Positions 1 through 64,000 of a DNA stretch of 64,000 nt are shown piece after piece; positions within the stretch are counted from its first letter, which is position 1, and every line of letters begins with the position of its first letter. The DNA comes from Hydrotalea sandarakina. GTDB lineage: Bacteria > Bacteroidota > Bacteroidia > Chitinophagales > Chitinophagaceae. The DNA lies in assembly GCF_003254115.1 (NCBI RefSeq), contig NZ_QKZV01000006.1, positions 62,001-126,000 of the forward strand, in the 5' to 3' direction. A program made the position numbers and the translations under genes. Below the pieces are notes generated by a model. That model was given only the letters and a program-made list of their open reading frames with translations, ran no database searches and was not told the DNA's origin.

Positions 1-456
1 TTGACCACGCCCCCAACGTGGATCGCGAAAAATATTAATATTGGGAGTCCAAAATGTAAGTCCACCATACTGTTCATGTATTCCTCTCTTTACAGCTGCA
101 TTATACATAGCTCTTGCCTCATCAGATATAGCAGAAGCCTCAACAAAAGCAAGGCTGTCATTAAAAGTTGCAGCCATGCCAATTGCCTGAGGAAAAACTG
201 TAGCCAAACCTGAACGTGCAACTCCATGCAAGGCCTCATTCCACCAATTATATGCAGGAATATTCAGCCTGGGTATAGCAGGACTGCTATTCATCATTTG
301 TTGCACTTTTTCTTGCAAAGTCAATCTGCTCACCAAGTCGTGTACACGAGTTGAAATAGGCAAACGGGCATTTAAATAATCAGGGGTTTGAGCCAATACA
401 TTAATGACCGATAAATGCAGTAACAGCAAGCAGCAACTATAGAAAATTTTTTTCAT
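1..456 (-). CDS. GH3 family beta-glycosidase (beta-xylosidase/glucosidase type), N-terminal part
   Basis: This frame is open from an ATG at 456 to the left edge of the window, so only the first 152 residues are visible. It begins with a Sec signal peptide (MKKIFYSCC... ending VLAQ). The region after it carries typical glycoside hydrolase family 3 N-domain sequence: [11 protein letters not shown] near residue 43, [14 protein letters not shown] near 69-82, and [17 protein letters not shown] at the very edge. The family hydrolyses beta-linked glucosides or xylosides in the periplasm or outside the cell. Divergent orientation from a LacI regulator and a xylan operon suggests beta-xylosidase activity that finishes xylo-oligosaccharides. 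That is inference, because the catalytic Asp region lies outside the window. Family assignment is secure; substrate is not. Confidence 0.88.
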
Positions 457-555
457 AAAGCAAGCATTTTGGGTATTTAAGCAGCGTAAAATTGGTATTT
501 ACGTAATTAAAAAGCTATCGTTAACAAAACGAATATAGAAAAGAATTTTAAAAAA

Positions 556-569
556 TGCAACCGATTGCA
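556..569. promoter_or_regulatory. Putative LacI-type operator 1 (divergent GH3/LacI intergenic region)
   Basis: TGCAACCGATTGCA is an imperfect 14-base palindrome with a central CG, the usual architecture of LacI/GalR-family operators. It lies about 100 bases upstream of the GH3 start and 57 bases upstream of the first LacI start. The same 13-base core recurs at 1684-1696 just before the second LacI gene. Binding is inferred from this repetition and from the adjacent regulators. Confidence 0.62.
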
Positions 570-625
570 AAATATTTTTCAAAAAAAATACAATTACCTT
601 GTTCAAAAGTTATAACATTGTTTGT

Positions 626-1648
626 ATGAAGCAGGATAAAGAAGTTACCATATATGATATTGCGGACTATTTAAACATTTCAGCAGCAACGGTTAGTCGC
701 GGCTTGAAAGACCATCCTACTATTAATAAGAAAACAAAAAAGAAAATACTAGAAGCAGCCCAAAAATTAGGTTATAGAAGCAACGCATTTGCCAGCAATT
801 TGCGAACCAAACAAAGTAAAACCATAGGAGTTATTGTACCTCGGCTAAACAGTTACTTTATGTCAACTGTTATAGCAGGTATTGAAAGCATTGCTAATGA
901 AGAAGGATACCAACTCATCATCAGTCAATCACAAGAAGATGAACAAAAAGAAGCAGCTAACGCAATAACATTATTTAACAGCAGGGTTGATGGAATAATG
1001 GTTTCATTAGCAGCCAACACAAAAACCACCGATCATTTCAAACCATTTTTGGAAAAAAACATCCCCATTGTTTACTTTGACAGAGTAGTTGAAACACCTG
1101 ATTCATTAACTATTTCAATTGATAATTATAAGGCTGCTTTTGAAGTTACCCAACACTTAATCGACAAGGGTTGTAAGCGCATTTTACACCTTGGGGGAAA
1201 CGTAAATAGGAATGTTTATGCAGACAGACTTGCGGGCTATAAAGCTGCTTTAAAACAAGCAGGATTGCCTACCCCGGATAACCTTGTTTTTTTTAGCAAT
1301 CTTAGTGAAGACGCAGGCGTGGAAGCTGCTAATTATATTAACAATCTAAAACAGAAGCCGGATGCAGTATTTTCTGCCAATGATACCTGTGCTGCTTATT
1401 GTATGATTCGTTTAAAACAACTAGGCTATAAAATTCCCGGCAACTTTTTGTTTGCGGGATTCAATAATGACCCAATCAGCAAAGTAGTAGAACCCAATTT
1501 AACCACCATAGCTTATCCCGGTTATCCAATGGGGCAAATTGCAGCCACCCATTTAATTAATCACCTCAAAGGCATTGCCGATATAAGCAGTACAAACAGT
1601 GTGTTATTGCGGCATGAATTAATTGTGCGTGCCTCTACTCAAAAATAA
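626..1648 (+). CDS. LacI/GalR family transcriptional regulator (first of a tandem pair)
   Basis: This is a 340-residue transcription factor. The N-terminal LacI helix-turn-helix is clear (EVTIYDIADYLNISAATVSRG, followed by a hinge helix around GYRSNAFASNLR). A periplasmic-binding-protein-like sugar sensor domain follows, including the KTIGVIVPRLNSYF strand and a FAGFNNDPISKVVEPNLTTIAYP segment. I start at ATG 626; a TTG at 599 would add nine residues that do not belong to the HTH fold. A palindrome at 556-569 lies upstream. Its neighbour at 1699 is a paralogue with very similar HTH and effector regions. It most likely responds to a xylan-derived sugar or uronate and controls the flanking GH3 and/or xylan operon. 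The ligand cannot be read from the sequence. Confidence 0.9.
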   Translation: MKQDKEVTIYDIADYLNISAATVSRGLKDHPTINKKTKKKILEAAQKLGYRSNAFASNLRTKQSKTIGVIVPRLNSYFMSTVIAGIESIANEEGYQLIISQSQEDEQKEAANAITLFNSRVDGIMVSLAANTKTTDHFKPFLEKNIPIVYFDRVVETPDSLTISIDNYKAAFEVTQHLIDKGCKRILHLGGNVNRNVYADRLAGYKAALKQAGLPTPDNLVFFSNLSEDAGVEAANYINNLKQKPDAVFSANDTCAAYCMIRLKQLGYKIPGNFLFAGFNNDPISKVVEPNLTTIAYPGYPMGQIAATHLINHLKGIADISSTNSVLLRHELIVRASTQK

Positions 1649-1683
1649 AAATTTGCAAAATCAATTATATTTTAGAAATTTAC

Positions 1684-1696
1684 GCAACCGATTGCA
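1684..1696. promoter_or_regulatory. Putative LacI-type operator 2, directly in front of the xylan operon
   Basis: GCAACCGATTGCA repeats the core of the palindrome at 556-569 exactly and ends 2 bases before the ATG of the second LacI gene. A TTTG at 1652-1655 followed after 19 bases by a weak -7-like GAAATTTA (1675-1682) would place the transcription start inside this site, so repressor binding could block initiation. The promoter reading is tentative; the repeat itself is directly visible. Confidence 0.62.
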
Positions 1697-1698
1697 TT

Positions 1699-2769
1699 AT
1701 GAATCCAAAAAAAGATGTTACCATTTACGATATTGCCAAACAGTTGAACATTTCCACTTCAACGGTTAGCAGGGCATTGCAAAACCATCCTGCAATAAAT
1801 AAATTAACCAAGAAAAAGGTAATTGCTACTGCGAAAGAAATTGGCTATCAATACAACACATTCGCCGGTAATTTGAGAAAAAAATCAACCAGCATCATCG
1901 GAGTAATGGTGCATGAGTTGAATAGTAACTTCATTACTTCCGTATTAGCCGGTATAGAAAAAGTAACTTCAGAAGCAGGCTACGACATTATTATTGCCCA
2001 CTCATCGGAAAGTTATACAAAAGAATCAGCTAATGCTTTGAACCTATTTCACAAAAGAGTGGATGGATTAATTGCTTCATTAGCCTATGATACTAAAAAT
2101 TTAGACCATTATTTACCCTTTCATCAGAAAGGCATTCCCGTTGTATTTTTCGACCGTGTGGAACCTTCTGATAAAAGTACCGTAGTGGTAATTGACAACA
2201 CCAAATGTGGATACCAGGCCACAAAACATTTAATTGAACAGGGATGCAAACGCATTGCCCATATTACCGGAAACCTGAGTAGAAATGTTTATGCCCATCG
2301 CTTTCAAGGATATAAAAAAGCTTTAACTGAACATCATTTACCATTCGATAAAAAACTTTTAATTGTGAATGACTTGGGCGAAGAAGCTGCAAGAAATGCA
2401 ACACTGCAACTGCTCCGATTACCATCTTTACCCGATGGCATTTTTATAACAAACGATTTTACTGCCGCTGTAGTAATTCAAACACTGAAGGAGAATGGCA
2501 TTGTTGTTCCTGATGATATTGCCATTGTTGGATTTAACAATGATGCCATCAGTAAATTAATTGAACCTAAAATTACCACAATTAACTATCCGGGCATTGA
2601 AATGGGTGAAATAGCAGCAAGACAACTCATTGCTAATTTGAAAGGTGAAGAAAATGTTCAATTAACCAATACAATTATCATTCGTTCAGATTTAATAATA
2701 AGAGAATCATCATTAAAAAAGCATACACCACTAAGCATAGCATCCAACAATAACGCAAATAAGAAATAG
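1699..2769 (+). CDS. LacI/GalR family transcriptional regulator (second of tandem pair, first gene of xylan operon)
   Basis: This 356-residue regulator has the LacI helix-turn-helix (DVTIYDIAKQLNISTSTVSRA) and a sugar-binding sensor domain ending in IVGFNNDAISKLIEPKITTINYPG and a dimerisation/C-terminal segment. It resembles the preceding gene along its whole length, so the two are tandem paralogues. It has a longer, polar, lysine- and asparagine-rich C-terminal tail. The stop codon is separated from the next gene (SDR) by two bases, which makes this regulator the likely first cistron of the SDR-GH115-esterase-CE4-GH10-GH43 operon. The operator-like palindrome at 1684-1696 sits immediately upstream, so autoregulation of the whole operon is likely. 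The effector is unknown. Confidence 0.9.
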   Translation: MNPKKDVTIYDIAKQLNISTSTVSRALQNHPAINKLTKKKVIATAKEIGYQYNTFAGNLRKKSTSIIGVMVHELNSNFITSVLAGIEKVTSEAGYDIIIAHSSESYTKESANALNLFHKRVDGLIASLAYDTKNLDHYLPFHQKGIPVVFFDRVEPSDKSTVVVIDNTKCGYQATKHLIEQGCKRIAHITGNLSRNVYAHRFQGYKKALTEHHLPFDKKLLIVNDLGEEAARNATLQLLRLPSLPDGIFITNDFTAAVVIQTLKENGIVVPDDIAIVGFNNDAISKLIEPKITTINYPGIEMGEIAARQLIANLKGEENVQLTNTIIIRSDLIIRESSLKKHTPLSIASNNNANKK

Positions 2770-2771
2770 CC

Positions 2772-3521
2772 ATGGAAATGAAAATTGGAAAAACAGCAAT
2801 AGTTACCGGAGGAGCATCGGGAATAGGCTTTGCTATTGCAAAAAAATTTACGGAAAATAATATTAGAACCATTATTATTGGAAGAGATGAGCAAAAATTA
2901 CATACAGCTGCAAATGAACTCGGAAATTTATGCATCCCAATTACATTCAACTTAAACAATATTGATGCGATTGATGATAAAGTGCAAGAAATTTTGCAAG
3001 AATATGGCAATATTGACATATTAGTGAATAATGCCGGTATTAACCTAAAAAAAGATTTTACCCAAGTTTCTATAACAGAATTTCAATCTATCTTAAACAC
3101 CAATGTTACGGCAGTTTTTGCCATTTCACAGTCGGTAGTGAAACGCATGATTCCGCAAAAAAAAGGAATTATTATTAATATAAGTTCCATGGCTTCTCGC
3201 TATGGTTTGCCAAAAGTAATTGCATATACCGCTTCAAAATCTGCTATTGAAGGAATGACTCGTGCCATGGCTGTTGAACTTTCGCCAATGGGTATCCGTA
3301 TTAATTGCATTGCGCCCGGATTTATTGCAACAGAAATGAGCGCAAAGGCATTAAATAATGATGCAGAAAGAATGAATAAAGTAATTGCCCGAACCCCAAT
3401 GGGTAAACTGGGTATGCCGGAAGATGTAGCGGATGCTGCATTCTTTTTAGCATCAGATGAAGCAAAATTCATAACCGGTACAATTTTAACTGTTGATGGT
3501 GGAAATGCAATAGGTTTTTAA
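2772..3521 (+). CDS. Short-chain dehydrogenase/reductase (SDR), classical type
   Basis: This 249-residue cytosolic NAD(P)-dependent oxidoreductase has all classical SDR landmarks: the TGGASGIG nucleotide-binding loop at residues 12-19, NNAG at 86-89, Ser 138/139 (INISS), and the YxxxK pair Tyr152/Lys156 (YTASK). It follows the LacI gene by two bases and precedes GH115 by 13 bases, so it is co-transcribed with the glucuronoxylan enzymes. Homologous SDRs include 3-oxoacyl-ACP reductases and gluconate/sugar dehydrogenases. Given the context, action on a sugar or uronate released from xylan is more plausible than a role in fatty acid synthesis, but the substrate is inference. No signal peptide is present, unlike its downstream neighbours, so it acts after uptake. 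Confidence 0.87.
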   Translation: MEMKIGKTAIVTGGASGIGFAIAKKFTENNIRTIIIGRDEQKLHTAANELGNLCIPITFNLNNIDAIDDKVQEILQEYGNIDILVNNAGINLKKDFTQVSITEFQSILNTNVTAVFAISQSVVKRMIPQKKGIIINISSMASRYGLPKVIAYTASKSAIEGMTRAMAVELSPMGIRINCIAPGFIATEMSAKALNNDAERMNKVIARTPMGKLGMPEDVADAAFFLASDEAKFITGTILTVDGGNAIGF

Positions 3522-3534
3522 AAAACATTTCATC

Positions 3535-6123
3535 ATGAAAAATGTATTCATATTAATTTTTGCTTGTTTTATATCAACTATTTTGCATGCTCAAAATATT
3601 GTTGCATTTACCCAACAAAAAGATAATTGGCAACTATGGAATAATAATGATCCTTTATACATTTACACAGACTCTACCGATGACTGGTTGGTACAAAAAT
3701 CGGCCGCATTTTTACAAAGCGATTTAAAAGCAGTTACTCATAAAAACATTTACATTACACACAACTTATCATCTGTAAAGGGAAATGTTATCATAATTGG
3801 AACGATTAAAGCCTCTGCTACATTACACAAATTATCTGCAGAAAACAAAATCAACTTAAATTCTTTACAAAATCAATGGGAGGCATTTCAAATTAAAACC
3901 ATACAAAATTTACTTCCCAATAAATATCATGCACTCATTATAGCGGGAAGTGATAAACGCGGGGCGGCTTATGGTGTATTTGAAATTTCGAAACAAGCCG
4001 GTATTTCACCTTGGTATTGGTGGGCAGATGTTCCTATTATCCCACATCAAAATATCTATGTAAAAAACGGAACCTACCTCTTTCCCTCACCTTCCGTACA
4101 ATACAGAGGAATTTTTATAAATGATGAAGCACCAGCATTTTCAGGTTGGACAAAAGAAAAATTTGGTGGGGTGAATCACTTGGTATATGAAAAGGTATTT
4201 GAATTACTATTGCGCTTAAAGGCTAACTATTTATGGCCCGCCATGTGGGGAAATGCTTTTAATGATGATGATACACTTAACCCAATTCTTGCTAATCAAT
4301 ATGGCATTGTTATGGGCACATCACATCATGAGCCCATGTTACGTGCGCAGCAAGAATGGAAGCGCTATGGCAAAGGCGCATGGAACTATCAAACCAACCA
4401 GGCTGTATTAGATTCTTTTTGGAAAAAAGGAATTGAAAATATGGGTAACCATGAAAGCATTGTTACCATTGGCATGCGTGGCGATGGCGATGAGCCCATG
4501 ACCGAAGGCACTGCAACAGCATTATTAGAAAAAATTGTAGCCAGGCAACGACAAATTATTGAATCAGTAACGCATAAACCTGCTTCAGCTACCCCGCAAC
4601 TGTGGGCATTATATAAAGAGGTACAGGACTACTATGATAAAGGCATGCGCGTTCCCGATGATGTTACCTTATTGCTTTGCGACGATAACTGGGGGAATAT
4701 TAGAAGAGTACCGAAACTGTCAGACACAAGCAGAAAGGGCGGATTTGGCATGTATTACCATTTTGATTATGTAGGTGATCCAAGAAATTATAAATGGATT
4801 AACACCAACAACATTTTCAGAGTGTGGGAACAAATGCATTTGGCTTACGATTATCATATAAGAAAAATTTGGATAGTTAACGTTGGCGATATTAAGCCTA
4901 TGGAATTGCCTATTAGTTTCTTTTTAGATTATGCCTGGAACACGAATAAATGGCATGCAAATAACCTGGAAGAATTTCATGAAAAATGGGCAGAACAACA
5001 ATTCGGAGCAACATTCAAAAAACAAATTGCACAAATTTTAATTTTATATGCCCAATATAATAGTCGCAGAAAACCGGAATTACTTTCGCCTGAAACTTAT
5101 AGCCTTCAACACTATCACGAATTTGAAACAGTGGTTACCGAATACAACCAATTATCTGAAAAAGCGCAAAAAATATATCAACAATTAAAACCTGAATACA
5201 AAGATGCTTATTATCAATTAGTATTATATCCGGTTATGGCAAGTGCCAATTTAAACAGCATGTATTTAGCAGCTGCAAAAAACCGCTGGTTTGCGAATCA
5301 AAATAATATTACAGCTGCGAAACTATATGGTGACAGTGTGCGATATTTTTATGAACAAGACTCTTTAATGGCCTATTATTATAACCATGAACTGGCAAAT
5401 GGGAAATGGAATCACATGATGGATCAAACACATATTGGTTATACCTATTGGCAACAACCGCCCGTCAATAAAATGCCGGATATTTATACATCACCGTTCA
5501 ATGAAAGTCAGGGAAACAAGTTATACACAAACAACATTTCAAAGAAAATAAATTCCTATAACAAACTGCCGAATAAGCTTCCATCCTTCAAATGGAAATA
5601 TTTTATAGCCGATAGTGGTTACGTATCTATACATGCCACCAATTATGCATCACTACAAGAAAAAAATGGTATGCATTGGCAAAAAATCCCTTTCATTGGT
5701 AAAACAGATGGTGGTATTACTGCCTTTCCCGTTACAGCACCCGAACAACCCATTAACAACAATGCCACCACGTTAACCTATTATTTTTACAGTTCTGATA
5801 CCGGGAAAATTAAAATTTATACCTACTGTTCCCCTACCCTCAATATTCATCATGATGATGGCTTGAAATATGGCATTGCAGTTGATGATGCACCCGTTCA
5901 AATTATTTCAATTAACAAAAACGATGATAATCCGCAAATTTGGGCAAAGTGGGTGGCAAATAATATCATCATCAATCCTTCTGAACATTATTTATCAAAA
6001 CCCGGTATTCACAAAATAACTTTCACACTGATAAACACAGCAATTGTATTACAAAAAATCGTAGTGGACTTAGGCGGATTAGAGGAAAGTTATTTAGGTC
6101 CACCCGAATCAAAATTGCAATAA
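3535..6123 (+). CDS. GH115 alpha-(4-O-methyl)-glucuronidase
   Basis: This 862-residue secreted enzyme has a Sec signal peptide (about residues 1-20, ending LHAQ). Family 115 hallmarks are visible: an N-terminal domain with GSDKRGAAYGVFEISKQAG, then WYWWADVP, VQYRGIFINDEAP, LWPAMWGNAF and GTSHHEPM near residue 262, followed by the long helical and C-terminal beta-sandwich regions. GH115 enzymes remove (4-O-methyl-)glucuronic acid side chains from internal as well as terminal xylose units of glucuronoxylan. Length matches the family. It lies 13 bases after the SDR and one base before the esterase gene. With the GH10 and two putative deacetylases downstream, the operon is equipped to strip acetyl and glucuronyl decorations before cutting the backbone. 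Confidence 0.93.
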   Translation: MKNVFILIFACFISTILHAQNIVAFTQQKDNWQLWNNNDPLYIYTDSTDDWLVQKSAAFLQSDLKAVTHKNIYITHNLSSVKGNVIIIGTIKASATLHKLSAENKINLNSLQNQWEAFQIKTIQNLLPNKYHALIIAGSDKRGAAYGVFEISKQAGISPWYWWADVPIIPHQNIYVKNGTYLFPSPSVQYRGIFINDEAPAFSGWTKEKFGGVNHLVYEKVFELLLRLKANYLWPAMWGNAFNDDDTLNPILANQYGIVMGTSHHEPMLRAQQEWKRYGKGAWNYQTNQAVLDSFWKKGIENMGNHESIVTIGMRGDGDEPMTEGTATALLEKIVARQRQIIESVTHKPASATPQLWALYKEVQDYYDKGMRVPDDVTLLLCDDNWGNIRRVPKLSDTSRKGGFGMYYHFDYVGDPRNYKWINTNNIFRVWEQMHLAYDYHIRKIWIVNVGDIKPMELPISFFLDYAWNTNKWHANNLEEFHEKWAEQQFGATFKKQIAQILILYAQYNSRRKPELLSPETYSLQHYHEFETVVTEYNQLSEKAQKIYQQLKPEYKDAYYQLVLYPVMASANLNSMYLAAAKNRWFANQNNITAAKLYGDSVRYFYEQDSLMAYYYNHELANGKWNHMMDQTHIGYTYWQQPPVNKMPDIYTSPFNESQGNKLYTNNISKKINSYNKLPNKLPSFKWKYFIADSGYVSIHATNYASLQEKNGMHWQKIPFIGKTDGGITAFPVTAPEQPINNNATTLTYYFYSSDTGKIKIYTYCSPTLNIHHDDGLKYGIAVDDAPVQIISINKNDDNPQIWAKWVANNIIINPSEHYLSKPGIHKITFTLINTAIVLQKIVVDLGGLEESYLGPPESKLQ

Positions 6124-6124
6124 A

Positions 6125-8062
6125 ATGAAATACTTTTTCACCATATTAATTTTGCTTTTCATTAGTTGCGCAATACCTGCAAAAGCAAATGTATCGCTTC
6201 CAACATTGGTCAGCGACAGTATGATATTACAAAGAAATACCCCTATTAAAATTTGGGGCTGGGCAAGTCCGGGAGAAAAAGTGTCCATCCAATTATTGAA
6301 TAAAACTTTTAAAACACAAACAAAACCTAATGGTGAATGGGAAATTATATTTCCTTCTCAAAATACCGGTGGCCCATATACAATGGTCATTAAAGGTAAA
6401 AACGTTATCACCATTCATGATATTTATTTTGGTGATGTTTGGCTTTGTTCAGGGCAATCGAATATGGTGCATCAATTAGGCATTCACCTATATACCTATG
6501 CTAATGAATTGAAACACACAAACAATAGCTTTATACGACAATTTGCCGTTCCTGTACATGCTAATTTACAATTCGCTGATTCTAATACTTTAAAAAGTGA
6601 ATGGCATACTGCACAGGGTAATAATTTATTGCAATTTTCTGCCGTTGCTTTCTTTTTTGCACAACAGTTATACGAGAAATACAAGGTTCCGATTGGTATC
6701 ATAAATGCCAGTTCCGGTGGTACACCTATTGAAGCTTGGATGAGCATATCCGTTCTAGAAAACTTCCCCGATATTGATCAATTAATTCAAAAAAATAAAG
6801 ACACTGCATACATTCATCAACTGGAAAAATCTATCGCTGCTAATAATCAAATCATTCAAAAAAATTTAGCAAAAGACAAAGGCATTTCCGAAAATCCAAA
6901 GTGGTACCAAACTGATTATAAACCTATAAATTGGCATAACATAAATGTTCCGGGATATTGGAATGATCAAAGTATTCCTAACGTACATGGCATTGTGTGG
7001 TATAGAAGAACAATAATGTTAGCACCCACAATGGAAGGCCAACAAGCTCAATTAGCATTAGGAAGAATAGTAAACGCCGATGAGGTTTATATAAACGGAA
7101 AATTAATTGGCCAAACCGGATATGAGTATCCGCAACGCTATTATAATATTCCTGCAGGCATATTAAAAGGGGGAAACAATACTATTGTAGTTAAAATTAC
7201 GGCATTACAAGGAAAAGGCGGATTTGTAACTGATAAGCCATATTATCTAACAAACGGTGCAGACACTATACAATTAGCAGGCACCTGGCAATATAAAGTT
7301 GGGCTTGCGCTTACACCCAATCAAACGCACACACAATATTTTAATGCAGAATATCAACCCACTGCATTATATAATGGAATGATTGCACCTATTACGCCAT
7401 ATGCCATAAAGGGTGTGTTATGGTATCAGGGCGAAAGTAATACGGGAAACACCAAGCAGTATGCTCAACTATTACCGGCATTTATTAATGATTGGCGACA
7501 AAAATGGCATAATGAAAATTTACCTTTCATTATTATACAGTTACCCAATTTCGGACCTATTGATGAACTTCCTGTTGAAAGTGGTTGGGCACAACTACGT
7601 GAAGTTCAAATGAATGCACTAAAAATTGCTAACACAGCATTGGTAGTAACAATTGACTTGGGTGAATGGAATGACATCCATCCTTCCAGAAAAAAAGAGG
7701 TAGGACAACGTGCAGCCCTTGCTGCAGAAAAATTGGTATATGGAAATAATAACATTATATCAAGCGGTCCTATTTTTCAAGCGGCAGAAATTAAAAACGA
7801 CTCTATCATTATTCATTTTTCAAATGTGGGAAGTGGTTTAACCACTTTAGAAAACCAGCCCTTAAACAGATTTTCAATTGCCGGATCCAATAAAAAATTT
7901 GTTTGGGCCAATGCTAAAATTGAGCATAATACAGTTGTAGTATGGAATAAAAACATTAGCCATCCTTTATATGTACGATATGCATGGGCTGACAATCCCA
8001 TGGATGCTAACTTATATAATGTTGAAGGATTACCCGCCAGTCCATTTAGAACCGATCAATAA
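6125..8062 (+). CDS. Sialate O-acetylesterase family (SGNH) carbohydrate esterase, likely acetylxylan esterase
   Basis: This 645-residue secreted protein begins with a signal peptide (MKYFFTILILLFISCAIPAKA). It has the GDVWLCSGQSNM block at residues 103-114 with the likely nucleophile Ser112, a VLWYQGESNT block, and a DLGEWNDIHPSRK block supplying Asp/His. A jelly-roll carbohydrate-binding-like insertion lies in the middle (WNDQSIPNVHGIVWYRRTI through NNTIVVKI). This long architecture is typical of the DUF303/SASA family. Members hydrolyse O-acetyl esters from sialic acids or plant polysaccharides. No sialic acid genes are nearby, while xylan enzymes flank it on both sides, so deacetylation of xylan is the more likely role. 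The gene starts one base after GH115. Confidence 0.88.
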   Translation: MKYFFTILILLFISCAIPAKANVSLPTLVSDSMILQRNTPIKIWGWASPGEKVSIQLLNKTFKTQTKPNGEWEIIFPSQNTGGPYTMVIKGKNVITIHDIYFGDVWLCSGQSNMVHQLGIHLYTYANELKHTNNSFIRQFAVPVHANLQFADSNTLKSEWHTAQGNNLLQFSAVAFFFAQQLYEKYKVPIGIINASSGGTPIEAWMSISVLENFPDIDQLIQKNKDTAYIHQLEKSIAANNQIIQKNLAKDKGISENPKWYQTDYKPINWHNINVPGYWNDQSIPNVHGIVWYRRTIMLAPTMEGQQAQLALGRIVNADEVYINGKLIGQTGYEYPQRYYNIPAGILKGGNNTIVVKITALQGKGGFVTDKPYYLTNGADTIQLAGTWQYKVGLALTPNQTHTQYFNAEYQPTALYNGMIAPITPYAIKGVLWYQGESNTGNTKQYAQLLPAFINDWRQKWHNENLPFIIIQLPNFGPIDELPVESGWAQLREVQMNALKIANTALVVTIDLGEWNDIHPSRKKEVGQRAALAAEKLVYGNNNIISSGPIFQAAEIKNDSIIIHFSNVGSGLTTLENQPLNRFSIAGSNKKFVWANAKIEHNTVVVWNKNISHPLYVRYAWADNPMDANLYNVEGLPASPFRTDQ

Positions 8063-8069
8063 AAATATT

Positions 8070-8864
8070 ATGAAAATTATTTTATCAATACTTACACTTT
8101 TTGCTGTTAATATGATTGCAGCACAAACAGAAAAAACTTGGAATAACAAATCATGTGCAGTGGTATTGACTTATGATGACGGATTAAATATTGACATTAA
8201 AAATGTACTTCCCGCTCTCGACTCTGTTCAACTAAAAGGTACATTTTATATTTCTGATTATTTTAATGGACTAAATGCACAGTTGCCAAGCTGGAAAAAA
8301 GCCGCTGCGAATGGCCATGAATTAGGTAATCATACTATTTGGCACCCTTGTAATAGCCAATTACCGGGCAGAAGTTTTGTTCAACCCGACTACGATTTGG
8401 CCACCTACACAGTAAAACGTATGGTGAATGAAATATTAGCCATGAATAATTTATTAAAAGCTATTGATGGACAAACCACCAGAACCTTTGCTTATCCATG
8501 TGGCGATACAAAAATTCATGATACAGACTATTTAGCTTCCTTACACCAAACTTTTATTGCTGCAAGAGGCGTAACACCAATGATGCAAACAATTGATCAA
8601 ATTGATTTATACAATATTGGGTGCTATGGCATGAATGGGCAATCGGGTAAAGAAATGATTGATTTAGTGAAACAAGCACAACGTACACACACATTATTGG
8701 TTTTCCTATTTCATGGAGTTGGAGGAGAGCATAGTTTAAATGTTAGTGTGAATGCGCATCATGAACTGTTGCAATATTTGAAGCAAAATGAATCAACAAT
8801 TTGGGTAGCCCCCCTAAAAACAGTGGCTGCTTATATTAAAGCACATCAAAATAAAACCAAATAA
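8070..8864 (+). CDS. Polysaccharide deacetylase (NodB/CE4-like)
   Basis: This 264-residue secreted protein starts at ATG 8070, which gives a clean signal peptide (MKIILSILTLFAVNMIAAQ). The frame is open upstream to 7971, but that part overlaps the esterase gene and has no signal sequence. The CE4 metal/catalytic motif TYDDG is at residues 35-38 (Asp36/Asp37), and GNHTIWHPC provides His88 and His92. FAYPCGD matches motif 3, with PCG in place of the usual PYG. CE4 enzymes are metal-dependent deacetylases of xylan, chitin or peptidoglycan. Its position between the SGNH esterase and the GH10 xylanase argues for acetylxylan. Having two unrelated deacetylase families in one operon suggests attack on differently placed acetyl groups. 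Confidence 0.86.
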   Translation: MKIILSILTLFAVNMIAAQTEKTWNNKSCAVVLTYDDGLNIDIKNVLPALDSVQLKGTFYISDYFNGLNAQLPSWKKAAANGHELGNHTIWHPCNSQLPGRSFVQPDYDLATYTVKRMVNEILAMNNLLKAIDGQTTRTFAYPCGDTKIHDTDYLASLHQTFIAARGVTPMMQTIDQIDLYNIGCYGMNGQSGKEMIDLVKQAQRTHTLLVFLFHGVGGEHSLNVSVNAHHELLQYLKQNESTIWVAPLKTVAAYIKAHQNKTK

Positions 8865-8890
8865 ATTCATCAATACAAATATTAGCTTAC

Positions 8891-9967
8891 ATGAAAAGAA
8901 AAACATTATTCATTGCTGCCTGTGCAACAATTCTTGCAAATTATAGTTATGCACAAAAACAAATGGGCTTAAAAGATTATTACAAAAATTATTTCCCTAT
9001 TGGCGTTGCGGTTAGTGCACATAATGTATTAAGCAGCGATACAACTTTTATACTGCAACAATTTAATAGTCTTACCCCGGAAAATGCCATGAAAATGGGG
9101 CCTATTCATCCCAAGGAAAATGAATACAATTTTAAAGAGGCTGATGCCATAGTAAACTTTGCGCAACGGCATCATTTAAAAGTAAGAGGTCATAACTTAT
9201 GTTGGCATGAACAAACCCCGGATTGGATATTTAAAGATGCAAATGGCGGATTGGTATCAAAGGAAGTACTTTTGGAACGTTTGAAACAACACATCTTTAC
9301 GGTAGTAAACAGATATAAAGGCAAAATTTATGCTTGGGATGTAGTAAATGAAGCTGTTGATGATGATAGTACACGCCTATTACGCAATTCATTATGGTAT
9401 CAAATATGTGGCATTGATTTCATAGTAAAAGCTTTTGAATATGCGCATGAAGCAGATCCAAATGCCATTTTATTCTATAACGATTACAATACGGAAAGGC
9501 CCGAAAAAAGAGCCAGAGTTTTACAATTAATGCAACAACTTAAAGCATTAAAAGTGCCGGTAATGGGTATTGGCTTACAAGGGCATTGGAGCATTTATGA
9601 ACCTACACAAACCGATTTACAACAAACCATTCAAAGCTTTGCTGCACTGGGTTTACAGGTGCAAATAACAGAACTGGATGTATCTATTTACCCATGGGAA
9701 AAAAAATTAAGACCTAAAACTGAAAAAGACATTGACGCTTATACCCCTGAGCTTGAACATAAACAAGATGAACAGTACAAAATGGTATTTAAAGTATTTA
9801 GAGCCAATAAACAAAAAATTACCGGGGTTACCTTTTGGAACTTAACAGATAGAACTACCTGGTTAGACAATTATCCTGTACCCGGAAGAAAAAATTATCC
9901 TTTGCTTTTTGATGCCAATTATCAACCTAAAAAAGCGTATTGGGATGTAGTTAATTTTAAACAATAA
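8891..9967 (+). CDS. GH10 endo-1,4-beta-xylanase
   Basis: This 358-residue secreted xylanase has a signal peptide (to about residue 21, ANYSYA) and then a single GH10 (beta/alpha)8 barrel. Family motifs are complete: LTPENAMKMG, VRGHNLCWHEQTPDWIF, the acid/base Glu154 in WDVVNEA, the nucleophile Glu261 in QITELDVS, and GVTFWNLTDRTTWLD near the C-terminus. It cuts the beta-1,4-xylan backbone between xylose units. It has no carbohydrate-binding module or lipobox, so it is probably periplasmic or secreted. It lies 26 bases after the CE4 gene and 4 bases before GH43, which will process the xylo-oligosaccharides it makes. Confidence 0.96.
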   Translation: MKRKTLFIAACATILANYSYAQKQMGLKDYYKNYFPIGVAVSAHNVLSSDTTFILQQFNSLTPENAMKMGPIHPKENEYNFKEADAIVNFAQRHHLKVRGHNLCWHEQTPDWIFKDANGGLVSKEVLLERLKQHIFTVVNRYKGKIYAWDVVNEAVDDDSTRLLRNSLWYQICGIDFIVKAFEYAHEADPNAILFYNDYNTERPEKRARVLQLMQQLKALKVPVMGIGLQGHWSIYEPTQTDLQQTIQSFAALGLQVQITELDVSIYPWEKKLRPKTEKDIDAYTPELEHKQDEQYKMVFKVFRANKQKITGVTFWNLTDRTTWLDNYPVPGRKNYPLLFDANYQPKKAYWDVVNFKQ

Positions 9968-9971
9968 TCAG

Positions 9972-11678
9972 ATGAAAAAAATATTATCACTAATTACCAT
10001 ATTTTTTTGTACACATCAGCTGCAAGCGCAAAGCAATTGCACATTTCAAAACCCAATTTTAGCAGGGTTTTATCCCGACCCTTCAATTTGTAAAGTGGGT
10101 AATGACTATTATTTAACCAATTCAACCTTTGCATATTTTCCGGGGTTACCCATTTTTCATAGCAAAGATTTAGTGCATTGGCAACAATTAGGCTTTGCAT
10201 TGAACCGACCCGAACAATTGAATTTAGATAGTGCAGGAGTTTCGAGAGGTTTATTTGCACCAGACATCAGTTACCATCAAGGGAAATTTTACATTGTTTG
10301 TACCTTAATTGACAAGTTGGGCAATTTTATTGTGACTGCTCAAAATCCGGCAGGTCCATGGAGTAACCCAATACCCTTGCCGAAAGTAGATGGTATTGAC
10401 CCTTCCCTTTTTTTTGATACCATACAAAACAAAACTTATTTAGTTTATAATAGCGTAGCGCCTAACAATCAGCCATTATATGAAGGACACCGCACCATTC
10501 GCTTGGTTGAATTTGATATACAAAAATTTGAAACGATAGGTAAAGAAAAGATTATAGTAAATGGCGGTGTTGATTTATCTAAAAAACCCATATGGATTGA
10601 AGGCCCACATATATTTCAAAAAGATGGATTTTACTATTTAATTTGTGCTGAAGGTGGTACTGCTTATCAACATTCAGAAGTAGTTTTCAGAAGTAAACAA
10701 GTTGACGGACCTTATGAACCTTGGCAAAACAACCCCATATTAACACAACGCCAGTTAAATCCCAATAGGCCCAACCCTATTACAACAACCGGTCATGCAC
10801 AATTTACACAAACGCCTACGGGTGAGTGGGTGGCCGTATTTTTAGGTTGCAGACCATATGAAAATGATTTTTATAATACAGGAAGAGAAACTTTTATGGC
10901 CCCGGTAAAATGGGAAGATGGATGGCCATACATAACACAAAACAACGATTTAGTGCAGTATCAATATAGCATTTCAACTAATTCATATCGGTTTCCACAC
11001 CAACAGCCATACAATGGTAATTTTTGTTTTACTGATTCTTTCCTTACTCAAAAACTAAATGATAGTTGGCAATATTTGCGAACACCCAAACATCAATGGT
11101 TTCAAATTTCAAATAAAGGAATTAGCATGCAACTGCAACCCATTACATGCAGTGAGCCCCTTAATCCTTCTTTTTTAGGTTGGCGGCAAACACATTTGTA
11201 TGGATATGCGTCAACGCAATTAAATTTTACGCCGACAAACTCTAATGAAAAAGCGGGTTTAATTGTTTTTCAAAATGAACATGCTTTTTATTATCTCTGT
11301 CAATCTGTAAATAAAAATAAAGAACCCGTTATTCAATTATATCGAGGAGATACAAGTACCCTGAATAATAATATGCAATTGATTACCGAAAGAAAAATAC
11401 CATTGAATCATTCATTACAACTAAAAATTAATGCCAATGGTGCCACCTATGATTTTTATTATGCCCTTCAACCCAATCATTGGCAATTATTACAGCAAGG
11501 AGTTGATGCTAAGCCATTAAGCACACAAGTAGCAGGCGGTTTTGTAGGTTGTGTTTATGCTTTATATGCCACTTCATTAAAACAAGCAACTAGTAATCGG
11601 GCCAACTTTCGGTGGTTCAAAATTTGTAATAACGATAAACCATACATCAATAACGGCAATAATATTTGTAAAGAATAA
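9972..11678 (+). CDS. GH43 beta-xylosidase/alpha-L-arabinofuranosidase
   Basis: This 568-residue secreted enzyme has a signal peptide (about 1-20, HQLQAQ). An N-terminal five-bladed GH43 propeller starts at NPILAGFYPDPSIC. The three catalytic acids are visible: base Asp36 in YPDPS, pKa-modulating Asp143 in GIDPS, and general acid Glu210 in WIEGPHIF. From about residue 340 a second beta-sandwich domain follows (FCFTDSF... to the end), as in two-domain GH43 beta-xylosidases. It releases xylose or arabinose from the products of the neighbouring GH10 enzyme. It is the last gene of the operon; a separate promoter for the next gene begins just downstream. Confidence 0.93.
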   Translation: MKKILSLITIFFCTHQLQAQSNCTFQNPILAGFYPDPSICKVGNDYYLTNSTFAYFPGLPIFHSKDLVHWQQLGFALNRPEQLNLDSAGVSRGLFAPDISYHQGKFYIVCTLIDKLGNFIVTAQNPAGPWSNPIPLPKVDGIDPSLFFDTIQNKTYLVYNSVAPNNQPLYEGHRTIRLVEFDIQKFETIGKEKIIVNGGVDLSKKPIWIEGPHIFQKDGFYYLICAEGGTAYQHSEVVFRSKQVDGPYEPWQNNPILTQRQLNPNRPNPITTTGHAQFTQTPTGEWVAVFLGCRPYENDFYNTGRETFMAPVKWEDGWPYITQNNDLVQYQYSISTNSYRFPHQQPYNGNFCFTDSFLTQKLNDSWQYLRTPKHQWFQISNKGISMQLQPITCSEPLNPSFLGWRQTHLYGYASTQLNFTPTNSNEKAGLIVFQNEHAFYYLCQSVNKNKEPVIQLYRGDTSTLNNNMQLITERKIPLNHSLQLKINANGATYDFYYALQPNHWQLLQQGVDAKPLSTQVAGGFVGCVYALYATSLKQATSNRANFRWFKICNNDKPYINNGNNICKE

Positions 11679-11684
11679 ACAAAA

Positions 11685-11714
11685 TTGTCCATCCACTACA
11701 TTTCCCTAATTTTG
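11685..11714 (+). promoter_or_regulatory. Bacteroidota-type promoter for the acyl-CoA carboxylase gene
   Basis: TTG at 11685-11687 and TAATTTTG at 11707-11714 are separated by 19 bases, matching the Bacteroidota -33/-7 consensus (TTG/TTTG and TAnnTTTG). The start codon lies 20 bases further on. This separates the gene from the upstream xylan operon. Confidence 0.7.
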
Positions 11715-11734
11715 TTATACTAACACTTGTTCGT

Positions 11735-13384
11735 ATGACTGACTTAGAATTTAATAAGAATGAAGACTGGATGAAGCTATTGAATAGCGCAGTTAAAAAA
11801 GAGAAAGAAAAAATAAAAAATGGCGGCGGAAAATCGGCCATTGAAAAACAACACCAAAAAAATAAACTTACCCCTCGCGAAAGAATAGCCTATTTAATTG
11901 ATGAGCATACAGAATTTATAGAGTTGGGGACATTTGCAGGATATGAAATGTATGCAGAAGAAGGCGGCTGCCCGGCAGGTGGAACAGTTGGCGGAATAGG
12001 TACTATTAAAGGTCGTCAATGCGTTATCGTTGCAAACGATCAAACCGTTAAAGCAGGTGCCTGGTTTCCTATAACCGGTAAAAAAAATTTACGATTACAG
12101 GAAATAGCAATGGAAAATAAATTGCCGATTATTTATCTGGTTGATAGTGCCGGTGTTTATCTTCCATTACAAGACGAAATATTTCCTGACAAAGAACATT
12201 TTGGTCGCATTTTTAGAAATAATGCCAAAATGAGTGCAATGGGCATTACACAAATAGCTGCCGTAATGGGTGCTTGTGTAGCAGGCGGTGCTTATTTACC
12301 CATAATGAGCGATGAAACACTAATGGTTGAAGGTAATGGATCCATTTTCTTAGCCGGTTCATATTTGGTTAAAGCAGCTATAGGTGAAGTTATTGACAAT
12401 GAAACTTTGGGTGGGGCTATTACACATACCGAAATTAGTGGCATTGCCGATTACCGATTCAAAACGGAACAGGAATGTTTGAATCACATAAAAAAAATCA
12501 TTCAACAATTAGGAAGTTCACCCAAAGCCGGCTTTAATAAAATTAAAGCCTATGCCCCTTTTAAAAATCCGGAAGAAATTTATGGCATTATGTCGGTTGA
12601 TAATGCCAAACCGTATGATATGCATGAAATAATAGAACGGATTGTTGATGCGAATGAAAACGGCACCGGCAGCTCATTCGAGCCCTTTAAAAACGATTAT
12701 GGAAAATCCATCATCTGTGGGTATGCACGTATTGAAGGATGGAGTGTAGGTATTGTTGCCAATCAAAGGTTAATAACAAAAAACAGAAAAGGGGAATTAC
12801 AAATGGGCGGTGTTATTTATAATGACAGCGCCGATAAAGCAGCGCGATTTATTATGAACTGCAATCAGAAAAAAATACCTCTTGTTTTTTTGCAAGATGT
12901 AACCGGATTTATGGTTGGTAGTCGCAGTGAACATAGTGGCATTATTAAAGATGGGGCCAAATTAGTAAATGCAGTTGCCAATTCAGTTGTTCCAAAAATT
13001 ACCATTATTATAGGAAATAGCTTTGGAGCCGGAAATTATGCCATGTGTGGCAAAGCTTATGATCCTCGTTTTATTTATGCTTGGCCAAGCGCAAAAATTG
13101 CTGTAATGGGTGGTGAACAAGCAGCCAAAACCATGCTACAAATTCAAGTAGCCAATTTAAAAGCACAGGGCAAAACAATTTCAAGCGAAGAAGAAAACAA
13201 GTTATTAAATTCATTAAAAGAAAAATATAATGCGCAAACAACTGCATACTATGCTGCTGCACGGTTATGGGTTGACGAAATCATTGATCCAATTTTAACC
13301 AGAAAATATATTGCAAACGGCATTGCTGCAGCTAATGAAAATGCCGATATCCCGGAATTCAAAACAGGCGTTTTCCAGGTTTAA
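11735..13384 (+). CDS. Acyl-CoA carboxylase carboxyltransferase beta subunit (methylcrotonyl-CoA carboxylase-like)
   Basis: This 549-residue cytosolic carboxyltransferase moves CO2 from carboxybiotin to an acyl-CoA. It has both crotonase-like halves: the N-half with LTPRERIAYLIDE, AGGTVGGIGTIKGRQCVIVAND and MGACVAGGAYLP, and the C-half with FLQDVTGFMVG, GNSFGAGNYAMCG and WPSAKIAVMGGEQAA. The stretch IFPDKEHFGRIFRNNAKMSAMGI is closer to methylcrotonyl-CoA carboxylase beta than to propionyl-CoA carboxylase beta, which would place it in leucine catabolism. The biotin carboxylase/carrier partner is not in this window. It has its own promoter and is followed after 7 bases by a PhzF-like gene. Family is certain; substrate is moderately supported. 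Confidence 0.88.
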   Translation: MTDLEFNKNEDWMKLLNSAVKKEKEKIKNGGGKSAIEKQHQKNKLTPRERIAYLIDEHTEFIELGTFAGYEMYAEEGGCPAGGTVGGIGTIKGRQCVIVANDQTVKAGAWFPITGKKNLRLQEIAMENKLPIIYLVDSAGVYLPLQDEIFPDKEHFGRIFRNNAKMSAMGITQIAAVMGACVAGGAYLPIMSDETLMVEGNGSIFLAGSYLVKAAIGEVIDNETLGGAITHTEISGIADYRFKTEQECLNHIKKIIQQLGSSPKAGFNKIKAYAPFKNPEEIYGIMSVDNAKPYDMHEIIERIVDANENGTGSSFEPFKNDYGKSIICGYARIEGWSVGIVANQRLITKNRKGELQMGGVIYNDSADKAARFIMNCNQKKIPLVFLQDVTGFMVGSRSEHSGIIKDGAKLVNAVANSVVPKITIIIGNSFGAGNYAMCGKAYDPRFIYAWPSAKIAVMGGEQAAKTMLQIQVANLKAQGKTISSEEENKLLNSLKEKYNAQTTAYYAAARLWVDEIIDPILTRKYIANGIAAANENADIPEFKTGVFQV

Positions 13385-13391
13385 TTTATAA

Positions 13392-14195
13392 ATGAATAAA
13401 AACATGAAATCATATCCCATTTATCAAGTTGATGCATTCACTGACCATTTATTTGGCGGCAATCCTGCTGCAGTTTGTCCGCTTAAATCATGGCTTCCCA
13501 CCGAGGTGATGCAACAATTAGCCATGGAAAACAATTTATCGGAAACTGCATTTTTTGTACAACACAATGATGAATTTGAAATTAGGTGGTTCACACCTGA
13601 GGTTGAAATTGATTTGGCAGGGCATCCAACTTTAGCAACTGCATTTGTTATTTTTAATATTTTGAAATTAGCCAAACATCGCATTCAATTTAAAAGTAAA
13701 AGTGGTTTATTAATTGTTGAGAAAAAAGACGATTGGTTAGTAATGAACTTTCCTGCCAGAATGCCGGAGCAAGTACATAATATTCCCCATCATTTATTAA
13801 AAGGATTTAACATTGCACCACAAAGTGTATGGAAATCGAGAGATTATTTATTGGTTTACCCGAATGAATCAACTATTCAACAACTAATACCCAACTTTGT
13901 AGAACTAAACCAACTGAATACTTTAGGCATAATTGTTACTGCTCAAGGTAACGAAACCGATTTTGTGTCTAGGTTTTTTGTACCCAACTCAGTAATAGGT
14001 GAAGATCCTGTTACCGGTTCAGCACATGCTACTTTAATTCCTTATTGGAGTAAAGTATTAAACAAGCAACAACTAACGGCCAGGCAAATATCCAAAAGAG
14101 GCGGCACCTTACTGTGTGAAATGCACCATGAAAGAGTAAATATTTCCGGCAAAGCAACTTTATACATGAAGGGGGAATATTATTTAGCAGAATAA
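13392..14195 (+). CDS. PhzF family isomerase/epimerase-like protein
   Basis: This 267-residue cytosolic protein has the PhzF fold signature: YQVDAFTDHLFGGNPAAVC at the N-terminus, NNLSETAFF with the putative catalytic Glu51, WFTPEVEIDLAGHPTLA, and in the second half FFVPNSVIGEDPVTGSAHATL. PhzF proteins share the diaminopimelate epimerase fold; the founding member isomerises a phenazine precursor, but most genomic copies have unknown substrates. No phenazine genes are nearby, so a phenazine role is unlikely. Start may be ATG 13392 or ATG 13404, which would remove four residues. It closely follows the carboxylase gene and is probably co-transcribed with it. Confidence 0.87.
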   Translation: MNKNMKSYPIYQVDAFTDHLFGGNPAAVCPLKSWLPTEVMQQLAMENNLSETAFFVQHNDEFEIRWFTPEVEIDLAGHPTLATAFVIFNILKLAKHRIQFKSKSGLLIVEKKDDWLVMNFPARMPEQVHNIPHHLLKGFNIAPQSVWKSRDYLLVYPNESTIQQLIPNFVELNQLNTLGIIVTAQGNETDFVSRFFVPNSVIGEDPVTGSAHATLIPYWSKVLNKQQLTARQISKRGGTLLCEMHHERVNISGKATLYMKGEYYLAE

Positions 14196-14260
14196 AAAAT
14201 TATAGCTTGATTGGGGTTAATTATTGTGTGCATCATTACAATTATTAGTATGTTTACCGC

Positions 14261-14746
14261 ATGCAAAAGCAACAACCTTCACTTGTTATTTTTACAGATG
14301 GCGCAGCAAGGGGTAATCCCGGACCCGGCGGATATGGTATTGTTATGTTTTGGGGGCCACATAAAAAAGAATTATCAGCCGGTTATCGTTTAACTACCAA
14401 TAACCGCATGGAATTAATGGCGGTAATTGTTGCATTACAATCATTAACAAAAAAGAATTTACCGGTTACTATTTATACCGATAGTCAATATGTAGTGAAT
14501 AGTGTTGAAAAAAAATGGCTAGATAATTGGATTAAAACCGACTTTAAAGGAGGAAAAAAAAATAAAGACCTTTGGCTAAAATATTATCAACTATCCAAAC
14601 AATATAACGTAAAGTTTAAATGGGTGAAAGGGCATGCAGAAAATGAATGGAATAACCGTTGCGATGAACTTGCTACAGCTGCTGCCGATGGCAATAATTT
14701 ACTGATTGATGAAGGCTATGAAAACAGCATAAATATTATGCAATAA
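14261..14746 (+). CDS. rnhA: Ribonuclease HI
   Basis: This 161-residue enzyme degrades the RNA strand of RNA/DNA hybrids, removing primers and R-loops. The catalytic set is intact: Asp13 (FTDGAARGNPGPGGYG), Glu51 (NNRMELMAV), Asp74 (YTDSQYV), His125 (WVKGHAENEWN) and Asp135 (NRCDELA). Length matches bacterial RNase HI. A near-consensus -7 element (TATGTTTA) ends four bases before the ATG, so the leader may be extremely short. Confidence 0.95.
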   Translation: MQKQQPSLVIFTDGAARGNPGPGGYGIVMFWGPHKKELSAGYRLTTNNRMELMAVIVALQSLTKKNLPVTIYTDSQYVVNSVEKKWLDNWIKTDFKGGKKNKDLWLKYYQLSKQYNVKFKWVKGHAENEWNNRCDELATAAADGNNLLIDEGYENSINIMQ

Positions 14747-14771
14747 AAAATACTTCCCTTTTACATACAGG

Positions 14772-14799
14772 TTGTATTAACTTTTAACACTTACTTTTG
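14772..14799 (+). promoter_or_regulatory. Bacteroidota-type promoter for ubiX
   Basis: TTG at 14772-14774 and a full-consensus TACTTTTG at 14792-14799 are 17 bases apart. The ubiX ATG is 21 bases downstream. The element also lies over the alternative TTG start of the frame, which supports ATG 14821. Confidence 0.7.
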
Positions 14800-14820
14800 T
14801 TATACAAGCAAAGTAAAAGC

Positions 14821-15381
14821 ATGCAACATAAAATTATTGTAGCTATTTCAGGTGCCAGTGGCGCCATTTATGCTAAACTGCTGTTAGATAGGCTTGTTGC
14901 ATTGAAAGAACAAATAGCCAATGTTGGAATAGTTATGAGCAAAAACGCTCAATTAGTTTGGGAAACAGAATTAGGTAATAACAACTATTCCAATTATCCT
15001 TTTCAATATTATACTAAATACGATTTTTCCGCACCGTTTGCTTCAGGGTCTGCGCAATACAATACCATGATTGTTGCACCTTGCAGTATGGGTACAATGG
15101 GAAGAATTGCTGCTGGCATTAGTGATGATTTAGTTACACGAGCCGCAGATGTCATACTAAAAGAAAGGCGGAAATTAATTTTAATGATTCGCGATACACC
15201 TTATAATTTAATCCATATTAAAAACATGGAAACCATTACGTTGGCAGGCGGAATTATTTTACCGGCTACCCCTTCATTTTACCACCAGCCCAAGACTATT
15301 GAAGATGTTGCAGCTTCTGTAGTTGATAGGGCTTTAGATATTGCCGGCATTAATATCTCAACATTTAGATGGGGCAGCTAA
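14821..15381 (+). CDS. ubiX: UbiX-type flavin prenyltransferase
   Basis: This 186-residue flavoprotein starts with KIIVAISGASGAIYAKLLL, the glycine-rich FMN site of UbiX/Pad1. It continues with the conserved APCSMGTMGRIAAGISDDLVTRAADVILKERRKLILMIRDTPYN block. UbiX prenylates FMN to make the cofactor of UbiD-family decarboxylases. No UbiD is present in the window. The start is ATG 14821; the frame extends upstream to a TTG inside the promoter. A GH53 gene follows after 14 bases and is probably co-transcribed, although there is no obvious functional link. Confidence 0.92.
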   Translation: MQHKIIVAISGASGAIYAKLLLDRLVALKEQIANVGIVMSKNAQLVWETELGNNNYSNYPFQYYTKYDFSAPFASGSAQYNTMIVAPCSMGTMGRIAAGISDDLVTRAADVILKERRKLILMIRDTPYNLIHIKNMETITLAGGIILPATPSFYHQPKTIEDVAASVVDRALDIAGINISTFRWGS

Positions 15382-15395
15382 ACAACTATGCAATT

Positions 15396-16424
15396 ATGTT
15401 TAAGTTTAAAATAGTATTGCTATTGGGAATTTTATATGGTACTATTGGATGTAGCAAACCCAATTCATCCAACAATGTAACAACCGGCGACACTACCAAA
15501 TTTTACAAAGGAGCTGATGTAAGCTGGGTTACAGAAATGGAAGCAGCAGGTTGGTACTATTATGACTCATTAGGAATAAAAACTGATTTATTTACGTTAC
15601 TGAAACAAAAAGGTATTAATGCCATACGGTTACGCATTTGGGTAAACCCTTCAAACGGCTGGTGCAACTTAAATGATGTTATAGCAAAAGCTTTACGTGC
15701 AAAACAAGCCGGAATGGATATTTTATTAGACTTTCATTATAGTGACACTTGGGCTGATCCCGGCAAACAAACCAAACCAGCTGCATGGTTAAACTTAGCA
15801 TTTCCGGCTTTAGTAAATACACTTAGCACCTATACAACACAAGTTTTGCAGGCATTGCAACAAAAAAATATTGTTCCAAAATGGGTACAAATTGGTAATG
15901 AGGTTGATAATGGCATGCTATGGGAAGATGGACGAGCTTCTACCAACATGAATCAATTTGCAACATTAATCGAAGCCGGTTATAAAGCTGTAAAAAACTT
16001 CAACCAAAACATTCAAGTAATTGTACATGTATCTAATGGATACAATAATAATTTATTTCGGTGGCTTTTTGATGGTTTAAAAAACAATGGCGCCCAGTGG
16101 GATATAATTGGCATGTCGCTTTATCCTGACAGTACCAATTGGAATTCATACAATACCCAATGCCTGGCGAATATGAACGATATGATTAATCGTTATAATT
16201 GTTCTGTAATGATATGTGAAGCCGGAATGCCTGTGAATCAACCTGCTATTTGCAAACAGTTTTTAACCGATTTAATTCAGAAAGTACGAGGCATACCCAA
16301 TCATAATGGCATAGGTGTATTTTATTGGGAACCGGAGTGTTATAATAATTGGCAAGGCTACGGTTTAGGTGCGTTTGATATTACAGGCAAACCAACAGAT
16401 GCCATGAACGCATTTTTACAATAA
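15396..16424 (+). CDS. GH53 endo-beta-1,4-galactanase, lipoprotein
   Basis: This 342-residue enzyme begins at ATG 15396 with a lipoprotein signal (MFKFKIVLLLGILYGTIGC, acylated Cys19). The ATG nine codons upstream would lengthen the n-region and overlap ubiX. The GH53 barrel is recognisable from FYKGADVSWVTEMEAAG, RLRIWVNPSNG and LLDFHYSDTWADPGKQ. Acid/base Glu169 lies in QIGNEVDNG and nucleophile Glu275 in MICEAGMP. The family cleaves beta-1,4-galactan side chains of type I arabinogalactan and pectin. The lipid anchor points to a membrane-attached, possibly surface-exposed enzyme. It lies outside the xylan operon and is followed by a strong bidirectional terminator. Confidence 0.92.
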   Translation: MFKFKIVLLLGILYGTIGCSKPNSSNNVTTGDTTKFYKGADVSWVTEMEAAGWYYYDSLGIKTDLFTLLKQKGINAIRLRIWVNPSNGWCNLNDVIAKALRAKQAGMDILLDFHYSDTWADPGKQTKPAAWLNLAFPALVNTLSTYTTQVLQALQQKNIVPKWVQIGNEVDNGMLWEDGRASTNMNQFATLIEAGYKAVKNFNQNIQVIVHVSNGYNNNLFRWLFDGLKNNGAQWDIIGMSLYPDSTNWNSYNTQCLANMNDMINRYNCSVMICEAGMPVNQPAICKQFLTDLIQKVRGIPNHNGIGVFYWEPECYNNWQGYGLGAFDITGKPTDAMNAFLQ

Positions 16425-16426
16425 AA

Positions 16427-16453
16427 AAACCTGCAGCAACAAACTGCAGGTTT
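16427..16453. terminator. Bidirectional terminator between GH53 and clpC
   Basis: AAACCTGCAG and CTGCAGGTTT form a perfect 10-base-pair stem with a 7-base loop, flanked by A and T runs. It lies between two converging genes and can serve both. Confidence 0.8.
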
Positions 16454-16475
16454 ATATAATTTAAAAAATGTAAAC

Positions 16476-19013
16476 TTAAGCTTTAGCACTTTGCTGCTCA
16501 GCTGCTCTTTTCAATTCAAAAACAATTTTTGTTTTGTCTTTGTCTAGTGATGCAATCAAAACATCACCGGCTTTTACATTCATGTTTAATATTTCCTCAG
16601 CCAACGGATCTTCTAAATATTTTTGAATAGCTCTGTGCAAAGGCCTAGCACCATATTGAACATCATAACCTTTGTCGGCAATAAATTCTTTTGCTTCATC
16701 GGTTAATTCAAGGGTGAAACCTAAATTCACCAAACGTTTCATTACACCTTTCATCAAAATATCAATAATGCTGAAAATATTTTCTTTGGATAAAGCATTG
16801 AATATTACAACATCATCAATACGATTTAAAAATTCAGGAGAGAATGTACGTTTCAGCGCTTTTTCAATAACGGCTTTGTTATTTTCTTCTTCATTTTGAA
16901 TACGTGCAGCTGTTGCAAAACCAACGCCACTTCCAAAATCTTTTAATTGGCGTACCCCAATGTTGGAAGTCATAATAATCAAAGTATTTTTAAAATCAAT
17001 TTTACGACCTAATCCATCTGTCAACTGACCATCATCTAATACTTGTAATAAAATATTATAAATGTCGGGGTGTGCTTTTTCAATTTCATCTAACAAAATA
17101 ACGCTATAGGGTTTGCGACGCACTTTTTCAGTTAATTGGCCGCCCTCTTCGTAACCTACATAGCCCGGAGGAGCACCTATTAAACGACTAACAGTGAATT
17201 TTTCCATATATTCACTCATATCAATGCGTATTAATGCATCTTCTGAGTCGAACATATAACGAGCTAACGAACGGGCTAATTCAGTTTTACCTACACCGGT
17301 AGGACCTAAGAAGATGAAAGTACCAATGGGTTTTTTAGGATCTTTTAAACCTACCCTATTCCGTTGAATGGCTTTTACAACTTTAGCAATGGCTTCATCC
17401 TGACCAATTACCATTCCTTTCATATCTTCGGCCATACGGCGAAGTTTTTCAGTTTCTGCCTGTACCATTCGCTTCACAGGTATACCTGTCATCATACTTA
17501 CTACTTCGGCTATATCCTCTTCACCAATGGGGTAACGTTTGTTTTTACTTTCTTCTTCCCAAACCAACTTAGCTTTTTCCAATTCTTCACCCAAACGTTT
17601 TTCTTTATCGCGTAAAGCAGCAGCTTCTTCAAAACGCTGGCTTTTAACTACTTTATTCTTTTCGTTTTTAACTTCTTCAATTTGTTTTTCTAAATCAACT
17701 ATTTCTTGAGGAACATTAATATTTTTCAAGTGCACACGAGCACCTACTTCGTCCAAAACATCAATTGCTTTATCAGGCAATAAGCGATCAGTCATGTATC
17801 GATCACTCAATTTTACACATGAATCAATGGCTTCCTGATCGTAAGTAACATTATGGAAATCTTCATATTTGCTTTTAATGTTATTCAAAATCATGATAGT
17901 ATCTTCCACGCTAGGTGGTTCAACTAACACTTTTTGGAAACGACGATCTAAGGCACCATCTTTTTCAATATACTGGCGGTACTCATCTAAAGTAGAAGCA
18001 CCTATGCATTGCAATTCACCACGAGCTAATGCGGGTTTAAAAATATTTGATGCATCTAATGAGCCACTGGCACCACCTGCACCTACAATGGTATGAATTT
18101 CATCAATGAATAAAATAACATCACGGTTCTTTTCTAATTCATTCATGATGGCTTTCATGCGTTCTTCAAATTGTCCCCGATATTTTGTTCCGGCAACCAA
18201 GGCAGCTAAATCCAGAGATACAACTCTTTTATCAAACAACACCCTGCTCACCTTTCTTTGTACAATACGCAATGCTAAACCTTCAACAATGGCGGTTTTA
18301 CCAACACCGGGCTCACCAATTAAAATGGGATTATTCTTTTTTCTACGTGAAAGGATTTGTGAAACCCTTTCAATCTCTTCTTCCCTACCTACAATAGGAT
18401 CTAAAGAATTGGTTTCAGCCAATTTGGTAATATCTCTACCAAAATTATCGAGTACGGGCGTTTTGCTTTTAACATTACCTTGTTTGGCTGTGCGTTGATA
18501 AGATTTTTGTTTTTCATCATCAAAATCATCTTCACCCTCATCGGAAAATTCGTTTTTGGGTGGAGGCGTAGAATTGGTACCTACCATACCTAATTCATTT
18601 TTGAAAATATCATAATCAACATCAAATTGGTTTAGAATTTGTGTGGCTATATTTTCTTTGTTTTTTAAAATACTTAACAACAAATGTTCGGTTTCTACCA
18701 ATGGGCTTTTTAAAGCCTTTGCTTCTAACACAGTAACACGAATTACTTTTTCGGCCTGCTTAGTTAGGGGCAAACTATTAATATTTGCAATATTTTTTCC
18801 GGTTTTATCTTTTACTGCCAACTCAATTTCTTTACGTAATTCGTAAAGGTCAACATTCAATTGCTTTAAAACCTTTATTGCAACATTTTCACCATCTCTA
18901 ATTAAGCCTAATAGTAAGTGCTCTGTGCCAATAAAATCATTACCCAGCCGTAAAGCCTCTTCACGACTGAAAGAAATGATTTCTTTAACCTGAGCTGAAA
19001 AATTATTATCCAT
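16476..19013 (-). CDS. clpC: ATP-dependent Clp protease ATP-binding subunit ClpC
   Basis: This 845-residue AAA+ unfoldase has two Clp N-domain repeats (about 1-145, each with EHLLL). A low-complexity acidic/charged linker spans about 150-185. AAA module 1 has Walker A GEPGVGKT at 233-240 and Walker [14 protein letters not shown]-type middle domain ([24 protein letters not shown]) follows, then AAA module 2 with [10 protein letters not shown], and a C-terminal ClpB-D2-small domain. The short middle domain with a UVR motif distinguishes ClpC from ClpB. It feeds substrates into ClpP, which is not in this window. The gene is transcribed alone, diverging from a STAS-like protein and ending at a shared terminator. 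Confidence 0.96.
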
Positions 19014-19099
19014 ATTCTTTTGGATTTATACAATTATAACGAATATTTTTGATCAAAGTTGCCTTCAATTTATTCACAACATGTTTAGAAATATTGTTT

Positions 19100-19504
19100 A
19101 TGAAAGTCAAAATTGATACCAAGGAAAAATTTACCGTTTTAACGCCAGAAGAGCCTGTTATTTATGACAATATGGCTGATGAATTAGCTGCTATGTGTCA
19201 ACAATATCTTCAGGGGTCACTCAAAAATCTCATTTTAAAGTTAAACAAAGTTCATGATATTGACGGCAATATAGCGCAAAAGATTATTGAAATACAACAA
19301 AGTTTTTACGATAATAGTGCTTCTTTTATTGTTTGTGAAATGAATAATAAAATAACGGATGTTTTTGAAAAAGAAGATTTGTTGGAAATGCTGAATTATA
19401 CCCCAACTGAAAGTGAAGCTTGGGATATTGTGCAAATGGAAGAGATTGAAAGAGAGTTACTGGATTCAAATGATTTTGAATTTGATACCGAGGACGATAA
19501 ATAA
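19100..19504 (+). CDS. STAS-domain-like small acidic protein
   Basis: This 134-residue cytosolic protein is read from ATG 19100; the upstream TTG extension (to 19049) is not convincing. Residues 1-90 resemble a STAS (anti-sigma-factor antagonist) fold: KFTVLTPEEPVIYDNMADELAAMC, then the strand NLILKLNKVHDIDGNIAQKIIEI and a later FIVCEMNNKITDVFEK strand-helix unit. The usual loop DSSGLG is replaced by DIDGNIA, so the phosphorylatable serine of SpoIIAA-type proteins is absent. A C-terminal tail of about 35 residues is strongly acidic. It lies 81 bases before RNase Z in the same direction. The fold call rests on pattern and is moderate; the role is unknown. Confidence 0.72.
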   Translation: MKVKIDTKEKFTVLTPEEPVIYDNMADELAAMCQQYLQGSLKNLILKLNKVHDIDGNIAQKIIEIQQSFYDNSASFIVCEMNNKITDVFEKEDLLEMLNYTPTESEAWDIVQMEEIERELLDSNDFEFDTEDDK

Positions 19505-19585
19505 ATTAAATTTGTAGCAAGTATTTTTTTAACACTTCATTGATAATACAAAATACTTGTTTCTTAAATTGAAAAAAAATCAATT

Positions 19586-20491
19586 ATGTTTGGAGTAACT
19601 ATTTTAGGCAATAACTCTGCTTTGCCTGCTTACGACAGGCATCCAACTGCGCAAATAGTTACCATTGGCGACCAACTCATTTTAATAGATTGCGGTGAAG
19701 GCACACAAACTCAATTAGCTAAGTATAAAATTAGAAGAAGTAAAATCAATCATATTTTAATATCCCATTTGCATGGCGACCATTACTTTGGTTTACCCGG
19801 TTTAATTACAAGTATGGGCCTGTTAGGCAGACAGAATGATTTGCATTTATATGCCCCTGCAGCATTAGAAAATATTATACAACTACAACTAAAAGCAGGT
19901 AGCACAGATTTGCCTTTTCAACTTCATTTTCATGCTTTAGAAAATTTTGAAAATATTTTAATAGATGATCCAAAATTCTCTGTGAAGCTTTTTCCTGTTG
20001 AACACAGAATACCTTGTTGGGGATTTATTATTAAGGAAAAACGCATGCCAAGAAAAATTAATAAAGAAGCAGTTATTGCTTATCATATACCGGCTGCATA
20101 TTATGAAGCTTTACAAAAAGGCGAAGATTATACCAACAAAGAGGGAACCGTTATTGCCAACGAACTACTCACTAATCCCAATAAGCCGGCAAAATCATAT
20201 GCTTACTGCGCCGACACTCGTTATACACCTGAAAATGCAATAGTTTGTGAGGGGGCATCCCTATTGTATCATGAAACTACTTATTTACAAAACTGTGAAC
20301 ACAAAGCCCTGGTACGTTATCATTCTACTACCATACAGGCTGCTACTTTTGCAGCTAAAGCACAAGTTAAAAAATTAATTATTGGGCACTTTAGCAGTAA
20401 ATATGAACAACTGGAAGAATTTCTGAAGGAAACACAACCCATTTTCCCAAACACTGATTTAGCTATTGAAGGGGTAACATATTTGGTTTAA
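19586..20491 (+). CDS. rnz: Ribonuclease Z (tRNA 3' endonuclease)
   Basis: This 301-residue metallo-beta-lactamase-fold nuclease removes 3' trailers from tRNA precursors. The zinc motif HLHGDH is at residues 61-66. Further ligands sit in VEHRIPCWGF (His), YCADTRYT (Asp) and IGHFSSKY (His). Length fits the short RNase Z form. This genome needs CCA addition after trimming, because the tRNA-Leu in this window has no encoded CCA and the CCA enzyme is also present. Its last four bases overlap the convergent esterase stop. Confidence 0.94.
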   Translation: MFGVTILGNNSALPAYDRHPTAQIVTIGDQLILIDCGEGTQTQLAKYKIRRSKINHILISHLHGDHYFGLPGLITSMGLLGRQNDLHLYAPAALENIIQLQLKAGSTDLPFQLHFHALENFENILIDDPKFSVKLFPVEHRIPCWGFIIKEKRMPRKINKEAVIAYHIPAAYYEALQKGEDYTNKEGTVIANELLTNPNKPAKSYAYCADTRYTPENAIVCEGASLLYHETTYLQNCEHKALVRYHSTTIQAATFAAKAQVKKLIIGHFSSKYEQLEEFLKETQPIFPNTDLAIEGVTYLV

Positions 20492-21639
20492 TAAAGCTGC
20501 ATTAACCAATTGTAAAAAGCCGGAAATTCTTGTCGCCAGTACTTTTCATTATGAGTACCGGGTGGGTATATTGATCGACGAATAACATGATTGGGGTAAG
20601 CATTTAAAGCATTAATAACTGCATCCATATCATTTACCATACTGGCACTCTCTTTTCCACCTGCATAAAAATAAAATACCGGTTTAAAGTTTTTTGCAGT
20701 ATTCAAATGCAGTTGCTGTGGCGTGTACAACCAAAACGCAGGTGAGAAAATACCTGCAGCGCCAAATACGTTTGGATATTTAACAGCCGCATAATAACTG
20801 ATTACAGCCCCCATACTGCTTCCTGCAATATAAGTATAGTCAGGTCCTTTTTTGGTTCGGTAATGATTGTCGATATAAGGCTTTAAAGTTTGTACTAAAA
20901 AATTAACATAAGCATCACCCTCAGCTTTTACTGAATCAGGTGTAGCTTTTCCAGCAGGTATATTAAACGGGCTGTATTCGCTTAAACGATTTTGGCCACC
21001 ATTATCAATACCCACTACAATGCAATATTTACCTAATTTCTGTGCAAGTGTATCTAAACATTCATCTATACCCCATTCACCGGCAAATGCAGTTTGTTCA
21101 TTAAACAAATTTTGTCCATCCTGCATATATAACACAGGATAAGTTTGCGAGCTTTGGTAATAATTTTTGGGCAAATAAATCCATATGCGCCTTTTAGTAT
21201 GCAATTGGGGCATATTAAAAGCTGTATCAATGATTGAAACCTGAAGGCTGGCAGTATAAGGTTTGGGTTTTTCAGGATAATCATCCTTCCATCCGGCAAT
21301 GGTTAATGAGGTATCAATATCATTGGTTACTTGCAAAATTCTATCATTCATATCACGCCCATCAGCCAAACATTCAACTTTATCAAAACTACCTCGTGTA
21401 AATTTAAAGGCATAGTTTCCGGGAGCCATATTTTTCAATACTATACCCAACCTATTACCGCCAAATGGTTTTAACTTATATTGTTCATCCTTGGGATTCC
21501 AATTATTGAAATTACCTGTTAAATACACAGCATCATTAGGTTTAGTAGCAATAGATGTTACCACCAACTTTACAGTATATTGAGCATTGCAAAGCTTAAT
21601 TGAAGATATAAAAACAACTAAAACAAATAGATATCGCAT
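20488..21639 (-). CDS. Secreted alpha/beta-hydrolase (esterase D/enterochelin esterase-like) with N-terminal carbohydrate-binding-like domain
   Basis: This 383-residue protein has a signal peptide ending KLCNA. Residues about 21-120 form a CBM48/CBM20-like beta-sandwich (AVYLTGNFNNWNPKDEQYKLKPF, APGNYAFKFTRG). The remainder is an alpha/beta-hydrolase of the putative esterase family with WIYLPKNYYQSSQTYPVLYMQDGQNLF, the nucleophile elbow GSSMGA, and a C-terminal PPGTHNEKYW histidine. Related proteins are feruloyl/acetyl esterases or enterochelin esterases. The starch-binding-like module suggests a polysaccharide ester substrate, but this is inference. The 3' end overlaps rnz by four bases tail to tail. 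Confidence 0.83.
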   Translation of the reverse strand: MRYLFVLVVFISSIKLCNAQYTVKLVVTSIATKPNDAVYLTGNFNNWNPKDEQYKLKPFGGNRLGIVLKNMAPGNYAFKFTRGSFDKVECLADGRDMNDRILQVTNDIDTSLTIAGWKDDYPEKPKPYTASLQVSIIDTAFNMPQLHTKRRIWIYLPKNYYQSSQTYPVLYMQDGQNLFNEQTAFAGEWGIDECLDTLAQKLGKYCIVVGIDNGGQNRLSEYSPFNIPAGKATPDSVKAEGDAYVNFLVQTLKPYIDNHYRTKKGPDYTYIAGSSMGAVISYYAAVKYPNVFGAAGIFSPAFWLYTPQQLHLNTAKNFKPVFYFYAGGKESASMVNDMDAVINALNAYPNHVIRRSIYPPGTHNEKYWRQEFPAFYNWLMQLY

Positions 21640-21665
21640 AATGAATAAAGGTACAGAACTACAAT

Positions 21666-21689
21666 AAAAAAGCCACCTTCATTGGTGGC
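21666..21689 (-). terminator. Rho-independent terminator of the LolA-like gene
   Basis: On the minus strand GCCACC and GGTGGC form a six-base-pair stem with a six-base loop, followed by a run of six Ts. It lies between the LolA-like stop and the esterase start, so it separates their transcripts. Confidence 0.68.
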
Positions 21690-21715
21690 AATTATGTTAA
21701 AAATATTGTATTATG

Positions 21716-22345
21716 TTAATCTAACAATTCTGCATCGGCAGGATAATTAGCACGTTTAAAAGTAAATGTTCCTTCAGGAAAGTTGGCATTGGTATTCATA
21801 TTGCTTATTAACACCACAGTCTTGTTATTGCTTTTATCTAAAATAACTGCTTTTGTAACTAAATGTTTTACTTTATTTATAAACAAATCAACTTTTTGAA
21901 AACTCCGTCTTTCGTCTTTGGGAAACATTTCTACTTGATAGTTAGGACCATTAGAAGGAATTAATTTATACGTAAAATCGTTATCGTATGAGCCGGATAA
22001 TAATTTTTGCGGACTTAAAGTAGCATTACTTTCTTCTACTGATGATTTGGTAATGGTTTTATTGCCATCATAATTATAAACATTTGTACCATCGCATATA
22101 ATTACGGTTTTTCCTTGTTTTAATAAATATTTATCGCCTTTCATTGAAAGCGTTCCGGTTTTAATTCCATTAGGTTTGCCTTTACTGGTAATAGATTCTA
22201 AAGTAAATTTTGCGGTAATACCCTTGGCAGCTTTAACCTTTTCACCTACTTCGCTTAAAATTTTTTTAGCTGCAGGATCATTTTGGGCTTGGGCCGTGAA
22301 AAAACTTATACTGAAAAAAGCTGCAACAAAAAACAAGTACTTCAT
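21716..22345 (-). CDS. LolA-like outer-membrane lipoprotein carrier
   Basis: This 209-residue periplasmic protein has a signal peptide (MKYLFFVAAFFSISFFTAQAQ). The body matches the LolA half-barrel pattern: ILSEVGEKVKAAKGITAKFTLES, GTLSMKGDKYLLKQGKTVIICDGTNVYNYDGN, LLSGSYDNDFTYKL and VILDKSNNKTVVLISNMN. LolA shuttles lipoproteins from the inner to the outer membrane. Bacteroidota carry divergent versions like this one. It lies 165 bases downstream of ftsK in the same orientation; LolA-FtsK adjacency is also known from other bacteria. No gene is visible in the 22346-22510 gap. Confidence 0.84.
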   Translation of the reverse strand: MKYLFFVAAFFSISFFTAQAQNDPAAKKILSEVGEKVKAAKGITAKFTLESITSKGKPNGIKTGTLSMKGDKYLLKQGKTVIICDGTNVYNYDGNKTITKSSVEESNATLSPQKLLSGSYDNDFTYKLIPSNGPNYQVEMFPKDERRSFQKVDLFINKVKHLVTKAVILDKSNNKTVVLISNMNTNANFPEGTFTFKRANYPADAELLD

Positions 22346-22510
22346 TGTAAAAATTTAGTGTTATTAAATATAAATTTTCAAATATAAAAGATGCAATATG
22401 CGACTTTTCTGAATTTCGGCCGCAAAGATAACACTTTATTAAGCTTTAGAACGCTGTATTGGTGGAATAGTTTATTGAGCTATTAAAAATGTGGGGAAGG
22501 AATATGCTAA

Positions 22511-25207
22511 TTATAGCATAGAATGTAAATACTCCTCCAGTTCAGATTCTGTTTTAAAACGCACTTCACGCGCTTTACTACCCTGGTTAGGGCCTACAAT
22601 ACCGGCAGCTTCTAATTGGTCCATTAACCGCCCGGCTCTATTATAGCCCAATTTCATACGACGTTGAATGAGTGAAGTGCTTCCAACCTGGTTTTGCACA
22701 ATTAAACGGGCAGCATCTTCAAATAAAGGATCACGGTCTGCCACATCCATTTCTTTTGCCTCTATATCTTTTTCATCAACATATTCTGGCAATAAGAAAG
22801 CATCAGGATAACCTCTTTGCTCTCCAATAAAATTACAAACCTTATCAACCTCAGGCGTATCTACAAAAGCACATTGCAAGCGAACAATCTCACCATTATA
22901 ATTGATCAACATATCGCCCTTACCAATCAGTTGTTCTGCACCGCCTGCATCCAAAATGGTTCTACTATCAATTTTGGAAGATACTTTAAAGGCAATACGA
23001 GCCGGGAAATTCGCTTTAATAGTACCTGTTATGATATTAACAGATGGCCTTTGTGTAGCAATAATTAAGTGAATACCCACAGCTCTGGCTAATTGTGCCA
23101 AACGTGCAATAGGCATTTCTACCTCTTTACCGGCAGTCATAATCAAATCAGCAAACTCATCCACTACCAAAACAATGAATGGCAGGAATTGATGGCCTTT
23201 TTGAGGATTTAAGCGACGTTCCGTAAACTTCTTATTATATTCTATTATGTTTCTTACCCCTGCTTCTTTCAATAAATCGTAGCGATTATCCATTTCAATA
23301 CATAGGGCATTTAATGTATTCACTACTTTTTTGGTATCTGTAATAATCGCCTCATCTTCACCGGGTAATTTTGCTAAGAAATGTTTCTCAATTACACGAT
23401 ACAAGCTTAGTTCTACTTTTTTAGGATCAACCAATACAAATTTTAGTTGAGATGGATGTTTTTTATACAACAAGGAAACTAATATAGCATTCAATCCAAC
23501 AGATTTACCTTGGCCGGTTGCACCTGCCATTAACAAGTGAGGCATGGAAGCTAAATCAACAATAAAATTTTCGTTATCAATTTTTTTACCAATGGCTATT
23601 GGCAATGAAAAATTGTTTTTCTGAAATTTTTCGCTTGACAGTAAAGTACGCATACTTACTACTGTTTTACGAATATTGGGCACTTCAATACCGATGGTTC
23701 CTTTTCCGGGAATAGGTGCAATGATACGAATACCTAAAGCGGCTAAACTTAAAGCTATATCATCTTCTAAATTTTTTATACGACTAATACGCACCCCAGG
23801 TGCAGGCACAATTTCATAAAGTGTAACCGTTGGACCAACGGTAGCGGCTATGCGTTGTATGGCAATATCATAATTCTGAAGAGTGGCAATAATTTGGTTT
23901 TTATTGGCTTCTAATTCAGCGGGGTCGTGTACAATTTTTTCGCTACCGTGCAAATCCAGTAAATCCAAAGTAGGAAATTGATAATTGCTTAATTCTGCCG
24001 TTGTATCATAAGGCTCACTAAGTATTGGTTCTATTTTTTTGGGTGAAGAAGTTACAGCCGCTTCGGTTGTTACTGGCTTAATTTCAAGCGGCATTTCAAC
24101 AGCGTCATCAATCATTAAAGCGGCGCCACCGGATTGCTTTTCATGTTCATTATTATTGATGTTGGGTGGCACATTTTTAGTAGGCACTGATGCATGCGCT
24201 AAAACCGGTTCAGCTTCCAATAATTCACTTTCCTCTGCTTCATGTTCCAAAATTTCTTGTTCCAATAATTCATTTTCATTATTATGCAGTACTGCATCTT
24301 TTTCCATTAGTTCAAACTGAACCAAAGGATCATGGGTATCCTTAGGCTCTTCGGCAGGAAGTATAACAGTGACATTACCTCCTTCATTTTTTAATTTATT
24401 AGCACTGGTCCATACTACTTCGTCCGCATTACCATTCACTTCTAATGGCACTTCATTAAATTCAGAACTTTCTTGTTGCCATTCTCTGTAAACCGGAATT
24501 TCATCGTTTTCCAAATTTGCATCCTGTTCATTTGTTGGTTCAGCAATAGCAGTATTTTGTTTTTTACTACTGCGCTTAAAATTTGGCCATTGGGGTATTC
24601 TAAAAGTTGGATTAAATCGCCAAATAATATAAGAGAAAACTGCAATTAAAATAAATGCAGCTGTACCTAATTTACCTAACCAATTCAAGAACCAGGTGTT
24701 TAACATATTGCCGACAGCCCCGCCCCATGCAAATTGCATATTGGTTGTTAAGTAGGTAGCAGTTAAGCTAATTAATAACAAGCCAACCAATACATAACGT
24801 ATATTTCTTTTAACTGAAAAAACTTTTTTAGTAAACAAGCCATTCACACCTACTACAAAAAAGAAAGTACAAAACAAATAAGCAGCAATGCCAAAACCTT
24901 TGTACATGAACAAATGAGCTGTATAAGCGCCTAATACTCCCAACAAATTAGCTATGCGTACATCTTCTAAGGAAAATATTTTTATGCCGAATTGCTGAAC
25001 TTTATCCTGATCATCTTGCCAAGTAAACAAATAAGAAGAAAAGGCAATGAATAAGAAGAAGGCAAATAAAAGGGATACTGCACCTGCAATTTTGGTAGTT
25101 CGCTCATCCTTTACCACTTCAGATACAGTTACTTCCACCTCTTTATCGGGTTGTAATTTTTCAGGATCAGGAGGTGGCGGCACATTCTTTTTTAAGCGGT
25201 TTGCCAT
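22511..25207 (-). CDS. ftsK: DNA translocase FtsK/SpoIIIE
   Basis: This 898-residue protein is read from ATG 25207 (MANRLKKNV...). A TTG at 25237 would add ten residues. The N-terminus has four to five membrane segments (about 45-210), then an acidic variable linker (about 230-430). A translocase motor follows, with DLASMPHLLMAGATGQGKSVGLN (Walker A), FVLVDPKKVEL and FIVLVVDEFADL (Walker B). The C-terminal gamma winged helix (GSTSLIQRRMKLGYNRAGRLMDQLE) would recognise polar DNA motifs. It pumps chromosome ends apart at the division septum and activates dimer resolution. A -7-like TAAATTTG (plus-strand 25213-25220) ends five bases before the ATG. Confidence 0.95.
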   Translation of the reverse strand: MANRLKKNVPPPPDPEKLQPDKEVEVTVSEVVKDERTTKIAGAVSLLFAFFLFIAFSSYLFTWQDDQDKVQQFGIKIFSLEDVRIANLLGVLGAYTAHLFMYKGFGIAAYLFCTFFFVVGVNGLFTKKVFSVKRNIRYVLVGLLLISLTATYLTTNMQFAWGGAVGNMLNTWFLNWLGKLGTAAFILIAVFSYIIWRFNPTFRIPQWPNFKRSSKKQNTAIAEPTNEQDANLENDEIPVYREWQQESSEFNEVPLEVNGNADEVVWTSANKLKNEGGNVTVILPAEEPKDTHDPLVQFELMEKDAVLHNNENELLEQEILEHEAEESELLEAEPVLAHASVPTKNVPPNINNNEHEKQSGGAALMIDDAVEMPLEIKPVTTEAAVTSSPKKIEPILSEPYDTTAELSNYQFPTLDLLDLHGSEKIVHDPAELEANKNQIIATLQNYDIAIQRIAATVGPTVTLYEIVPAPGVRISRIKNLEDDIALSLAALGIRIIAPIPGKGTIGIEVPNIRKTVVSMRTLLSSEKFQKNNFSLPIAIGKKIDNENFIVDLASMPHLLMAGATGQGKSVGLNAILVSLLYKKHPSQLKFVLVDPKKVELSLYRVIEKHFLAKLPGEDEAIITDTKKVVNTLNALCIEMDNRYDLLKEAGVRNIIEYNKKFTERRLNPQKGHQFLPFIVLVVDEFADLIMTAGKEVEMPIARLAQLARAVGIHLIIATQRPSVNIITGTIKANFPARIAFKVSSKIDSRTILDAGGAEQLIGKGDMLINYNGEIVRLQCAFVDTPEVDKVCNFIGEQRGYPDAFLLPEYVDEKDIEAKEMDVADRDPLFEDAARLIVQNQVGSTSLIQRRMKLGYNRAGRLMDQLEAAGIVGPNQGSKAREVRFKTESELEEYLHSML

Positions 25208-25318
25208 ATTAACAAATTTAAGCGAACTACCTGCCAATTTAAAAGAATGGCCGGATATGTGGATTATTTATTCAATACTAAGTAGTTATTCAGATTTTCT
25301 TAACCTAACTAAACCAAC

Positions 25319-25711
25319 CTAGCTTTTACGGTGTATGGCAATTGCCATGCAAACCCATCCTGCTATGAAAAACAATCCACCTAAAGGGGTAATGGGACCT
25401 ATTATGGGAATTAAAGTACTGTTATGCATGGCTTTTAAAAAAGTAATAGCATATAATGAACCTGAAAAAAACAAAATTCCAATTGCAAAAAAACGCCCTG
25501 ATGCACGCATCCAACGTCCGGGAAATGATTTGTACAAAACTCCCATGGCAATAATCGCCAGCACATGAAACATTTGATAATGAATGCCCGTTTCATATAC
25601 ATTTAATGTATCTGCATCAACCCACTGCTTTAATGTATGAGCGCCGAATGCACCTAATATAACGGTTAATGCCCCTAACCAAGCTGCTGTTGCTATAAAA
25701 CCTCTATGCAT
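25319..25711 (-). CDS. DUF423 family small membrane protein
   Basis: This 130-residue protein has four predicted membrane segments. The conserved DUF423 (YgdD) pattern is clear: a start of GFIATAAWLGALTVILGAFGAHTLKQ, then ETGIHYQMFHVLAIIAMG, ASGRFFAIGILFFSGSLYAI and ITPLGGLFFIAGWVCMAIA. The biochemical role of the family is unknown. It follows aroK by three bases on the minus strand, so the two are likely co-transcribed. Confidence 0.88.
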   Translation of the reverse strand: MHRGFIATAAWLGALTVILGAFGAHTLKQWVDADTLNVYETGIHYQMFHVLAIIAMGVLYKSFPGRWMRASGRFFAIGILFFSGSLYAITFLKAMHNSTLIPIIGPITPLGGLFFIAGWVCMAIAIHRKS

Positions 25712-25714
25712 GAT

Positions 25715-26296
25715 TTATAAATAATTATGTTGAAAATTATTTTTGAATAGCTGTTCTATTTCGTTTAGTAAGGAATGAATATTCAAGTTTACTTCATTCA
25801 TATGGATATGTGCTAATGCATAAAACTCGTTTCGCTCTTCTAACTTTTTGTTTAAAAAAACTTCTAAATCATTTACATTTTCAAAGTGTGCAATTAAAGG
25901 ACGATGTTTTTTTTCATGCCATAAGCGTTGAACTAATACATTTACAGGGGTGTTTAACCAAACCGTTATGCCATGTTCATTCATCCATTGCATATTTTGA
26001 TGAAAACAAGGTGTACCACCGCCTGTTGCTATAATGGTATGCTTTTGAATACCTATTTCCCTTAATACAGCAGCTTCTTCTTTTCTGAAATAGGCTTCAC
26101 CTGATTGTTCAAAAATATTGGCGATTGATTGGTGGTGCCTTTCTTCAATTAGCGCATCTAAATCTATTCCATTAAAATTTAAATGTTTTACTAATTGCTT
26201 ACAGCAATAACTTTTGCCACTACCCATCATTCCCACCAAAAAAACAGGTGGAAAATCTGAAAATTTTGGTTTAGTATGTTTCGAAGGGTCATTCAT
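25715..26296 (-). CDS. aroK: Shikimate kinase
   Basis: This 193-residue enzyme phosphorylates shikimate in the chorismate pathway. It has the P-loop GMMGSGKS near residues 22-29, the DLDALIEE shikimate-binding Asp motif, the EEAVLREI-type segment and ATGGGTP, and a lid region near HEKKHRPLI with the arginine. About 17 extra residues precede the core domain. It lies 19 bases downstream of glutaryl-CoA dehydrogenase and three bases upstream of the DUF423 gene on the same strand. Confidence 0.92.
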   Translation of the reverse strand: MNDPSKHTKPKFSDFPPVFLVGMMGSGKSYCCKQLVKHLNFNGIDLDALIEERHHQSIANIFEQSGEAYFRKEEAAVLREIGIQKHTIIATGGGTPCFHQNMQWMNEHGITVWLNTPVNVLVQRLWHEKKHRPLIAHFENVNDLEVFLNKKLEERNEFYALAHIHMNEVNLNIHSLLNEIEQLFKNNFQHNYL

Positions 26297-26315
26297 GTTT
26301 TCAAAAGTCCATCAA

Positions 26316-27500
26316 CTAATTAAATGCATTGAAGCCGGTAACATCCATACCGGTAATTAGTAAGTGAATATCATGCGTTCCCTCATAAGTAATTACACTT
26401 TCCAAATTCATCATATGACGCATTACAGAATATTCGCCGGTAATACCCATTCCACCCAACATTTGCCTGGCATCCCGTGCAATTTGTGTTGCTATTTCAC
26501 AACTGTTTCTTTTAGCCATGCTTACCTGAGCAGGTGTGGCTTTTCCTTCATTCATTAACACACCCAAACGCCAAACCAATAGTTGGGCCTTGGTTATTTC
26601 GGTAATCATTTCGGCTAATTTTTTTTGTTGCAATTGAAATGCACCAATGGGTTTACCAAACTGAACACGCTCTTGGCTATAACGCAAAGCCGTATCATAG
26701 CAATCCATTGCAGCCCCCAAAGCACCCCAAGCTATGCCGTAACGAGCTTTGGTTAAACAACTTAATGGCCCTTTTAAACCTTTTATGTTTGGTAATATAT
26801 TAGTTTTAGGCACCTTTACGTCATGAAACACCAGTTCACCGGTAGCACTGGCGCGCAAACTCCATTTGCCATGTGTAGTGGGTGTTGAAAACCCTTCCAT
26901 ACCTCTTTCTACAATTAATCCTTGTATTTCGCCATTATCATTCTTAGCCCATACAACAGCAACATCTGCAAATGGGGCATTGCTAATCCACATTTTGGCA
27001 CCATTCAAAATAACATGATCACCTGCATCGGTAAAATGGGTTAACATTCCGGCAGGATTGCTGCCGAAATTAGGCTCCGTTAAACCAAAACAACCTAGCC
27101 ATTCACCTGAAGCCAGCTTGGGTAAATATTTTTTACGCTGCTCTTCATTTCCATAAGCATATATAGGGAACATTACCAACGAGCCTTGCACACTGGCAGT
27201 AGAACGCACACCACTATCACCCCTTTCCAATTCCTGCATCATAAGTCCGTAGCTTATATAATCTAAACCACCACCGCCATATTCTGTGGGTATGGTAGGG
27301 CCAAAACAACCTAACTGCCCCAATTGTGCCACAATATGTTCGGGGAATGCGGCATTTTGGGCATATTCTTCAATAATGGGTGAAATTTCTTTTTTGACGT
27401 AATTCCGAACTGCATCACGAATCATTTTATGCTCTTCGGTTAATAAATCATCCAGTTGATAGTAATCGGGCGATTGAAATAAATCAGTTCTGGCAGCCAT
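26316..27500 (-). CDS. gcdH: Glutaryl-CoA dehydrogenase (acyl-CoA dehydrogenase family)
   Basis: This 394-residue flavoenzyme oxidises and decarboxylates glutaryl-CoA to crotonyl-CoA in lysine/tryptophan catabolism. The sequence matches the glutaryl-CoA dehydrogenase subgroup rather than generic acyl-CoA dehydrogenases: VRSTASVQGSLVMFPIYAYG, LGCFGLTEPNFGSNP, GKWSLRASATGELVF, ARYGIAWGALGAAMDCY and YEGTHDIHLLITG with catalytic Glu373. It is read on the minus strand upstream of aroK. Tryptophan dioxygenase and kynureninase are also in the window but in separate units. Confidence 0.92.
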   Translation of the reverse strand: MAARTDLFQSPDYYQLDDLLTEEHKMIRDAVRNYVKKEISPIIEEYAQNAAFPEHIVAQLGQLGCFGPTIPTEYGGGGLDYISYGLMMQELERGDSGVRSTASVQGSLVMFPIYAYGNEEQRKKYLPKLASGEWLGCFGLTEPNFGSNPAGMLTHFTDAGDHVILNGAKMWISNAPFADVAVVWAKNDNGEIQGLIVERGMEGFSTPTTHGKWSLRASATGELVFHDVKVPKTNILPNIKGLKGPLSCLTKARYGIAWGALGAAMDCYDTALRYSQERVQFGKPIGAFQLQQKKLAEMITEITKAQLLVWRLGVLMNEGKATPAQVSMAKRNSCEIATQIARDARQMLGGMGITGEYSVMRHMMNLESVITYEGTHDIHLLITGMDVTGFNAFN

Positions 27501-27736
27501 AATCGTTCATTTTTAAAATTGAATATTTGTAAGTGTTTTTTACATGCAGTTGTTGTATGAAGGCTTCGTTCAATCAATGAAACAAAAGTAGTGTGTTGTA
27601 AACAGCCTACCATATTTTGTTTGTTTTTTGTGCGAAAATTGCATTTACCGTTAATTTCATGGTGATTTTTTTCCCATTAAAGCCATAGTGATAGGGACTA
27701 AATTTATATTGATTAATAATTTGTAAAATTTCGTTC

Positions 27737-28915
27737 TTGAAAAAAATATTCACACACTTAACATTCTACGTTTTTGTGGCCATTATTGCCGCTATTGTTT
27801 TGGGTATTGCGGCGCCACAAACAGCAGTAAAAATGAAGTTTTTAGGCAGTTATTTCATAGAAATTATTAAGCTTTTTATTGTACCAATAATATTTTTTAC
27901 AATAGTGCTGGGTATTGCCGGCATGGGGAATTTAAAAAAAGTGGGAAGAATTGGTTTAAAAGCTGTAATTTATTTTGAACTGGTAAGTACATTTTCATTA
28001 TTCATTGGAATAGCAGTAGGTCTGATTTTTAAACCGGGCCATGTTGATACTTCCAGTTTGTCCATACCCATTGCAAAAAATCCATCTTCTGCAGAAAACT
28101 TCAGTTGGCTGGCATTTCTTCAATCAAATACAACCATTCAGGCATTAATTGTGGCCATTATTGTGGGAATAATTGTTAATAATCATAGCAAAAGAGTTAC
28201 CATTATTGACTTTTTGGGAAGAATTGCACACTATTTATTTCTTGTTTTAAAATACATTATGTACCTGGCACCTTTAGGTGCTTTTGGGGGAATGGCTTTT
28301 ACGGTTGGAAAATTTGGCTTAGCTACTTTACTTCCTCTTATCAAATTGGTTGCATGTGTTTATGGTGCATCAGCATTCTTTGTACTAATTGTTCTGGGAA
28401 GTATTTTAAAATATTATGGCATTAATGTGCTGCACTATCTATCTGCCATTAAAGATGAAATATTATTGGTTTTAGGCACATCCTCCTCTGAAGCAGCTCT
28501 ACCTTCCATGATGTATAAGTTGGAAAAAATGGGCTGCAGTAAAGCAGTGGTTGGATTGGTTATTCCCACGGGTTATTCATTCAATTTAGATGGCACCTCT
28601 ATTTATTTGTCAATGGCTGTGGTATTTATTGCGCAGCTTTATCAGGTACATTTAGGATTAGAGCACTTGGTAATGATAATTCTTATTTTAATGCTAACCT
28701 CCAAAGGTGCGGCAGGTGTAACCGGCAGTGGTTTTATTGTTTTAACTACCACCCTTTCTGCATTGCACAGTATTCCGGTAGAAGGACTTGCCTTTTTATT
28801 AGGCGTAGATAAATTTATGAGTGAAGCAAGGGCCATTACCAACCTTATTGGTAATGGCGCTGCAACAATTGTAGTATCTAAAAGTGAAAAGGAATTTGTT
28901 TCGCCAATAAATTGA
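27737..28915 (+). CDS. Dicarboxylate/amino acid:cation symporter (DAACS family)
   Basis: This 392-residue inner-membrane transporter of the glutamate/C4-dicarboxylate family has eight helices plus two re-entrant loops. Signature motifs are present: IIKLFIVPIIFFTIVLGIAGM, the serine-rich loop GTSSSEAALPSMM, YSFNLDGTSIYLSMA and GVTGSGFIVL. It drives uptake of glutamate, aspartate or C4-acids with Na+ or H+. The start is a TTG; the encoded MKKIFTHLTFYVF is a normal N-terminus for the family and no nearby in-frame ATG suits. A TAATTTG element lies 13 bases upstream. It converges closely on the S1/P1 nuclease gene, with one base between stops. Confidence 0.92.
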   Translation: MKKIFTHLTFYVFVAIIAAIVLGIAAPQTAVKMKFLGSYFIEIIKLFIVPIIFFTIVLGIAGMGNLKKVGRIGLKAVIYFELVSTFSLFIGIAVGLIFKPGHVDTSSLSIPIAKNPSSAENFSWLAFLQSNTTIQALIVAIIVGIIVNNHSKRVTIIDFLGRIAHYLFLVLKYIMYLAPLGAFGGMAFTVGKFGLATLLPLIKLVACVYGASAFFVLIVLGSILKYYGINVLHYLSAIKDEILLVLGTSSSEAALPSMMYKLEKMGCSKAVVGLVIPTGYSFNLDGTSIYLSMAVVFIAQLYQVHLGLEHLVMIILILMLTSKGAAGVTGSGFIVLTTTLSALHSIPVEGLAFLLGVDKFMSEARAITNLIGNGAATIVVSKSEKEFVSPIN

Positions 28916-28916
28916 A

Positions 28917-29699
28917 TTAACCAAAAATTTGATTGAGAATACCTGCTAAATGCACACCACCCTTTAATAATTGTTGGTTGGCTATGGCAATGTGATCGTA
29001 AACATAACGGTAACTTAAACGTGGATCGGGCGAATTGATTTCACCATATAATTTTTGGGCAATTACATACGAATCGTAAATCCACTGACTAACAGGCTGT
29101 TGCATCCAGGCTTTACGTTGTTCAGGTGTAGTAAAATTAATAGCATTGGTATATTCCGTATAGCTAAGTTGTTCACTGCTGATTAATTTATCATCCCAAA
29201 CTGAATGTAAATTAGTAGCTTGTCCAAACCAAAATACTTTAATTTTATTACCGCCGGCATCTTCTTCACGACTTACGTGCATGGGTTGATGTACATCTCC
29301 CACAATATGAATGAGTAATCGCACATACATTTTCTTTACATCTTTAGGCAAATCTTTCTTTTTCAATTCACTTGCCAAAAAATTGATTTTTGTGTAAGCA
29401 TCGGCTATGGTATCCTGAGCTAAATAAGCATTTAATTCCTGTTGGGTTAAGTTATCGGCCACATTAATGTAATGCCAAGGGGTTAAGTAATCATAATCTT
29501 TATCCGAACGAACAAAATCGGCCCAAGTACTGGCCAATGCAATAGTTTCATTGCCTAAAATTTCTTTGATGGCAGCAGCCGCTTTGGGGTTCAAATAGCT
29601 TTCGGCAATTTGCCCAACTACTCTATGGCCTAACATACCCCACGCCATTGAACTAAAGGGGATGTAAAGTAACAGTGCACCTAAAATAAGCTTTCTCAT
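28917..29699 (-). CDS. S1/P1-type secreted nuclease
   Basis: This 260-residue protein has a signal peptide ending SSMA, leaving Trp20 as the mature N-terminus. This is essential in the family, because its amino group and carbonyl bind zinc. Further ligands fit: GHR (His25), STWADFVR, LTPWHYIN, and HIVGDVHQPMHV with the later NLHSVWDD. These trinuclear-zinc enzymes degrade single-stranded DNA and RNA and can remove 3'-phosphates. A periplasmic or extracellular nucleic-acid scavenging role is likely. It is monocistronic and minus-strand. Confidence 0.93.
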   Translation of the reverse strand: MRKLILGALLLYIPFSSMAWGMLGHRVVGQIAESYLNPKAAAAIKEILGNETIALASTWADFVRSDKDYDYLTPWHYINVADNLTQQELNAYLAQDTIADAYTKINFLASELKKKDLPKDVKKMYVRLLIHIVGDVHQPMHVSREEDAGGNKIKVFWFGQATNLHSVWDDKLISSEQLSYTEYTNAINFTTPEQRKAWMQQPVSQWIYDSYVIAQKLYGEINSPDPRLSYRYVYDHIAIANQQLLKGGVHLAGILNQIFG

Positions 29700-29917
29700 A
29701 TGTACATTTTTTTACGAAAATAAATGAACTTGTTAGAACTTGTGGTTAAGAAATTAAGAATGGAGCAAAAAGCAAAAGTTTCAGTTAAAAATGATTTTTG
29801 GAAATTTGAGTTAAAAAAATGTAATTTGCCAACACATTTGTCCCCAACAAATCAAAAAAATTAAAGCATGAGGTTGTAAATTGGCAAAATGCCTATTATT
29901 AACCAATACTTAAGTGC

Positions 29918-30640
29918 ATGTATAGATTTGTTATGGTAGATGACCACTACCGAACCCATTGGCGCTTCAGAGATTTTTTTATTGAGCGTACAGACTTTGT
30001 TATGGAAAAAGCCTGTTATTCTGCTTATGAATTTCTGGTTTATATTAAAGACTTGGAACTGGAAAAAAAGCCTTTACCCGATTTGCTGGTCATTGACATT
30101 AATATGCCTATTGCCGATGGTGCTTCACTGGCTCATTACATGAAGATATTTTACCCCAACATTAAAATTTTAATTTTAACCGTTCATGATCACGAAGAAA
30201 ATTTATTTAATGCCACTTTATGTTTGGCTGATGGTTTTTTAATGAAACCATTTTTTGAAGATTTAATCATTGATGCTTTTCAGCGTATAATGAATGGTGA
30301 AGAATTCTATTTAGACCCTCGAACAACTTTACCCTATCCCACTATCATTGAAGAATCATTGGTTTATCGGGAAGAAAGAATAAGAAATGTCAATCCTTTC
30401 AATTATTCTGAACTAGAAAGAAAGTATTTGATATTTCATGTAATGGGACTTGCCAATCAAAGAATTGCTTACTTATTAGATTTATCGGTTGAAGAAGTAA
30501 AAAAACTTCATGAGCACATGGTTATTAAAACAGGGGTTAACAAGTTGCCTAAAATAAGCGAGGACAGCAATCTACGCAACTTTTCTATTAGCCATAATTT
30601 AGCCAGAATGGCCGATTTCAGGGCATTTTTAACCAAATAA
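29918..30640 (+). CDS. Orphan response regulator with REC domain and divergent LuxR-like HTH
   Basis: This 240-residue protein has a receiver domain (1-125) with acidic pocket Asp8/Asp9, phosphoacceptor Asp60 (LVIDINMP), switch Thr88 (LILTVHD) and Lys110 (FLMKPF). Residues about 165-215 resemble a LuxR/FixJ helix-turn-helix (YSELERKYLIFHVMGLANQRIAYLLDLSVEEVKKLHEHMVIKTG), but the motif is divergent from the usual T-x-R-E-x-E-V-L pattern. No histidine kinase is adjacent. The gene is monocistronic and ends at a strong terminator. DNA binding is inferred; the regulon is unknown. Confidence 0.84.
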   Translation: MYRFVMVDDHYRTHWRFRDFFIERTDFVMEKACYSAYEFLVYIKDLELEKKPLPDLLVIDINMPIADGASLAHYMKIFYPNIKILILTVHDHEENLFNATLCLADGFLMKPFFEDLIIDAFQRIMNGEEFYLDPRTTLPYPTIIEESLVYREERIRNVNPFNYSELERKYLIFHVMGLANQRIAYLLDLSVEEVKKLHEHMVIKTGVNKLPKISEDSNLRNFSISHNLARMADFRAFLTK

Positions 30641-30668
30641 GTTGAACTTTTTTACTTTTAAATGAAAT

Positions 30669-30705
30669 AAAAAAGCGGCTGAAAATCAATAATCAGCCGC
30701 TTTTT
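30669..30705. terminator. Terminator after the response regulator, usable from both strands
   Basis: GCGGCTGA (30675-30682) pairs with TCAGCCGC (30693-30700) across a 10-base loop, with an A run before it and TTTTT after it. It lies between the convergent response-regulator and S9 peptidase genes. Confidence 0.8.
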
Positions 30706-30779
30706 CATGTAAAAAATGAGTAAAGTAAAAAAGCCTGTATTTTTTAGTAGGTGCATTTCTTGCTTTACACAAGCAAATA

Positions 30780-33269
30780 TTATTTGTTCATGGGTATATC
30801 ATTATCCATTTCAGTTATATTGACGCTTCTTTCGGTGGTATCACCCATCAGGTATTTAGAAAAATAATCTGCCATACGCCACCAAAAATATTCTGTCATA
30901 TCACCATAACCATGGCGCTGACCCGGCAACACAACCAAATCAAAGCGCTTATTGGCTTTAATCAAAGCGTTGGCTAAGCGAATGGTATTAGCAGGATGTA
31001 CATTGTTATCTATATCACCTGTTGAAAGCATTAAATGCCCTTTTAAATGACTGGCAATATCTGGGTTTTTATCAATGCTATAAACAAAACTGGTATCGCC
31101 ACCTTTAATAATTTCTTTTACTCCATGATGCTTTTCACTCCACCAACGGTTGTAAATACTGTTATCATGGTTACCAGATGAAGATACAGCCACTTTAAAA
31201 AAATCAGGATAAACCAACATAGCTGCAGCACTCATAAATCCACCACCACTGTGACCATGTATGCCTACTCGATTAATGTCCATATACGAATATTTGTTAC
31301 ACAATTGTTCAGCAGCAGTTTTTTTATCGGCCAATCCGTAATCGCGCAAGTTTCCATAACCATAAGTATGGTACCATTTGCTGCGCGATGGATTACCACC
31401 CCTATTACCAACAGTAACAACAATAAATCCTAATTGTGCAAGCCTGTCTGTCCGATTCATATTGGTTGAAAAAGAAGTATTAACAGCTTCTGTTTGAGGT
31501 CCGGGATAAACATATTCAATAACAGGATATTTTTTGGTTGAATCAAAATCGAAAGGTTTATAAAGCACCCCATACAAATCAGTAATGCCATCATCAGCCT
31601 TTACCGTAAATGTTTCCGGAAATTTATAACCTGTAGCCATTAGTGCAGATAAGTCAGCCGTTTCCAAATTCATTAATAACTTCCCGTCAGTATTATACAA
31701 AGCAGAAGCCGGTACAGTATTTACCCTGCTGTAATTATCAACGAAATAGCGGTTATCATCATTTATTTCAATAGCGTGGTCATAGTTACCGGCATCTAAT
31801 AAAGTCAATCCGGTACCGTCTAAATGAACACTATAAGCATGAAGATAATATGGGTTTTCATTTTTTTCACGTGCATTAGCCGTGAAATATAAAATGCGTT
31901 TGTCAGAGTCAATGCCTAAAATATCTTCACAATGATAAGGCCCTGAGGTAATTTGATTTTTAAATTTACCGTTTCCATCATACAAATAAAAATGTCCCCA
32001 CCCATCACGTTCACTCCATTCAATTAGTTCTTTTCCTTCGTTTACCAAGCCCAATCTTTTCACTTCTACGTAAGTATTAAAGCGTTCTTGTATTAAGGTT
32101 TGAATGGTGTCGGGACCAACCCATGCTTTACAAATATCTACTCGTTTTAAATCGCGGCTGGTACGCGTAAAGTAAAAGGCCTGATTAGTTCCTAACCAAA
32201 TGTTGGGGCGTGTATCATCATCTCTGTTATTTTTTTTGCCGGGAGCTGCCCAAATGCTAATATCCTGATCCTTAAATTCAGCAACAGGCAATTCTTTACC
32301 TTCTTGCTTTTGCATGTCGAATAAATACAAGTGATCAACCGGTGCTTGTTTTTCGCCGGGCATCCAATATTTGTAAGTTTCCAGGGTTGGCCTGGGTTGT
32401 GCAATACTATTAATTACCCATAAATCTTGTACATTTCTATTATCTACTCTTGTTAGTGAAAAGTAACGACTATTAGGCGACCAGTAAGCCCATACGGCTT
32501 TGCGTTTCTTTTTATTTTTTTCTTTATCAACATTCGACTCGCCCATGCCTGATAAATTTGAGCTATTGTAGTAACTAAAATTTTCAATGCCATCTTTTGT
32601 TAATGCATGTTCAACAATAGTTGAATCATCTTCATTTTGCAGAGCTTTTTCATAGTTTTGTTTATCCATCCAATACAAATTATTGTCTCTTCCAAACAAC
32701 ACATAAGCACTATCGGGGGAAATGTTGGCCCAAGCAGGTTTACGAACGGGACGTTTAAAATCTTTCAACTCAACCAACTCATTGGTATTAATGTTGTATT
32801 CAAAATAAAATACTTTCTTTTTGGTCGTTGTATTGGCAGCTTCATGATTTTTCTTCTTAGTTGTATCATTCGTTACTTCATCAATAGAGCTTTTAATTTG
32901 AAATTGAATCCAATTTTCATCACGTACAAACTTTAAACTATCAATGGGCAAATGCTGCGCATCAAAAGGATCTTTTACAATTAAGGTAATGGCTGCGGCT
33001 AATTTATCATTGTCAAACAAAGCTTTTTTCTCATTCTTCAGCGGATCAACGATGTACCATTTTTTCCCATTCGTAGTTTCATACATGTACCAAAACCGAT
33101 TGGATTTCTTTAGCCAATGCGGATCAACAGATGTACTAAACACCATTTTTTTTAACCGATTAGGTGAATATTTGGCAGCTTGTTCATAATTGGCTTTGGT
33201 TACCAACTGCTGTGCAAAACACACCGTTGTAGTACTTATAAATACATACAGAAAAAACAATTTTCTCAT
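30780..33269 (-). CDS. S9B-type dipeptidyl peptidase IV/prolyl oligopeptidase family peptidase
   Basis: This 829-residue secreted peptidase is read from ATG 33269, which gives a clean signal peptide (MRKLFFLYVF... CFAQ). The alternative TTG at 33290 adds residues ahead of it. Residues about 100-560 form the DPPIV N-terminal beta-propeller. The C-terminal hydrolase carries VIEYVYPGPQ, the nucleophile motif GIHGHSGGGFMS, the acid in STGDIDNNVHP and the histidine in PGQRHGYGD. It cleaves dipeptides, typically after proline, in the periplasm. It is monocistronic and diverges from kynureninase. Confidence 0.93.
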   Translation of the reverse strand: MRKLFFLYVFISTTTVCFAQQLVTKANYEQAAKYSPNRLKKMVFSTSVDPHWLKKSNRFWYMYETTNGKKWYIVDPLKNEKKALFDNDKLAAAITLIVKDPFDAQHLPIDSLKFVRDENWIQFQIKSSIDEVTNDTTKKKNHEAANTTTKKKVFYFEYNINTNELVELKDFKRPVRKPAWANISPDSAYVLFGRDNNLYWMDKQNYEKALQNEDDSTIVEHALTKDGIENFSYYNSSNLSGMGESNVDKEKNKKKRKAVWAYWSPNSRYFSLTRVDNRNVQDLWVINSIAQPRPTLETYKYWMPGEKQAPVDHLYLFDMQKQEGKELPVAEFKDQDISIWAAPGKKNNRDDDTRPNIWLGTNQAFYFTRTSRDLKRVDICKAWVGPDTIQTLIQERFNTYVEVKRLGLVNEGKELIEWSERDGWGHFYLYDGNGKFKNQITSGPYHCEDILGIDSDKRILYFTANAREKNENPYYLHAYSVHLDGTGLTLLDAGNYDHAIEINDDNRYFVDNYSRVNTVPASALYNTDGKLLMNLETADLSALMATGYKFPETFTVKADDGITDLYGVLYKPFDFDSTKKYPVIEYVYPGPQTEAVNTSFSTNMNRTDRLAQLGFIVVTVGNRGGNPSRSKWYHTYGYGNLRDYGLADKKTAAEQLCNKYSYMDINRVGIHGHSGGGFMSAAAMLVYPDFFKVAVSSSGNHDNSIYNRWWSEKHHGVKEIIKGGDTSFVYSIDKNPDIASHLKGHLMLSTGDIDNNVHPANTIRLANALIKANKRFDLVVLPGQRHGYGDMTEYFWWRMADYFSKYLMGDTTERSVNITEMDNDIPMNK

Positions 33270-33388
33270 AGCATTGATTTTTGGAAGCAATAAATGTAGC
33301 TAAATAACGCATACAGCAAAAACCACTTATCCATAAATAAGCAAATTTGTTTGAAAGAATTAATTTTAATTTGTAAAAACAAAACCAA

Positions 33389-34651
33389 ATGCCGCCATAT
33401 ACAACTGAGCCTGATTTTTTTGTACAGGCTGATGCTCATGATATTTTAAGCAGTTTTAAAAATGAATTTTACTTTCCAACCATACAAAACCAATCGGCCA
33501 TTTACTTTTGTGGAAACTCATTAGGGTTACAACCTAAAAAGGCTGAACACATTATTCATAGTGAATTAAACAGTTGGCGCAACAATGCCATTGAAGGTTT
33601 TTTTCACGGAAGTCATCCCTGGTTATATTACCAGGAATATGCCAAACCTACATTGGCTAAAGTAATGGGCTGTTTACCGCATGAAGTAACGGTAATGAAT
33701 ACACTTACGGTTAATCTTCATTTATTGTTAATGAGCTTTTATAAACCTACTTCAAAAAAGTTTAAAATCATAATGGAAGCCGGCGCTTTTCCGAGCGACC
33801 AATATGCGGTTGAAACGTTAGTAAAACATTTTGGACTAAATCCGGAAAATACCATCATAGAAATTGAACCTGAACCCGGTAAAAAAACTTTAACTACAGA
33901 AAACATTCTACAAACCATTCACCAACATGCACACGAATTGGCATTGGTTTTAATGAGTGGCATTCAGTATTATACCGGACAATTGTTTGATATACCTGCT
34001 ATTACTGAAGCAGCACACAAATGCGGTGCCGTTGCCTGTTTCGACTTAGCACATGTGGCGGGGAATGTACCCATGCAGTTACACAACTGGGACGTTGATT
34101 TTGCCGTATGGTGCAGTTACAAATATTTAAATGGCGGCCCCGGTGCTGTGGGTGGCTTATATGTTCATGAAAAATATGCTACCGATACAACTTTTCCCCG
34201 CTTAGGCGGTTGGTGGGGTAATGATGAAAAGGAACGTTTTAAAATGGGAAAAGGGTTTAAACCTAAAGCAAATGCAAGTGGCTGGAATATTAGTACCACG
34301 CAGGTAATGAATACGGCTGCATTATTGGCCTCATTAGAAATTTTTGAGGCAGCAGGAATGGAAGCTATCCGAAATAAAAGCATAGCCTTAACCGGTTATT
34401 TGGAATTTCTATTACAACAACTACCCCATTTATCATTTGAAATTATTACACCGTCAAACCCTAATGAGAGAGGGGCGCAACTATCTTTGTTTTTTAAAGA
34501 AAATGGGGAAGCGATTTACCATAAAATGTTAGAAAACGGAATTATTGTTGATTACAGAGAGCCTGGTGTTATTCGTGTTGCACCTGCCCCATTGTATTGC
34601 AGTTTTGCTGATGTATTTGCATTTTATGAAATTTTGAAAAATAATTTTTAA
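33389..34651 (+). CDS. kynU: Kynureninase
   Basis: This 420-residue PLP enzyme cleaves kynurenine or 3-hydroxykynurenine to (hydroxy)anthranilate and alanine. Signatures are strong: IYFCGNSLGLQPK, VMNTLTVNLHLLLMSFY, FDLAHVAGNVPMQLHNWDVDFAVWCSYKYLNGGPGAVGG with PLP lysine Lys245, RLGGWWGND and ISTTQVMNTAA. Length is typical. A TTTG (33346-33349) followed by a shortened -7 (TAATTTG, 33367-33373) lies upstream. It shares the pathway with tryptophan 2,3-dioxygenase at 37665. A GDSL hydrolase gene follows after three bases. Confidence 0.96.
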   Translation: MPPYTTEPDFFVQADAHDILSSFKNEFYFPTIQNQSAIYFCGNSLGLQPKKAEHIIHSELNSWRNNAIEGFFHGSHPWLYYQEYAKPTLAKVMGCLPHEVTVMNTLTVNLHLLLMSFYKPTSKKFKIIMEAGAFPSDQYAVETLVKHFGLNPENTIIEIEPEPGKKTLTTENILQTIHQHAHELALVLMSGIQYYTGQLFDIPAITEAAHKCGAVACFDLAHVAGNVPMQLHNWDVDFAVWCSYKYLNGGPGAVGGLYVHEKYATDTTFPRLGGWWGNDEKERFKMGKGFKPKANASGWNISTTQVMNTAALLASLEIFEAAGMEAIRNKSIALTGYLEFLLQQLPHLSFEIITPSNPNERGAQLSLFFKENGEAIYHKMLENGIIVDYREPGVIRVAPAPLYCSFADVFAFYEILKNNF

Positions 34652-34654
34652 TGT

Positions 34655-35266
34655 ATGCCTCAACCTTATAACATCCTTTGCCTGGGCGATTCTTATACGA
34701 TAGCAGAAGGACTTCCGCTATATGAAAGTTTTCCTTATCAATTAGTACAACAATTGCGTACCAATAATATTAATTGTAATGCACCTGAAATTGTAGCAAA
34801 AACCGGATGGACCAGTTTTGAGTTGATGGAACACATGGCAAGCTATACTTTCAAGCCTACCTATGATTTTGTAACATTATTAATTGGCGTGAACAATCAA
34901 TACCGGCATTTAAATCAAAGCGATTTTGAAAAAGATTATCATGCACTTATTCAAAAAGCTTTGGCATTTGTTAACCAACAACCCAATAAAGTTATTGCCA
35001 TTGCTATTCCGGACTGGGGATATACACCTTTTGCAACAAAGCATTTTGCAGAAAACATCCAAGCCATCCATACGGAAATTTCAAATTACAATAAAGTTTG
35101 CAAAACTATCTGTGCAGGCTCTGGTGTTCATTTTGTTGATATTACAGCTTACACCAATACTCATATGCAAGAGCAACTATTAACGCATGATGCGCTTCAT
35201 TATTCGGCTAAAATGTATCAACAATGGGTGAATGCAATTGCGCCAATTATATTATCACAATCTTAA
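34655..35266 (+). CDS. SGNH/GDSL family hydrolase
   Basis: This 203-residue cytosolic esterase-type hydrolase has block I LCLGDSYTIAEG with the nucleophile Ser, block III as LLIGVNNQYR, and block V DALHYSAKMY with the Asp/His pair. It resembles lysophospholipase L1-like proteins without a signal peptide. It starts three bases after kynureninase and is probably co-transcribed with it; the pairing may be functional but the substrate is unknown. Its last 12 bases overlap the convergent pyrF gene. Confidence 0.88.
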   Translation: MPQPYNILCLGDSYTIAEGLPLYESFPYQLVQQLRTNNINCNAPEIVAKTGWTSFELMEHMASYTFKPTYDFVTLLIGVNNQYRHLNQSDFEKDYHALIQKALAFVNQQPNKVIAIAIPDWGYTPFATKHFAENIQAIHTEISNYNKVCKTICAGSGVHFVDITAYTNTHMQEQLLTHDALHYSAKMYQQWVNAIAPIILSQS

Positions 35267-36097
35267 TTTTCTGTTTAATATTTCAGCCATTTCACTTTGG
35301 TATTTTGCAGCTTCAGCAGCAGCCATTTGCTGAAAATTTTCAGAAGCATCCGCATAAATAATGGCTCTACTTACATTTACCAAAAGTCCAATTTGGTTGT
35401 TCCAGCCAAACTCTGCCACTTCATTTAAACTACCACCTTGTGTACCTACACCCGGTACCAAGAAAAAATGTTCAGGAACAATTGCACGTATGCTTTGCAT
35501 TTCACTGGCTTTCGTAGCTCCTACCACAAACATTAATTGATTGGGTGTTGCCCAAGATGCAATTTTTTCAATAACTAACTCATACAATTTTTTTGAAGAA
35601 GAACTATGACTGTCTTTTGACAAAACGGTTAGCTGCTCAAAGTCTTCGCTGCTTTTATTAGAAGTAAGACCTAATACAATGGTTGTTTTATGTGTATATT
35701 CTAAAAATGGCTTTATACTGTCTTCGCCCATGTAAGGTGCTACTGTAACGGCATCAAAAGGTAATGTTTCAAAAAAAGCTTTGGCATATTGTGCTGCGGT
35801 ATTACCAATATCGCCGCGCTTAGCATCGGCAATTGTAAAATGAGTGTTGGGAATATAATGCAATGTGTCTTCTAAAATATCCCAACCTTTTGAACCCATT
35901 GCTTCATAAAAAGCCGTATTTATTTTATAACTAACACAGTAATCTTTTGTAGCGTCAATAATTGCTTTGTTAAAATGTAAAACGGCATTGGGTTGCTGTT
36001 GTAAATGCTTCGGAATTTTATTCAGCTCTGTATCTAATCCAATACACAAAAAATTTTTTCTATCGACAATTTGTTCGGATAATTGATGAAGTTGCAT
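35255..36097 (-). CDS. pyrF: Orotidine 5'-phosphate decarboxylase (type 2)
   Basis: This 280-residue enzyme makes UMP, the last step of pyrimidine synthesis. The catalytic motif DAKRGDIGNT is at residues 91-100 with Lys93. The N-terminal LCIGLDTELNKIPKHL, PYMGEDSIKPFLEY and PGVGTQGG phosphate-binding regions match the longer type 2 (mycobacterial/myxococcal-like) PyrF. It overlaps the end of the GDSL gene by 12 bases tail to tail and lies downstream of a GH13 gene. Confidence 0.94.
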   Translation of the reverse strand: MQLHQLSEQIVDRKNFLCIGLDTELNKIPKHLQQQPNAVLHFNKAIIDATKDYCVSYKINTAFYEAMGSKGWDILEDTLHYIPNTHFTIADAKRGDIGNTAAQYAKAFFETLPFDAVTVAPYMGEDSIKPFLEYTHKTTIVLGLTSNKSSEDFEQLTVLSKDSHSSSSKKLYELVIEKIASWATPNQLMFVVGATKASEMQSIRAIVPEHFFLVPGVGTQGGSLNEVAEFGWNNQIGLLVNVSRAIIYADASENFQQMAAAEAAKYQSEMAEILNRKLRL

Positions 36098-36125
36098 TAT
36101 TCAGTAAATACATTTAATGTTATCA

Positions 36126-37490
36126 TTAATACACAAATACTTTGTAACCCCAATCGGGTAAAGATAGTGATGCACCTTTTGCAAAATTGACATGTTCATT
36201 ACTAAACAATTCAGTTGCACTACCTATAATTTGTGGATGATTCAAAGTTACAGTAACCGGGCTATTGCTCCAGTTTAATACCACCAAAACTTTATTATTA
36301 CCCATAGTGCGAATGAATGCAAACACTTTATTATCTACATTGGTATGAATATGCGTAAATGCAGCATTGGCGGCTAACGCACTATTTTCCGAACGCAAGT
36401 GTAATAATTTAGAATAAAATGGTGCACGTTCAAAGTTTTTAAACACCATGGTATCTTTATCAAAAAAGCGAATAGCACGTAAAATGGGTTCTTCCTGCCC
36501 ACTATAAATTAAAGGCACACTGCGTACAATAGTTTGTGTGTACACGGCAAATGGCGCATGAATTTTTCCGGGCATCGTTGAAAAATCAGCACCATTCCAA
36601 CTATTTTCATCATGATTGCTGGTAAAGAACATGCGTAAAGCGTTTTTGGGGAATTGATTTTCTGTTCTATGTATAGCGCTATCAATGGCAGAAGCCGGCT
36701 TTTTCCCCTTGGCTATTTCTTTCATAATATTGAAATCGTACCAGGTATAAGTTGCATCAAATCCATCAGCATTTAATTCGGGCTTATCACCTTCTGCCAG
36801 CATAAAAATATTTTTATCCTTTCGCAAAGTAGCAATACATGTTTTCCAAAAGTCATCGGGCACATCGCTGGCAACATCGCAACGATAACCATCAATACCG
36901 GTAGAATCAATCCAATATTTCATTTGAGCAATCATGGTATCTCTTAATTCCTGATTGGCATAATTTAATTTGCGAGTGTCGGCCCAATCAGCCGCCATCA
37001 TTGGTTTACCTGTGCTGTCTTTCACATAAAAATCAGGGTGTTTTGTTAACCAATAATGATCAGCGCCGGTATGGTTGGGCACCCAATCTAATATTACTTT
37101 AAATCCTTTTTCATGACAAAGAGATACTAAATGTTTCCAATCGGCCATGGTACCAAATTCCGGATTAACATCCATATATGTGCTAACTGCATAATAGCTG
37201 CCTAAGCTACCTTTCCGATCAACTTTACTAATAGGATTAATGGGCATAAACCACAAAGTTTGCACTCCCATATTTTTTAATCTATCCAAATTTGGTTCAA
37301 ATGCTTTAAAAGTGCCAGCAGCAGTATATTGTCTTACATTTACTTCATAAATATTTCCCTGCATTATCCATGCCGGATGCCCATCAATTGTAGCAGTATC
37401 ACCGATTGAATTAGCAGTTTGTTGTTGTTTGTTTTGTTGACAAGCAGTTAAGAAAAATACAAACAAAACAATACCATACACAGCCTTCAT
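36126..37490 (-). CDS. GH13 alpha-amylase family lipoprotein
   Basis: This 454-residue protein has a lipobox (FLTACQQ, Cys17) and a GH13 barrel. Conserved regions: LDWVPNH at 135-140 (region I), GIDGYRCDVAS with nucleophile Asp205 (region II), FMLAEGD with acid Glu233 (region III), and FTSNHDENSW with Asp294 (region IV). A short C-terminal beta domain follows. It cleaves alpha-1,4-glucans at the cell envelope. No susC/susD-like genes accompany it. It sits 28 bases upstream of pyrF on the same strand. Confidence 0.92.
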   Translation of the reverse strand: MKAVYGIVLFVFFLTACQQNKQQQTANSIGDTATIDGHPAWIMQGNIYEVNVRQYTAAGTFKAFEPNLDRLKNMGVQTLWFMPINPISKVDRKGSLGSYYAVSTYMDVNPEFGTMADWKHLVSLCHEKGFKVILDWVPNHTGADHYWLTKHPDFYVKDSTGKPMMAADWADTRKLNYANQELRDTMIAQMKYWIDSTGIDGYRCDVASDVPDDFWKTCIATLRKDKNIFMLAEGDKPELNADGFDATYTWYDFNIMKEIAKGKKPASAIDSAIHRTENQFPKNALRMFFTSNHDENSWNGADFSTMPGKIHAPFAVYTQTIVRSVPLIYSGQEEPILRAIRFFDKDTMVFKNFERAPFYSKLLHLRSENSALAANAAFTHIHTNVDNKVFAFIRTMGNNKVLVVLNWSNSPVTVTLNHPQIIGSATELFSNEHVNFAKGASLSLPDWGYKVFVY

Positions 37491-37625
37491 AAATGAATAA
37501 TTTTTTGATTAATTAATAGCCGCACTAATCCTACATCATCCTTTGTGTAAATTAAACACATTTATACCATACTCAAAAATATTTCAACTAATTTAAAATG
37601 ATAAGGAAGTGAAAAGGTAAAAATG

Positions 37626-37633
37626 CAACTTTG
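37626..37633 (+). promoter_or_regulatory. Probable -7 element for tryptophan 2,3-dioxygenase
   Basis: CAACTTTG followed by TACC resembles the TAnnTTTG box with one substitution. It overlaps the first ATG of the open frame (37623), which supports translation from ATG 37665 instead. Confidence 0.4.
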
Positions 37634-37664
37634 TACCTACTTTCAACTTCTTAAACAATGCAAC

Positions 37665-38753
37665 ATGAGTAACGGATCTGTTTATTATCACAACTATTTA
37701 GAGTTAGACAAAATTTTAGAAAGTCAACACCCCATAAGCTTTAAACCGGGCAATGAACCGGCACATGATGAAATGCTATTTATTATTATTCATCAAGCCT
37801 ATGAACTTTGGTTTAAACAAATTTTGTTTGAACTTGACAGCATAATAAAGATTTACGAAAAAGAAACCATTAATGACAATACGGAAGACGCAGGTATCAT
37901 TTTACAAAGAATAAAACGCGTAAACAGTATTTTGCAATTACTCAACCAACAGGTGCGTATTTTAAATACCATGACACCTTTAGACTTTCTTTCATTTAGA
38001 AATTTATTGGTTCCGGCATCCGGATTTCAAAGTGTGCAATTCAGGTTAATAGAAGCTAGGTTAGGTTTAAAAATGCAGCAGCGATATCGTGCAGATTATT
38101 ATAAACGAACCAACGAGGGTGGCTTTACGCAAACAGACTACCATAAAATAAATGTAACGGAAGATGCGCCTACATTGGATATGCTGGTCAATAAATGGTT
38201 AGAAAGAATGCCTTTTCTTGCAATTGAATTATGGCAACATTTTAAACCGGAAACAATTCAACACGATAATGTTACCAATCATCCCTTTTGGAATGCGTAC
38301 AGAAATATTTATGTAAATGGCTTAAATGAATACGAAAAAAACAAAATTGCTGATTTCGATTATATTTTATTCAATATTGAACCATTCAACAGTAATCGTG
38401 AACAATTGAAATTGCTGCGCCAGCAATTTAGTCCTCAAGCATTACAAGCTGCGTTATTTATTACCCTTTATAGAAATTATCCTTTATTTCAAACTTCTTA
38501 TCAAATTATTGATGCATTAATTGAAACGGACCATTTACTAAGTACTTGGCGACATGAACATTTAACAATGGTACGTAGAATGATAGGAATGCGGGTTGGC
38601 ACAGGCAATACCAGTGGAGCAGGATATTTAGAAGGAGCAGCACAACAACACTTTATTTATAAAGATTTGGCCGGCCTTTCTACTTTTTTAGTGGAAAGTA
38701 AAAAGTTACCGGCCTTACCTAATGAAGTGTTGCAACATCTAATTTTTAAATAA
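37665..38753 (+). CDS. kynA: Tryptophan 2,3-dioxygenase
   Basis: This 362-residue heme enzyme opens the indole ring of tryptophan to N-formylkynurenine. Motifs: YHNYLELDKIL, EMLFIIIHQAYELWFKQILFELDSI, LDFLSFRNLLVPASGFQSVQFR, and LSTWRHEHLTMVRRMIGMRVGTGNTSGAGYLEGAA with the heme-ligand histidine. I start at ATG 37665 because the upstream ATG at 37623 lies in a likely promoter and adds 14 non-family residues. It works upstream of kynureninase (33389); no kynurenine formamidase was recognised between them. Confidence 0.95.
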   Translation: MSNGSVYYHNYLELDKILESQHPISFKPGNEPAHDEMLFIIIHQAYELWFKQILFELDSIIKIYEKETINDNTEDAGIILQRIKRVNSILQLLNQQVRILNTMTPLDFLSFRNLLVPASGFQSVQFRLIEARLGLKMQQRYRADYYKRTNEGGFTQTDYHKINVTEDAPTLDMLVNKWLERMPFLAIELWQHFKPETIQHDNVTNHPFWNAYRNIYVNGLNEYEKNKIADFDYILFNIEPFNSNREQLKLLRQQFSPQALQAALFITLYRNYPLFQTSYQIIDALIETDHLLSTWRHEHLTMVRRMIGMRVGTGNTSGAGYLEGAAQQHFIYKDLAGLSTFLVESKKLPALPNEVLQHLIFK

Positions 38754-38757
38754 GCAT

Positions 38758-41346
38758 TTATTGCTTCAATTTCTTTTGAATTTCACTTAAAGAGGCTATA
38801 TAAATGCTTCGACCGTGAGTACCTAAAATTATTTCATTGGCAACAGGTTGAATGGCAATATCATGTACCGGTATGCTATAAGGCAATCCTTTGTTCCAGG
38901 CCATAAAACTATTGCCGTTATTATTGCTGACATATAAACCACCATCGGTACCAACATAAATTATGTTTGGCAACTTGTTATCTTCTTTTACCACATTAAT
39001 TGATTCATAGGGCAAATCATTACCAATAGACTTCCAATGCTTCCCATAATCTTCACTTACGAATAAATATGGTTTAAAATCATCATTTCGATATCCGTTC
39101 AAACTTACATAAACCCTACCCTCTTTATATGCACTGGCTGTAACTCTGCTAACGTATAAGCCTTTGGGTAGGCCTTCATTAATAGATTGCCAAGTATAAC
39201 CATCATCAAAACTTATATGCAATGAGCCATCATCTGCACCTGCATACAACATTCCAAATCTTAAGGGGCTTTCACTAATTGTAGTTAAAGTGCCAAAAGG
39301 TACATTGCCCTGAGGGGGATTAGTGGTTAAGTCGTTACTAATAGTTTCTAAATGTTCGCCCCTGTGCATGGAACGCTGAAATTTATTACTACCATAGTAT
39401 AAAATATCCTGATTATGCCTACTTAACAAAATGGGTGTTTGCCAGTTAAAGCGCAAAGGCTCTTCGCCCAAATCGGCATGGGGGTGAATATAAATAGTGG
39501 AATCAGATTTTTCATTTTTTTCATCAGCTGCTGTTACGTTTAAATGATTATCCTCAGGTGCAGCATCTGCATCAGGTTCATCAACGGAAGCGCGTTTATG
39601 TTTGTTGCTACGCATATAGTTACCAAATTGATAGCCTGAATAAACTGTTGTATTATCGCGCCAATCTACTTGCACTTGCATACCATCTCCCCCATTAATA
39701 GGTTTAAATGCATAATCGCCACTGGCCATCCATCCCGGATTCTCTTGATGATTAGATGGCCCATACCAACTGCCGTTATCTTGCAAACCTCCATACACAT
39801 TATATGGTTTCGCCATATCGAAAGTAACAGAATAAAATTGCCCAACTGAGGGAGTATTGGCTTTAAACCAGTGCTCGCCATCATCATAGGTAATATTGCA
39901 TCCAGCATCATTGCCAATAATGATGTGGCTGTCATTTTTGGGGTTTAACCATGCCACATGATGATCGGCATGAGTTAATGCATTATTAATCGGTTTAAAT
40001 GTTTTACCGCCATCTTCACTTAGTTCAATATCAAAACCGGTAATAACTACCTTATTATCATTTGCCGGACTTACAAATATTTTTCCAAAATAATAACCGT
40101 AAGTATTATACAATTTCAGTTGCTTTTCATTCATTTTTTTCCAGGTTTTACCTGCATCTTCACTTCTGTACACTTCACAACCTATAATTGGTGTATTAAA
40201 TAATGCGGCATTAGCATCCATTAAATAATCCCAAATACAAGAGGGCTTCAACGTACCATTACTCACTTTTTCTTTAATATTTTCAGCTGTGTATTTTTCT
40301 GGGAAACCATTGCGGCGAATACGCAAAAACGCATTAAACTTTTTATTATCTAGTGCTAAGAATTGCTCTTTTGTTAAATTTTTAAAATCGTTAATGGTGT
40401 ATTTACTGGTATCGGTATGTTTTTTTGCAGTATCGGGTAAATGAAAATTATTATCTACAACCGCATAAACCCAATTAGGGTGTTGATAGGCAGTTGCAAT
40501 GCCTATTCTTCCAACTCCTTTTCCAACCGGAAATCCGGCTCCGTTAGTAGTAACTAAATGCCAGCTATTTCCACCATCAGTACTTTTATAAATGCCACTG
40601 GAAGCTCCACTTTCTTCAAAATTGGATGCTGTTCTGGTTCGGTACCAGGCAGCCGCATACAATACAGAAGCATTATTAGGTTGAATATCTAAATCAACCA
40701 CCCCGGTATTATCATTCACAAACAAAGTTTGCTTCCAAGTTTTTCCGCCATCAGTAGTTTTATAAACACCTCTTTCCTTGTTGGGCGAATACAAATGACC
40801 TAATACGGCTACCCATGCTATATTTTTATTGGAAGGATGTAACACAATTTTTCCAATATGATGGCTTTCAGGCAAACCCATATATTGCCAACTTTTACCT
40901 TTATTTACTGATTTATATATACCTAAGCCGGCATACGATGAACGACTGCTATTAACCTCGCCGGTGCCTACCCATATTGTTCCTGAAGACCAATCAACTG
41001 CAATAGCACCAATCGTAATAACATTGGCACTATCAAATACGGGTGTAAAACTTTGGCCATTATTATGTGTATACCATAATCCACCCGTTGCATATGCTAC
41101 ATAAAACTCATTTGGATTAGCAGGATTAACCGCCAAATCAACCACCCTACCACTCATAATACTGGGCCCTATATTTCGAAAAGCTACATCATTTATGGTT
41201 GACTGACGAATTAAATCCGATTTTTTTTCAAGCCCTTTTATCCGTTCATTAGCAGGAGTTGGGGCAATTTGAGCAAAGCTGCTAACTGCCAGTAATAAAC
41301 AAATAGCAACAAGCATTAATTTTTGCATATTCTTTCTCATTTGCAT
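38758..41346 (-). CDS. Secreted BNR/VPS10-like beta-propeller protein
   Basis: This 862-residue protein has a signal peptide (to about residue 26, SSFAQ). It contains many sortilin/BNR-like repeats with the S-x-D-x-G-x-x-W signature: KSVNKGKSWQ, KTTDGGKTWK, KSTDGGNSWH, RSEDAGKTWK, SEDGGKTFK, SFDDGYTWQ, SEDYGKHWK. These predict two seven-bladed propellers. GGLWYTHNNGQSF and the ITYDDGEHWF loop are typical of Bacteroidota exo-proteins annotated as glycosyl hydrolase or sortilin-like. No catalytic residues can be assigned, so binding or scaffolding is as likely as hydrolysis. ATGs at 41340 and 41328 are alternative starts. Confidence 0.84.
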   Translation of the reverse strand: MQMRKNMQKLMLVAICLLLAVSSFAQIAPTPANERIKGLEKKSDLIRQSTINDVAFRNIGPSIMSGRVVDLAVNPANPNEFYVAYATGGLWYTHNNGQSFTPVFDSANVITIGAIAVDWSSGTIWVGTGEVNSSRSSYAGLGIYKSVNKGKSWQYMGLPESHHIGKIVLHPSNKNIAWVAVLGHLYSPNKERGVYKTTDGGKTWKQTLFVNDNTGVVDLDIQPNNASVLYAAAWYRTRTASNFEESGASSGIYKSTDGGNSWHLVTTNGAGFPVGKGVGRIGIATAYQHPNWVYAVVDNNFHLPDTAKKHTDTSKYTINDFKNLTKEQFLALDNKKFNAFLRIRRNGFPEKYTAENIKEKVSNGTLKPSCIWDYLMDANAALFNTPIIGCEVYRSEDAGKTWKKMNEKQLKLYNTYGYYFGKIFVSPANDNKVVITGFDIELSEDGGKTFKPINNALTHADHHVAWLNPKNDSHIIIGNDAGCNITYDDGEHWFKANTPSVGQFYSVTFDMAKPYNVYGGLQDNGSWYGPSNHQENPGWMASGDYAFKPINGGDGMQVQVDWRDNTTVYSGYQFGNYMRSNKHKRASVDEPDADAAPEDNHLNVTAADEKNEKSDSTIYIHPHADLGEEPLRFNWQTPILLSRHNQDILYYGSNKFQRSMHRGEHLETISNDLTTNPPQGNVPFGTLTTISESPLRFGMLYAGADDGSLHISFDDGYTWQSINEGLPKGLYVSRVTASAYKEGRVYVSLNGYRNDDFKPYLFVSEDYGKHWKSIGNDLPYESINVVKEDNKLPNIIYVGTDGGLYVSNNNGNSFMAWNKGLPYSIPVHDIAIQPVANEIILGTHGRSIYIASLSEIQKKLKQ

Positions 41347-41419
41347 TGGTTAAAGTATGTTTTGGTTTATGACTACTTTTCTCAAAAAAAAGTACATTCG
41401 TACGACTAATATACAATTT

Positions 41420-42124
41420 ATGCGCTTGTTACTGATACCACTCATCCTTCTTTTTTACAACAATACAAATGCGCAATGCAAAATCTATAGACTATCTGAT
41501 AGAGGCGATACCTTGAATTGTATAGATATGAATAATAAAAAGCAGGGCAAATGGAAAATTCATGTTGATGAATTGAGAGGTGAACCGGGTTTTGAAGAAG
41601 AAGGTGAATACAAAGACAATTTAAAAGAAGGCAAATGGCGCAGATACAGTTTAATGGGCGATTTAATTGCCATTGAAAATTACAGATGGGGTAATAAAGA
41701 TGGCGAACAAGAGTATTTTTATAACGGGTCGTTGGAACATACAGAAAGTTGGAAAGCCATTGATCCGCAAAAAAAATTTGACACCATATTTGTACAAGAT
41801 TTAAATGATGAGTACAAAGTAGATAAGAAAATAATTAAGGTAAATGCTTATGCAGTAAAGGATGGCATTTGGAAATATTACAGACCCGGCGCCAATACAC
41901 TCATAAGAACAGAAACTTATAATTATGATGTATTGGTAAAACCACAAACGGTAAAACTAAATAATAACAACCCAATAACCGATACCACTACTAACCCTTT
42001 ATTAAAAGATAGCTTACCTACTTCAAACCCCAACACCAAAAAACCGAAGGAGATTTTACAATTTGAAAAAAAACATAAAAACAATTCAAAAATTAAAGTA
42101 CGAGATGGTTCAACGGGTAATTAA
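41420..42124 (+). CDS. Secreted MORN-like repeat protein
   Basis: This 234-residue protein starts at ATG 41420, which gives a signal peptide (MRLLLIPLILLFYNNTNAQ); earlier in-frame ATGs lack one. It has several G-x-W/Y repeats resembling MORN or YwqK-like modules: KQGKWKIHV, EGEYKDNLKEGKWRRY, NKDGEQEYFYNG and VKDGIWKYYRPG. The C-terminal 60 residues are lysine/asparagine-rich and low complexity. Such repeats often mediate envelope interactions, but no specific role can be assigned. It ends at a shared terminator with the M16 pair. Confidence 0.75.
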   Translation: MRLLLIPLILLFYNNTNAQCKIYRLSDRGDTLNCIDMNNKKQGKWKIHVDELRGEPGFEEEGEYKDNLKEGKWRRYSLMGDLIAIENYRWGNKDGEQEYFYNGSLEHTESWKAIDPQKKFDTIFVQDLNDEYKVDKKIIKVNAYAVKDGIWKYYRPGANTLIRTETYNYDVLVKPQTVKLNNNNPITDTTTNPLLKDSLPTSNPNTKKPKEILQFEKKHKNNSKIKVRDGSTGN

Positions 42125-42144
42125 AACTGAAATGCTAAAAATAA

Positions 42145-42176
42145 AAAATGGGTAACTAAATTAAGTTACCCATTTT
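42145..42176. terminator. Bidirectional terminator with a perfect 13-bp stem
   Basis: AAAATGGGTAACT (42145-42157) pairs fully with AGTTACCCATTTT (42164-42176) across a six-base loop, with A/T runs at the stem base. It lies between the convergent MORN-like gene and M16 peptidase genes. Confidence 0.82.
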
Positions 42177-42208
42177 GATGTTGGAGATAAGAGAAATTAA
42201 ATCGGTAT

Positions 42209-44278
42209 TTAATTAAAATCTGCGGCTTTGAGTCCTTGGTTCACTTTTACCTCATCAACATTCAACTCAATTTTTAAACGCCCTTGATCTACTACCGTTT
42301 TCATTGGAATCATTAATCCATTGTAGGCTTTGTAATCGTGATAATAAGTTTGTATAACCATTTTACCGGCAGGTCCGGCATCTTTTTCACTAACCGACTT
42401 TAATTTCAATCCGGAATTTACATCGTAATAGTTGGTAACAATTCTGCCTCTAGGAGATTTAATTTCAACTGCGTAAGCATCTTTACCATCAACCGGTTCA
42501 ATATCCTTTACAGTAAATACATAACCCGGTTTACTTAAATAATATGCTTCAGGAAGCATGGAGCCTTGCTCATCCATTTCTTCTTTATCGTCATCTTTCA
42601 ATGGCTGATTTTGACCTTGCGCAGTAACGGAATAGTTGCCATCTTTAATTAATTGTTTTTGCAACATCATTCCTTGAATAGATAAAGTTTGCTCAAAATA
42701 ACCGGGGAATAAGAACTTTTGAACAAATTGTAATGATTGCCCCATTGCAGCTGCATTTCCTTTTATTTCTAAATCTTTCATATTGGCTAAAGCGGCATTA
42801 CCCATAGCAGCGGCTGCTTTTTCTATAATGCTTTTGCCGCTTACATTCGCATCGGCCTTTTTAACAACCGGTGCTGCAACAGGGTTTCCTTCTGCATTAT
42901 AATATTGTATTGTTCCATATTTCTCTAACCCGTTTACAATTTGTTTGGCATTACCCACAATTACCGTATACATATGTTGCGGCTGAATATACTTTTGCGC
43001 CATTTGCATAACGGTAGCGGCATTTACAGCAGCTATATTCTTCAAATAATTCTGATAATAATCAGAAGGTAAATGATAAATGGCTTCATTTAATGCAAAA
43101 TTGGCAACAGTAGCTGGGTTTTCAAGGCTTCTTGCAAAAGCACCGCTTAAGGTATTTTTACTTAATTCCAATTCTTCATTACTTACTTCATTGGTTCTAA
43201 TGCGTTCAAACTCTTTTAAAAATTCGCCCACTGCACTATCGGTCTTTTCATTACGCACTGAGGCCTCGGCATTGAAGCTGCCAATTAACTTATCGGGATT
43301 AACTGAACTATATGCACCATATGTAAATCCATGCTTTTCACGTAAATTCATAAATAACCTTGCAGAGGAACCCCCACCCAAAATATCGTTCATAATACGA
43401 ACGGGAATTACATCCGGTTCACCGGGTTTTAACGGTTCGGTTTGAACAAAGTTGATAACACTTTGAACAGAAACAGGTCGATCAACAATTGCTATAATGG
43501 GTTTTTCAGGATTTTTGGGCATTGGATATGTCATTTTAGGAACATCGCCCCTTTCCCATTTTCCAAAATAGGTTTCCGCTAAGTCTTTTGCTTCATCTTT
43601 TGTAATATCACCCACAAAAACCAAGTAACTGATGTTGGGTTTCCAATAAGTGGCAAAATATTTTTTAATATCATCTGCAGTAACATTTTTAACTGTACTA
43701 TCTGTTTCAATTTCGCCATAAGGGTGATTTGAACCATATAACAACTTGCTCACTACATTACCGGCAATGGAATTAGGATCTTCCTTGCTTTGTGCTAATC
43801 CGGAAAGCTCTTGTTTTTTTATTTTTTCTAATTGATCATTTGGGAAAGATGGATGAAAAACAATATCGGCCATTAAAGCAAACAACTTTTTAAAATTACT
43901 GCTTAACGAAGAACCGCCTATACTGGTGGAAGTTGCATAAATATTTCCACCTAAAAAATCAATGGCATCATCCAAAGCTGCTTTGTTCATTGTGGTGGTA
44001 CCGCTGCGCAATAACTGTCCTGCCATACTGGTTAATCCTGCTTTATTACCCTCAAGCAAGGGGTCGCGATTAACGGTTAATGAAACAGAAACGCGAGGTA
44101 ATTTTGTATTTCTAACCACAATTACCTGCAAACCATTATTTAAAGTAAAGTTTTCAGTTTTGCCTATTTCAATTGTTTTGGCAGGGCCGGGTGGTGGTGG
44201 AACAGATCGATTAATAGTTATCTGCCCCAATAATGCCATAGGGGCAAGAAATAATATAGCAACTAATATTTTTTTCAT
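42209..44278 (-). CDS. M16 family peptidase subunit lacking the zinc motif
   Basis: This 689-residue secreted protein is read from ATG 44278, giving a signal peptide (MKKILVAILFLAPMALLG). It has two M16 domains (NGLQVIVVRNTKLPRVSV, then MNDILGGGSSARLFMNLREKHGFTYGAYS) and an extra C-terminal region of about 200 residues. The HxxEH zinc motif is absent where it should be; the aligned segment reads TSMAGQLLRSG. It therefore pairs with the catalytic M16 gene just upstream (45663-44326), as in the alpha/beta subunits of mitochondrial processing peptidase. The C-terminal extension resembles a lipoprotein-carrier-like beta fold (FPGYFEQTLSIQGMM, YYDVNSGLKLKSV), which is a weak call. Confidence 0.9.
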   Translation of the reverse strand: MKKILVAILFLAPMALLGQITINRSVPPPPGPAKTIEIGKTENFTLNNGLQVIVVRNTKLPRVSVSLTVNRDPLLEGNKAGLTSMAGQLLRSGTTTMNKAALDDAIDFLGGNIYATSTSIGGSSLSSNFKKLFALMADIVFHPSFPNDQLEKIKKQELSGLAQSKEDPNSIAGNVVSKLLYGSNHPYGEIETDSTVKNVTADDIKKYFATYWKPNISYLVFVGDITKDEAKDLAETYFGKWERGDVPKMTYPMPKNPEKPIIAIVDRPVSVQSVINFVQTEPLKPGEPDVIPVRIMNDILGGGSSARLFMNLREKHGFTYGAYSSVNPDKLIGSFNAEASVRNEKTDSAVGEFLKEFERIRTNEVSNEELELSKNTLSGAFARSLENPATVANFALNEAIYHLPSDYYQNYLKNIAAVNAATVMQMAQKYIQPQHMYTVIVGNAKQIVNGLEKYGTIQYYNAEGNPVAAPVVKKADANVSGKSIIEKAAAAMGNAALANMKDLEIKGNAAAMGQSLQFVQKFLFPGYFEQTLSIQGMMLQKQLIKDGNYSVTAQGQNQPLKDDDKEEMDEQGSMLPEAYYLSKPGYVFTVKDIEPVDGKDAYAVEIKSPRGRIVTNYYDVNSGLKLKSVSEKDAGPAGKMVIQTYYHDYKAYNGLMIPMKTVVDQGRLKIELNVDEVKVNQGLKAADFN

Positions 44279-44325
44279 ATATCCGGTTTTTTTAATTAAA
44301 TGTTTAAAACAGAAATGTAGTATCA

Positions 44326-45663
44326 TTACTTTTTAAGGTATTGACTTTTGGTACCTTTAGGTACGTAGTATAAAACCACTCTGTTGTCTTTTACCAAATA
44401 TTTTTTGGCAACAGCTAAAACATCTTCCCTGGTTACATCATCTAATTTTTTAATTTCTGTATTAATCAAATTAGCATCACCAAAATATACTTGATAATTT
44501 GCAAGCGATTCTGCAATACCTTGCATGGTGCTATTTCGAGTAACAAATTGTGTATTAATTTGATTTTTTACTTTTTGAAATTCATGCTCACTTACTAAAC
44601 CGGTTTTTAAGGCATTGACAACAGAATCCATATTTTTTTCCAATACCTGTGGTTGAATACCTGCATTGGCAATACTGTAAATAATGAATAAGCCGGCATC
44701 TTCTAATGCATAATTAAATGCACCTGTAGCCACAGCCAATTGTTTTTGATCAACTATTACTTTATTCAGTTGTGCAGAATTACCGCCTGAAAGTATGGTA
44801 CTTAATACGTTAAATGCATAATAATCTTTAGTACCTTGTTTGGGTGCTCTATAAGCCTCTATTACTGCAGGCAATTGAATATTATCTTCAATTACGTCTC
44901 TAACTTCACCACCCAAAGGGGGTTCCGTTATATTAGGCCTTGGAATAGGTGCGGTACCTTTTGGAATAGGTCCGAAATAAGCTTCTATCAGTTTTTTTGT
45001 TTCGGGAATATCTATATCACCTGCAATGGATAACACCGCATTATTGGGCACATAAAATGTTTTATAAAACTGTATGAACTCATCTAATTTAGCAGCATTT
45101 AAATCATCCATACTACCAATGGGTTGATATTTATATGGATGCACTTTGAATGCACGTTTAAAAATTTCACCAATTATACTTCCATAAGGTTGGTTATCAA
45201 TACGGGTTCTTTTTTCTTCTTTAACAACTTCACGTTGTGTATTTACTCCAACCTGCTCAATTTTAGCATGCATCATTCTTTCGCTTTCTAACCACAATGC
45301 CAATTGCAATTGATTGGCAGGCAACACTTCATAATAATAAGTACGATCTTGTGTTGTGTTGGCATTATTGGTTCCGCCGGCATTGCTGATGTATTTCATA
45401 AACTCGCCACGCTTAATGTTATCACTTCCTTCAAACATTAAATGCTCAAAAAAATGAGCAAAACCGGTACGGCCGGGCAATTCATTTTTAGAACCAACGT
45501 GGTATAATACGCCAACAGCTACTACCGGCGCTGTTTTATCACGATGTAAAATAACAGTTAACCCATTGGGCAGTTTGTATTCATCAAACTCAATTTTGCG
45601 TTCCTGAGCGCGTAATTGTGAAAAAAGCAGAAGAATTACTGCAGTTACAAAAGTTTTTTTCAT
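44326..45663 (-). CDS. M16 family zinc metallopeptidase, catalytic subunit
   Basis: This 445-residue secreted protein is read from ATG 45663 (a TTG two codons earlier is possible). It has a signal peptide ending QLRAQ. The inverted zinc motif HFFEH occurs in GFAHFFEHLMFEGSDN, with the downstream glutamate in the EKRTRIDNQPYG region. The C-domain contains LSTILSGGNSAQLNKVI. It is followed after 47 bases by the inactive partner subunit. Together they probably form a periplasmic clamshell peptidase degrading small peptides. Confidence 0.94.
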   Translation of the reverse strand: MKKTFVTAVILLLFSQLRAQERKIEFDEYKLPNGLTVILHRDKTAPVVAVGVLYHVGSKNELPGRTGFAHFFEHLMFEGSDNIKRGEFMKYISNAGGTNNANTTQDRTYYYEVLPANQLQLALWLESERMMHAKIEQVGVNTQREVVKEEKRTRIDNQPYGSIIGEIFKRAFKVHPYKYQPIGSMDDLNAAKLDEFIQFYKTFYVPNNAVLSIAGDIDIPETKKLIEAYFGPIPKGTAPIPRPNITEPPLGGEVRDVIEDNIQLPAVIEAYRAPKQGTKDYYAFNVLSTILSGGNSAQLNKVIVDQKQLAVATGAFNYALEDAGLFIIYSIANAGIQPQVLEKNMDSVVNALKTGLVSEHEFQKVKNQINTQFVTRNSTMQGIAESLANYQVYFGDANLINTEIKKLDDVTREDVLAVAKKYLVKDNRVVLYYVPKGTKSQYLKK

Positions 45664-45791
45664 TTGCAAGGAATTTGTTGTAAATAAAATTAATCATCGG
45701 CAAAAAAACGTATTTAATTTTCTATTCATAAAGCAGGGCAGAATAAATACATTTTTTTAGCAATTTATAAGAAAAAATATATCCAAAAAAA

Positions 45792-46700
45792 TTATTTTTT
45801 ATAATTTAACCATTCCAAAATCAACTTATCTGAAATTTGTTGAGGAGCGTACCACTGAATGGCATCATCTTTCTTAAACCAGGTTAATTGTCGCTTTGCA
45901 TAATGGCGAGTGTTTAACTGTATTAACGAAATAGCTTTATCCAGTGAAACAAAACCATTTAAGTAATCAAACAGTTCTTTGTAGCCAACGGTTTGTAACG
46001 CATTTAAATGTTGCAAGGGTTGTAGTTGTTTTACTTCTTCCAACAAACCTTCCTCCATCATTGCCAAAACACGAGTATTAATTCTTTCATACAATGCTGC
46101 ACGTGGCATTTCTAAGCCAATTTTCAATATACGAAAAGGTCGTTCTACCGGTGTATTTGAACGATAATAAAGAATGGATTTACCTGTTGCTTTTACTACC
46201 TCTAATGCACGCATTAATCTATGCGGATTTTGTTGTTCACCTTTTTGCCAATATTCAGCATCATACTGCTGAATTTGTTGCTGCAACCAGCTTAATCCCT
46301 TTGATTCAAAATTTTGTATGATTTCTTTGCGGATACTCGGATCAATATTGGGCATTGCATCTAACCCATTGCAAAAAGCATTTACATACAAGCCACTGCC
46401 ACCTACCATTACTGCAACATTATGCTGATTGAAAATTTGATTGGCAGCTGATAATGCGTATTGCTCAAAAAGGGCGGCATTTACTTCATCGGAAATACTG
46501 TGTGAATTAATAAAATAATGGGGTACTAATGCCAGTTCTTGTTCCGTTGGTTTTGCTACACCAATATTCATTTCACGAAAACATTGCCTAGAATCTGCGG
46601 AAATAATTTCTGTATGTAACAATTGGGCAACACGCAAAGCAAGTGCGGTTTTACCCACCGCAGTAGGGCCAACAATTACAATGATTAATGGTTTTAACAA
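45792..46700 (-). CDS. miaA: tRNA dimethylallyltransferase
   Basis: This 302-residue enzyme transfers a dimethylallyl group to adenosine 37 of tRNAs reading UNN codons. It has the P-loop GPTAVGKT at residues 11-18, DSRQCFREMNIGVAKPT, GGSGLYVNAF, the NPHRLMRALEV helix, and the C-terminal NTRHYAKRQLTWFKKD block. Length is typical. It follows a pRiA4b ORF-3-like gene by 35 bases on the same strand. Confidence 0.95.
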   Translation of the reverse strand: MLKPLIIVIVGPTAVGKTALALRVAQLLHTEIISADSRQCFREMNIGVAKPTEQELALVPHYFINSHSISDEVNAALFEQYALSAANQIFNQHNVAVMVGGSGLYVNAFCNGLDAMPNIDPSIRKEIIQNFESKGLSWLQQQIQQYDAEYWQKGEQQNPHRLMRALEVVKATGKSILYYRSNTPVERPFRILKIGLEMPRAALYERINTRVLAMMEEGLLEEVKQLQPLQHLNALQTVGYKELFDYLNGFVSLDKAISLIQLNTRHYAKRQLTWFKKDDAIQWYAPQQISDKLILEWLNYKK

Positions 46701-46735
46701 TGCCGATTATTTTAAAACTATTGGCAAAAAATATA

Positions 46736-47302
46736 CTAAAAATCATCGTCCATTTGTCCTTCAGCATCTTCAGCATCTTCTTCTGCATCGTTTTCATCAT
46801 CGGCATCTTCGCCAAAACCATCTGCTGCTTCAGACAAATCATACTTTTCTTCAATGTCTGCAAATTTCTCTCCCAACAGTGATTTGGTGCCGTATTGCTG
46901 AGGACCTATACCTTCAACCCTTGTAACTAAAGGATATACCAGCTTTGGGTTTTCTTCTTTTATAATTTGAATTAAGGCTATGAGAAACACCCAATTTTTA
47001 TTAAAATCATATACATATATGAATTTTTGATTGGGATCTTTGATTTCACTGCCAATGGTAGTATCGGCCATTAATAATGGCGGCACCACATAAGTTTTAT
47101 CATATACCTCGAGCGATATTTCTCTTCCGCGCTGCCAGGCATCATTGCTACGATAAAAAGTTGCCTGATGCTTGTTATCAAACTCATATGCTTTTAATAT
47201 GGCCAAATGTAAATCCAAAAAATGTTGTGTATGCTTTATGGCTATATCGCGATAAACAGCATCATCCTCTTCTAAGTAAACCCTAAATTTTAAAACGGCC
47301 AT
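46736..47302 (-). CDS. pRiA4b ORF-3-like protein with acidic tail
   Basis: This 188-residue protein carries a plasmid pRiA4b ORF-3-like domain (LKFRVYLEEDDAVYRDIAIKHTQHFLDLHLAILKAYEFD, then ATFYRSNDAWQRGREI and FIYVYDFNKNWVFLIAL). The domain has no established biochemical activity. The last 30 residues are almost purely aspartate, glutamate and alanine. It lies just upstream of miaA, with no transposon sequence nearby, so despite the family name it looks chromosomal. A nucleic-acid- or protein-binding adaptor role is speculation. Confidence 0.8.
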   Translation of the reverse strand: MAVLKFRVYLEEDDAVYRDIAIKHTQHFLDLHLAILKAYEFDNKHQATFYRSNDAWQRGREISLEVYDKTYVVPPLLMADTTIGSEIKDPNQKFIYVYDFNKNWVFLIALIQIIKEENPKLVYPLVTRVEGIGPQQYGTKSLLGEKFADIEEKYDLSEAADGFGEDADDENDAEEDAEDAEGQMDDDF

Positions 47303-47401
47303 ATCAATTGTATTTGAAGTTAATTATATAAATCAATGAATTGCTAGCTTCATGAATATTGGAAACATGGAATTAAGGTTTCAAAGAAACGAAAAAAAAT
47401 T

Positions 47402-48832
47402 TTAAACAGGTTGTAAGTTTAAAGAGGCCGCTTTTTGTAACATAAATTGATAAGCCGCTTCATAAGTATTTGGAATTATACCGTCTAAAATCGCTTCTTT
47501 AATGGCATCTTTAATAATACCTACTTGCCTACCCGGCGATATACCAAAAATGCGCATAATATCTTCACCCGACAATGGGGGTTGCCAATTTCGAATATGG
47601 TCTTTTTCTTCAACAGCCTTCATGCGTTCTTTCACCAACTCAAAGTTTTGCATGTAACGCTTAACTTTTTGCTTGTTTTTACTGGTTATATCGGCATTGC
47701 ACAATAACATTAAAGCATCAATATCATCACCTGCATCAAACAACAGCCTTCTTATGGCACTATCACTAATATTTTCTTTAGTTAATGATATGGGACGCAA
47801 ATGCAGTTCTACCATTTTTTTTACAAACTTCATTTTTTCATTCATGGGCAATTTTAGTTGAGCAAAAATTTTGGGAACCATTTTTGCACCCACTACTTCG
47901 TGACCATGAAAAGTAAAACCTTGCCCGGGTTCAAATCGTTTAGTGGCAGGCTTTCCAATATCGTGTAAAACTGCAGCCCAACGCAACCATAAATCATTGG
48001 TGGTTTGGGCAATATTATCTATTACTTGTAAAGTGTGGTAAAAATTATCTTTATGCCCTTTCCCATCAATATTTTCCGCACCATGCAAGGCCATCATTTG
48101 CGGAAATATTATGGACAATAATCCTGACTTACTTAACAAATCGAAACCTATACTTGGTTTGGATGCTAATAAAATTTTATTAAGCTCATCGGTAATACGT
48201 TCTTGTGAAACAATGGAAATGCGATGTGCATCTTGCTGAATAGCAGCAAAGGTTGCCGGTGCAATAGAAAAATTTAATTGTGTAGCAAATCGTATTGCCC
48301 GCATCATGCGCAAAGGGTCATCACTAAAAGTCTGTATTGGATCGAGTGGGGTTTGAATGATTTTATTTTTTAAATCGTTGATACCATTAAATGGATCAAT
48401 TAAAGTGCCGAAATCTGCTTTATTCAAGCTAATGCCCATGGCATTAATGGTAAAATCGCGCCTTAATTGATCATCGGCTAAACTACCTGAAGTAACTTGT
48501 GGCTTACGGCTATTTTGCGTATAACTTTCTTTTCTGGCTCCCACAAATTCTACTTCGAAATAGGAATCGTTCTGTAAAGGAATTTTTATTTGTGCTGTTC
48601 CAAAATTTTTAAAAAAAGCAACATAAGGTGTTGGATTAAATTTTTCAGCCACTGCATGCGCTAATGCAATACCATCACCTAAACATACAATATCGGCATC
48701 CTTGGTTGGTCTTCCTAAAATTTTATCACGCACAAATCCACCAATTAAGTAAACAGGCAGGTTCAATTCTTGCGCAGCCAAGGCTATATTGTTAATAATA
48801 TTTGCTTCGGTATTTGATAAATTAATTTGCAT
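47402..48832 (-). CDS. cca: CCA-adding tRNA nucleotidyltransferase with HD domain
   Basis: This 476-residue protein has a class II poly(A) polymerase/CCA head: YLIGGFVRDKILGRPTKDADIVCLG with the catalytic DxD, DDQLRRDFTINAMGI and DDPLRMMRAIRFATQL. An HD phosphohydrolase-like domain follows (WAAVLHDIGKPATKRF, FHGHEVVGAKM). It adds or repairs the 3' CCA of tRNAs. This matters here, because the tRNA-Leu gene in the window has no encoded CCA. Some homologues act as A- or CC-adding enzymes only, and sequence alone cannot exclude that. Confidence 0.9.
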   Translation of the reverse strand: MQINLSNTEANIINNIALAAQELNLPVYLIGGFVRDKILGRPTKDADIVCLGDGIALAHAVAEKFNPTPYVAFFKNFGTAQIKIPLQNDSYFEVEFVGARKESYTQNSRKPQVTSGSLADDQLRRDFTINAMGISLNKADFGTLIDPFNGINDLKNKIIQTPLDPIQTFSDDPLRMMRAIRFATQLNFSIAPATFAAIQQDAHRISIVSQERITDELNKILLASKPSIGFDLLSKSGLLSIIFPQMMALHGAENIDGKGHKDNFYHTLQVIDNIAQTTNDLWLRWAAVLHDIGKPATKRFEPGQGFTFHGHEVVGAKMVPKIFAQLKLPMNEKMKFVKKMVELHLRPISLTKENISDSAIRRLLFDAGDDIDALMLLCNADITSKNKQKVKRYMQNFELVKERMKAVEEKDHIRNWQPPLSGEDIMRIFGISPGRQVGIIKDAIKEAILDGIIPNTYEAAYQFMLQKAASLNLQPV

Positions 48833-48918
48833 TCGGGCAAATATATTAAATAAAAAATGATTTTAATGTTATTCCGTAGCAAAGTTATTACAATACTATG
48901 CTACAACTGATTAGTGAA

Positions 48919-49923
48919 TTATAATTTTTGAAGAAGTGGTTGTAATAATTGTTCGGGTTGAATATGAAGCGCACAATGAAAATGCTTTTGCGGGCAAGCC
49001 TTTTTTCCGTGAAGGCCACAAGGCCTGCAGTTTAATTTTTCATTTACTTCAATAATATATTTTTCTGTGCTTAATGGCCCATATCCAAAATTGGGAATGG
49101 TGGAACAAAATATGGCAGCCACCGGTGCATTAACTGCAGAAGCAAAATGCATGGGTGCAGAGTCGTTTACATAATTCATTACCGCATGTTGCATTAATGC
49201 GGCAGATTGTAAAAAACTTATTTGCCCGGTTAAATTAACAACATGCTTGCTTGCTAACTGCAGGGCTATTTGTGAACACAAATCAAAATCGGATGGACCA
49301 CCCAAAAAATATACTAACAAATCATCAGGTATTTTTTGTAAAAACTCAACCCACTTCTCCGCAGGAAATTGTTTCGTAAACCAAACTGATGCCGGGGCAA
49401 CACATATATAGGGTGGTTGTATTAAATGTTGAATTGAGGCTAAAACAGTTTGATTGTAATACAATTTAGGCATGGCAGGCTCGTTGCCCGTAAAATGTGC
49501 AATAAGCTGTTGATTTCTTTCTATTTCATGCAAAGGCCTATCAGTATTATTAAATTGATGCTGTATGGCAATTGTGTAAAACTTGCTTAAAATATGGGTA
49601 TTAAAACCAACTGTTTCTTTAGCACCTGATAGAACTGTAAGAAATGCCGTGGCTGCGTAACGTTGCACATTAATTACCGCATCAAATTTTTGATTCCGAA
49701 TTTGAAATAATAATTTGAATAAATTACGATACTTTGATTGCTTTTTGTTCCATATCCAAACTTTTTCAATATAGGGATGATTATCGAATAAGCTTTCATT
49801 GCCTTTACGAACAAGTATGTGCAACTTTATTTCGGGATGAGTAAGTTTAATTTTTTCTAATAAAGCAGTTGCCAGTACAACATCACCAATAAATGCGGTT
49901 TGAATAAGCAACATTTTTTTCAT
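48919..49923 (-). CDS. Glycosyltransferase family 9 (heptosyltransferase-like)
   Basis: This 334-residue GT-B enzyme starts with MLLIQTAFIGDVVLATALLEKIK, the GT9 phosphate-binding N-terminus. It continues with the VGFNTHILSKFYT region and the C-terminal donor site: APASVWFTKQFPAEKWVEF, VNLTGQISFLQSAALMQHA and NDSAPMHFASAVNAPVAAIF. The family adds heptose or related sugars to lipopolysaccharide core. An extra cysteine-rich C-terminus (LNCRPCGLHGKKACPQKHFHCALHI) is common in GT9 proteins. ATG 49923 or the Met four residues in could be the start. Confidence 0.9.
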   Translation of the reverse strand: MKKMLLIQTAFIGDVVLATALLEKIKLTHPEIKLHILVRKGNESLFDNHPYIEKVWIWNKKQSKYRNLFKLLFQIRNQKFDAVINVQRYAATAFLTVLSGAKETVGFNTHILSKFYTIAIQHQFNNTDRPLHEIERNQQLIAHFTGNEPAMPKLYYNQTVLASIQHLIQPPYICVAPASVWFTKQFPAEKWVEFLQKIPDDLLVYFLGGPSDFDLCSQIALQLASKHVVNLTGQISFLQSAALMQHAVMNYVNDSAPMHFASAVNAPVAAIFCSTIPNFGYGPLSTEKYIIEVNEKLNCRPCGLHGKKACPQKHFHCALHIQPEQLLQPLLQKL

Positions 49924-49953
49924 AGCTGCAAAAATAGCAGCATTCGGGAAGTA

Positions 49954-50169
49954 TTACTCAAATTCCAATTCATTACTGAAAAATTCCCAGTCAAATAAAA
50001 CATATTTCTCTTGGAATAAACATAAAGGTTTGGGGGTATGAAGTTGGCCATCATTTTGCATCTCTGTTAAGTCTGACGAAACAGTGTGCTTTTCTAACCC
50101 TAATTGTAAAATTAATTCAATGAAGGGTTGAATTTTTTCAGAAGGAACGTCAACTATTACTCGCGCCAT
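49954..50169 (-). CDS. Small protein of unknown function (71 aa)
   Basis: I do not recognise this gene. It is 71 residues, with an N-terminal ARVIVDVPSEKIQPFIELILQLGLEKH strand-helix unit and an acidic, aromatic C-terminus (FDWEFFSNELEFE). The pattern resembles small ribbon-helix or antitoxin-like proteins, but no toxin-like partner is adjacent. It is 30 bases upstream of the GT9 gene on the same strand. Coding seems real because codon use matches its neighbours and the start and end fit the gaps. Confidence 0.6.
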   Translation of the reverse strand: MARVIVDVPSEKIQPFIELILQLGLEKHTVSSDLTEMQNDGQLHTPKPLCLFQEKYVLFDWEFFSNELEFE

Positions 50170-50315
50170 AACCCAAACATATTTCTTCCAAAATAAGCCA
50201 AAAAATTGAATTTACCTACCCTTTTTCAATGAAAAACATTAAAATTTAATGCTTGTTATTCGTATTTAATTGACTATCATAAATTATATGAAACAAAATG
50301 GTACTTAATAGTGAT

Positions 50316-50900
50316 TTAAGCTTCCAGTACTCTATAAGATCCATCAACTAACCATGCTATTCGTTTTGCTTTTTTAAATGATGGAATTTGGGAATAAGGA
50401 CTCAACAAGACATAGGCAATTTCATCTTTTATAAATTGAGGTATTTTAAATGATTCAGATGCGTCATTATTTTGCGAAACCTGCATTGAACATGCAAGAA
50501 TAGGTTTTCTAAATCGTTTTATTAATTGCTTGCACAAAACGTCTTTGCAAATTCGAATGGGCACACCTTCAACTTCTTCCGAGCTTAAGCATTCATCTGC
50601 CAAACCAATCACATCATTCAAAATAACGGTAGTGGGATTGTGTTGTTCTTCTAAATAATCAAATAACGCCAAATCAATAGAAGCAACATGTTGTAATACT
50701 TGTTGTTCGCTCTCCATTAATACTTCATAATTAAATGAAAGCGTATGCTTCCGAAGTGTATTGATTAAACCGCAAACCGACTTTTCATTGGTCGCATCAC
50801 AGGCAATTTGCCAGCCAATTTCAGTGGGCAAAACAACATATATTCCTTGTTGCAAGGCTGCTAATGCGGCGCTCATTTCAGTTTCATACATATCTGCCAT
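50316..50900 (-). CDS. Divergent YrdC/Sua5-like protein
   Basis: This 194-residue protein has the YrdC fold outline: ALQQGIYVVLPTEIGWQIACDATNEKSVCGLINTLRK, NPTTVILND, EGVPIRICKDVLCKQLIKRFRKPILACSMQVSQNNDA. Functional TsaC/YrdC enzymes make threonylcarbamoyl-adenylate for t6A in tRNA. Here the usual basic cluster after the first helix (K-x-R...K-P-L) is replaced by LRKHTLSFNYEVLM, so true TsaC activity is doubtful. A -7-like TATTTTTG (plus-strand 50905-50912) ends four bases before the ATG; ATG 50891 is an alternative start. Confidence 0.78.
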   Translation of the reverse strand: MADMYETEMSAALAALQQGIYVVLPTEIGWQIACDATNEKSVCGLINTLRKHTLSFNYEVLMESEQQVLQHVASIDLALFDYLEEQHNPTTVILNDVIGLADECLSSEEVEGVPIRICKDVLCKQLIKRFRKPILACSMQVSQNNDASESFKIPQFIKDEIAYVLLSPYSQIPSFKKAKRIAWLVDGSYRVLEA

Positions 50901-50984
50901 TGTTCAAAAATAATTGAAAATAATTGAGCTAAGCCACTCACAATAAATAAAAGTTTAATAAATAACAGTGAACGATACTTTAGT

Positions 50985-50992
50985 TATGTTTG
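50985..50992 (+). promoter_or_regulatory. Probable -7 element of the dapD promoter
   Basis: TATGTTTG matches TAnnTTTG exactly and lies 15 bases before the dapD ATG. I could not identify a convincing -33 element at the expected distance. Confidence 0.5.
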
Positions 50993-51007
50993 CGAAAATT
51001 TTTTTAA

Positions 51008-51820
51008 ATGGAATTACAAAAATTAATTGAGGAGGCCTGGAATAATAGGTCTTTATTACAAAATACTACTTACACCGATGCAGTGAAAGCCGTAATTGAT
51101 GCTGTGGACAAAGGAACCTTGAGAACAGCTTCGCCCACACCGGAAGGTTGGCAGGTAAACGAATGGGTTAAACAAGCTATTTTAATGTATTTCGCAATAC
51201 AGCCCATGGAAACACATAGTTTACCACCATTTGAATTTTATGATAAAATGCTGTTGAAAAAAAATTATGCAGCATTAGGTGTTAGGGCTGTACCCCATGC
51301 AGTTGCCCGTTATGGTGCTTATTTGGCCAAAAATGTGGTTTTAATGCCCAGCTATGTAAATATTGGGGCATATGTAGATGAAGGAACTATGGTTGATACT
51401 TGGGCTACTGTTGGTAGTTGTGCCCAAATTGGTAAAAATGTGCACATAAGTGGTGGCGTTGGTATTGGTGGTGTTTTAGAACCCTTACAAGCCAGCCCGG
51501 TAATTATTGAAGACGGTTGTTTCTTGGGCAGTAGAAGTATTGTAGTAGAAGGTGTTAGAGTGGAAAAAGAAGCAGTACTTGGTGCCAATGTAGTCTTAAC
51601 TCAATCTACCAAAATTATTGATGTTAGCGGCAATGAACCTATTGAATACAAGGGTTATGTTCCGGCGCGCAGCGTAGTAATTCCCGGCACTTACCCCAAA
51701 CAATTCCCTGCAGGTACTTACCAGGTTAGTTGCGCATTAATTATTGGAAAAAGAAAAGCCAGCACCGATTTAAAAACCAGCTTAAATGACGCCTTACGCG
51801 ATTTTAATATAGCAGTTTAG
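51008..51820 (+). CDS. dapD: 2,3,4,5-tetrahydropyridine-2,6-dicarboxylate N-succinyltransferase
   Basis: This 270-residue trimeric enzyme of the succinylase branch of lysine/diaminopimelate synthesis has an N-terminal helical region with LRTASPTPEGWQVNEWVKQAILMYF. A left-handed beta-helix of hexapeptide repeats follows (MPSYVNIGAYVDEGTMVDTWATVGSCAQIGKNVHISGGVGIGGVLEPLQASPVIIEDGCFLGSRSIVVEGVRV). It supplies diaminopimelate for peptidoglycan. The next gene, an EamA transporter, starts 29 bases on in the same direction. Confidence 0.95.
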   Translation: MELQKLIEEAWNNRSLLQNTTYTDAVKAVIDAVDKGTLRTASPTPEGWQVNEWVKQAILMYFAIQPMETHSLPPFEFYDKMLLKKNYAALGVRAVPHAVARYGAYLAKNVVLMPSYVNIGAYVDEGTMVDTWATVGSCAQIGKNVHISGGVGIGGVLEPLQASPVIIEDGCFLGSRSIVVEGVRVEKEAVLGANVVLTQSTKIIDVSGNEPIEYKGYVPARSVVIPGTYPKQFPAGTYQVSCALIIGKRKASTDLKTSLNDALRDFNIAV

Positions 51821-51849
51821 TTATTTGTAGGCCGGCAGAAAAAAACAAC

Positions 51850-52764
51850 ATGCTAAAAAATATCAATTTAAAAGCATCGGGGGGATGGTTTATTGCAATT
51901 ACAGGTGCTTTACTATTTTCTACAAAAGCCATTTTTGTAAAATTAGCCTTTCAGCATACCCATGTTTCCGCTCTGCATTTATTGGTATTAAGAATGCTAT
52001 TTTCAATGCCATTTTATGTTTTTGCCGGCCTTTATTCCCATCAAAAAGCAACTCAAAAAATTACACAGAAACAATGGTTATTAATTGCCATAATGGGTTT
52101 GTTGGGATATTATCTTAGCAGCCTTTTCGATTTTATTGGCTTACAATATGTTTCTGCAGGCCTTGAACGATTAATTCTTTTTTTGTACCCTACCTTTACC
52201 GTATTAATAAACACTTTTATCTTAAAAACACGCCTAAAACGTATTCAAATAATTGCTCTTATTCTAACCTATTTAGGCATTGGTATAGCATTTTTGGGTG
52301 AGGTACAAATAGACACCTCTAACGCTTATTTTTATTACGGTGCCTTCATGGTTTTTTTGTGTGCCATAACCTACTCAATTTATTTGTCGGGTTCAGGTAA
52401 GTTAGTACCTATAATTGGTCCAACACCATACACAGCTTATGTTATGCTTTTTGCAACAGGTGGTGTTTTTTTGCATTTTTTGCTTACAGCCCATACAACT
52501 ACACTGGCATTTTTTGATCCCAATTTAGTGCTATATGGCATTGCATTAGCAATTGTAGCTACCGTTTTACCCTCCTTTTTGTTAAACATTGGCATGAAAA
52601 AGGTTGGCAGTAACAATATTGCAATAATTACCAGCATTGGTCCGGTGTCAACCATTTTACAAGCGCACTTTTTTTTGAATGAACCCATTTTAATGTTACA
52701 GATTTTAGGCACTTTATTGGTAATTATTGGTGTTTTATTAACCGGCCTGAAAAATTCAATATAA
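51850..52764 (+). CDS. EamA-family transporter (DMT superfamily)
   Basis: This 304-residue inner-membrane protein has ten predicted helices in two EamA halves. Half one contains GGWFIAITGALLFSTKAIFVKLAF and GLERLILFLYPTFTVLIN; half two contains ITYSIYLSGSG and ITSIGPVSTILQAHFFLNEP. The family exports amino acids, nucleosides or other metabolites; no substrate can be inferred. It probably shares a transcript with dapD and converges on an ICMT-like gene, with four bases between the stops. Confidence 0.9.
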   Translation: MLKNINLKASGGWFIAITGALLFSTKAIFVKLAFQHTHVSALHLLVLRMLFSMPFYVFAGLYSHQKATQKITQKQWLLIAIMGLLGYYLSSLFDFIGLQYVSAGLERLILFLYPTFTVLINTFILKTRLKRIQIIALILTYLGIGIAFLGEVQIDTSNAYFYYGAFMVFLCAITYSIYLSGSGKLVPIIGPTPYTAYVMLFATGGVFLHFLLTAHTTTLAFFDPNLVLYGIALAIVATVLPSFLLNIGMKKVGSNNIAIITSIGPVSTILQAHFFLNEPILMLQILGTLLVIIGVLLTGLKNSI

Positions 52765-52768
52765 AAAA

Positions 52769-53215
52769 CTACCAAAGAAAAGGAAGCATTCTTTTCGTAT
52801 TGAGTATATAGTTTTTATAATTCGCGTCTTTGGCTTTCCAATATTTTTCTTCTTTACGTATTTTCAATTGTAATACAAAGAATAAAATGATTAATACCAT
52901 TAGTCGCCACCACGTAAAGCTAAAACACAACATGCCAATGGCATACAATAATACAGAGGTGTACATAGGATGACGAATGTACTGATATGGGCCTGATACA
53001 ATTAAATGGGCTTCACTATCCGGTTCGGGCATTACACGCAACTTCGATTGCCGCATGCTGAATACTGCCCATAACAACAGCAAACCTGAAAGAAGCAGAA
53101 AAACAATTCCCCATATATTCCATTTAAATGACGGTATAATGACCAACAAAAAAATGATAGCCGAAAATTGAATCCCCACTAAAAAATAAGAATCAACAAT
53201 ATTTTTTTTAACCAT
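52769..53215 (-). CDS. Isoprenylcysteine carboxyl methyltransferase-like membrane protein
   Basis: This 148-residue protein has four membrane segments. The hallmark of the ICMT/phospholipid-methyltransferase superfamily is present: AHLIVSGPYQYIRHPMYTSVLLYAIGMLCF, followed by KIRKEEKYWKAKDANYKNYILNTKRMLPFLW with the conserved E-E and Y motifs. Bacterial members methylate unknown lipids or small molecules using S-adenosylmethionine. The gene is monocistronic on the minus strand. Confidence 0.87.
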   Translation of the reverse strand: MVKKNIVDSYFLVGIQFSAIIFLLVIIPSFKWNIWGIVFLLLSGLLLLWAVFSMRQSKLRVMPEPDSEAHLIVSGPYQYIRHPMYTSVLLYAIGMLCFSFTWWRLMVLIILFFVLQLKIRKEEKYWKAKDANYKNYILNTKRMLPFLW

Positions 53216-53424
53216 ACACCAATTAGGTTTTAATTAAACAATCAGTTTAGTAAAGTATTACTGCCATATGAGCACTCTGTTACACATTCTAAATGTCATT
53301 TTTTCTTAATTTATACATCAAAGCTGCCAAAAAGTTTTTAAAACTAACCATTGCACAACATTTGATAAAATATAGAACGATAATAAACATAAAATTGATT
53401 GTTAACAACTAAAAACATACAACT

Positions 53425-53868
53425 ATGACACTCGTAAAACACAATGCTATGACTCCTGTATTTAACAGGTTTTTAGATGATTTTTTCAATAGTGATTGGG
53501 CCGATTGGGGGCTTAAAAACTTTTCAAGCGAAGGCAGTACCTTACCAAAAGTGAACATTAAAGAAGATGACAACGGCTATACAGTAGAAATGGCTGCACC
53601 CGGTATGAAAAAAGAAGATTTTCAGGTAAATTTAGACAAACAAATTTTAACCATTAGTGCAGAAGCCAAAACTGAAAAAGAAGAGAAAAAAGAAACTTAT
53701 AGCCGCAAAGAATTTAATTATCAAAGTTTCCAACGCAGTTTTAGTTTGCCTGATACTGCCGACGATGAAAAAATTTCAGCTAAGTACACAGATGGCATTT
53801 TACACATTTATATTCCTAAAAAAGAAGAGGCAAAACCCAAACCGGCTAAAACAATTACTATTGCCTAA
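53425..53868 (+). CDS. Hsp20-type small heat shock protein
   Basis: This 147-residue chaperone has an N-terminal MTPVFNRFLDDFF segment, an alpha-crystallin domain (LPKVNIKEDDNGYTVEMAAPGMKKEDFQVNLDKQILTISAEA) with FQRSFSLPDTADDEKISAKYTDGILHIYIPK, and a C-terminal I-x-I motif (TITIA). It holds unfolded proteins under stress. It is followed by its own terminator, then a DnaJ/CbpA gene and a thioredoxin gene in the same direction, giving a small stress cluster. Confidence 0.95.
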   Translation: MTLVKHNAMTPVFNRFLDDFFNSDWADWGLKNFSSEGSTLPKVNIKEDDNGYTVEMAAPGMKKEDFQVNLDKQILTISAEAKTEKEEKKETYSRKEFNYQSFQRSFSLPDTADDEKISAKYTDGILHIYIPKKEEAKPKPAKTITIA

Positions 53869-53898
53869 TTTCAATTGTACACAGTAAAGAAGATGCTG

Positions 53899-53939
53899 AA
53901 TGGGTTGTGCTGTATTTTTAAAAGCACAACCCATTTTAT
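53899..53939 (+). terminator. Strong terminator after the small heat shock gene
   Basis: AATGGGTTGTGCT (53899-53911) pairs with AGCACAACCCATT (53923-53935), a perfect 13-base-pair stem with an 11-base loop, followed by a T-rich stretch. Confidence 0.82.
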
Positions 53940-54038
53940 TTCATCGTTAAAGCAATGTTGAAAACAAGCAACTGATTAATATCAGTTCAGCCACATCAAA
54001 ATACTGTACTAACTTTATAAAACAAATTTTAAAAGGTT

Positions 54039-54980
54039 ATGGAATACAAAGATTACTATAGCTTATTGGGTGTAAGTAAAACAGCATCGGCAGATGAAAT
54101 AAAAAAAGCATACAGAAAATTAGCTGTAAAATATCATCCTGATAAAAATCCTAATAATAAAGAAGCAGAAGAAAAATTTAAACAAATTAACGAGGCCTAT
54201 GAAGTGCTGGGTGATGCTGAAAAAAGAAAAAAATATGACACATTAGGTGCCAACTGGAAACAATATGAACAATCTGGTTTTTCCGGTAATCCGTTTGGTG
54301 CTCAAAATAATGCAGGTGGTGCCAATCAGCATTTTCATTTTGAAGGTGACCCATCTGAATTTTTTTCTGGCGGTGGTAGTGGTTTCTCTGATTTTTTTGA
54401 AGCATTTTTTGGTGGAATGGGCAGTGGCAGAAAATCAAAATCACGCAATCCATTTAGTAATGCACAATATGAATCTCAACCATCCGACTTAACCGGCGAT
54501 GTTACAATTACATTACAAGAAGCTTATACCGGAACCGAAAGAATTATTAGTACCGGAACTGAAAAAATTAAACTGAATATAAAACCCGGTGCTTATGAAG
54601 GTTTACAACTGAAAGCCAAAGGCAAAGGAATGAAAAACAGTAGTGGTAAAGCAGGCGATTTGTATATAAATGTACACGTGCAACCCAATTCAGTTTATAC
54701 CCGAAAGGATAATGATTTATACATGAATTTACCTGTTGATGTATTTACTTTATTGTTAGGCGGCAAACAGGAAATAATAACGTTAGGCGGCAAAATAAAC
54801 ATTACATTACCCGAATGCAGTGCCAATGGTAAAACCATGCGTTTGAAAGGAAAAGGAATGCCGGTGTACAATCAACCCAATACCTATGGTGATTTATATG
54901 TTACACTACAGGCACAAATACCTGCCAGCCTTTCAGCGAAACAAAAAAGTTTGTTAAAAGAAGCGAAAGATGCTGCATAA
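54039..54980 (+). CDS. DnaJ/CbpA-type co-chaperone (J domain, no zinc finger)
   Basis: This 313-residue protein has a J domain (1-70) with the HPD motif at residues 33-35, a G/F-rich stretch ([21 protein letters not shown], then [16 protein letters not shown]), and the two beta-sandwich substrate domains of CbpA ([59 protein letters not shown]). The cysteine-rich zinc finger of true DnaJ is absent. It stimulates DnaK ATPase under stress. Thioredoxin follows after 41 bases. Confidence 0.93.
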
Positions 54981-55021
54981 ATTAAATAATAAAAATATTT
55001 ATAAATTTTAAACTATTTTAT

Positions 55022-55324
55022 ATGACCGGAAATTTTAATGAAATTATTTCAGACAAAAAACCCGTTTTAGTTGATTTTTTTGCTGAATGGTGTGGGCCAT
55101 GCAAAATGATGGCGCCCACTTTGCAAGATGTTGCCAGAACGGTAGGCGATGGAGCAAGGGTTATAAAAATTGATGTAGATAAAAACCCTAACTTGGCCAT
55201 GAAATATCAAATTCAAGGGGTGCCTACTTTAATTTTATTTAAAGAGGGAAAAATTTTGTGGCGACAAAGCGGTGTTGTTCCCAAAAATTATATTATGCAG
55301 CAATTACAACCACACCTGCAATAA
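55022..55324 (+). CDS. Thioredoxin
   Basis: This 100-residue single-domain thioredoxin has the active site WCGPCK (Cys24 and Cys27), the cis-proline loop GVPTLILFKEGK, and KIDVDKNPNLAMKY. It reduces protein disulfides in the cytosol. It follows the co-chaperone gene and is probably transcribed with it. The trxA symbol is not assigned because paralogues are common. Confidence 0.95.
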   Translation: MTGNFNEIISDKKPVLVDFFAEWCGPCKMMAPTLQDVARTVGDGARVIKIDVDKNPNLAMKYQIQGVPTLILFKEGKILWRQSGVVPKNYIMQQLQPHLQ

Positions 55325-55360
55325 AAGCATGTAACACCAACTGCAATCCTTTATAAATGA

Positions 55361-56467
55361 TTACATGGTTTCCTCAAAAATATTTTCGTGAAAGGCATTA
55401 TTTTTCAATAATTCATAATGATGTAATAATGCCTTTTTTAATTTAATTTTTTTGTAAGGAAGCTGATGCTGTTTTGAAAATTCGGCAATTTCTTTAGAAA
55501 TAGCAGGATAATAAATGTGGTGCACATTTGGAAATAAATGGTGTGCAATATGATAATTGAATGAACCCATAAAAAACCGAATAAACCAATTATCCTCCTC
55601 TACATCATTGGTACAAGAAAGTTGATGTAAGAACCAACTGGTGGGCATCTTACCATTCTCATCAGGCATTGGAAATGCATTATCCAAATTGGCATGAGGC
55701 GGTAACAATACGATTAGCGATATAATGCTAGCAGTAAACATCATTACCAAAAATGCTGCAATTACAGTACCCCAACTAAGCCCTATAATAAATTTGGGGA
55801 ATAGCAGTACATATCCAATAAAAATAAATTTAAATACAAATAACTTGAAATATTCAATAGTAGGAATTGTGGTTACTTTCCAAACCAACTTTTGTTTATT
55901 GAAATAATCTTTAAAATCGCGTATTAACAACCAATTCAACAAATACAAGGGATATAAAATGGGCAAATAAATGTGCTGGTATTTATGCCATGCATTGTAT
56001 TTCCCCTGTGGAAATACGCGTGCCATGGGACTTTGTTCAAAGTCACTATCCCACCCCATTACATTTGGGTAGTTATGGTGTAAACGAACATGGCGCACTC
56101 TAAATATAAAGCTGTTAGCACCCATTAAATCAAATATATATACATACCACTTATTCAATTTTTTCGATTGAAAAATGGTAGCATGAACCGCCTCATGAAT
56201 TAATGTTAAATAATTTACTACCAACATAAATCCCATAAAGGCATATAAAAGCAGAAAAACAGGCCTGAAGTTTGCAAAATACATAGCCAGTACCCAAGCT
56301 CCGAAATACAAAACAGGGAATAAAACAGCCTTCAAATAAATTAAAAAAGAAGAGTGCAATTGCATTGAAGAAATGGTATTGTTAACCTTTGTTCTTAATT
56401 GTAGAAATAATTCTTCATCTTGCAATTTCCTAAATACTGGTTTTGCCGGCTTTGTAAACATTTCCAT
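55361..56467 (-). CDS. Membrane fatty acid desaturase
   Basis: This 368-residue membrane protein has four predicted helices and the three histidine boxes of acyl-lipid/acyl-CoA desaturases: HEAVH at 91-95, HVRLHH at 126-131, and HIAHH near residue 307. It introduces double bonds into fatty acyl chains using a di-iron centre. It is monocistronic and convergent with the thioredoxin gene. The acyl substrate and position are unknown. Confidence 0.9.
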   Translation of the reverse strand: MEMFTKPAKPVFRKLQDEELFLQLRTKVNNTISSMQLHSSFLIYLKAVLFPVLYFGAWVLAMYFANFRPVFLLLYAFMGFMLVVNYLTLIHEAVHATIFQSKKLNKWYVYIFDLMGANSFIFRVRHVRLHHNYPNVMGWDSDFEQSPMARVFPQGKYNAWHKYQHIYLPILYPLYLLNWLLIRDFKDYFNKQKLVWKVTTIPTIEYFKLFVFKFIFIGYVLLFPKFIIGLSWGTVIAAFLVMMFTASIISLIVLLPPHANLDNAFPMPDENGKMPTSWFLHQLSCTNDVEEDNWFIRFFMGSFNYHIAHHLFPNVHHIYYPAISKEIAEFSKQHQLPYKKIKLKKALLHHYELLKNNAFHENIFEETM

Positions 56468-56630
56468 GCTAACAAAATTTTGAGTTTTACAATGCAGCTG
56501 GGTGGTGGTGAAAACTCAAAAAAACTATCAAAACTATTTGCAAATTTAATTAATTAATGCAGAAAAAAATAGCCGATTGTGCAATATTTTTTTGAATTTT
56601 TGTACTGTGATTAGCTGAATTTACTAAAAA

Positions 56631-57242
56631 ATGATAAAAAAAACTTACATAAAAAATGCAAAATTAAAGTGGTTTGAATCGGATACTGTTTTTGACGCTT
56701 TATATCCCATCAATATTCAAACATTGGCCAAAAAGCATTGGACGCCAATTGATGTTGCCAAAACCGCTGCTGAATTTTTAGCCATTGAACCCAATAGCAA
56801 AATTTTAGATATAGGCAGTGGTGTAGGTAAATTTTGCCTAACTGCTGCATTTTTTCATCCAAACAATTTATTTTTTGGAATAGAACAAAGAGAAAATTTG
56901 GTAGAAATAGCAAAACAAACACAATTAAAATTGGGCTTGAAAAACATATTGTTTATGTGTGGAAATGTTATGGAAGTTGATTTTAGCGCCTACAATCATT
57001 TTTATTTTTATAATGCTTTTTTCGAAAACATAGCCGGAACAGATAAAATTGATGAAGACATTCCCTACTCCATTCAAAAGTATAATACTTATAATTTATT
57101 TCTAAATAAACAACTTCAAAAAAAGCCGGCAGGTACGCGCTTGGTTACATTTCACAGCCTTGAAAATGAGGTTCCGAAGAATTTTATGTTAGTAGATGCC
57201 AAAATGGATAACTTATTAAAATTTTGGATAAAAACTAGTTAA
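56631..57242 (+). CDS. Class I SAM-dependent methyltransferase-like protein
   Basis: This 203-residue protein contains SKILDIGSGVGKFCLTAAFF (motif I), FGIEQRENLVEIAKQT, ILFMCGNVMEVDFSAYNHFYFYNAFFENI and TRLVTFHSLENEVPKNF. The Rossmann pattern indicates SAM binding, but the substrate domain is not diagnostic. It stands alone, 163 bases upstream of the divergent desaturase and 138 bases before a small unknown gene. Confidence 0.85.
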   Translation: MIKKTYIKNAKLKWFESDTVFDALYPINIQTLAKKHWTPIDVAKTAAEFLAIEPNSKILDIGSGVGKFCLTAAFFHPNNLFFGIEQRENLVEIAKQTQLKLGLKNILFMCGNVMEVDFSAYNHFYFYNAFFENIAGTDKIDEDIPYSIQKYNTYNLFLNKQLQKKPAGTRLVTFHSLENEVPKNFMLVDAKMDNLLKFWIKTS

Positions 57243-57380
57243 TCAAAAAAAACTTCATCCTATAAAAAATAAATAACAAGATTTACACAAAATATACGAT
57301 TTTATTAAAAATCAACCGAAATCACTTTTTTTAACCAAGAAAAAGGATACCTTTAAATTGCCTAATTTAAAATAATTTTT

Positions 57381-57662
57381 ATGTTAGCACCTATTCATCC
57401 ATCTGAACAAGAATTGATTAGTAGCATTTTATTGGCACATAATCAAGAAGAGGTAAAACAAAAAATAGATGTATTTATGGAATTATTGAATGAATTAGGT
57501 ACAAGCGAAAATGAAATTAAAAAAATTCTGAATAACATTCAATCACACTTAGACAGTTGCAATCCTTTTAATTATGACGCCCAACAATGGAGCAATATAA
57601 AAATGGCTGATATTTATTGTTATGAGATATATCAGGCTATGTTTGGGGTACAATACTCATAA
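57381..57662 (+). CDS. Small helical protein of unknown function (93 aa)
   Basis: I do not recognise this gene. The predicted protein is all-helical (PSEQELISSILLAHNQEEVKQKIDVFMELLNELG, then ENEIKKILNNIQSHLDSC), with a cysteine/tyrosine-rich C-terminus and no signal peptide. Codon use matches its neighbours. The asparagine-rich FNYDAQQWSNIKMADIYCYEIYQ segment is unusual. It precedes a convergent photolyase-related gene. Confidence 0.6.
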   Translation: MLAPIHPSEQELISSILLAHNQEEVKQKIDVFMELLNELGTSENEIKKILNNIQSHLDSCNPFNYDAQQWSNIKMADIYCYEIYQAMFGVQYS

Positions 57663-57707
57663 ATCATAATAAGTTAGCTAACAAATTCACGGCATTTTAT
57701 ACTACTA

Positions 57708-59189
57708 TCATTTCAAATCTTTACTTAAGAACTTTTCAGCAATATTTAGATAAAGTTTTCTTTTTGTTTCAGGCCATTTATTAAAATTTTGTACCAACAT
57801 ATTCATCCGAACATTTGTGCTAAAATAATCTGCATGCTTGTGTATAAAACGCCAAAACAGTGCATCCCATATTTGTTGCCAATGACCTTTGGGGTAATTA
57901 CTCATCTTTAAAATGTAATTACTTCCGCTTATGTAGGGTTTGGTTGCCATTATTCCACCATCGGCAAACTGACTCATGCCATACACATTAGGTACCATAA
58001 CCCAATCATAAGCATCTATAAATAATTCCATAAACCATTTATATACAACATTTGGGTGCAATTCACACAACAACATAAAATTGCCTAAAATCATTAATCG
58101 TTCAATATGATGGCAATACCCGGTTTCCAACACTTTGCGAATAGTAAAATCGATGGGTGCTATTCCGGTTGTACCGTTATAAAATGATGAAGGAATATCA
58201 TTTTTTTGATGCTCCCAAAAATTAGCATTACGCATACGTGTTCCTTGTAATTCATATACTGCCCTAATGAATTCTCGCCATCCGATAATTTGACGAACAA
58301 AACCTTCTTGTGAATTTATTGGAATAATTTGCCGTTCTACAGAATGTAAAAACTCATCTACTATTTGTTGGGGTGTAAGCAATCCATTATTCAACATGGG
58401 TGATAGAACACTATGGAATAAAATATTTGAACGCACATCTATGGCATCTTCATAAGCACCAAAATGGTAAAATCTTTCACTTAAAAATTGCCGCAACCAG
58501 TGTTTACTTTCACTATGTATTACCGGGTAAAACCCATTGAATGGCATTGACCCCGGGTTATTTGGATAATGTTGCTGAACATAATCAATGGCCTCTTTTA
58601 CATATTGATTAATTGGCAATAAATTCGTTACGGGTGGAATTTGATTAGTTGGATAACGTAGTCTGTTTGCTGCATCAAACGACCATTTCCCCCCAACGGG
58701 AGATAAATTAGCATCTACCAAAATTTTCCATTTTTTTCGTTGAAAGCGATAAAAATCGGTTTGAAACATTTTAGTGGTTTTACCAAAAAATTCTTTCAAA
58801 CTTTCCAAATCATTTAAAAACAAAGGTGATGGCCATTGCTTTAAATGTATTTGACATTTTAATGCGGTTTGTTGTATTCTTTTTTGTAACCAATTATCTG
58901 TGGTATCAATGTAAGTAATGGAATGAAACCCTTGCTCCTTCAAATAAGGTAATAATAATCGTATATCAGAAAGAGGGTTATTAGCATCAATATAAACAAC
59001 TTTTTTGTGTTTTTTTTGTAAATAAGCTTCATAGTATTTCATGGAAGCTCGATGGAAAATAAGCTTTTGCCGATGAAAATTGAATTCACGAAAAAACAAA
59101 TATTCTTCTACTAAATAAATCACTTCAGCTTCATTCATCAAAACGCTTTCTTCAAACAATTGATGCGGAAAAACAATAGCTACAGACAT
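57708..59189 (-). CDS. Photolyase-related protein (FeS-BCP/PhrB subfamily) without the cluster cysteines
   Basis: This 493-residue flavoprotein-family member has an N-terminal alpha/beta antenna-like domain (SVAIVFPHQLFEES, VYIDANNPLSDIRLLLPYLKEQG). A C-terminal FAD domain carries GWREFIRAVYELQGTRMR, NFWEHQKNDIPSSFYNGTTGIAPID, TGYCHHIERLMILGNFMLL, DAYDWVMVPNVYGMSQFADGG and TKPYISGSNYI. This is the prokaryotic (6-4) photolyase/cryptochrome group typified by Agrobacterium PhrB. In that group a [4Fe-4S] cluster is bound by cysteines in a YCKGC...C segment; here the aligned stretch reads YPKGHWQQIWDALFW (Pro433, His436), so no ligands remain. The only cysteines lie elsewhere. It starts three bases after the DUF2256 stop codon. 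Confidence 0.9.
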   Translation of the reverse strand: MSVAIVFPHQLFEESVLMNEAEVIYLVEEYLFFREFNFHRQKLIFHRASMKYYEAYLQKKHKKVVYIDANNPLSDIRLLLPYLKEQGFHSITYIDTTDNWLQKRIQQTALKCQIHLKQWPSPLFLNDLESLKEFFGKTTKMFQTDFYRFQRKKWKILVDANLSPVGGKWSFDAANRLRYPTNQIPPVTNLLPINQYVKEAIDYVQQHYPNNPGSMPFNGFYPVIHSESKHWLRQFLSERFYHFGAYEDAIDVRSNILFHSVLSPMLNNGLLTPQQIVDEFLHSVERQIIPINSQEGFVRQIIGWREFIRAVYELQGTRMRNANFWEHQKNDIPSSFYNGTTGIAPIDFTIRKVLETGYCHHIERLMILGNFMLLCELHPNVVYKWFMELFIDAYDWVMVPNVYGMSQFADGGIMATKPYISGSNYILKMSNYPKGHWQQIWDALFWRFIHKHADYFSTNVRMNMLVQNFNKWPETKRKLYLNIAEKFLSKDLK

Positions 59190-59192
59190 TCA

Positions 59193-59351
59193 TTATTTGT
59201 TTTTTTGTTTTCTACATTTTTCGCTACAGTATTTCACTTCTGACCAAACAGATGCCCATTTTTTTCTCCATGTAAAAGGTCGTTGACAAACAACACAAAT
59301 TTTTTGAGGTAAATACTGTTTATTAGCCTTAAATGTATTTTTTTTCGACAT
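59193..59351 (-). CDS. DUF2256 family zinc-ribbon-like mini-protein
   Basis: This 52-residue frame is read from ATG 59351. The sequence matches the DUF2256 pattern: [15 protein letters not shown], then [15 protein letters not shown], with two CxxC-like cysteine pairs (CVVC and CSEKC) that could bind a metal. Three bases separate it from the photolyase-related gene, so the two are translationally close. DUF2256 genes are, to my knowledge, frequently next to photolyase/cryptochrome-related genes. Function is unknown. Confidence 0.86.
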
Positions 59352-59431
59352 TGTCTTTTACTTGCAAGCTTCAATAACAAAGTTGTAGTTCAGTTGTTGA
59401 GAAAAATTAAAATTTAGAAGACAATGGCAAT

Positions 59432-59460
59432 AAAAAAGGCAGTTAATAAAATTAACTACC
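59432..59460 (-). terminator. Terminator of the tRNA-Leu gene
   Basis: On the minus strand GGTAGTTAAT and ATTAACTGCC (one G-T pair) form a 10-base-pair stem with a three-base loop, followed by six Ts. It lies 12 bases after the tRNA 3' end. Confidence 0.75.
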
Positions 59461-59471
59461 TTACGAAAACG

Positions 59472-59555
59472 TGCCCAGGACTGGATTCGAACCAGCACAT
59501 CCTTTCGGACGCTGCGACCTGAACACAGTGCGTCTACCAATTTCGCCACCTGGGC
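59472..59555 (-). tRNA. tRNA-Leu (CAG anticodon)
   Basis: The minus strand reads GCCCAGG (acceptor 5' side), a D-arm GTGGCGAAATTGGTAGACGC, an anticodon stem-loop CTGTG-TTCAGGT-CGCAG (anticodon CAG), a long class II variable arm, a T-arm with GGTTCGAATCC, and CCTGGGC plus discriminator A. The long variable arm and CAG anticodon identify leucine. CCA is not encoded (ACG follows), so it depends on the CCA-adding enzyme. It has its own promoter and terminator. Confidence 0.95.
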
Positions 59556-59572
59556 ATTCTGTTTCAGGGCAG

Positions 59573-59603
59573 CAAATATACTTTCATTTAAGTAACCAAC
59601 AAA
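59573..59603 (-). promoter_or_regulatory. Near-perfect Bacteroidota promoter of tRNA-Leu
   Basis: On the minus strand TTTG (59603-59600), a 19-base spacer and TATATTTG (59580-59573) match the -33/-7 consensus exactly. The mature tRNA begins 17 bases downstream. The -33 element lies inside the last codons of the upstream LuxE-like gene. Confidence 0.82.
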
Positions 59604-60556
59604 CTGCAACCTCTTATGTCACTATTATCTAAACGGCCTAATACTTCAAAACTTCCATCATCATATACTTTCCCAACATCTTCAGTAGCAATAAAACTGC
59701 AGCTATACAAATTAGCTAAATCAATAATATTCAAAATCCCTTCACCCGATGCCTTTATCTGCAGTGGGTCATCTTCATCACGCACCAGCACCCGCATCCA
59801 CGGTGGGCAATAAAAACGCCCCCTACCCTTTGAATAAGCCTGCGATAGTAATTCCGTCATACCATATTCCGCATGTATAGCGGGCAAATTAAATGCTGCC
59901 ATAAGTGTTTGGTGCAAAGCTTCGCGGGTAATTTCTTTACGTCTTCCTTTCATACCCCCCGTTTCCATAATAACGGTATGTTTCAATGGTTGAGGATATT
60001 GTTCGGCAAAATCGAGTAAAGCAAAAGTTACTCCAATTAACAAAACCGGTTGTTCGGCAGCCTCTAATGCTTTTAGCGTTGCAGCCAGTTGAGCATAATT
60101 ATATAAATAAAACCCACTTTGTGGATGATTGGATAGTTTAATTAAGGCATCCACCATTGTTACCAACGACGAATTCGGCCTTTCTAAATACGCAGGCAAT
60201 AAACCAATGATACACCAATTTTTAGGCGAGCCATAAAATTGTTCAAAGGCTTTTAAAAAACTTTCTTCGTATATGGCAATACTTTTAACCCAGTGCCGGC
60301 TATTAATGGTTCCGGTTGTACCACTGCTTTCAAATACTGCTTCGGGCTGAAAGCTTGTGGTAGTAATGGTTTTAGATTTAAAAAAGGAAATGGGCAAAAA
60401 AGGGATTTTTTCAATGGAGGCAGCATTTTTATTTCCGGTTAAATCAACCCATTGAGCATAAACAATGTTATTAGCATATTGAAATTGAAATATTTCGTTT
60501 GCCAATGCAGAAAACGAGGACTCAGAAATTGAAAAAATCTTGTTAAGAAGTTCCAT
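59588..60556 (-). CDS. LuxE/PaaK-like acyl-protein synthetase family protein
   Basis: This 322-residue protein resembles the LuxE acyl-protein synthetase/adenylate-forming family: IPFLPISFFKSKTI, the nucleotide-binding VFESSGTTGTINSRHWV, VIMETGGMKGRRKEITREALHQ, HAEYGMTELLSQAYS, and the C-terminal EGILNIIDLANLYSCSFIATEDVG. LuxE activates fatty acids as acyl-AMP in bioluminescence operons, but no lux genes are present here. A role in activating a carboxylate for surface glycan or lipid synthesis is possible. The gene diverges from a small lipoprotein. Confidence 0.84.
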   Translation of the reverse strand: MELLNKIFSISESSFSALANEIFQFQYANNIVYAQWVDLTGNKNAASIEKIPFLPISFFKSKTITTTSFQPEAVFESSGTTGTINSRHWVKSIAIYEESFLKAFEQFYGSPKNWCIIGLLPAYLERPNSSLVTMVDALIKLSNHPQSGFYLYNYAQLAATLKALEAAEQPVLLIGVTFALLDFAEQYPQPLKHTVIMETGGMKGRRKEITREALHQTLMAAFNLPAIHAEYGMTELLSQAYSKGRGRFYCPPWMRVLVRDEDDPLQIKASGEGILNIIDLANLYSCSFIATEDVGKVYDDGSFEVLGRLDNSDIRGCSLLVT

Positions 60557-60603
60557 TAAAGCTAAAATATGTTGAAATGAATGAATTATATTTGAAAATG
60601 AAT

Positions 60604-61065
60604 ATGCGTAATATGACTACAAAAATATTGATGATTTTTTGTTTGGCTGCCGTATTAATGAGTTGCTCGAAAAATAAATACACAACAAAACCACAACTTT
60701 TTTTAAAAAGTGTTAGTAGTACAGTTGTTGCAAAAGGACAACCATTAACTTTTAATATAGAATTTACTGATAAAGAAGGGGATGTACAAGATAGTATGTG
60801 GATACAAAAAGTATCAAAAGTGTGCCCCAATAGTCCATTAGCTAATTGGTCGCAAAATTTTCAGGTTCCTAATTTTCCTGCCACTAAAGATTTGAAAGGA
60901 AATTTTGAAATCAATTTTATCAATAATGTACTTAGTTCCGGGTATTATTATATTACAGGATGCGGCAATGCTCCGGACACTTGTTATTTTCGTTTTGTGC
61001 TAACCGATTTAGCAGGCCATTCGAGTGATACGCTTGTTTCGCCTAATATTGTACTTTTACCCTAA
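60604..61065 (+). CDS. Small lipoprotein of unknown function
   Basis: I place the start at ATG 60604; ATGs at 60577, 60598 and 60613 are alternatives. The 153-residue product has a lipobox (CLAAVLMSCSK). The mature part looks like a beta-sandwich: QPLTFNIEFTDKEGDVQDSMWIQKVSK, then the GYYYITGCGNAPDTCYFRFVLTDLAGHSSDTL strand-loop pattern with two possible disulfide cysteines. It lies one base before a membrane-protein start (overlapping TAATG), so the two are translationally coupled. A TATATTTG box at 60587-60594 sits three bases before the 60598 ATG. Confidence 0.72.
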   Translation: MRNMTTKILMIFCLAAVLMSCSKNKYTTKPQLFLKSVSSTVVAKGQPLTFNIEFTDKEGDVQDSMWIQKVSKVCPNSPLANWSQNFQVPNFPATKDLKGNFEINFINNVLSSGYYYITGCGNAPDTCYFRFVLTDLAGHSSDTLVSPNIVLLP

Positions 61066-61985
61066 TGCATTTAAAACATTACAGTAGTTTTGTTCGTGCC
61101 CTTTTTTTCGGCAATTACTTTTATGGTATTTGTGCAGTAGCTTTATCAATAGAATCTGCTTTTCAATTACAGGTAGCATTAAATCCACCGGCCTATTATA
61201 TACTTATTTTTTCTGCAACCGTTGTTTATTATACAAAAGCTTATTTAACTGAAAATTTATCAGACGCCAATAACAAGCGTGCGGTGTGGTACGTTCAACA
61301 TTACCGCTGGGTTTATATTTCACAAATAACACTGACAATAATAGCACTATTGTGTTTAATATTATTATTAAACAAAACCTGGCAAAACATTTTTCATACT
61401 TCCTTTATTGAATGGCTATTATGGTTTTCAGTACCTATTGTAGCAGGTTTGTATTACGGCATTGGATTTGCCAATCTTAAAAATTTTAATTTACGCAATA
61501 CCGGTTGGCTAAAGCCATTTGTGATAGGTTTTGTTTGGGCAGGCACTATCACCATTTATCCCATTCTTTTTCAATCACTTATTCAGCCCATACATTTTCA
61601 AATAAATAGTTTTGAGGTACTGTTTTTTATTAAAAATTTCATGTACATTACTGTTTTATGTATTATGTTCGATATTAAAGATTATGCCACAGACTATAAT
61701 CAACAACTTAAAACATTTGTGGTTCGGGTGGGTTTACGTAAAACAATATTCTATATTCTCATTCCATTGTGCATTATTGGTTTTGGCACTTTTTTATTTT
61801 ATACCATTTCACATCATTTTAACGTAGCAAGAATTTTAATAAATGCCATTCCATTCATTTTAATTTTAGCTGTTGCCTACTCAATGCACCGAAGAAAAAA
61901 TATTATGTACTATTTAATGATTATAGATGGTTTAATGCTGGTAAAAGCTTGCTGTGGAATTATTAGTACCTTAGTAACATTTTAA
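61065..61985 (+). CDS. UbiA-like polytopic membrane protein with degenerate first Asp motif
   Basis: This 306-residue membrane protein has eight to nine predicted helices. The segment MFDIKDYATDYNQQLKTFVVRVGLRKT matches the second aspartate-rich motif of UbiA prenyltransferases (D-x-x-D-x-x-x-D followed by KT-x-x-V-x-x-G). In the first motif region the sequence is YYTKAYLTENLSDANNKRAVWY, where the NDxxDxxxD pattern is not kept. It could be an inactive or altered prenyltransferase. It begins at the stop codon of the preceding lipoprotein and ends 13 bases before the M42 peptidase gene, so these three likely form one unit. Confidence 0.7.
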   Translation: MHLKHYSSFVRALFFGNYFYGICAVALSIESAFQLQVALNPPAYYILIFSATVVYYTKAYLTENLSDANNKRAVWYVQHYRWVYISQITLTIIALLCLILLLNKTWQNIFHTSFIEWLLWFSVPIVAGLYYGIGFANLKNFNLRNTGWLKPFVIGFVWAGTITIYPILFQSLIQPIHFQINSFEVLFFIKNFMYITVLCIMFDIKDYATDYNQQLKTFVVRVGLRKTIFYILIPLCIIGFGTFLFYTISHHFNVARILINAIPFILILAVAYSMHRRKNIMYYLMIIDGLMLVKACCGIISTLVTF

Positions 61986-61997
61986 AACTTACCTACT

Positions 61998-63119
61998 ATG
62001 TCAAAGAAAGAAAAAGAAAAAAAAGAGAAAGGAAAAAATCTGCTATCAGATGCGTCACTAAATTTTTTAAAAAATTACATTAATACCCCATCACCGGTTG
62101 GTTTTGAGAGTAGCGGGCAAAAAATTTGGCTCGATTATATTAAAAATTACACCGATACAACATTCACAGATCCTTACGGTACAGCTGTTGGTGTAATAAA
62201 CCCGAATGAAGATTTTAAAGTTGTAATTGAAGCCCATGCCGATGAAATAAGTTGGTTTGTTAACTACATTACTGATCAAGGTTTAATTTATTTAAAAAGA
62301 AACGGCGGCGTTGACCATCAAATTGCCCCATCAATGCGTGTATTTATTCATGGCAAAAAAGGCCCTGTAAAAGCTGTGTTTGGATGGCCTGCTATTCATA
62401 CCCGCAATGGCAGCAGCGATCAAAAAGAAACACAACCTAAAGTTGAAAACCTGTTTTTAGATTGTGGTGCCAGAAGCAAAAAAGAAGTGGAAGAGTTAGG
62501 TATTCATGTTGGAGCCGTTGTTACTTATGTTGATGGTTTTGATGAATTAGCCAATGACTATTACATAGGAAGAGCATTTGACAATAGAATTGGTGGTTTT
62601 ATGATTGCCGAAGTAGCGCGATTAATAAAAGAAAATAAAATTAAACTTCCCTTTGGATTATACATAGTGAATGCAGTTCAAGAAGAAATAGGATTACGAG
62701 GCGCAGAAATGATTGCCAGAAGAATTAAACCGAATGTTGCCATCATTACTGATGTTACGCATGACACACAAACACCTATGATTAACAAAAACATTGAAGG
62801 TGATGTTGCTTGTGGTAAAGGCCCCTCACCAACTTATGGTCCGGCAGTACACACAAAACTATTGCATTTGGTTGAAGAAGTGGCTGCAGCCAATGACATA
62901 CCGTTACAAATGCGTGCTGTTAGCAGAAGTACAGGCACTGATACCGATAGCTTTGCTTATGCCAATGATGGATGTCCGAGCGTATTAATATCTATGCCTC
63001 TGCGATACATGCACACAACGGTAGAAATGATACATAAAAAAGATATTGAATACACTATTCAATTAATATATAAAACATTATTGGCTTTAACACCTAAAAC
63101 CAATTTAAGTTATTTTTAA
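61998..63119 (+). CDS. M42 family metallo-aminopeptidase
   Basis: This 373-residue enzyme of the M42 (glutamyl/tetrahedral aminopeptidase) family starts with a lysine/glutamate-rich tail. Zinc/catalytic residues are visible: His80 in IEAHADE, Asp195 in GRAFDNRIGG, the catalytic/ligand glutamates at about 229-230 (AVQEEIGLRGAE), Asp252 in ITDVTHDT, and the C-terminal His in RYMHTTVEM. M42 enzymes form large tetrahedral cages trimming peptides in the cytosol. It is the last gene of the lipoprotein-UbiA-M42 run. Confidence 0.93.
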   Translation: MSKKEKEKKEKGKNLLSDASLNFLKNYINTPSPVGFESSGQKIWLDYIKNYTDTTFTDPYGTAVGVINPNEDFKVVIEAHADEISWFVNYITDQGLIYLKRNGGVDHQIAPSMRVFIHGKKGPVKAVFGWPAIHTRNGSSDQKETQPKVENLFLDCGARSKKEVEELGIHVGAVVTYVDGFDELANDYYIGRAFDNRIGGFMIAEVARLIKENKIKLPFGLYIVNAVQEEIGLRGAEMIARRIKPNVAIITDVTHDTQTPMINKNIEGDVACGKGPSPTYGPAVHTKLLHLVEEVAAANDIPLQMRAVSRSTGTDTDSFAYANDGCPSVLISMPLRYMHTTVEMIHKKDIEYTIQLIYKTLLALTPKTNLSYF

Positions 63120-63167
63120 TAAAGCATGCCTAAACTCATTCATTCGGCAAACTGCTTTAAAATTCAG

Positions 63168-63175
63168 TAATTTTG
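63168..63175 (+). promoter_or_regulatory. -7 element immediately upstream of the amidotransferase start
   Basis: TAATTTTG matches TAnnTTTG exactly and ends four bases before ATG 63180. If used, transcription would begin at or within the start codon. No clear -33 element was found. Confidence 0.4.
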
Positions 63176-63179
63176 CCGG

Positions 63180-64000
63180 ATGAATGAAGTTTTAGATGAA
63201 AAACGCATTGCCATACTAGATTTATACAATGGTGAACCCAATGAAGGCATGCGGTGTATTAAAGATTTAGTGGCAGCCTGGGGTATTAAGCATAATACCA
63301 AAATAAACATGCAGGTTTTTAATGTACGCCAAAACAATGCCATTCCCAATTTAAATTTCGATGCTTATATTTCAAGTGGTGGCCCCGGTTCGCCATTAGA
63401 AAGTGAAGGAAGCGATTGGGATAATACTTATATACACTGGCTACGTTCTGTTGAACAATTTAATAACAATACACAAGAAAGGCATAAAAAGAAACATATA
63501 CTTTTTATTTGCCATAGCTTTCAATTAGCTTGCCGCCATTATAAAGTTGGAACAGTATGTGAAAGAAAATCAACTTCTTTTGGCGTATTTCCGGTACATA
63601 TGCTTCCTGAGGGTAAACACGAGCCAATATTCAATGGATTACATGACCCTTTTTATGCCGTTGACAGTCGCGACTTTCAGGTAATAAAACCTAATCATGA
63701 ACAAATAAAAAAAATGGGGGGTGCATTTTTAGCCATCGAAAAAGAAAGACCACATGTTCCTTATGAAAGAGCCCTAATGGCTGTTCGCTTTAATGATTGT
63801 TTTGTAGGAACTCAATTTCATCCAGAAGCCGATGCAGTAGGTATGCAAATGTATCTGCAACGTGCCGACAAAAAGAAAGCGGTAATTGATGAACATGGTG
63901 AGGCTAAATGGGAAAGCATGGTGGCACAACTACAAGATCCTGATAAAATTATGTACACCTATAATCACATCATTCCCAACTTTCTAAGCTTCGCATTAAA
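63180..64000 (+). CDS. Class I glutamine amidotransferase-like protein, truncated at window edge
   Basis: The frame runs from ATG 63180 past the right edge (273 complete codons visible). It shows a class I glutamine amidotransferase fold (GMP synthase-like): KRIAILDLYNGEPNEGMRCI, DAYISSGGPGSP, the nucleophile region HILFICHSFQLACRHY with Cys111, and the catalytic pair His214/Glu216 in GTQFHPEAD. The usual GxCxGxQ elbow is altered to FICHSFQ, so oxyanion geometry may differ. No partner synthetase domain is visible. It is independent of the M42 gene (60-base gap with a -7 box). Confidence 0.85.
   Translation, partial: MNEVLDEKRIAILDLYNGEPNEGMRCIKDLVAAWGIKHNTKINMQVFNVRQNNAIPNLNFDAYISSGGPGSPLESEGSDWDNTYIHWLRSVEQFNNNTQERHKKKHILFICHSFQLACRHYKVGTVCERKSTSFGVFPVHMLPEGKHEPIFNGLHDPFYAVDSRDFQVIKPNHEQIKKMGGAFLAIEKERPHVPYERALMAVRFNDCFVGTQFHPEADAVGMQMYLQRADKKKAVIDEHGEAKWESMVAQLQDPDKIMYTYNHIIPNFLSFAL

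What the first reader, a model, noticed from the sequence alone, without database searches (positions are those of the whole stretch)
57708..59351. Photolyase-related protein that has lost the iron-sulfur ligands, coupled to a DUF2256 mini-protein
The protein has the FAD-domain signatures of the FeS-BCP/PhrB group, but the segment that carries YCKGC and a later cysteine in PhrB reads YPKGHWQQIWDALFW. The protein's only cysteines lie elsewhere. Loss of a normally defining [4Fe-4S] cluster raises the question of whether it still repairs (6-4) photoproducts, acts as a light sensor, or uses another stabilising device. The neighbouring 52-residue DUF2256 protein, with its own two cysteine pairs, is three bases upstream and could substitute a metal site or act as an accessory subunit.
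Basis: partly seen in the sequence, partly recalled or inferred. Interest (0 to 1): 0.6.

Follow-up and report, generated by a model that had tools for sequence, protein, structure and literature searches.

The report
Iron-sulfur-free 6-4 photolyase beside DUF2256
This is very probably a light-driven DNA-repair enzyme of a bacterial family that does without the iron-sulfur cluster its best-studied relative seems to need for folding, and it sits next to a tiny zinc-finger-like protein that tends to occur in the same genomes as such enzymes whether or not they carry a cluster.

Summary
The 493-residue protein is a prokaryotic (6-4) photolyase in which all four [4Fe-4S] ligands of PhrB are gone (C350→P345, C438→P433, C441→H436; the C454 segment is deleted). 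Three bases upstream lies a 52-aa DUF2256 protein.

It is not a single degenerate gene. In 152 usable Bacteroidota homologues the ligands are CCCC in 95 and absent in 57, with no intermediates. The cluster-free form is one fully supported clade outside the sampled FeS enzymes, including eight from other phyla. All 139 cluster-free sequences examined (137 distinct) keep the PhrB residues for repair (H366, Y424, Y430) and Mg2+ (D179, D254); 137 of 139 carry a Trp (W437) in the shortened loop. It most likely repairs (6-4) photoproducts without a cluster.

FeS-free prokaryotic (6-4) photolyases are already in print (PromaPL; 'subgroup M'): a new member of a known kind. The motif around the first ligand resembles ordinary photolyases, so the cluster may never have been there; rooting is unresolved.

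DUF2256 does not replace the cluster: it accompanies both types (31 of 40 and 81 of 92 genomes). It co-occurs strongly with this photolyase family (112 of 132 versus 13 of 263 genomes). My searches found no paper on this link.

The parts
57708..59189 (-). FeS-free prokaryotic (6-4) photolyase, 493 aa: DPRP domain (aa 5-215) and photolyase FAD domain
   Evidence: AF2 model pLDDT 90.0, pTM 0.91; TM-score (query) 0.93 to PhrB 4dja
58155..58157 (-). codon of P345, at the place of PhrB ligand C350; within the motif T341-G342-I-A-P345-I-D347
   Evidence: P in 137 of 139 cluster-free rows, C in 103 of 103 FeS rows
57867..57893 (-). codons P433-W441: short loop replacing the segment with PhrB C438, C441 and C454; W437 and W441 conserved
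   Evidence: pLDDT block 431-440 = 94
58107..58109 (-). codon of H361, counterpart of the essential PhrB H366
   Evidence: H in 139 of 139; role of H366 from PMC4619345
59193..59351 (-). DUF2256 protein, 52 aa, C-x2-C ... C-x3-C with a basic WRKKW stretch; three bases upstream of the photolyase start
   Evidence: Cys pattern in 122 of 127 DUF2256 hits examined

Best explanation
The gene pair encodes a light-dependent (6-4) photoproduct repair enzyme of a cluster-free lineage of prokaryotic (6-4) photolyases, plus a small TRASH-type zinc-finger protein that belongs to the cell's photorepair gene set. Inferred mechanism: FAD is photoreduced through W385 (PhrB W390) and Y337 (PhrB W342). Blue or near-UV light then drives an electron from FADH- to the lesion, H361 handles the proton, Y419 and Y425 hold the lesion, and D172 and D248 bind Mg2+. 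The roof subdomain that PhrB holds together with [4Fe-4S] is held here by a shortened loop with conserved W437 and W441. DUF2256 is not a replacement ligand set; most likely it is an accessory, nucleic-acid- or protein-binding factor used with both FeS and FeS-free photolyases. Shown: ligand absence, clade structure, residue conservation, fold prediction, gene pairing, co-occurrence. Inferred: repair activity, role of the Trp residues, zinc binding and function of DUF2256.
For: Ligands absent in 57 of 152 usable Bacteroidota homologues, present as CCCC in the other 95. One split with support 100 in a tree built without the ligand columns, and again with 8 FeS enzymes from other phyla. H366, L370, M410, Y424, Y430, D179 and D254 of PhrB kept in 139 of 139 cluster-free rows; W390 in 138. 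W437 and W441 each in 137 of 139. Confident predicted fold without a cluster, TM 0.93 to PhrB. DUF2256: present in 112 of 132 genomes with DPRP and 13 of 263 without; within one family, sampled nearly one genome per genus, 23 of 26 versus 6 of 72; immediately adjacent in 41 of 80 named cluster-free loci, median gap 0 upstream. PhrB H366, Y424, Y430, W342 and W390 functions: PMC4619345 (abstract and first part of the results read).
Against: No biochemistry. W342, needed for PhrB photoreduction, is Tyr here and in 82 of 139 rows. PhrB Cys mutants were insoluble or not expressed (PMC4619345), so something must compensate, and that is not shown. Antenna residues S35 and E38 of the Caulobacter enzyme align with E28 and F31 (PMC12082625), so the antenna may differ or be missing. 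DUF2256 is absent from 20 of 132 DPRP genomes and present in 13 without DPRP; the control genome Haloferax has DPRP but no DUF2256. It co-occurs about equally well with other photolyase-like genes, and all 29 DUF2256 genomes of the family also have a PF00875 photolyase, so its partner is not identified. 35 of 80 named loci have no DUF2256 in the flank. Its model is only moderately confident (pLDDT 79.3), with no significant fold match.
Confidence: 0.75

Rival explanations
1. It is a light sensor (bacterial cryptochrome) rather than a repair enzyme, like the signalling role reported for R. sphaeroides CryB.
For: The FeS relative CryB regulates gene expression according to PMC9178010 (passage). 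Photoreduction residue W342 is Tyr in 82 of 139 rows including this one.
Against: Every tested lesion, proton-transfer and Mg2+ residue is kept in 139 of 139 rows. Of five neighbouring window ORFs scanned, none shows a signalling domain. In some related loci the neighbours are other photolyase-family genes.
Confidence: 0.12
2. Secondary loss: the ancestor had the four-Cys cluster and this lineage lost it, with W437/W441 as the fix.
For: All 8 sampled FeS enzymes from other phyla and all 95 Bacteroidota FeS forms carry four Cys. An ancestral cluster has been proposed in print (views cited in PMC9498864 and PMC9649867, passages). One FeS row, L154, has S-G and D around its Cys, so the motif alone does not exclude passage either way.
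Against: The cluster-free clade is outside the sampled FeS enzymes. With other photolyases as outgroup the FeS enzymes form one clade and the outgroup falls among the cluster-free rows, but that branch is saturated (length about 10). T341, G342 and D347 together are kept by 137 of 139 cluster-free rows, while G is absent from 102 and D from 101 of 103 FeS rows.
Confidence: 0.4
3. DUF2256 supplies a substitute metal site for the missing cluster.
For: Four cysteines and immediate adjacency here.
Against: Equally present with FeS-type enzymes: 81 of 92 versus 31 of 40 genomes. Nine of 40 cluster-free genomes have no DUF2256. Caulobacter and S. elongatus controls have both DPRP and DUF2256, and solved DPRP enzymes of these two organisms are FeS-type (PMC12082625, PMC9178010).
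Confidence: 0.03
4. DUF2256 serves another member of the photorepair set (a short photolyase-like or a second-type photolyase), and its link with this enzyme is indirect.
For: In one family DUF2256 goes with short photolyase-like ORFs in 20 of 21 genomes and with a second photolyase type in 11 of 12; it overlaps a second-type photolyase ORF in L159, with no DPRP in that 7-kb stretch nor in that genome (G432).
Against: Genomes with DPRP but neither of the others still carry DUF2256 in 4 of 6, against 2 of 68 with none of the three; direct adjacency to the cluster-free gene in 41 of 80 loci.
Confidence: 0.35

Closest known systems
FeS-BCP (6-4) photolyases: PhrB (4dja), CryB (3zxs), Cc(6-4)PL (9hnk), SePhrB (8ijy), V. 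cholerae enzyme (7ykn)
   Same: Domain order, fold (TM by query length 0.87-0.93), lesion, proton-transfer and Mg2+ residues
   Different: No Cys ligands, shortened loop with W437, TG...D motif at ligand 1, often W342 to Tyr; separate clade
FeS-free prokaryotic (6-4) photolyases: Prochlorococcus PromaPL and 'subgroup M' (PMC9178010; PMC9426592)
   Same: Same wider family without the four Cys, by the text of those papers
   Different: Common ancestry with PromaPL untested: its sequence was not obtained. Bacteroidota are not named in the main text of PMC9178010 (term search), though 'multiple lineages' may include them
DUF2256 (PF10013), TRASH clan
   Same: Full-length Pfam match; clan assignment from PMC4047054 (passage)
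   Different: No function described in the passages of the two papers found that name it

Membership tests
FeS-BCP subtype | Four Cys ligands of the [4Fe-4S] cluster | tested here: not met
FeS-BCP subtype | Falls within the FeS clade in a tree | tested here: not met
   separate clade, support 100
FeS-BCP subtype | Fe-S cluster present in the protein | not testable with these tools
   needs purified protein
Prokaryotic (6-4) photolyases, whole group | DPRP domain plus photolyase FAD domain | tested here: met
   both over the curated cut-off
Prokaryotic (6-4) photolyases, whole group | His366 and Tyr424/Tyr430 of PhrB | tested here: met
   H361, Y419, Y425, 139 of 139 rows
Prokaryotic (6-4) photolyases, whole group | PhrB-like fold | tested here: met
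   predicted model, TM 0.93 to 4dja
Prokaryotic (6-4) photolyases, whole group | Light-dependent (6-4) repair | not testable with these tools
   needs an assay
Subgroup M / PromaPL | Absence of the four Cys | tested here: met
Subgroup M / PromaPL | Common clade with PromaPL | not tested
DUF2256 | PF10013 match and two Cys pairs | tested here: met

The most novel reading that the evidence does not exclude
DUF2256 is a dedicated zinc-finger accessory of bacterial photorepair, serving (6-4) photolyases with and without the iron-sulfur cluster; and the cluster-free clade is an original lineage of prokaryotic (6-4) photolyases, so the [4Fe-4S] cluster was added later in the FeS branch rather than being the ancestral core of the family.
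Probability: 0.25. Interest if true: 0.7.

Novelty: new member of a known kind. Interest (0 to 1): 0.42.

Why it matters
What the [4Fe-4S] cluster does in prokaryotic (6-4) photolyases is called unknown in PMC12082625 (abstract as listed), and PhrB with mutated ligands is insoluble or not expressed (PMC4619345). A natural clade of more than a hundred sequences with the tested active-site residues but no ligands gives a ready comparison set for separating a structural role from a catalytic one. The two tyrosines said to lie between cluster and lesion in PhrB are kept although the ligands are not, which argues that they do not act through the cluster. The DUF2256 co-occurrence offers a testable function for a common family of very small bacterial proteins.

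Tried and rejected
Rejected: DUF2256 as cluster substitute. Four alternative Cys ligands. One-off degeneration. Phage origin: no match in the annotated phage collection; the single match in IMG/VR is distant (L285, 37% identity).

Led nowhere: rooting with DASH and second-type photolyases gave an outgroup branch of about 10 changes per column, too long to trust; L280 and L150 were left out there, and the outgroup attached among the cluster-free rows, so that these needed two changes. The fold search for DUF2256 gave no significant match (best YacG on gyrase, E=0.65, and an FCS zinc finger, E=0.86). No coordinates of the models were seen in the Python box, so packing of W437 in the cluster cavity was not measured.

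Flaws to know: the script failed to find the first ligand column, so that column stayed in and a few columns near the start were dropped instead; searches removed it properly. One search also warned of long branches (L280, L150). L058 is a fragment and was left out; L139 is cut before the loop. Two pairs among the 139 cluster-free rows are identical in their cores (L126/L208, L054/L260), so 137 are distinct. The 37 DUF2256 rows were picked with a pattern that requires the first Cys pair, so their invariance there is partly built in; over the 127 hits the four-Cys pattern holds in 122, and of the five others L244 and L273 really depart, while L055 and L174 are cut by an end of the stretch and L245 begins inside the motif. 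The 'short photolyase-like' and 'second-type' labels rest on partial or weak matches to TIGR02765 and PF00875; second-type members were checked by Pfam and NCBIfam in L104, L158, L159, L172 and L174, the short ones not at all. Genera are not independent data points. Of 87 plasmid records with a match I fetched 10.

Full report
What is there. On the minus strand the window holds a 493-aa ORF (57708-59189) and, three bases upstream, a 52-aa ORF (59193-59351). The first matches Pfam DPRP and the photolyase FAD domain, the second DUF2256. The genome has one match to each family. The eight distinct solved sequences found by phmmer are PhrB, CryB, and the Caulobacter, Synechococcus and Vibrio enzymes and mutants, the FeS-type (6-4) group by the papers named below. 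Aligned with them, the four PhrB ligands C350, C438, C441 and C454 fall on P345, P433, H436 and Q439, and most of the stretch between C441 and C454 is missing. The only cysteines are C112, C359 and C375.

How widespread. DPRP occurs in 132 of 395 Bacteroidota genomes and in 26 of 98 genomes of the window's own family. I aligned 153 distinct proteins from these searches, the window included. Ligand states: CCCC in 95, no Cys in 57, one fragment (L058) not classed; nothing in between (L139 is cut before ligands 2-4). The cluster-free proteins share GI-x-P-[IV]-D at ligand 1 and a short KGxW-x3-WD loop in place of ligands 2-4; L150 departs from both. All 80 lack the ligands, as do two Persicobacter plasmid copies; eight plasmid-borne relatives from cyanobacteria (3), an actinomycete (1) and proteobacteria (4) have all four. 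These ten are a part of 87 plasmid records with a match.

Phylogeny. FastTree on 152 rows without the ligand columns splits cluster-free from FeS with support 100 and one change. A mixture-model tree of 81 rows with the eight outside enzymes again makes the cluster-free group one clade (100), while Bacteroidota FeS forms mix with those of other phyla (with the flaw told under Tried and rejected). So, on this sample, the cluster-free group is not a recent loss inside the Bacteroidota FeS enzymes. Rooting with DASH and second-type photolyases leaves the FeS enzymes one clade (100) and puts the outgroup among the cluster-free rows, but on a saturated branch. A character that does not depend on branch lengths points the same way: the second-type photolyases and the solved photolyases and plant cryptochromes aligned with one of them read T-G-x-P-x-[VI]-D-A here, though the two DASH genes L104 and L017 lack the G; 137 of 139 cluster-free rows keep T341, G342 and D347 together; of 103 FeS rows, all with Cys at ligand 1, one (L154) has both G and D and one more (L152) the D. 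The Pro of the cluster-free rows stands one place later than that of other photolyases, so the match is in T, G, [IV] and D. Gain of the cluster in the FeS branch is therefore a serious alternative to loss. I do not regard it as settled.

Function. PMC4619345 (abstract and first part of the results read) reports H366 and Y424 of PhrB essential for repair, Y430 needed for efficient repair, W342 and W390 needed for photoreduction, and Cys mutants insoluble or not expressed. H366, L370, M410, Y424, Y430, D179 and D254 are kept in 139 of 139 cluster-free rows, W390 in 138; W342 is Tyr in 82 and Trp in 57; Y391 is Phe in all, as in 44 of 95 Bacteroidota FeS rows. The Mg2+ role of two Asp residues comes from the title of Ma et al. 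2019 as cited in PMC9426592; that they are D179 and D254 is recalled. AlphaFold gives pLDDT 90.0 and pTM 0.91, with 94 over residues 431-440 but under 60 over 401-420; the model matches PhrB at TM 0.93. W437 and W441 are each present in 137 of 139 rows; where W437 stands, FeS rows have a gap in 101 of 103. I infer a repair enzyme whose roof subdomain is held by this aromatic loop. The contact itself was not measured. Antenna residues S35 and E38 of the Caulobacter enzyme (PMC12082625, section 18 read) align with E28 and F31, so the antenna may differ.

DUF2256. Within the fetched stretches it adjoins the photolyase gene on the same strand in 14 of 57 cluster-free and 10 of 95 FeS loci (flanks were often only about 1.5 kb, and the limits used were -250 to +300 bases). 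Among the 80 named cluster-free loci it is immediately upstream in 34 and immediately downstream in 7, median gap 0 upstream, elsewhere in the flank in 4; 35 have none in the flank, 5 of these with short flanks. By genome: both DPRP and DUF2256 in 112, DPRP only 20, DUF2256 only 13, neither 250 of 395. Cluster-free genomes 31 of 40, FeS genomes 81 of 92. In the window's own family, sampled nearly one genome per genus, 23 of 26 versus 6 of 72. Control: PF00875 photolyases are in 75 of 98 genomes; 46 of these lack DUF2256, but all 29 DUF2256 genomes have one, so DUF2256 occurs only with some photolyase yet does not follow every photolyase. It follows short photolyase-like ORFs (20 of 21) and a second photolyase type (11 of 12) about as well as DPRP. 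In locus L104 it stands beside a CRY-DASH gene, this gene and the second type. So it belongs to a photorepair gene set, and its direct partner is open. It is a TRASH-clan domain (PMC4047054, passage); the C-x2-C...C-x3-C pattern holds in 122 of 127 hits. The top but non-significant fold matches are YacG and an FCS zinc finger. That it binds zinc is inferred.

Known or new. PMC9178010 (section 13 and passages read) divides 110 prokaryotic 6-4 photolyases into seven subgroups and says that only subgroup M (20 members, multiple lineages, including Prochlorococcus PromaPL) lacks the four Cys. PMC9426592 (passages) repeats that PromaPL lacks the cluster, citing Ma et al. 2019 (not held). PMC12082625 (passages) says several orthologues miss the ligands, citing Portero et al. 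2019 (not seen). Absence of the cluster is therefore known; the Bacteroidota clade may or may not be part of subgroup M. A link between DUF2256 and photolyases was not found: the one-term search returned two papers, neither of which contains the word photolyase in its main text, and of the 20 papers listed none has DUF2256.

Noticed in passing
L285:2944-4410 (IMG/VR contig, 83 kb): A viral contig carries a FeS-free (6-4) photolyase, 37% identical to the window protein, with ligand-1 region TGMPPVDA. Beside it are a fused DHFR-thymidylate synthase, a NUDIX protein and a sub-threshold AP-endonuclease-type match, which suggests (not shown) a large eukaryotic DNA virus.
   Followed up: partly
L158:1389-3589 and L157:2743-3614: A DUF2071 gene lies directly before DUF2256; in L158 it stands between a second-type photolyase and DUF2256.
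   Followed up: no
L104:1701-5999: A run of photolyase-family genes on one strand (second type, cluster-free 6-4 type, CRY-DASH) with DUF2256 just upstream, and a further 472-aa ORF not identified.
   Followed up: partly
G000:C10:24631-25206 and G000:C2:189774-190241: The window's genome also has an ORF (373 aa) matching only the FAD half of the CRY-DASH model, possibly a short photolyase-like protein, and a PF00875 photolyase gene (452 aa).
   Followed up: no
L150:4026-5474: An outlying cluster-free member without the GI-x-P-[IV]-D motif and without the loop Trp.
   Followed up: no
L154:3174-4808 (-) and L152:4019-5680: FeS-type members with all four Cys that keep parts of the ordinary photolyase motif around ligand 1 (G and D in L154, D in L152), perhaps useful for the gain-or-loss question.
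   Followed up: no
window 59471-59555 (-): tRNA-Leu (cag) lies just upstream of the DUF2256 gene on the same strand, the only tRNA that ARAGORN finds in the window; beyond it is a LuxE-domain gene at 59588-60556.
   Followed up: no
window residue C375 (codon 58065-58067): A Cys kept in 133 of 139 cluster-free rows and in none of the 95 Bacteroidota FeS rows; its role is unknown.
   Followed up: no
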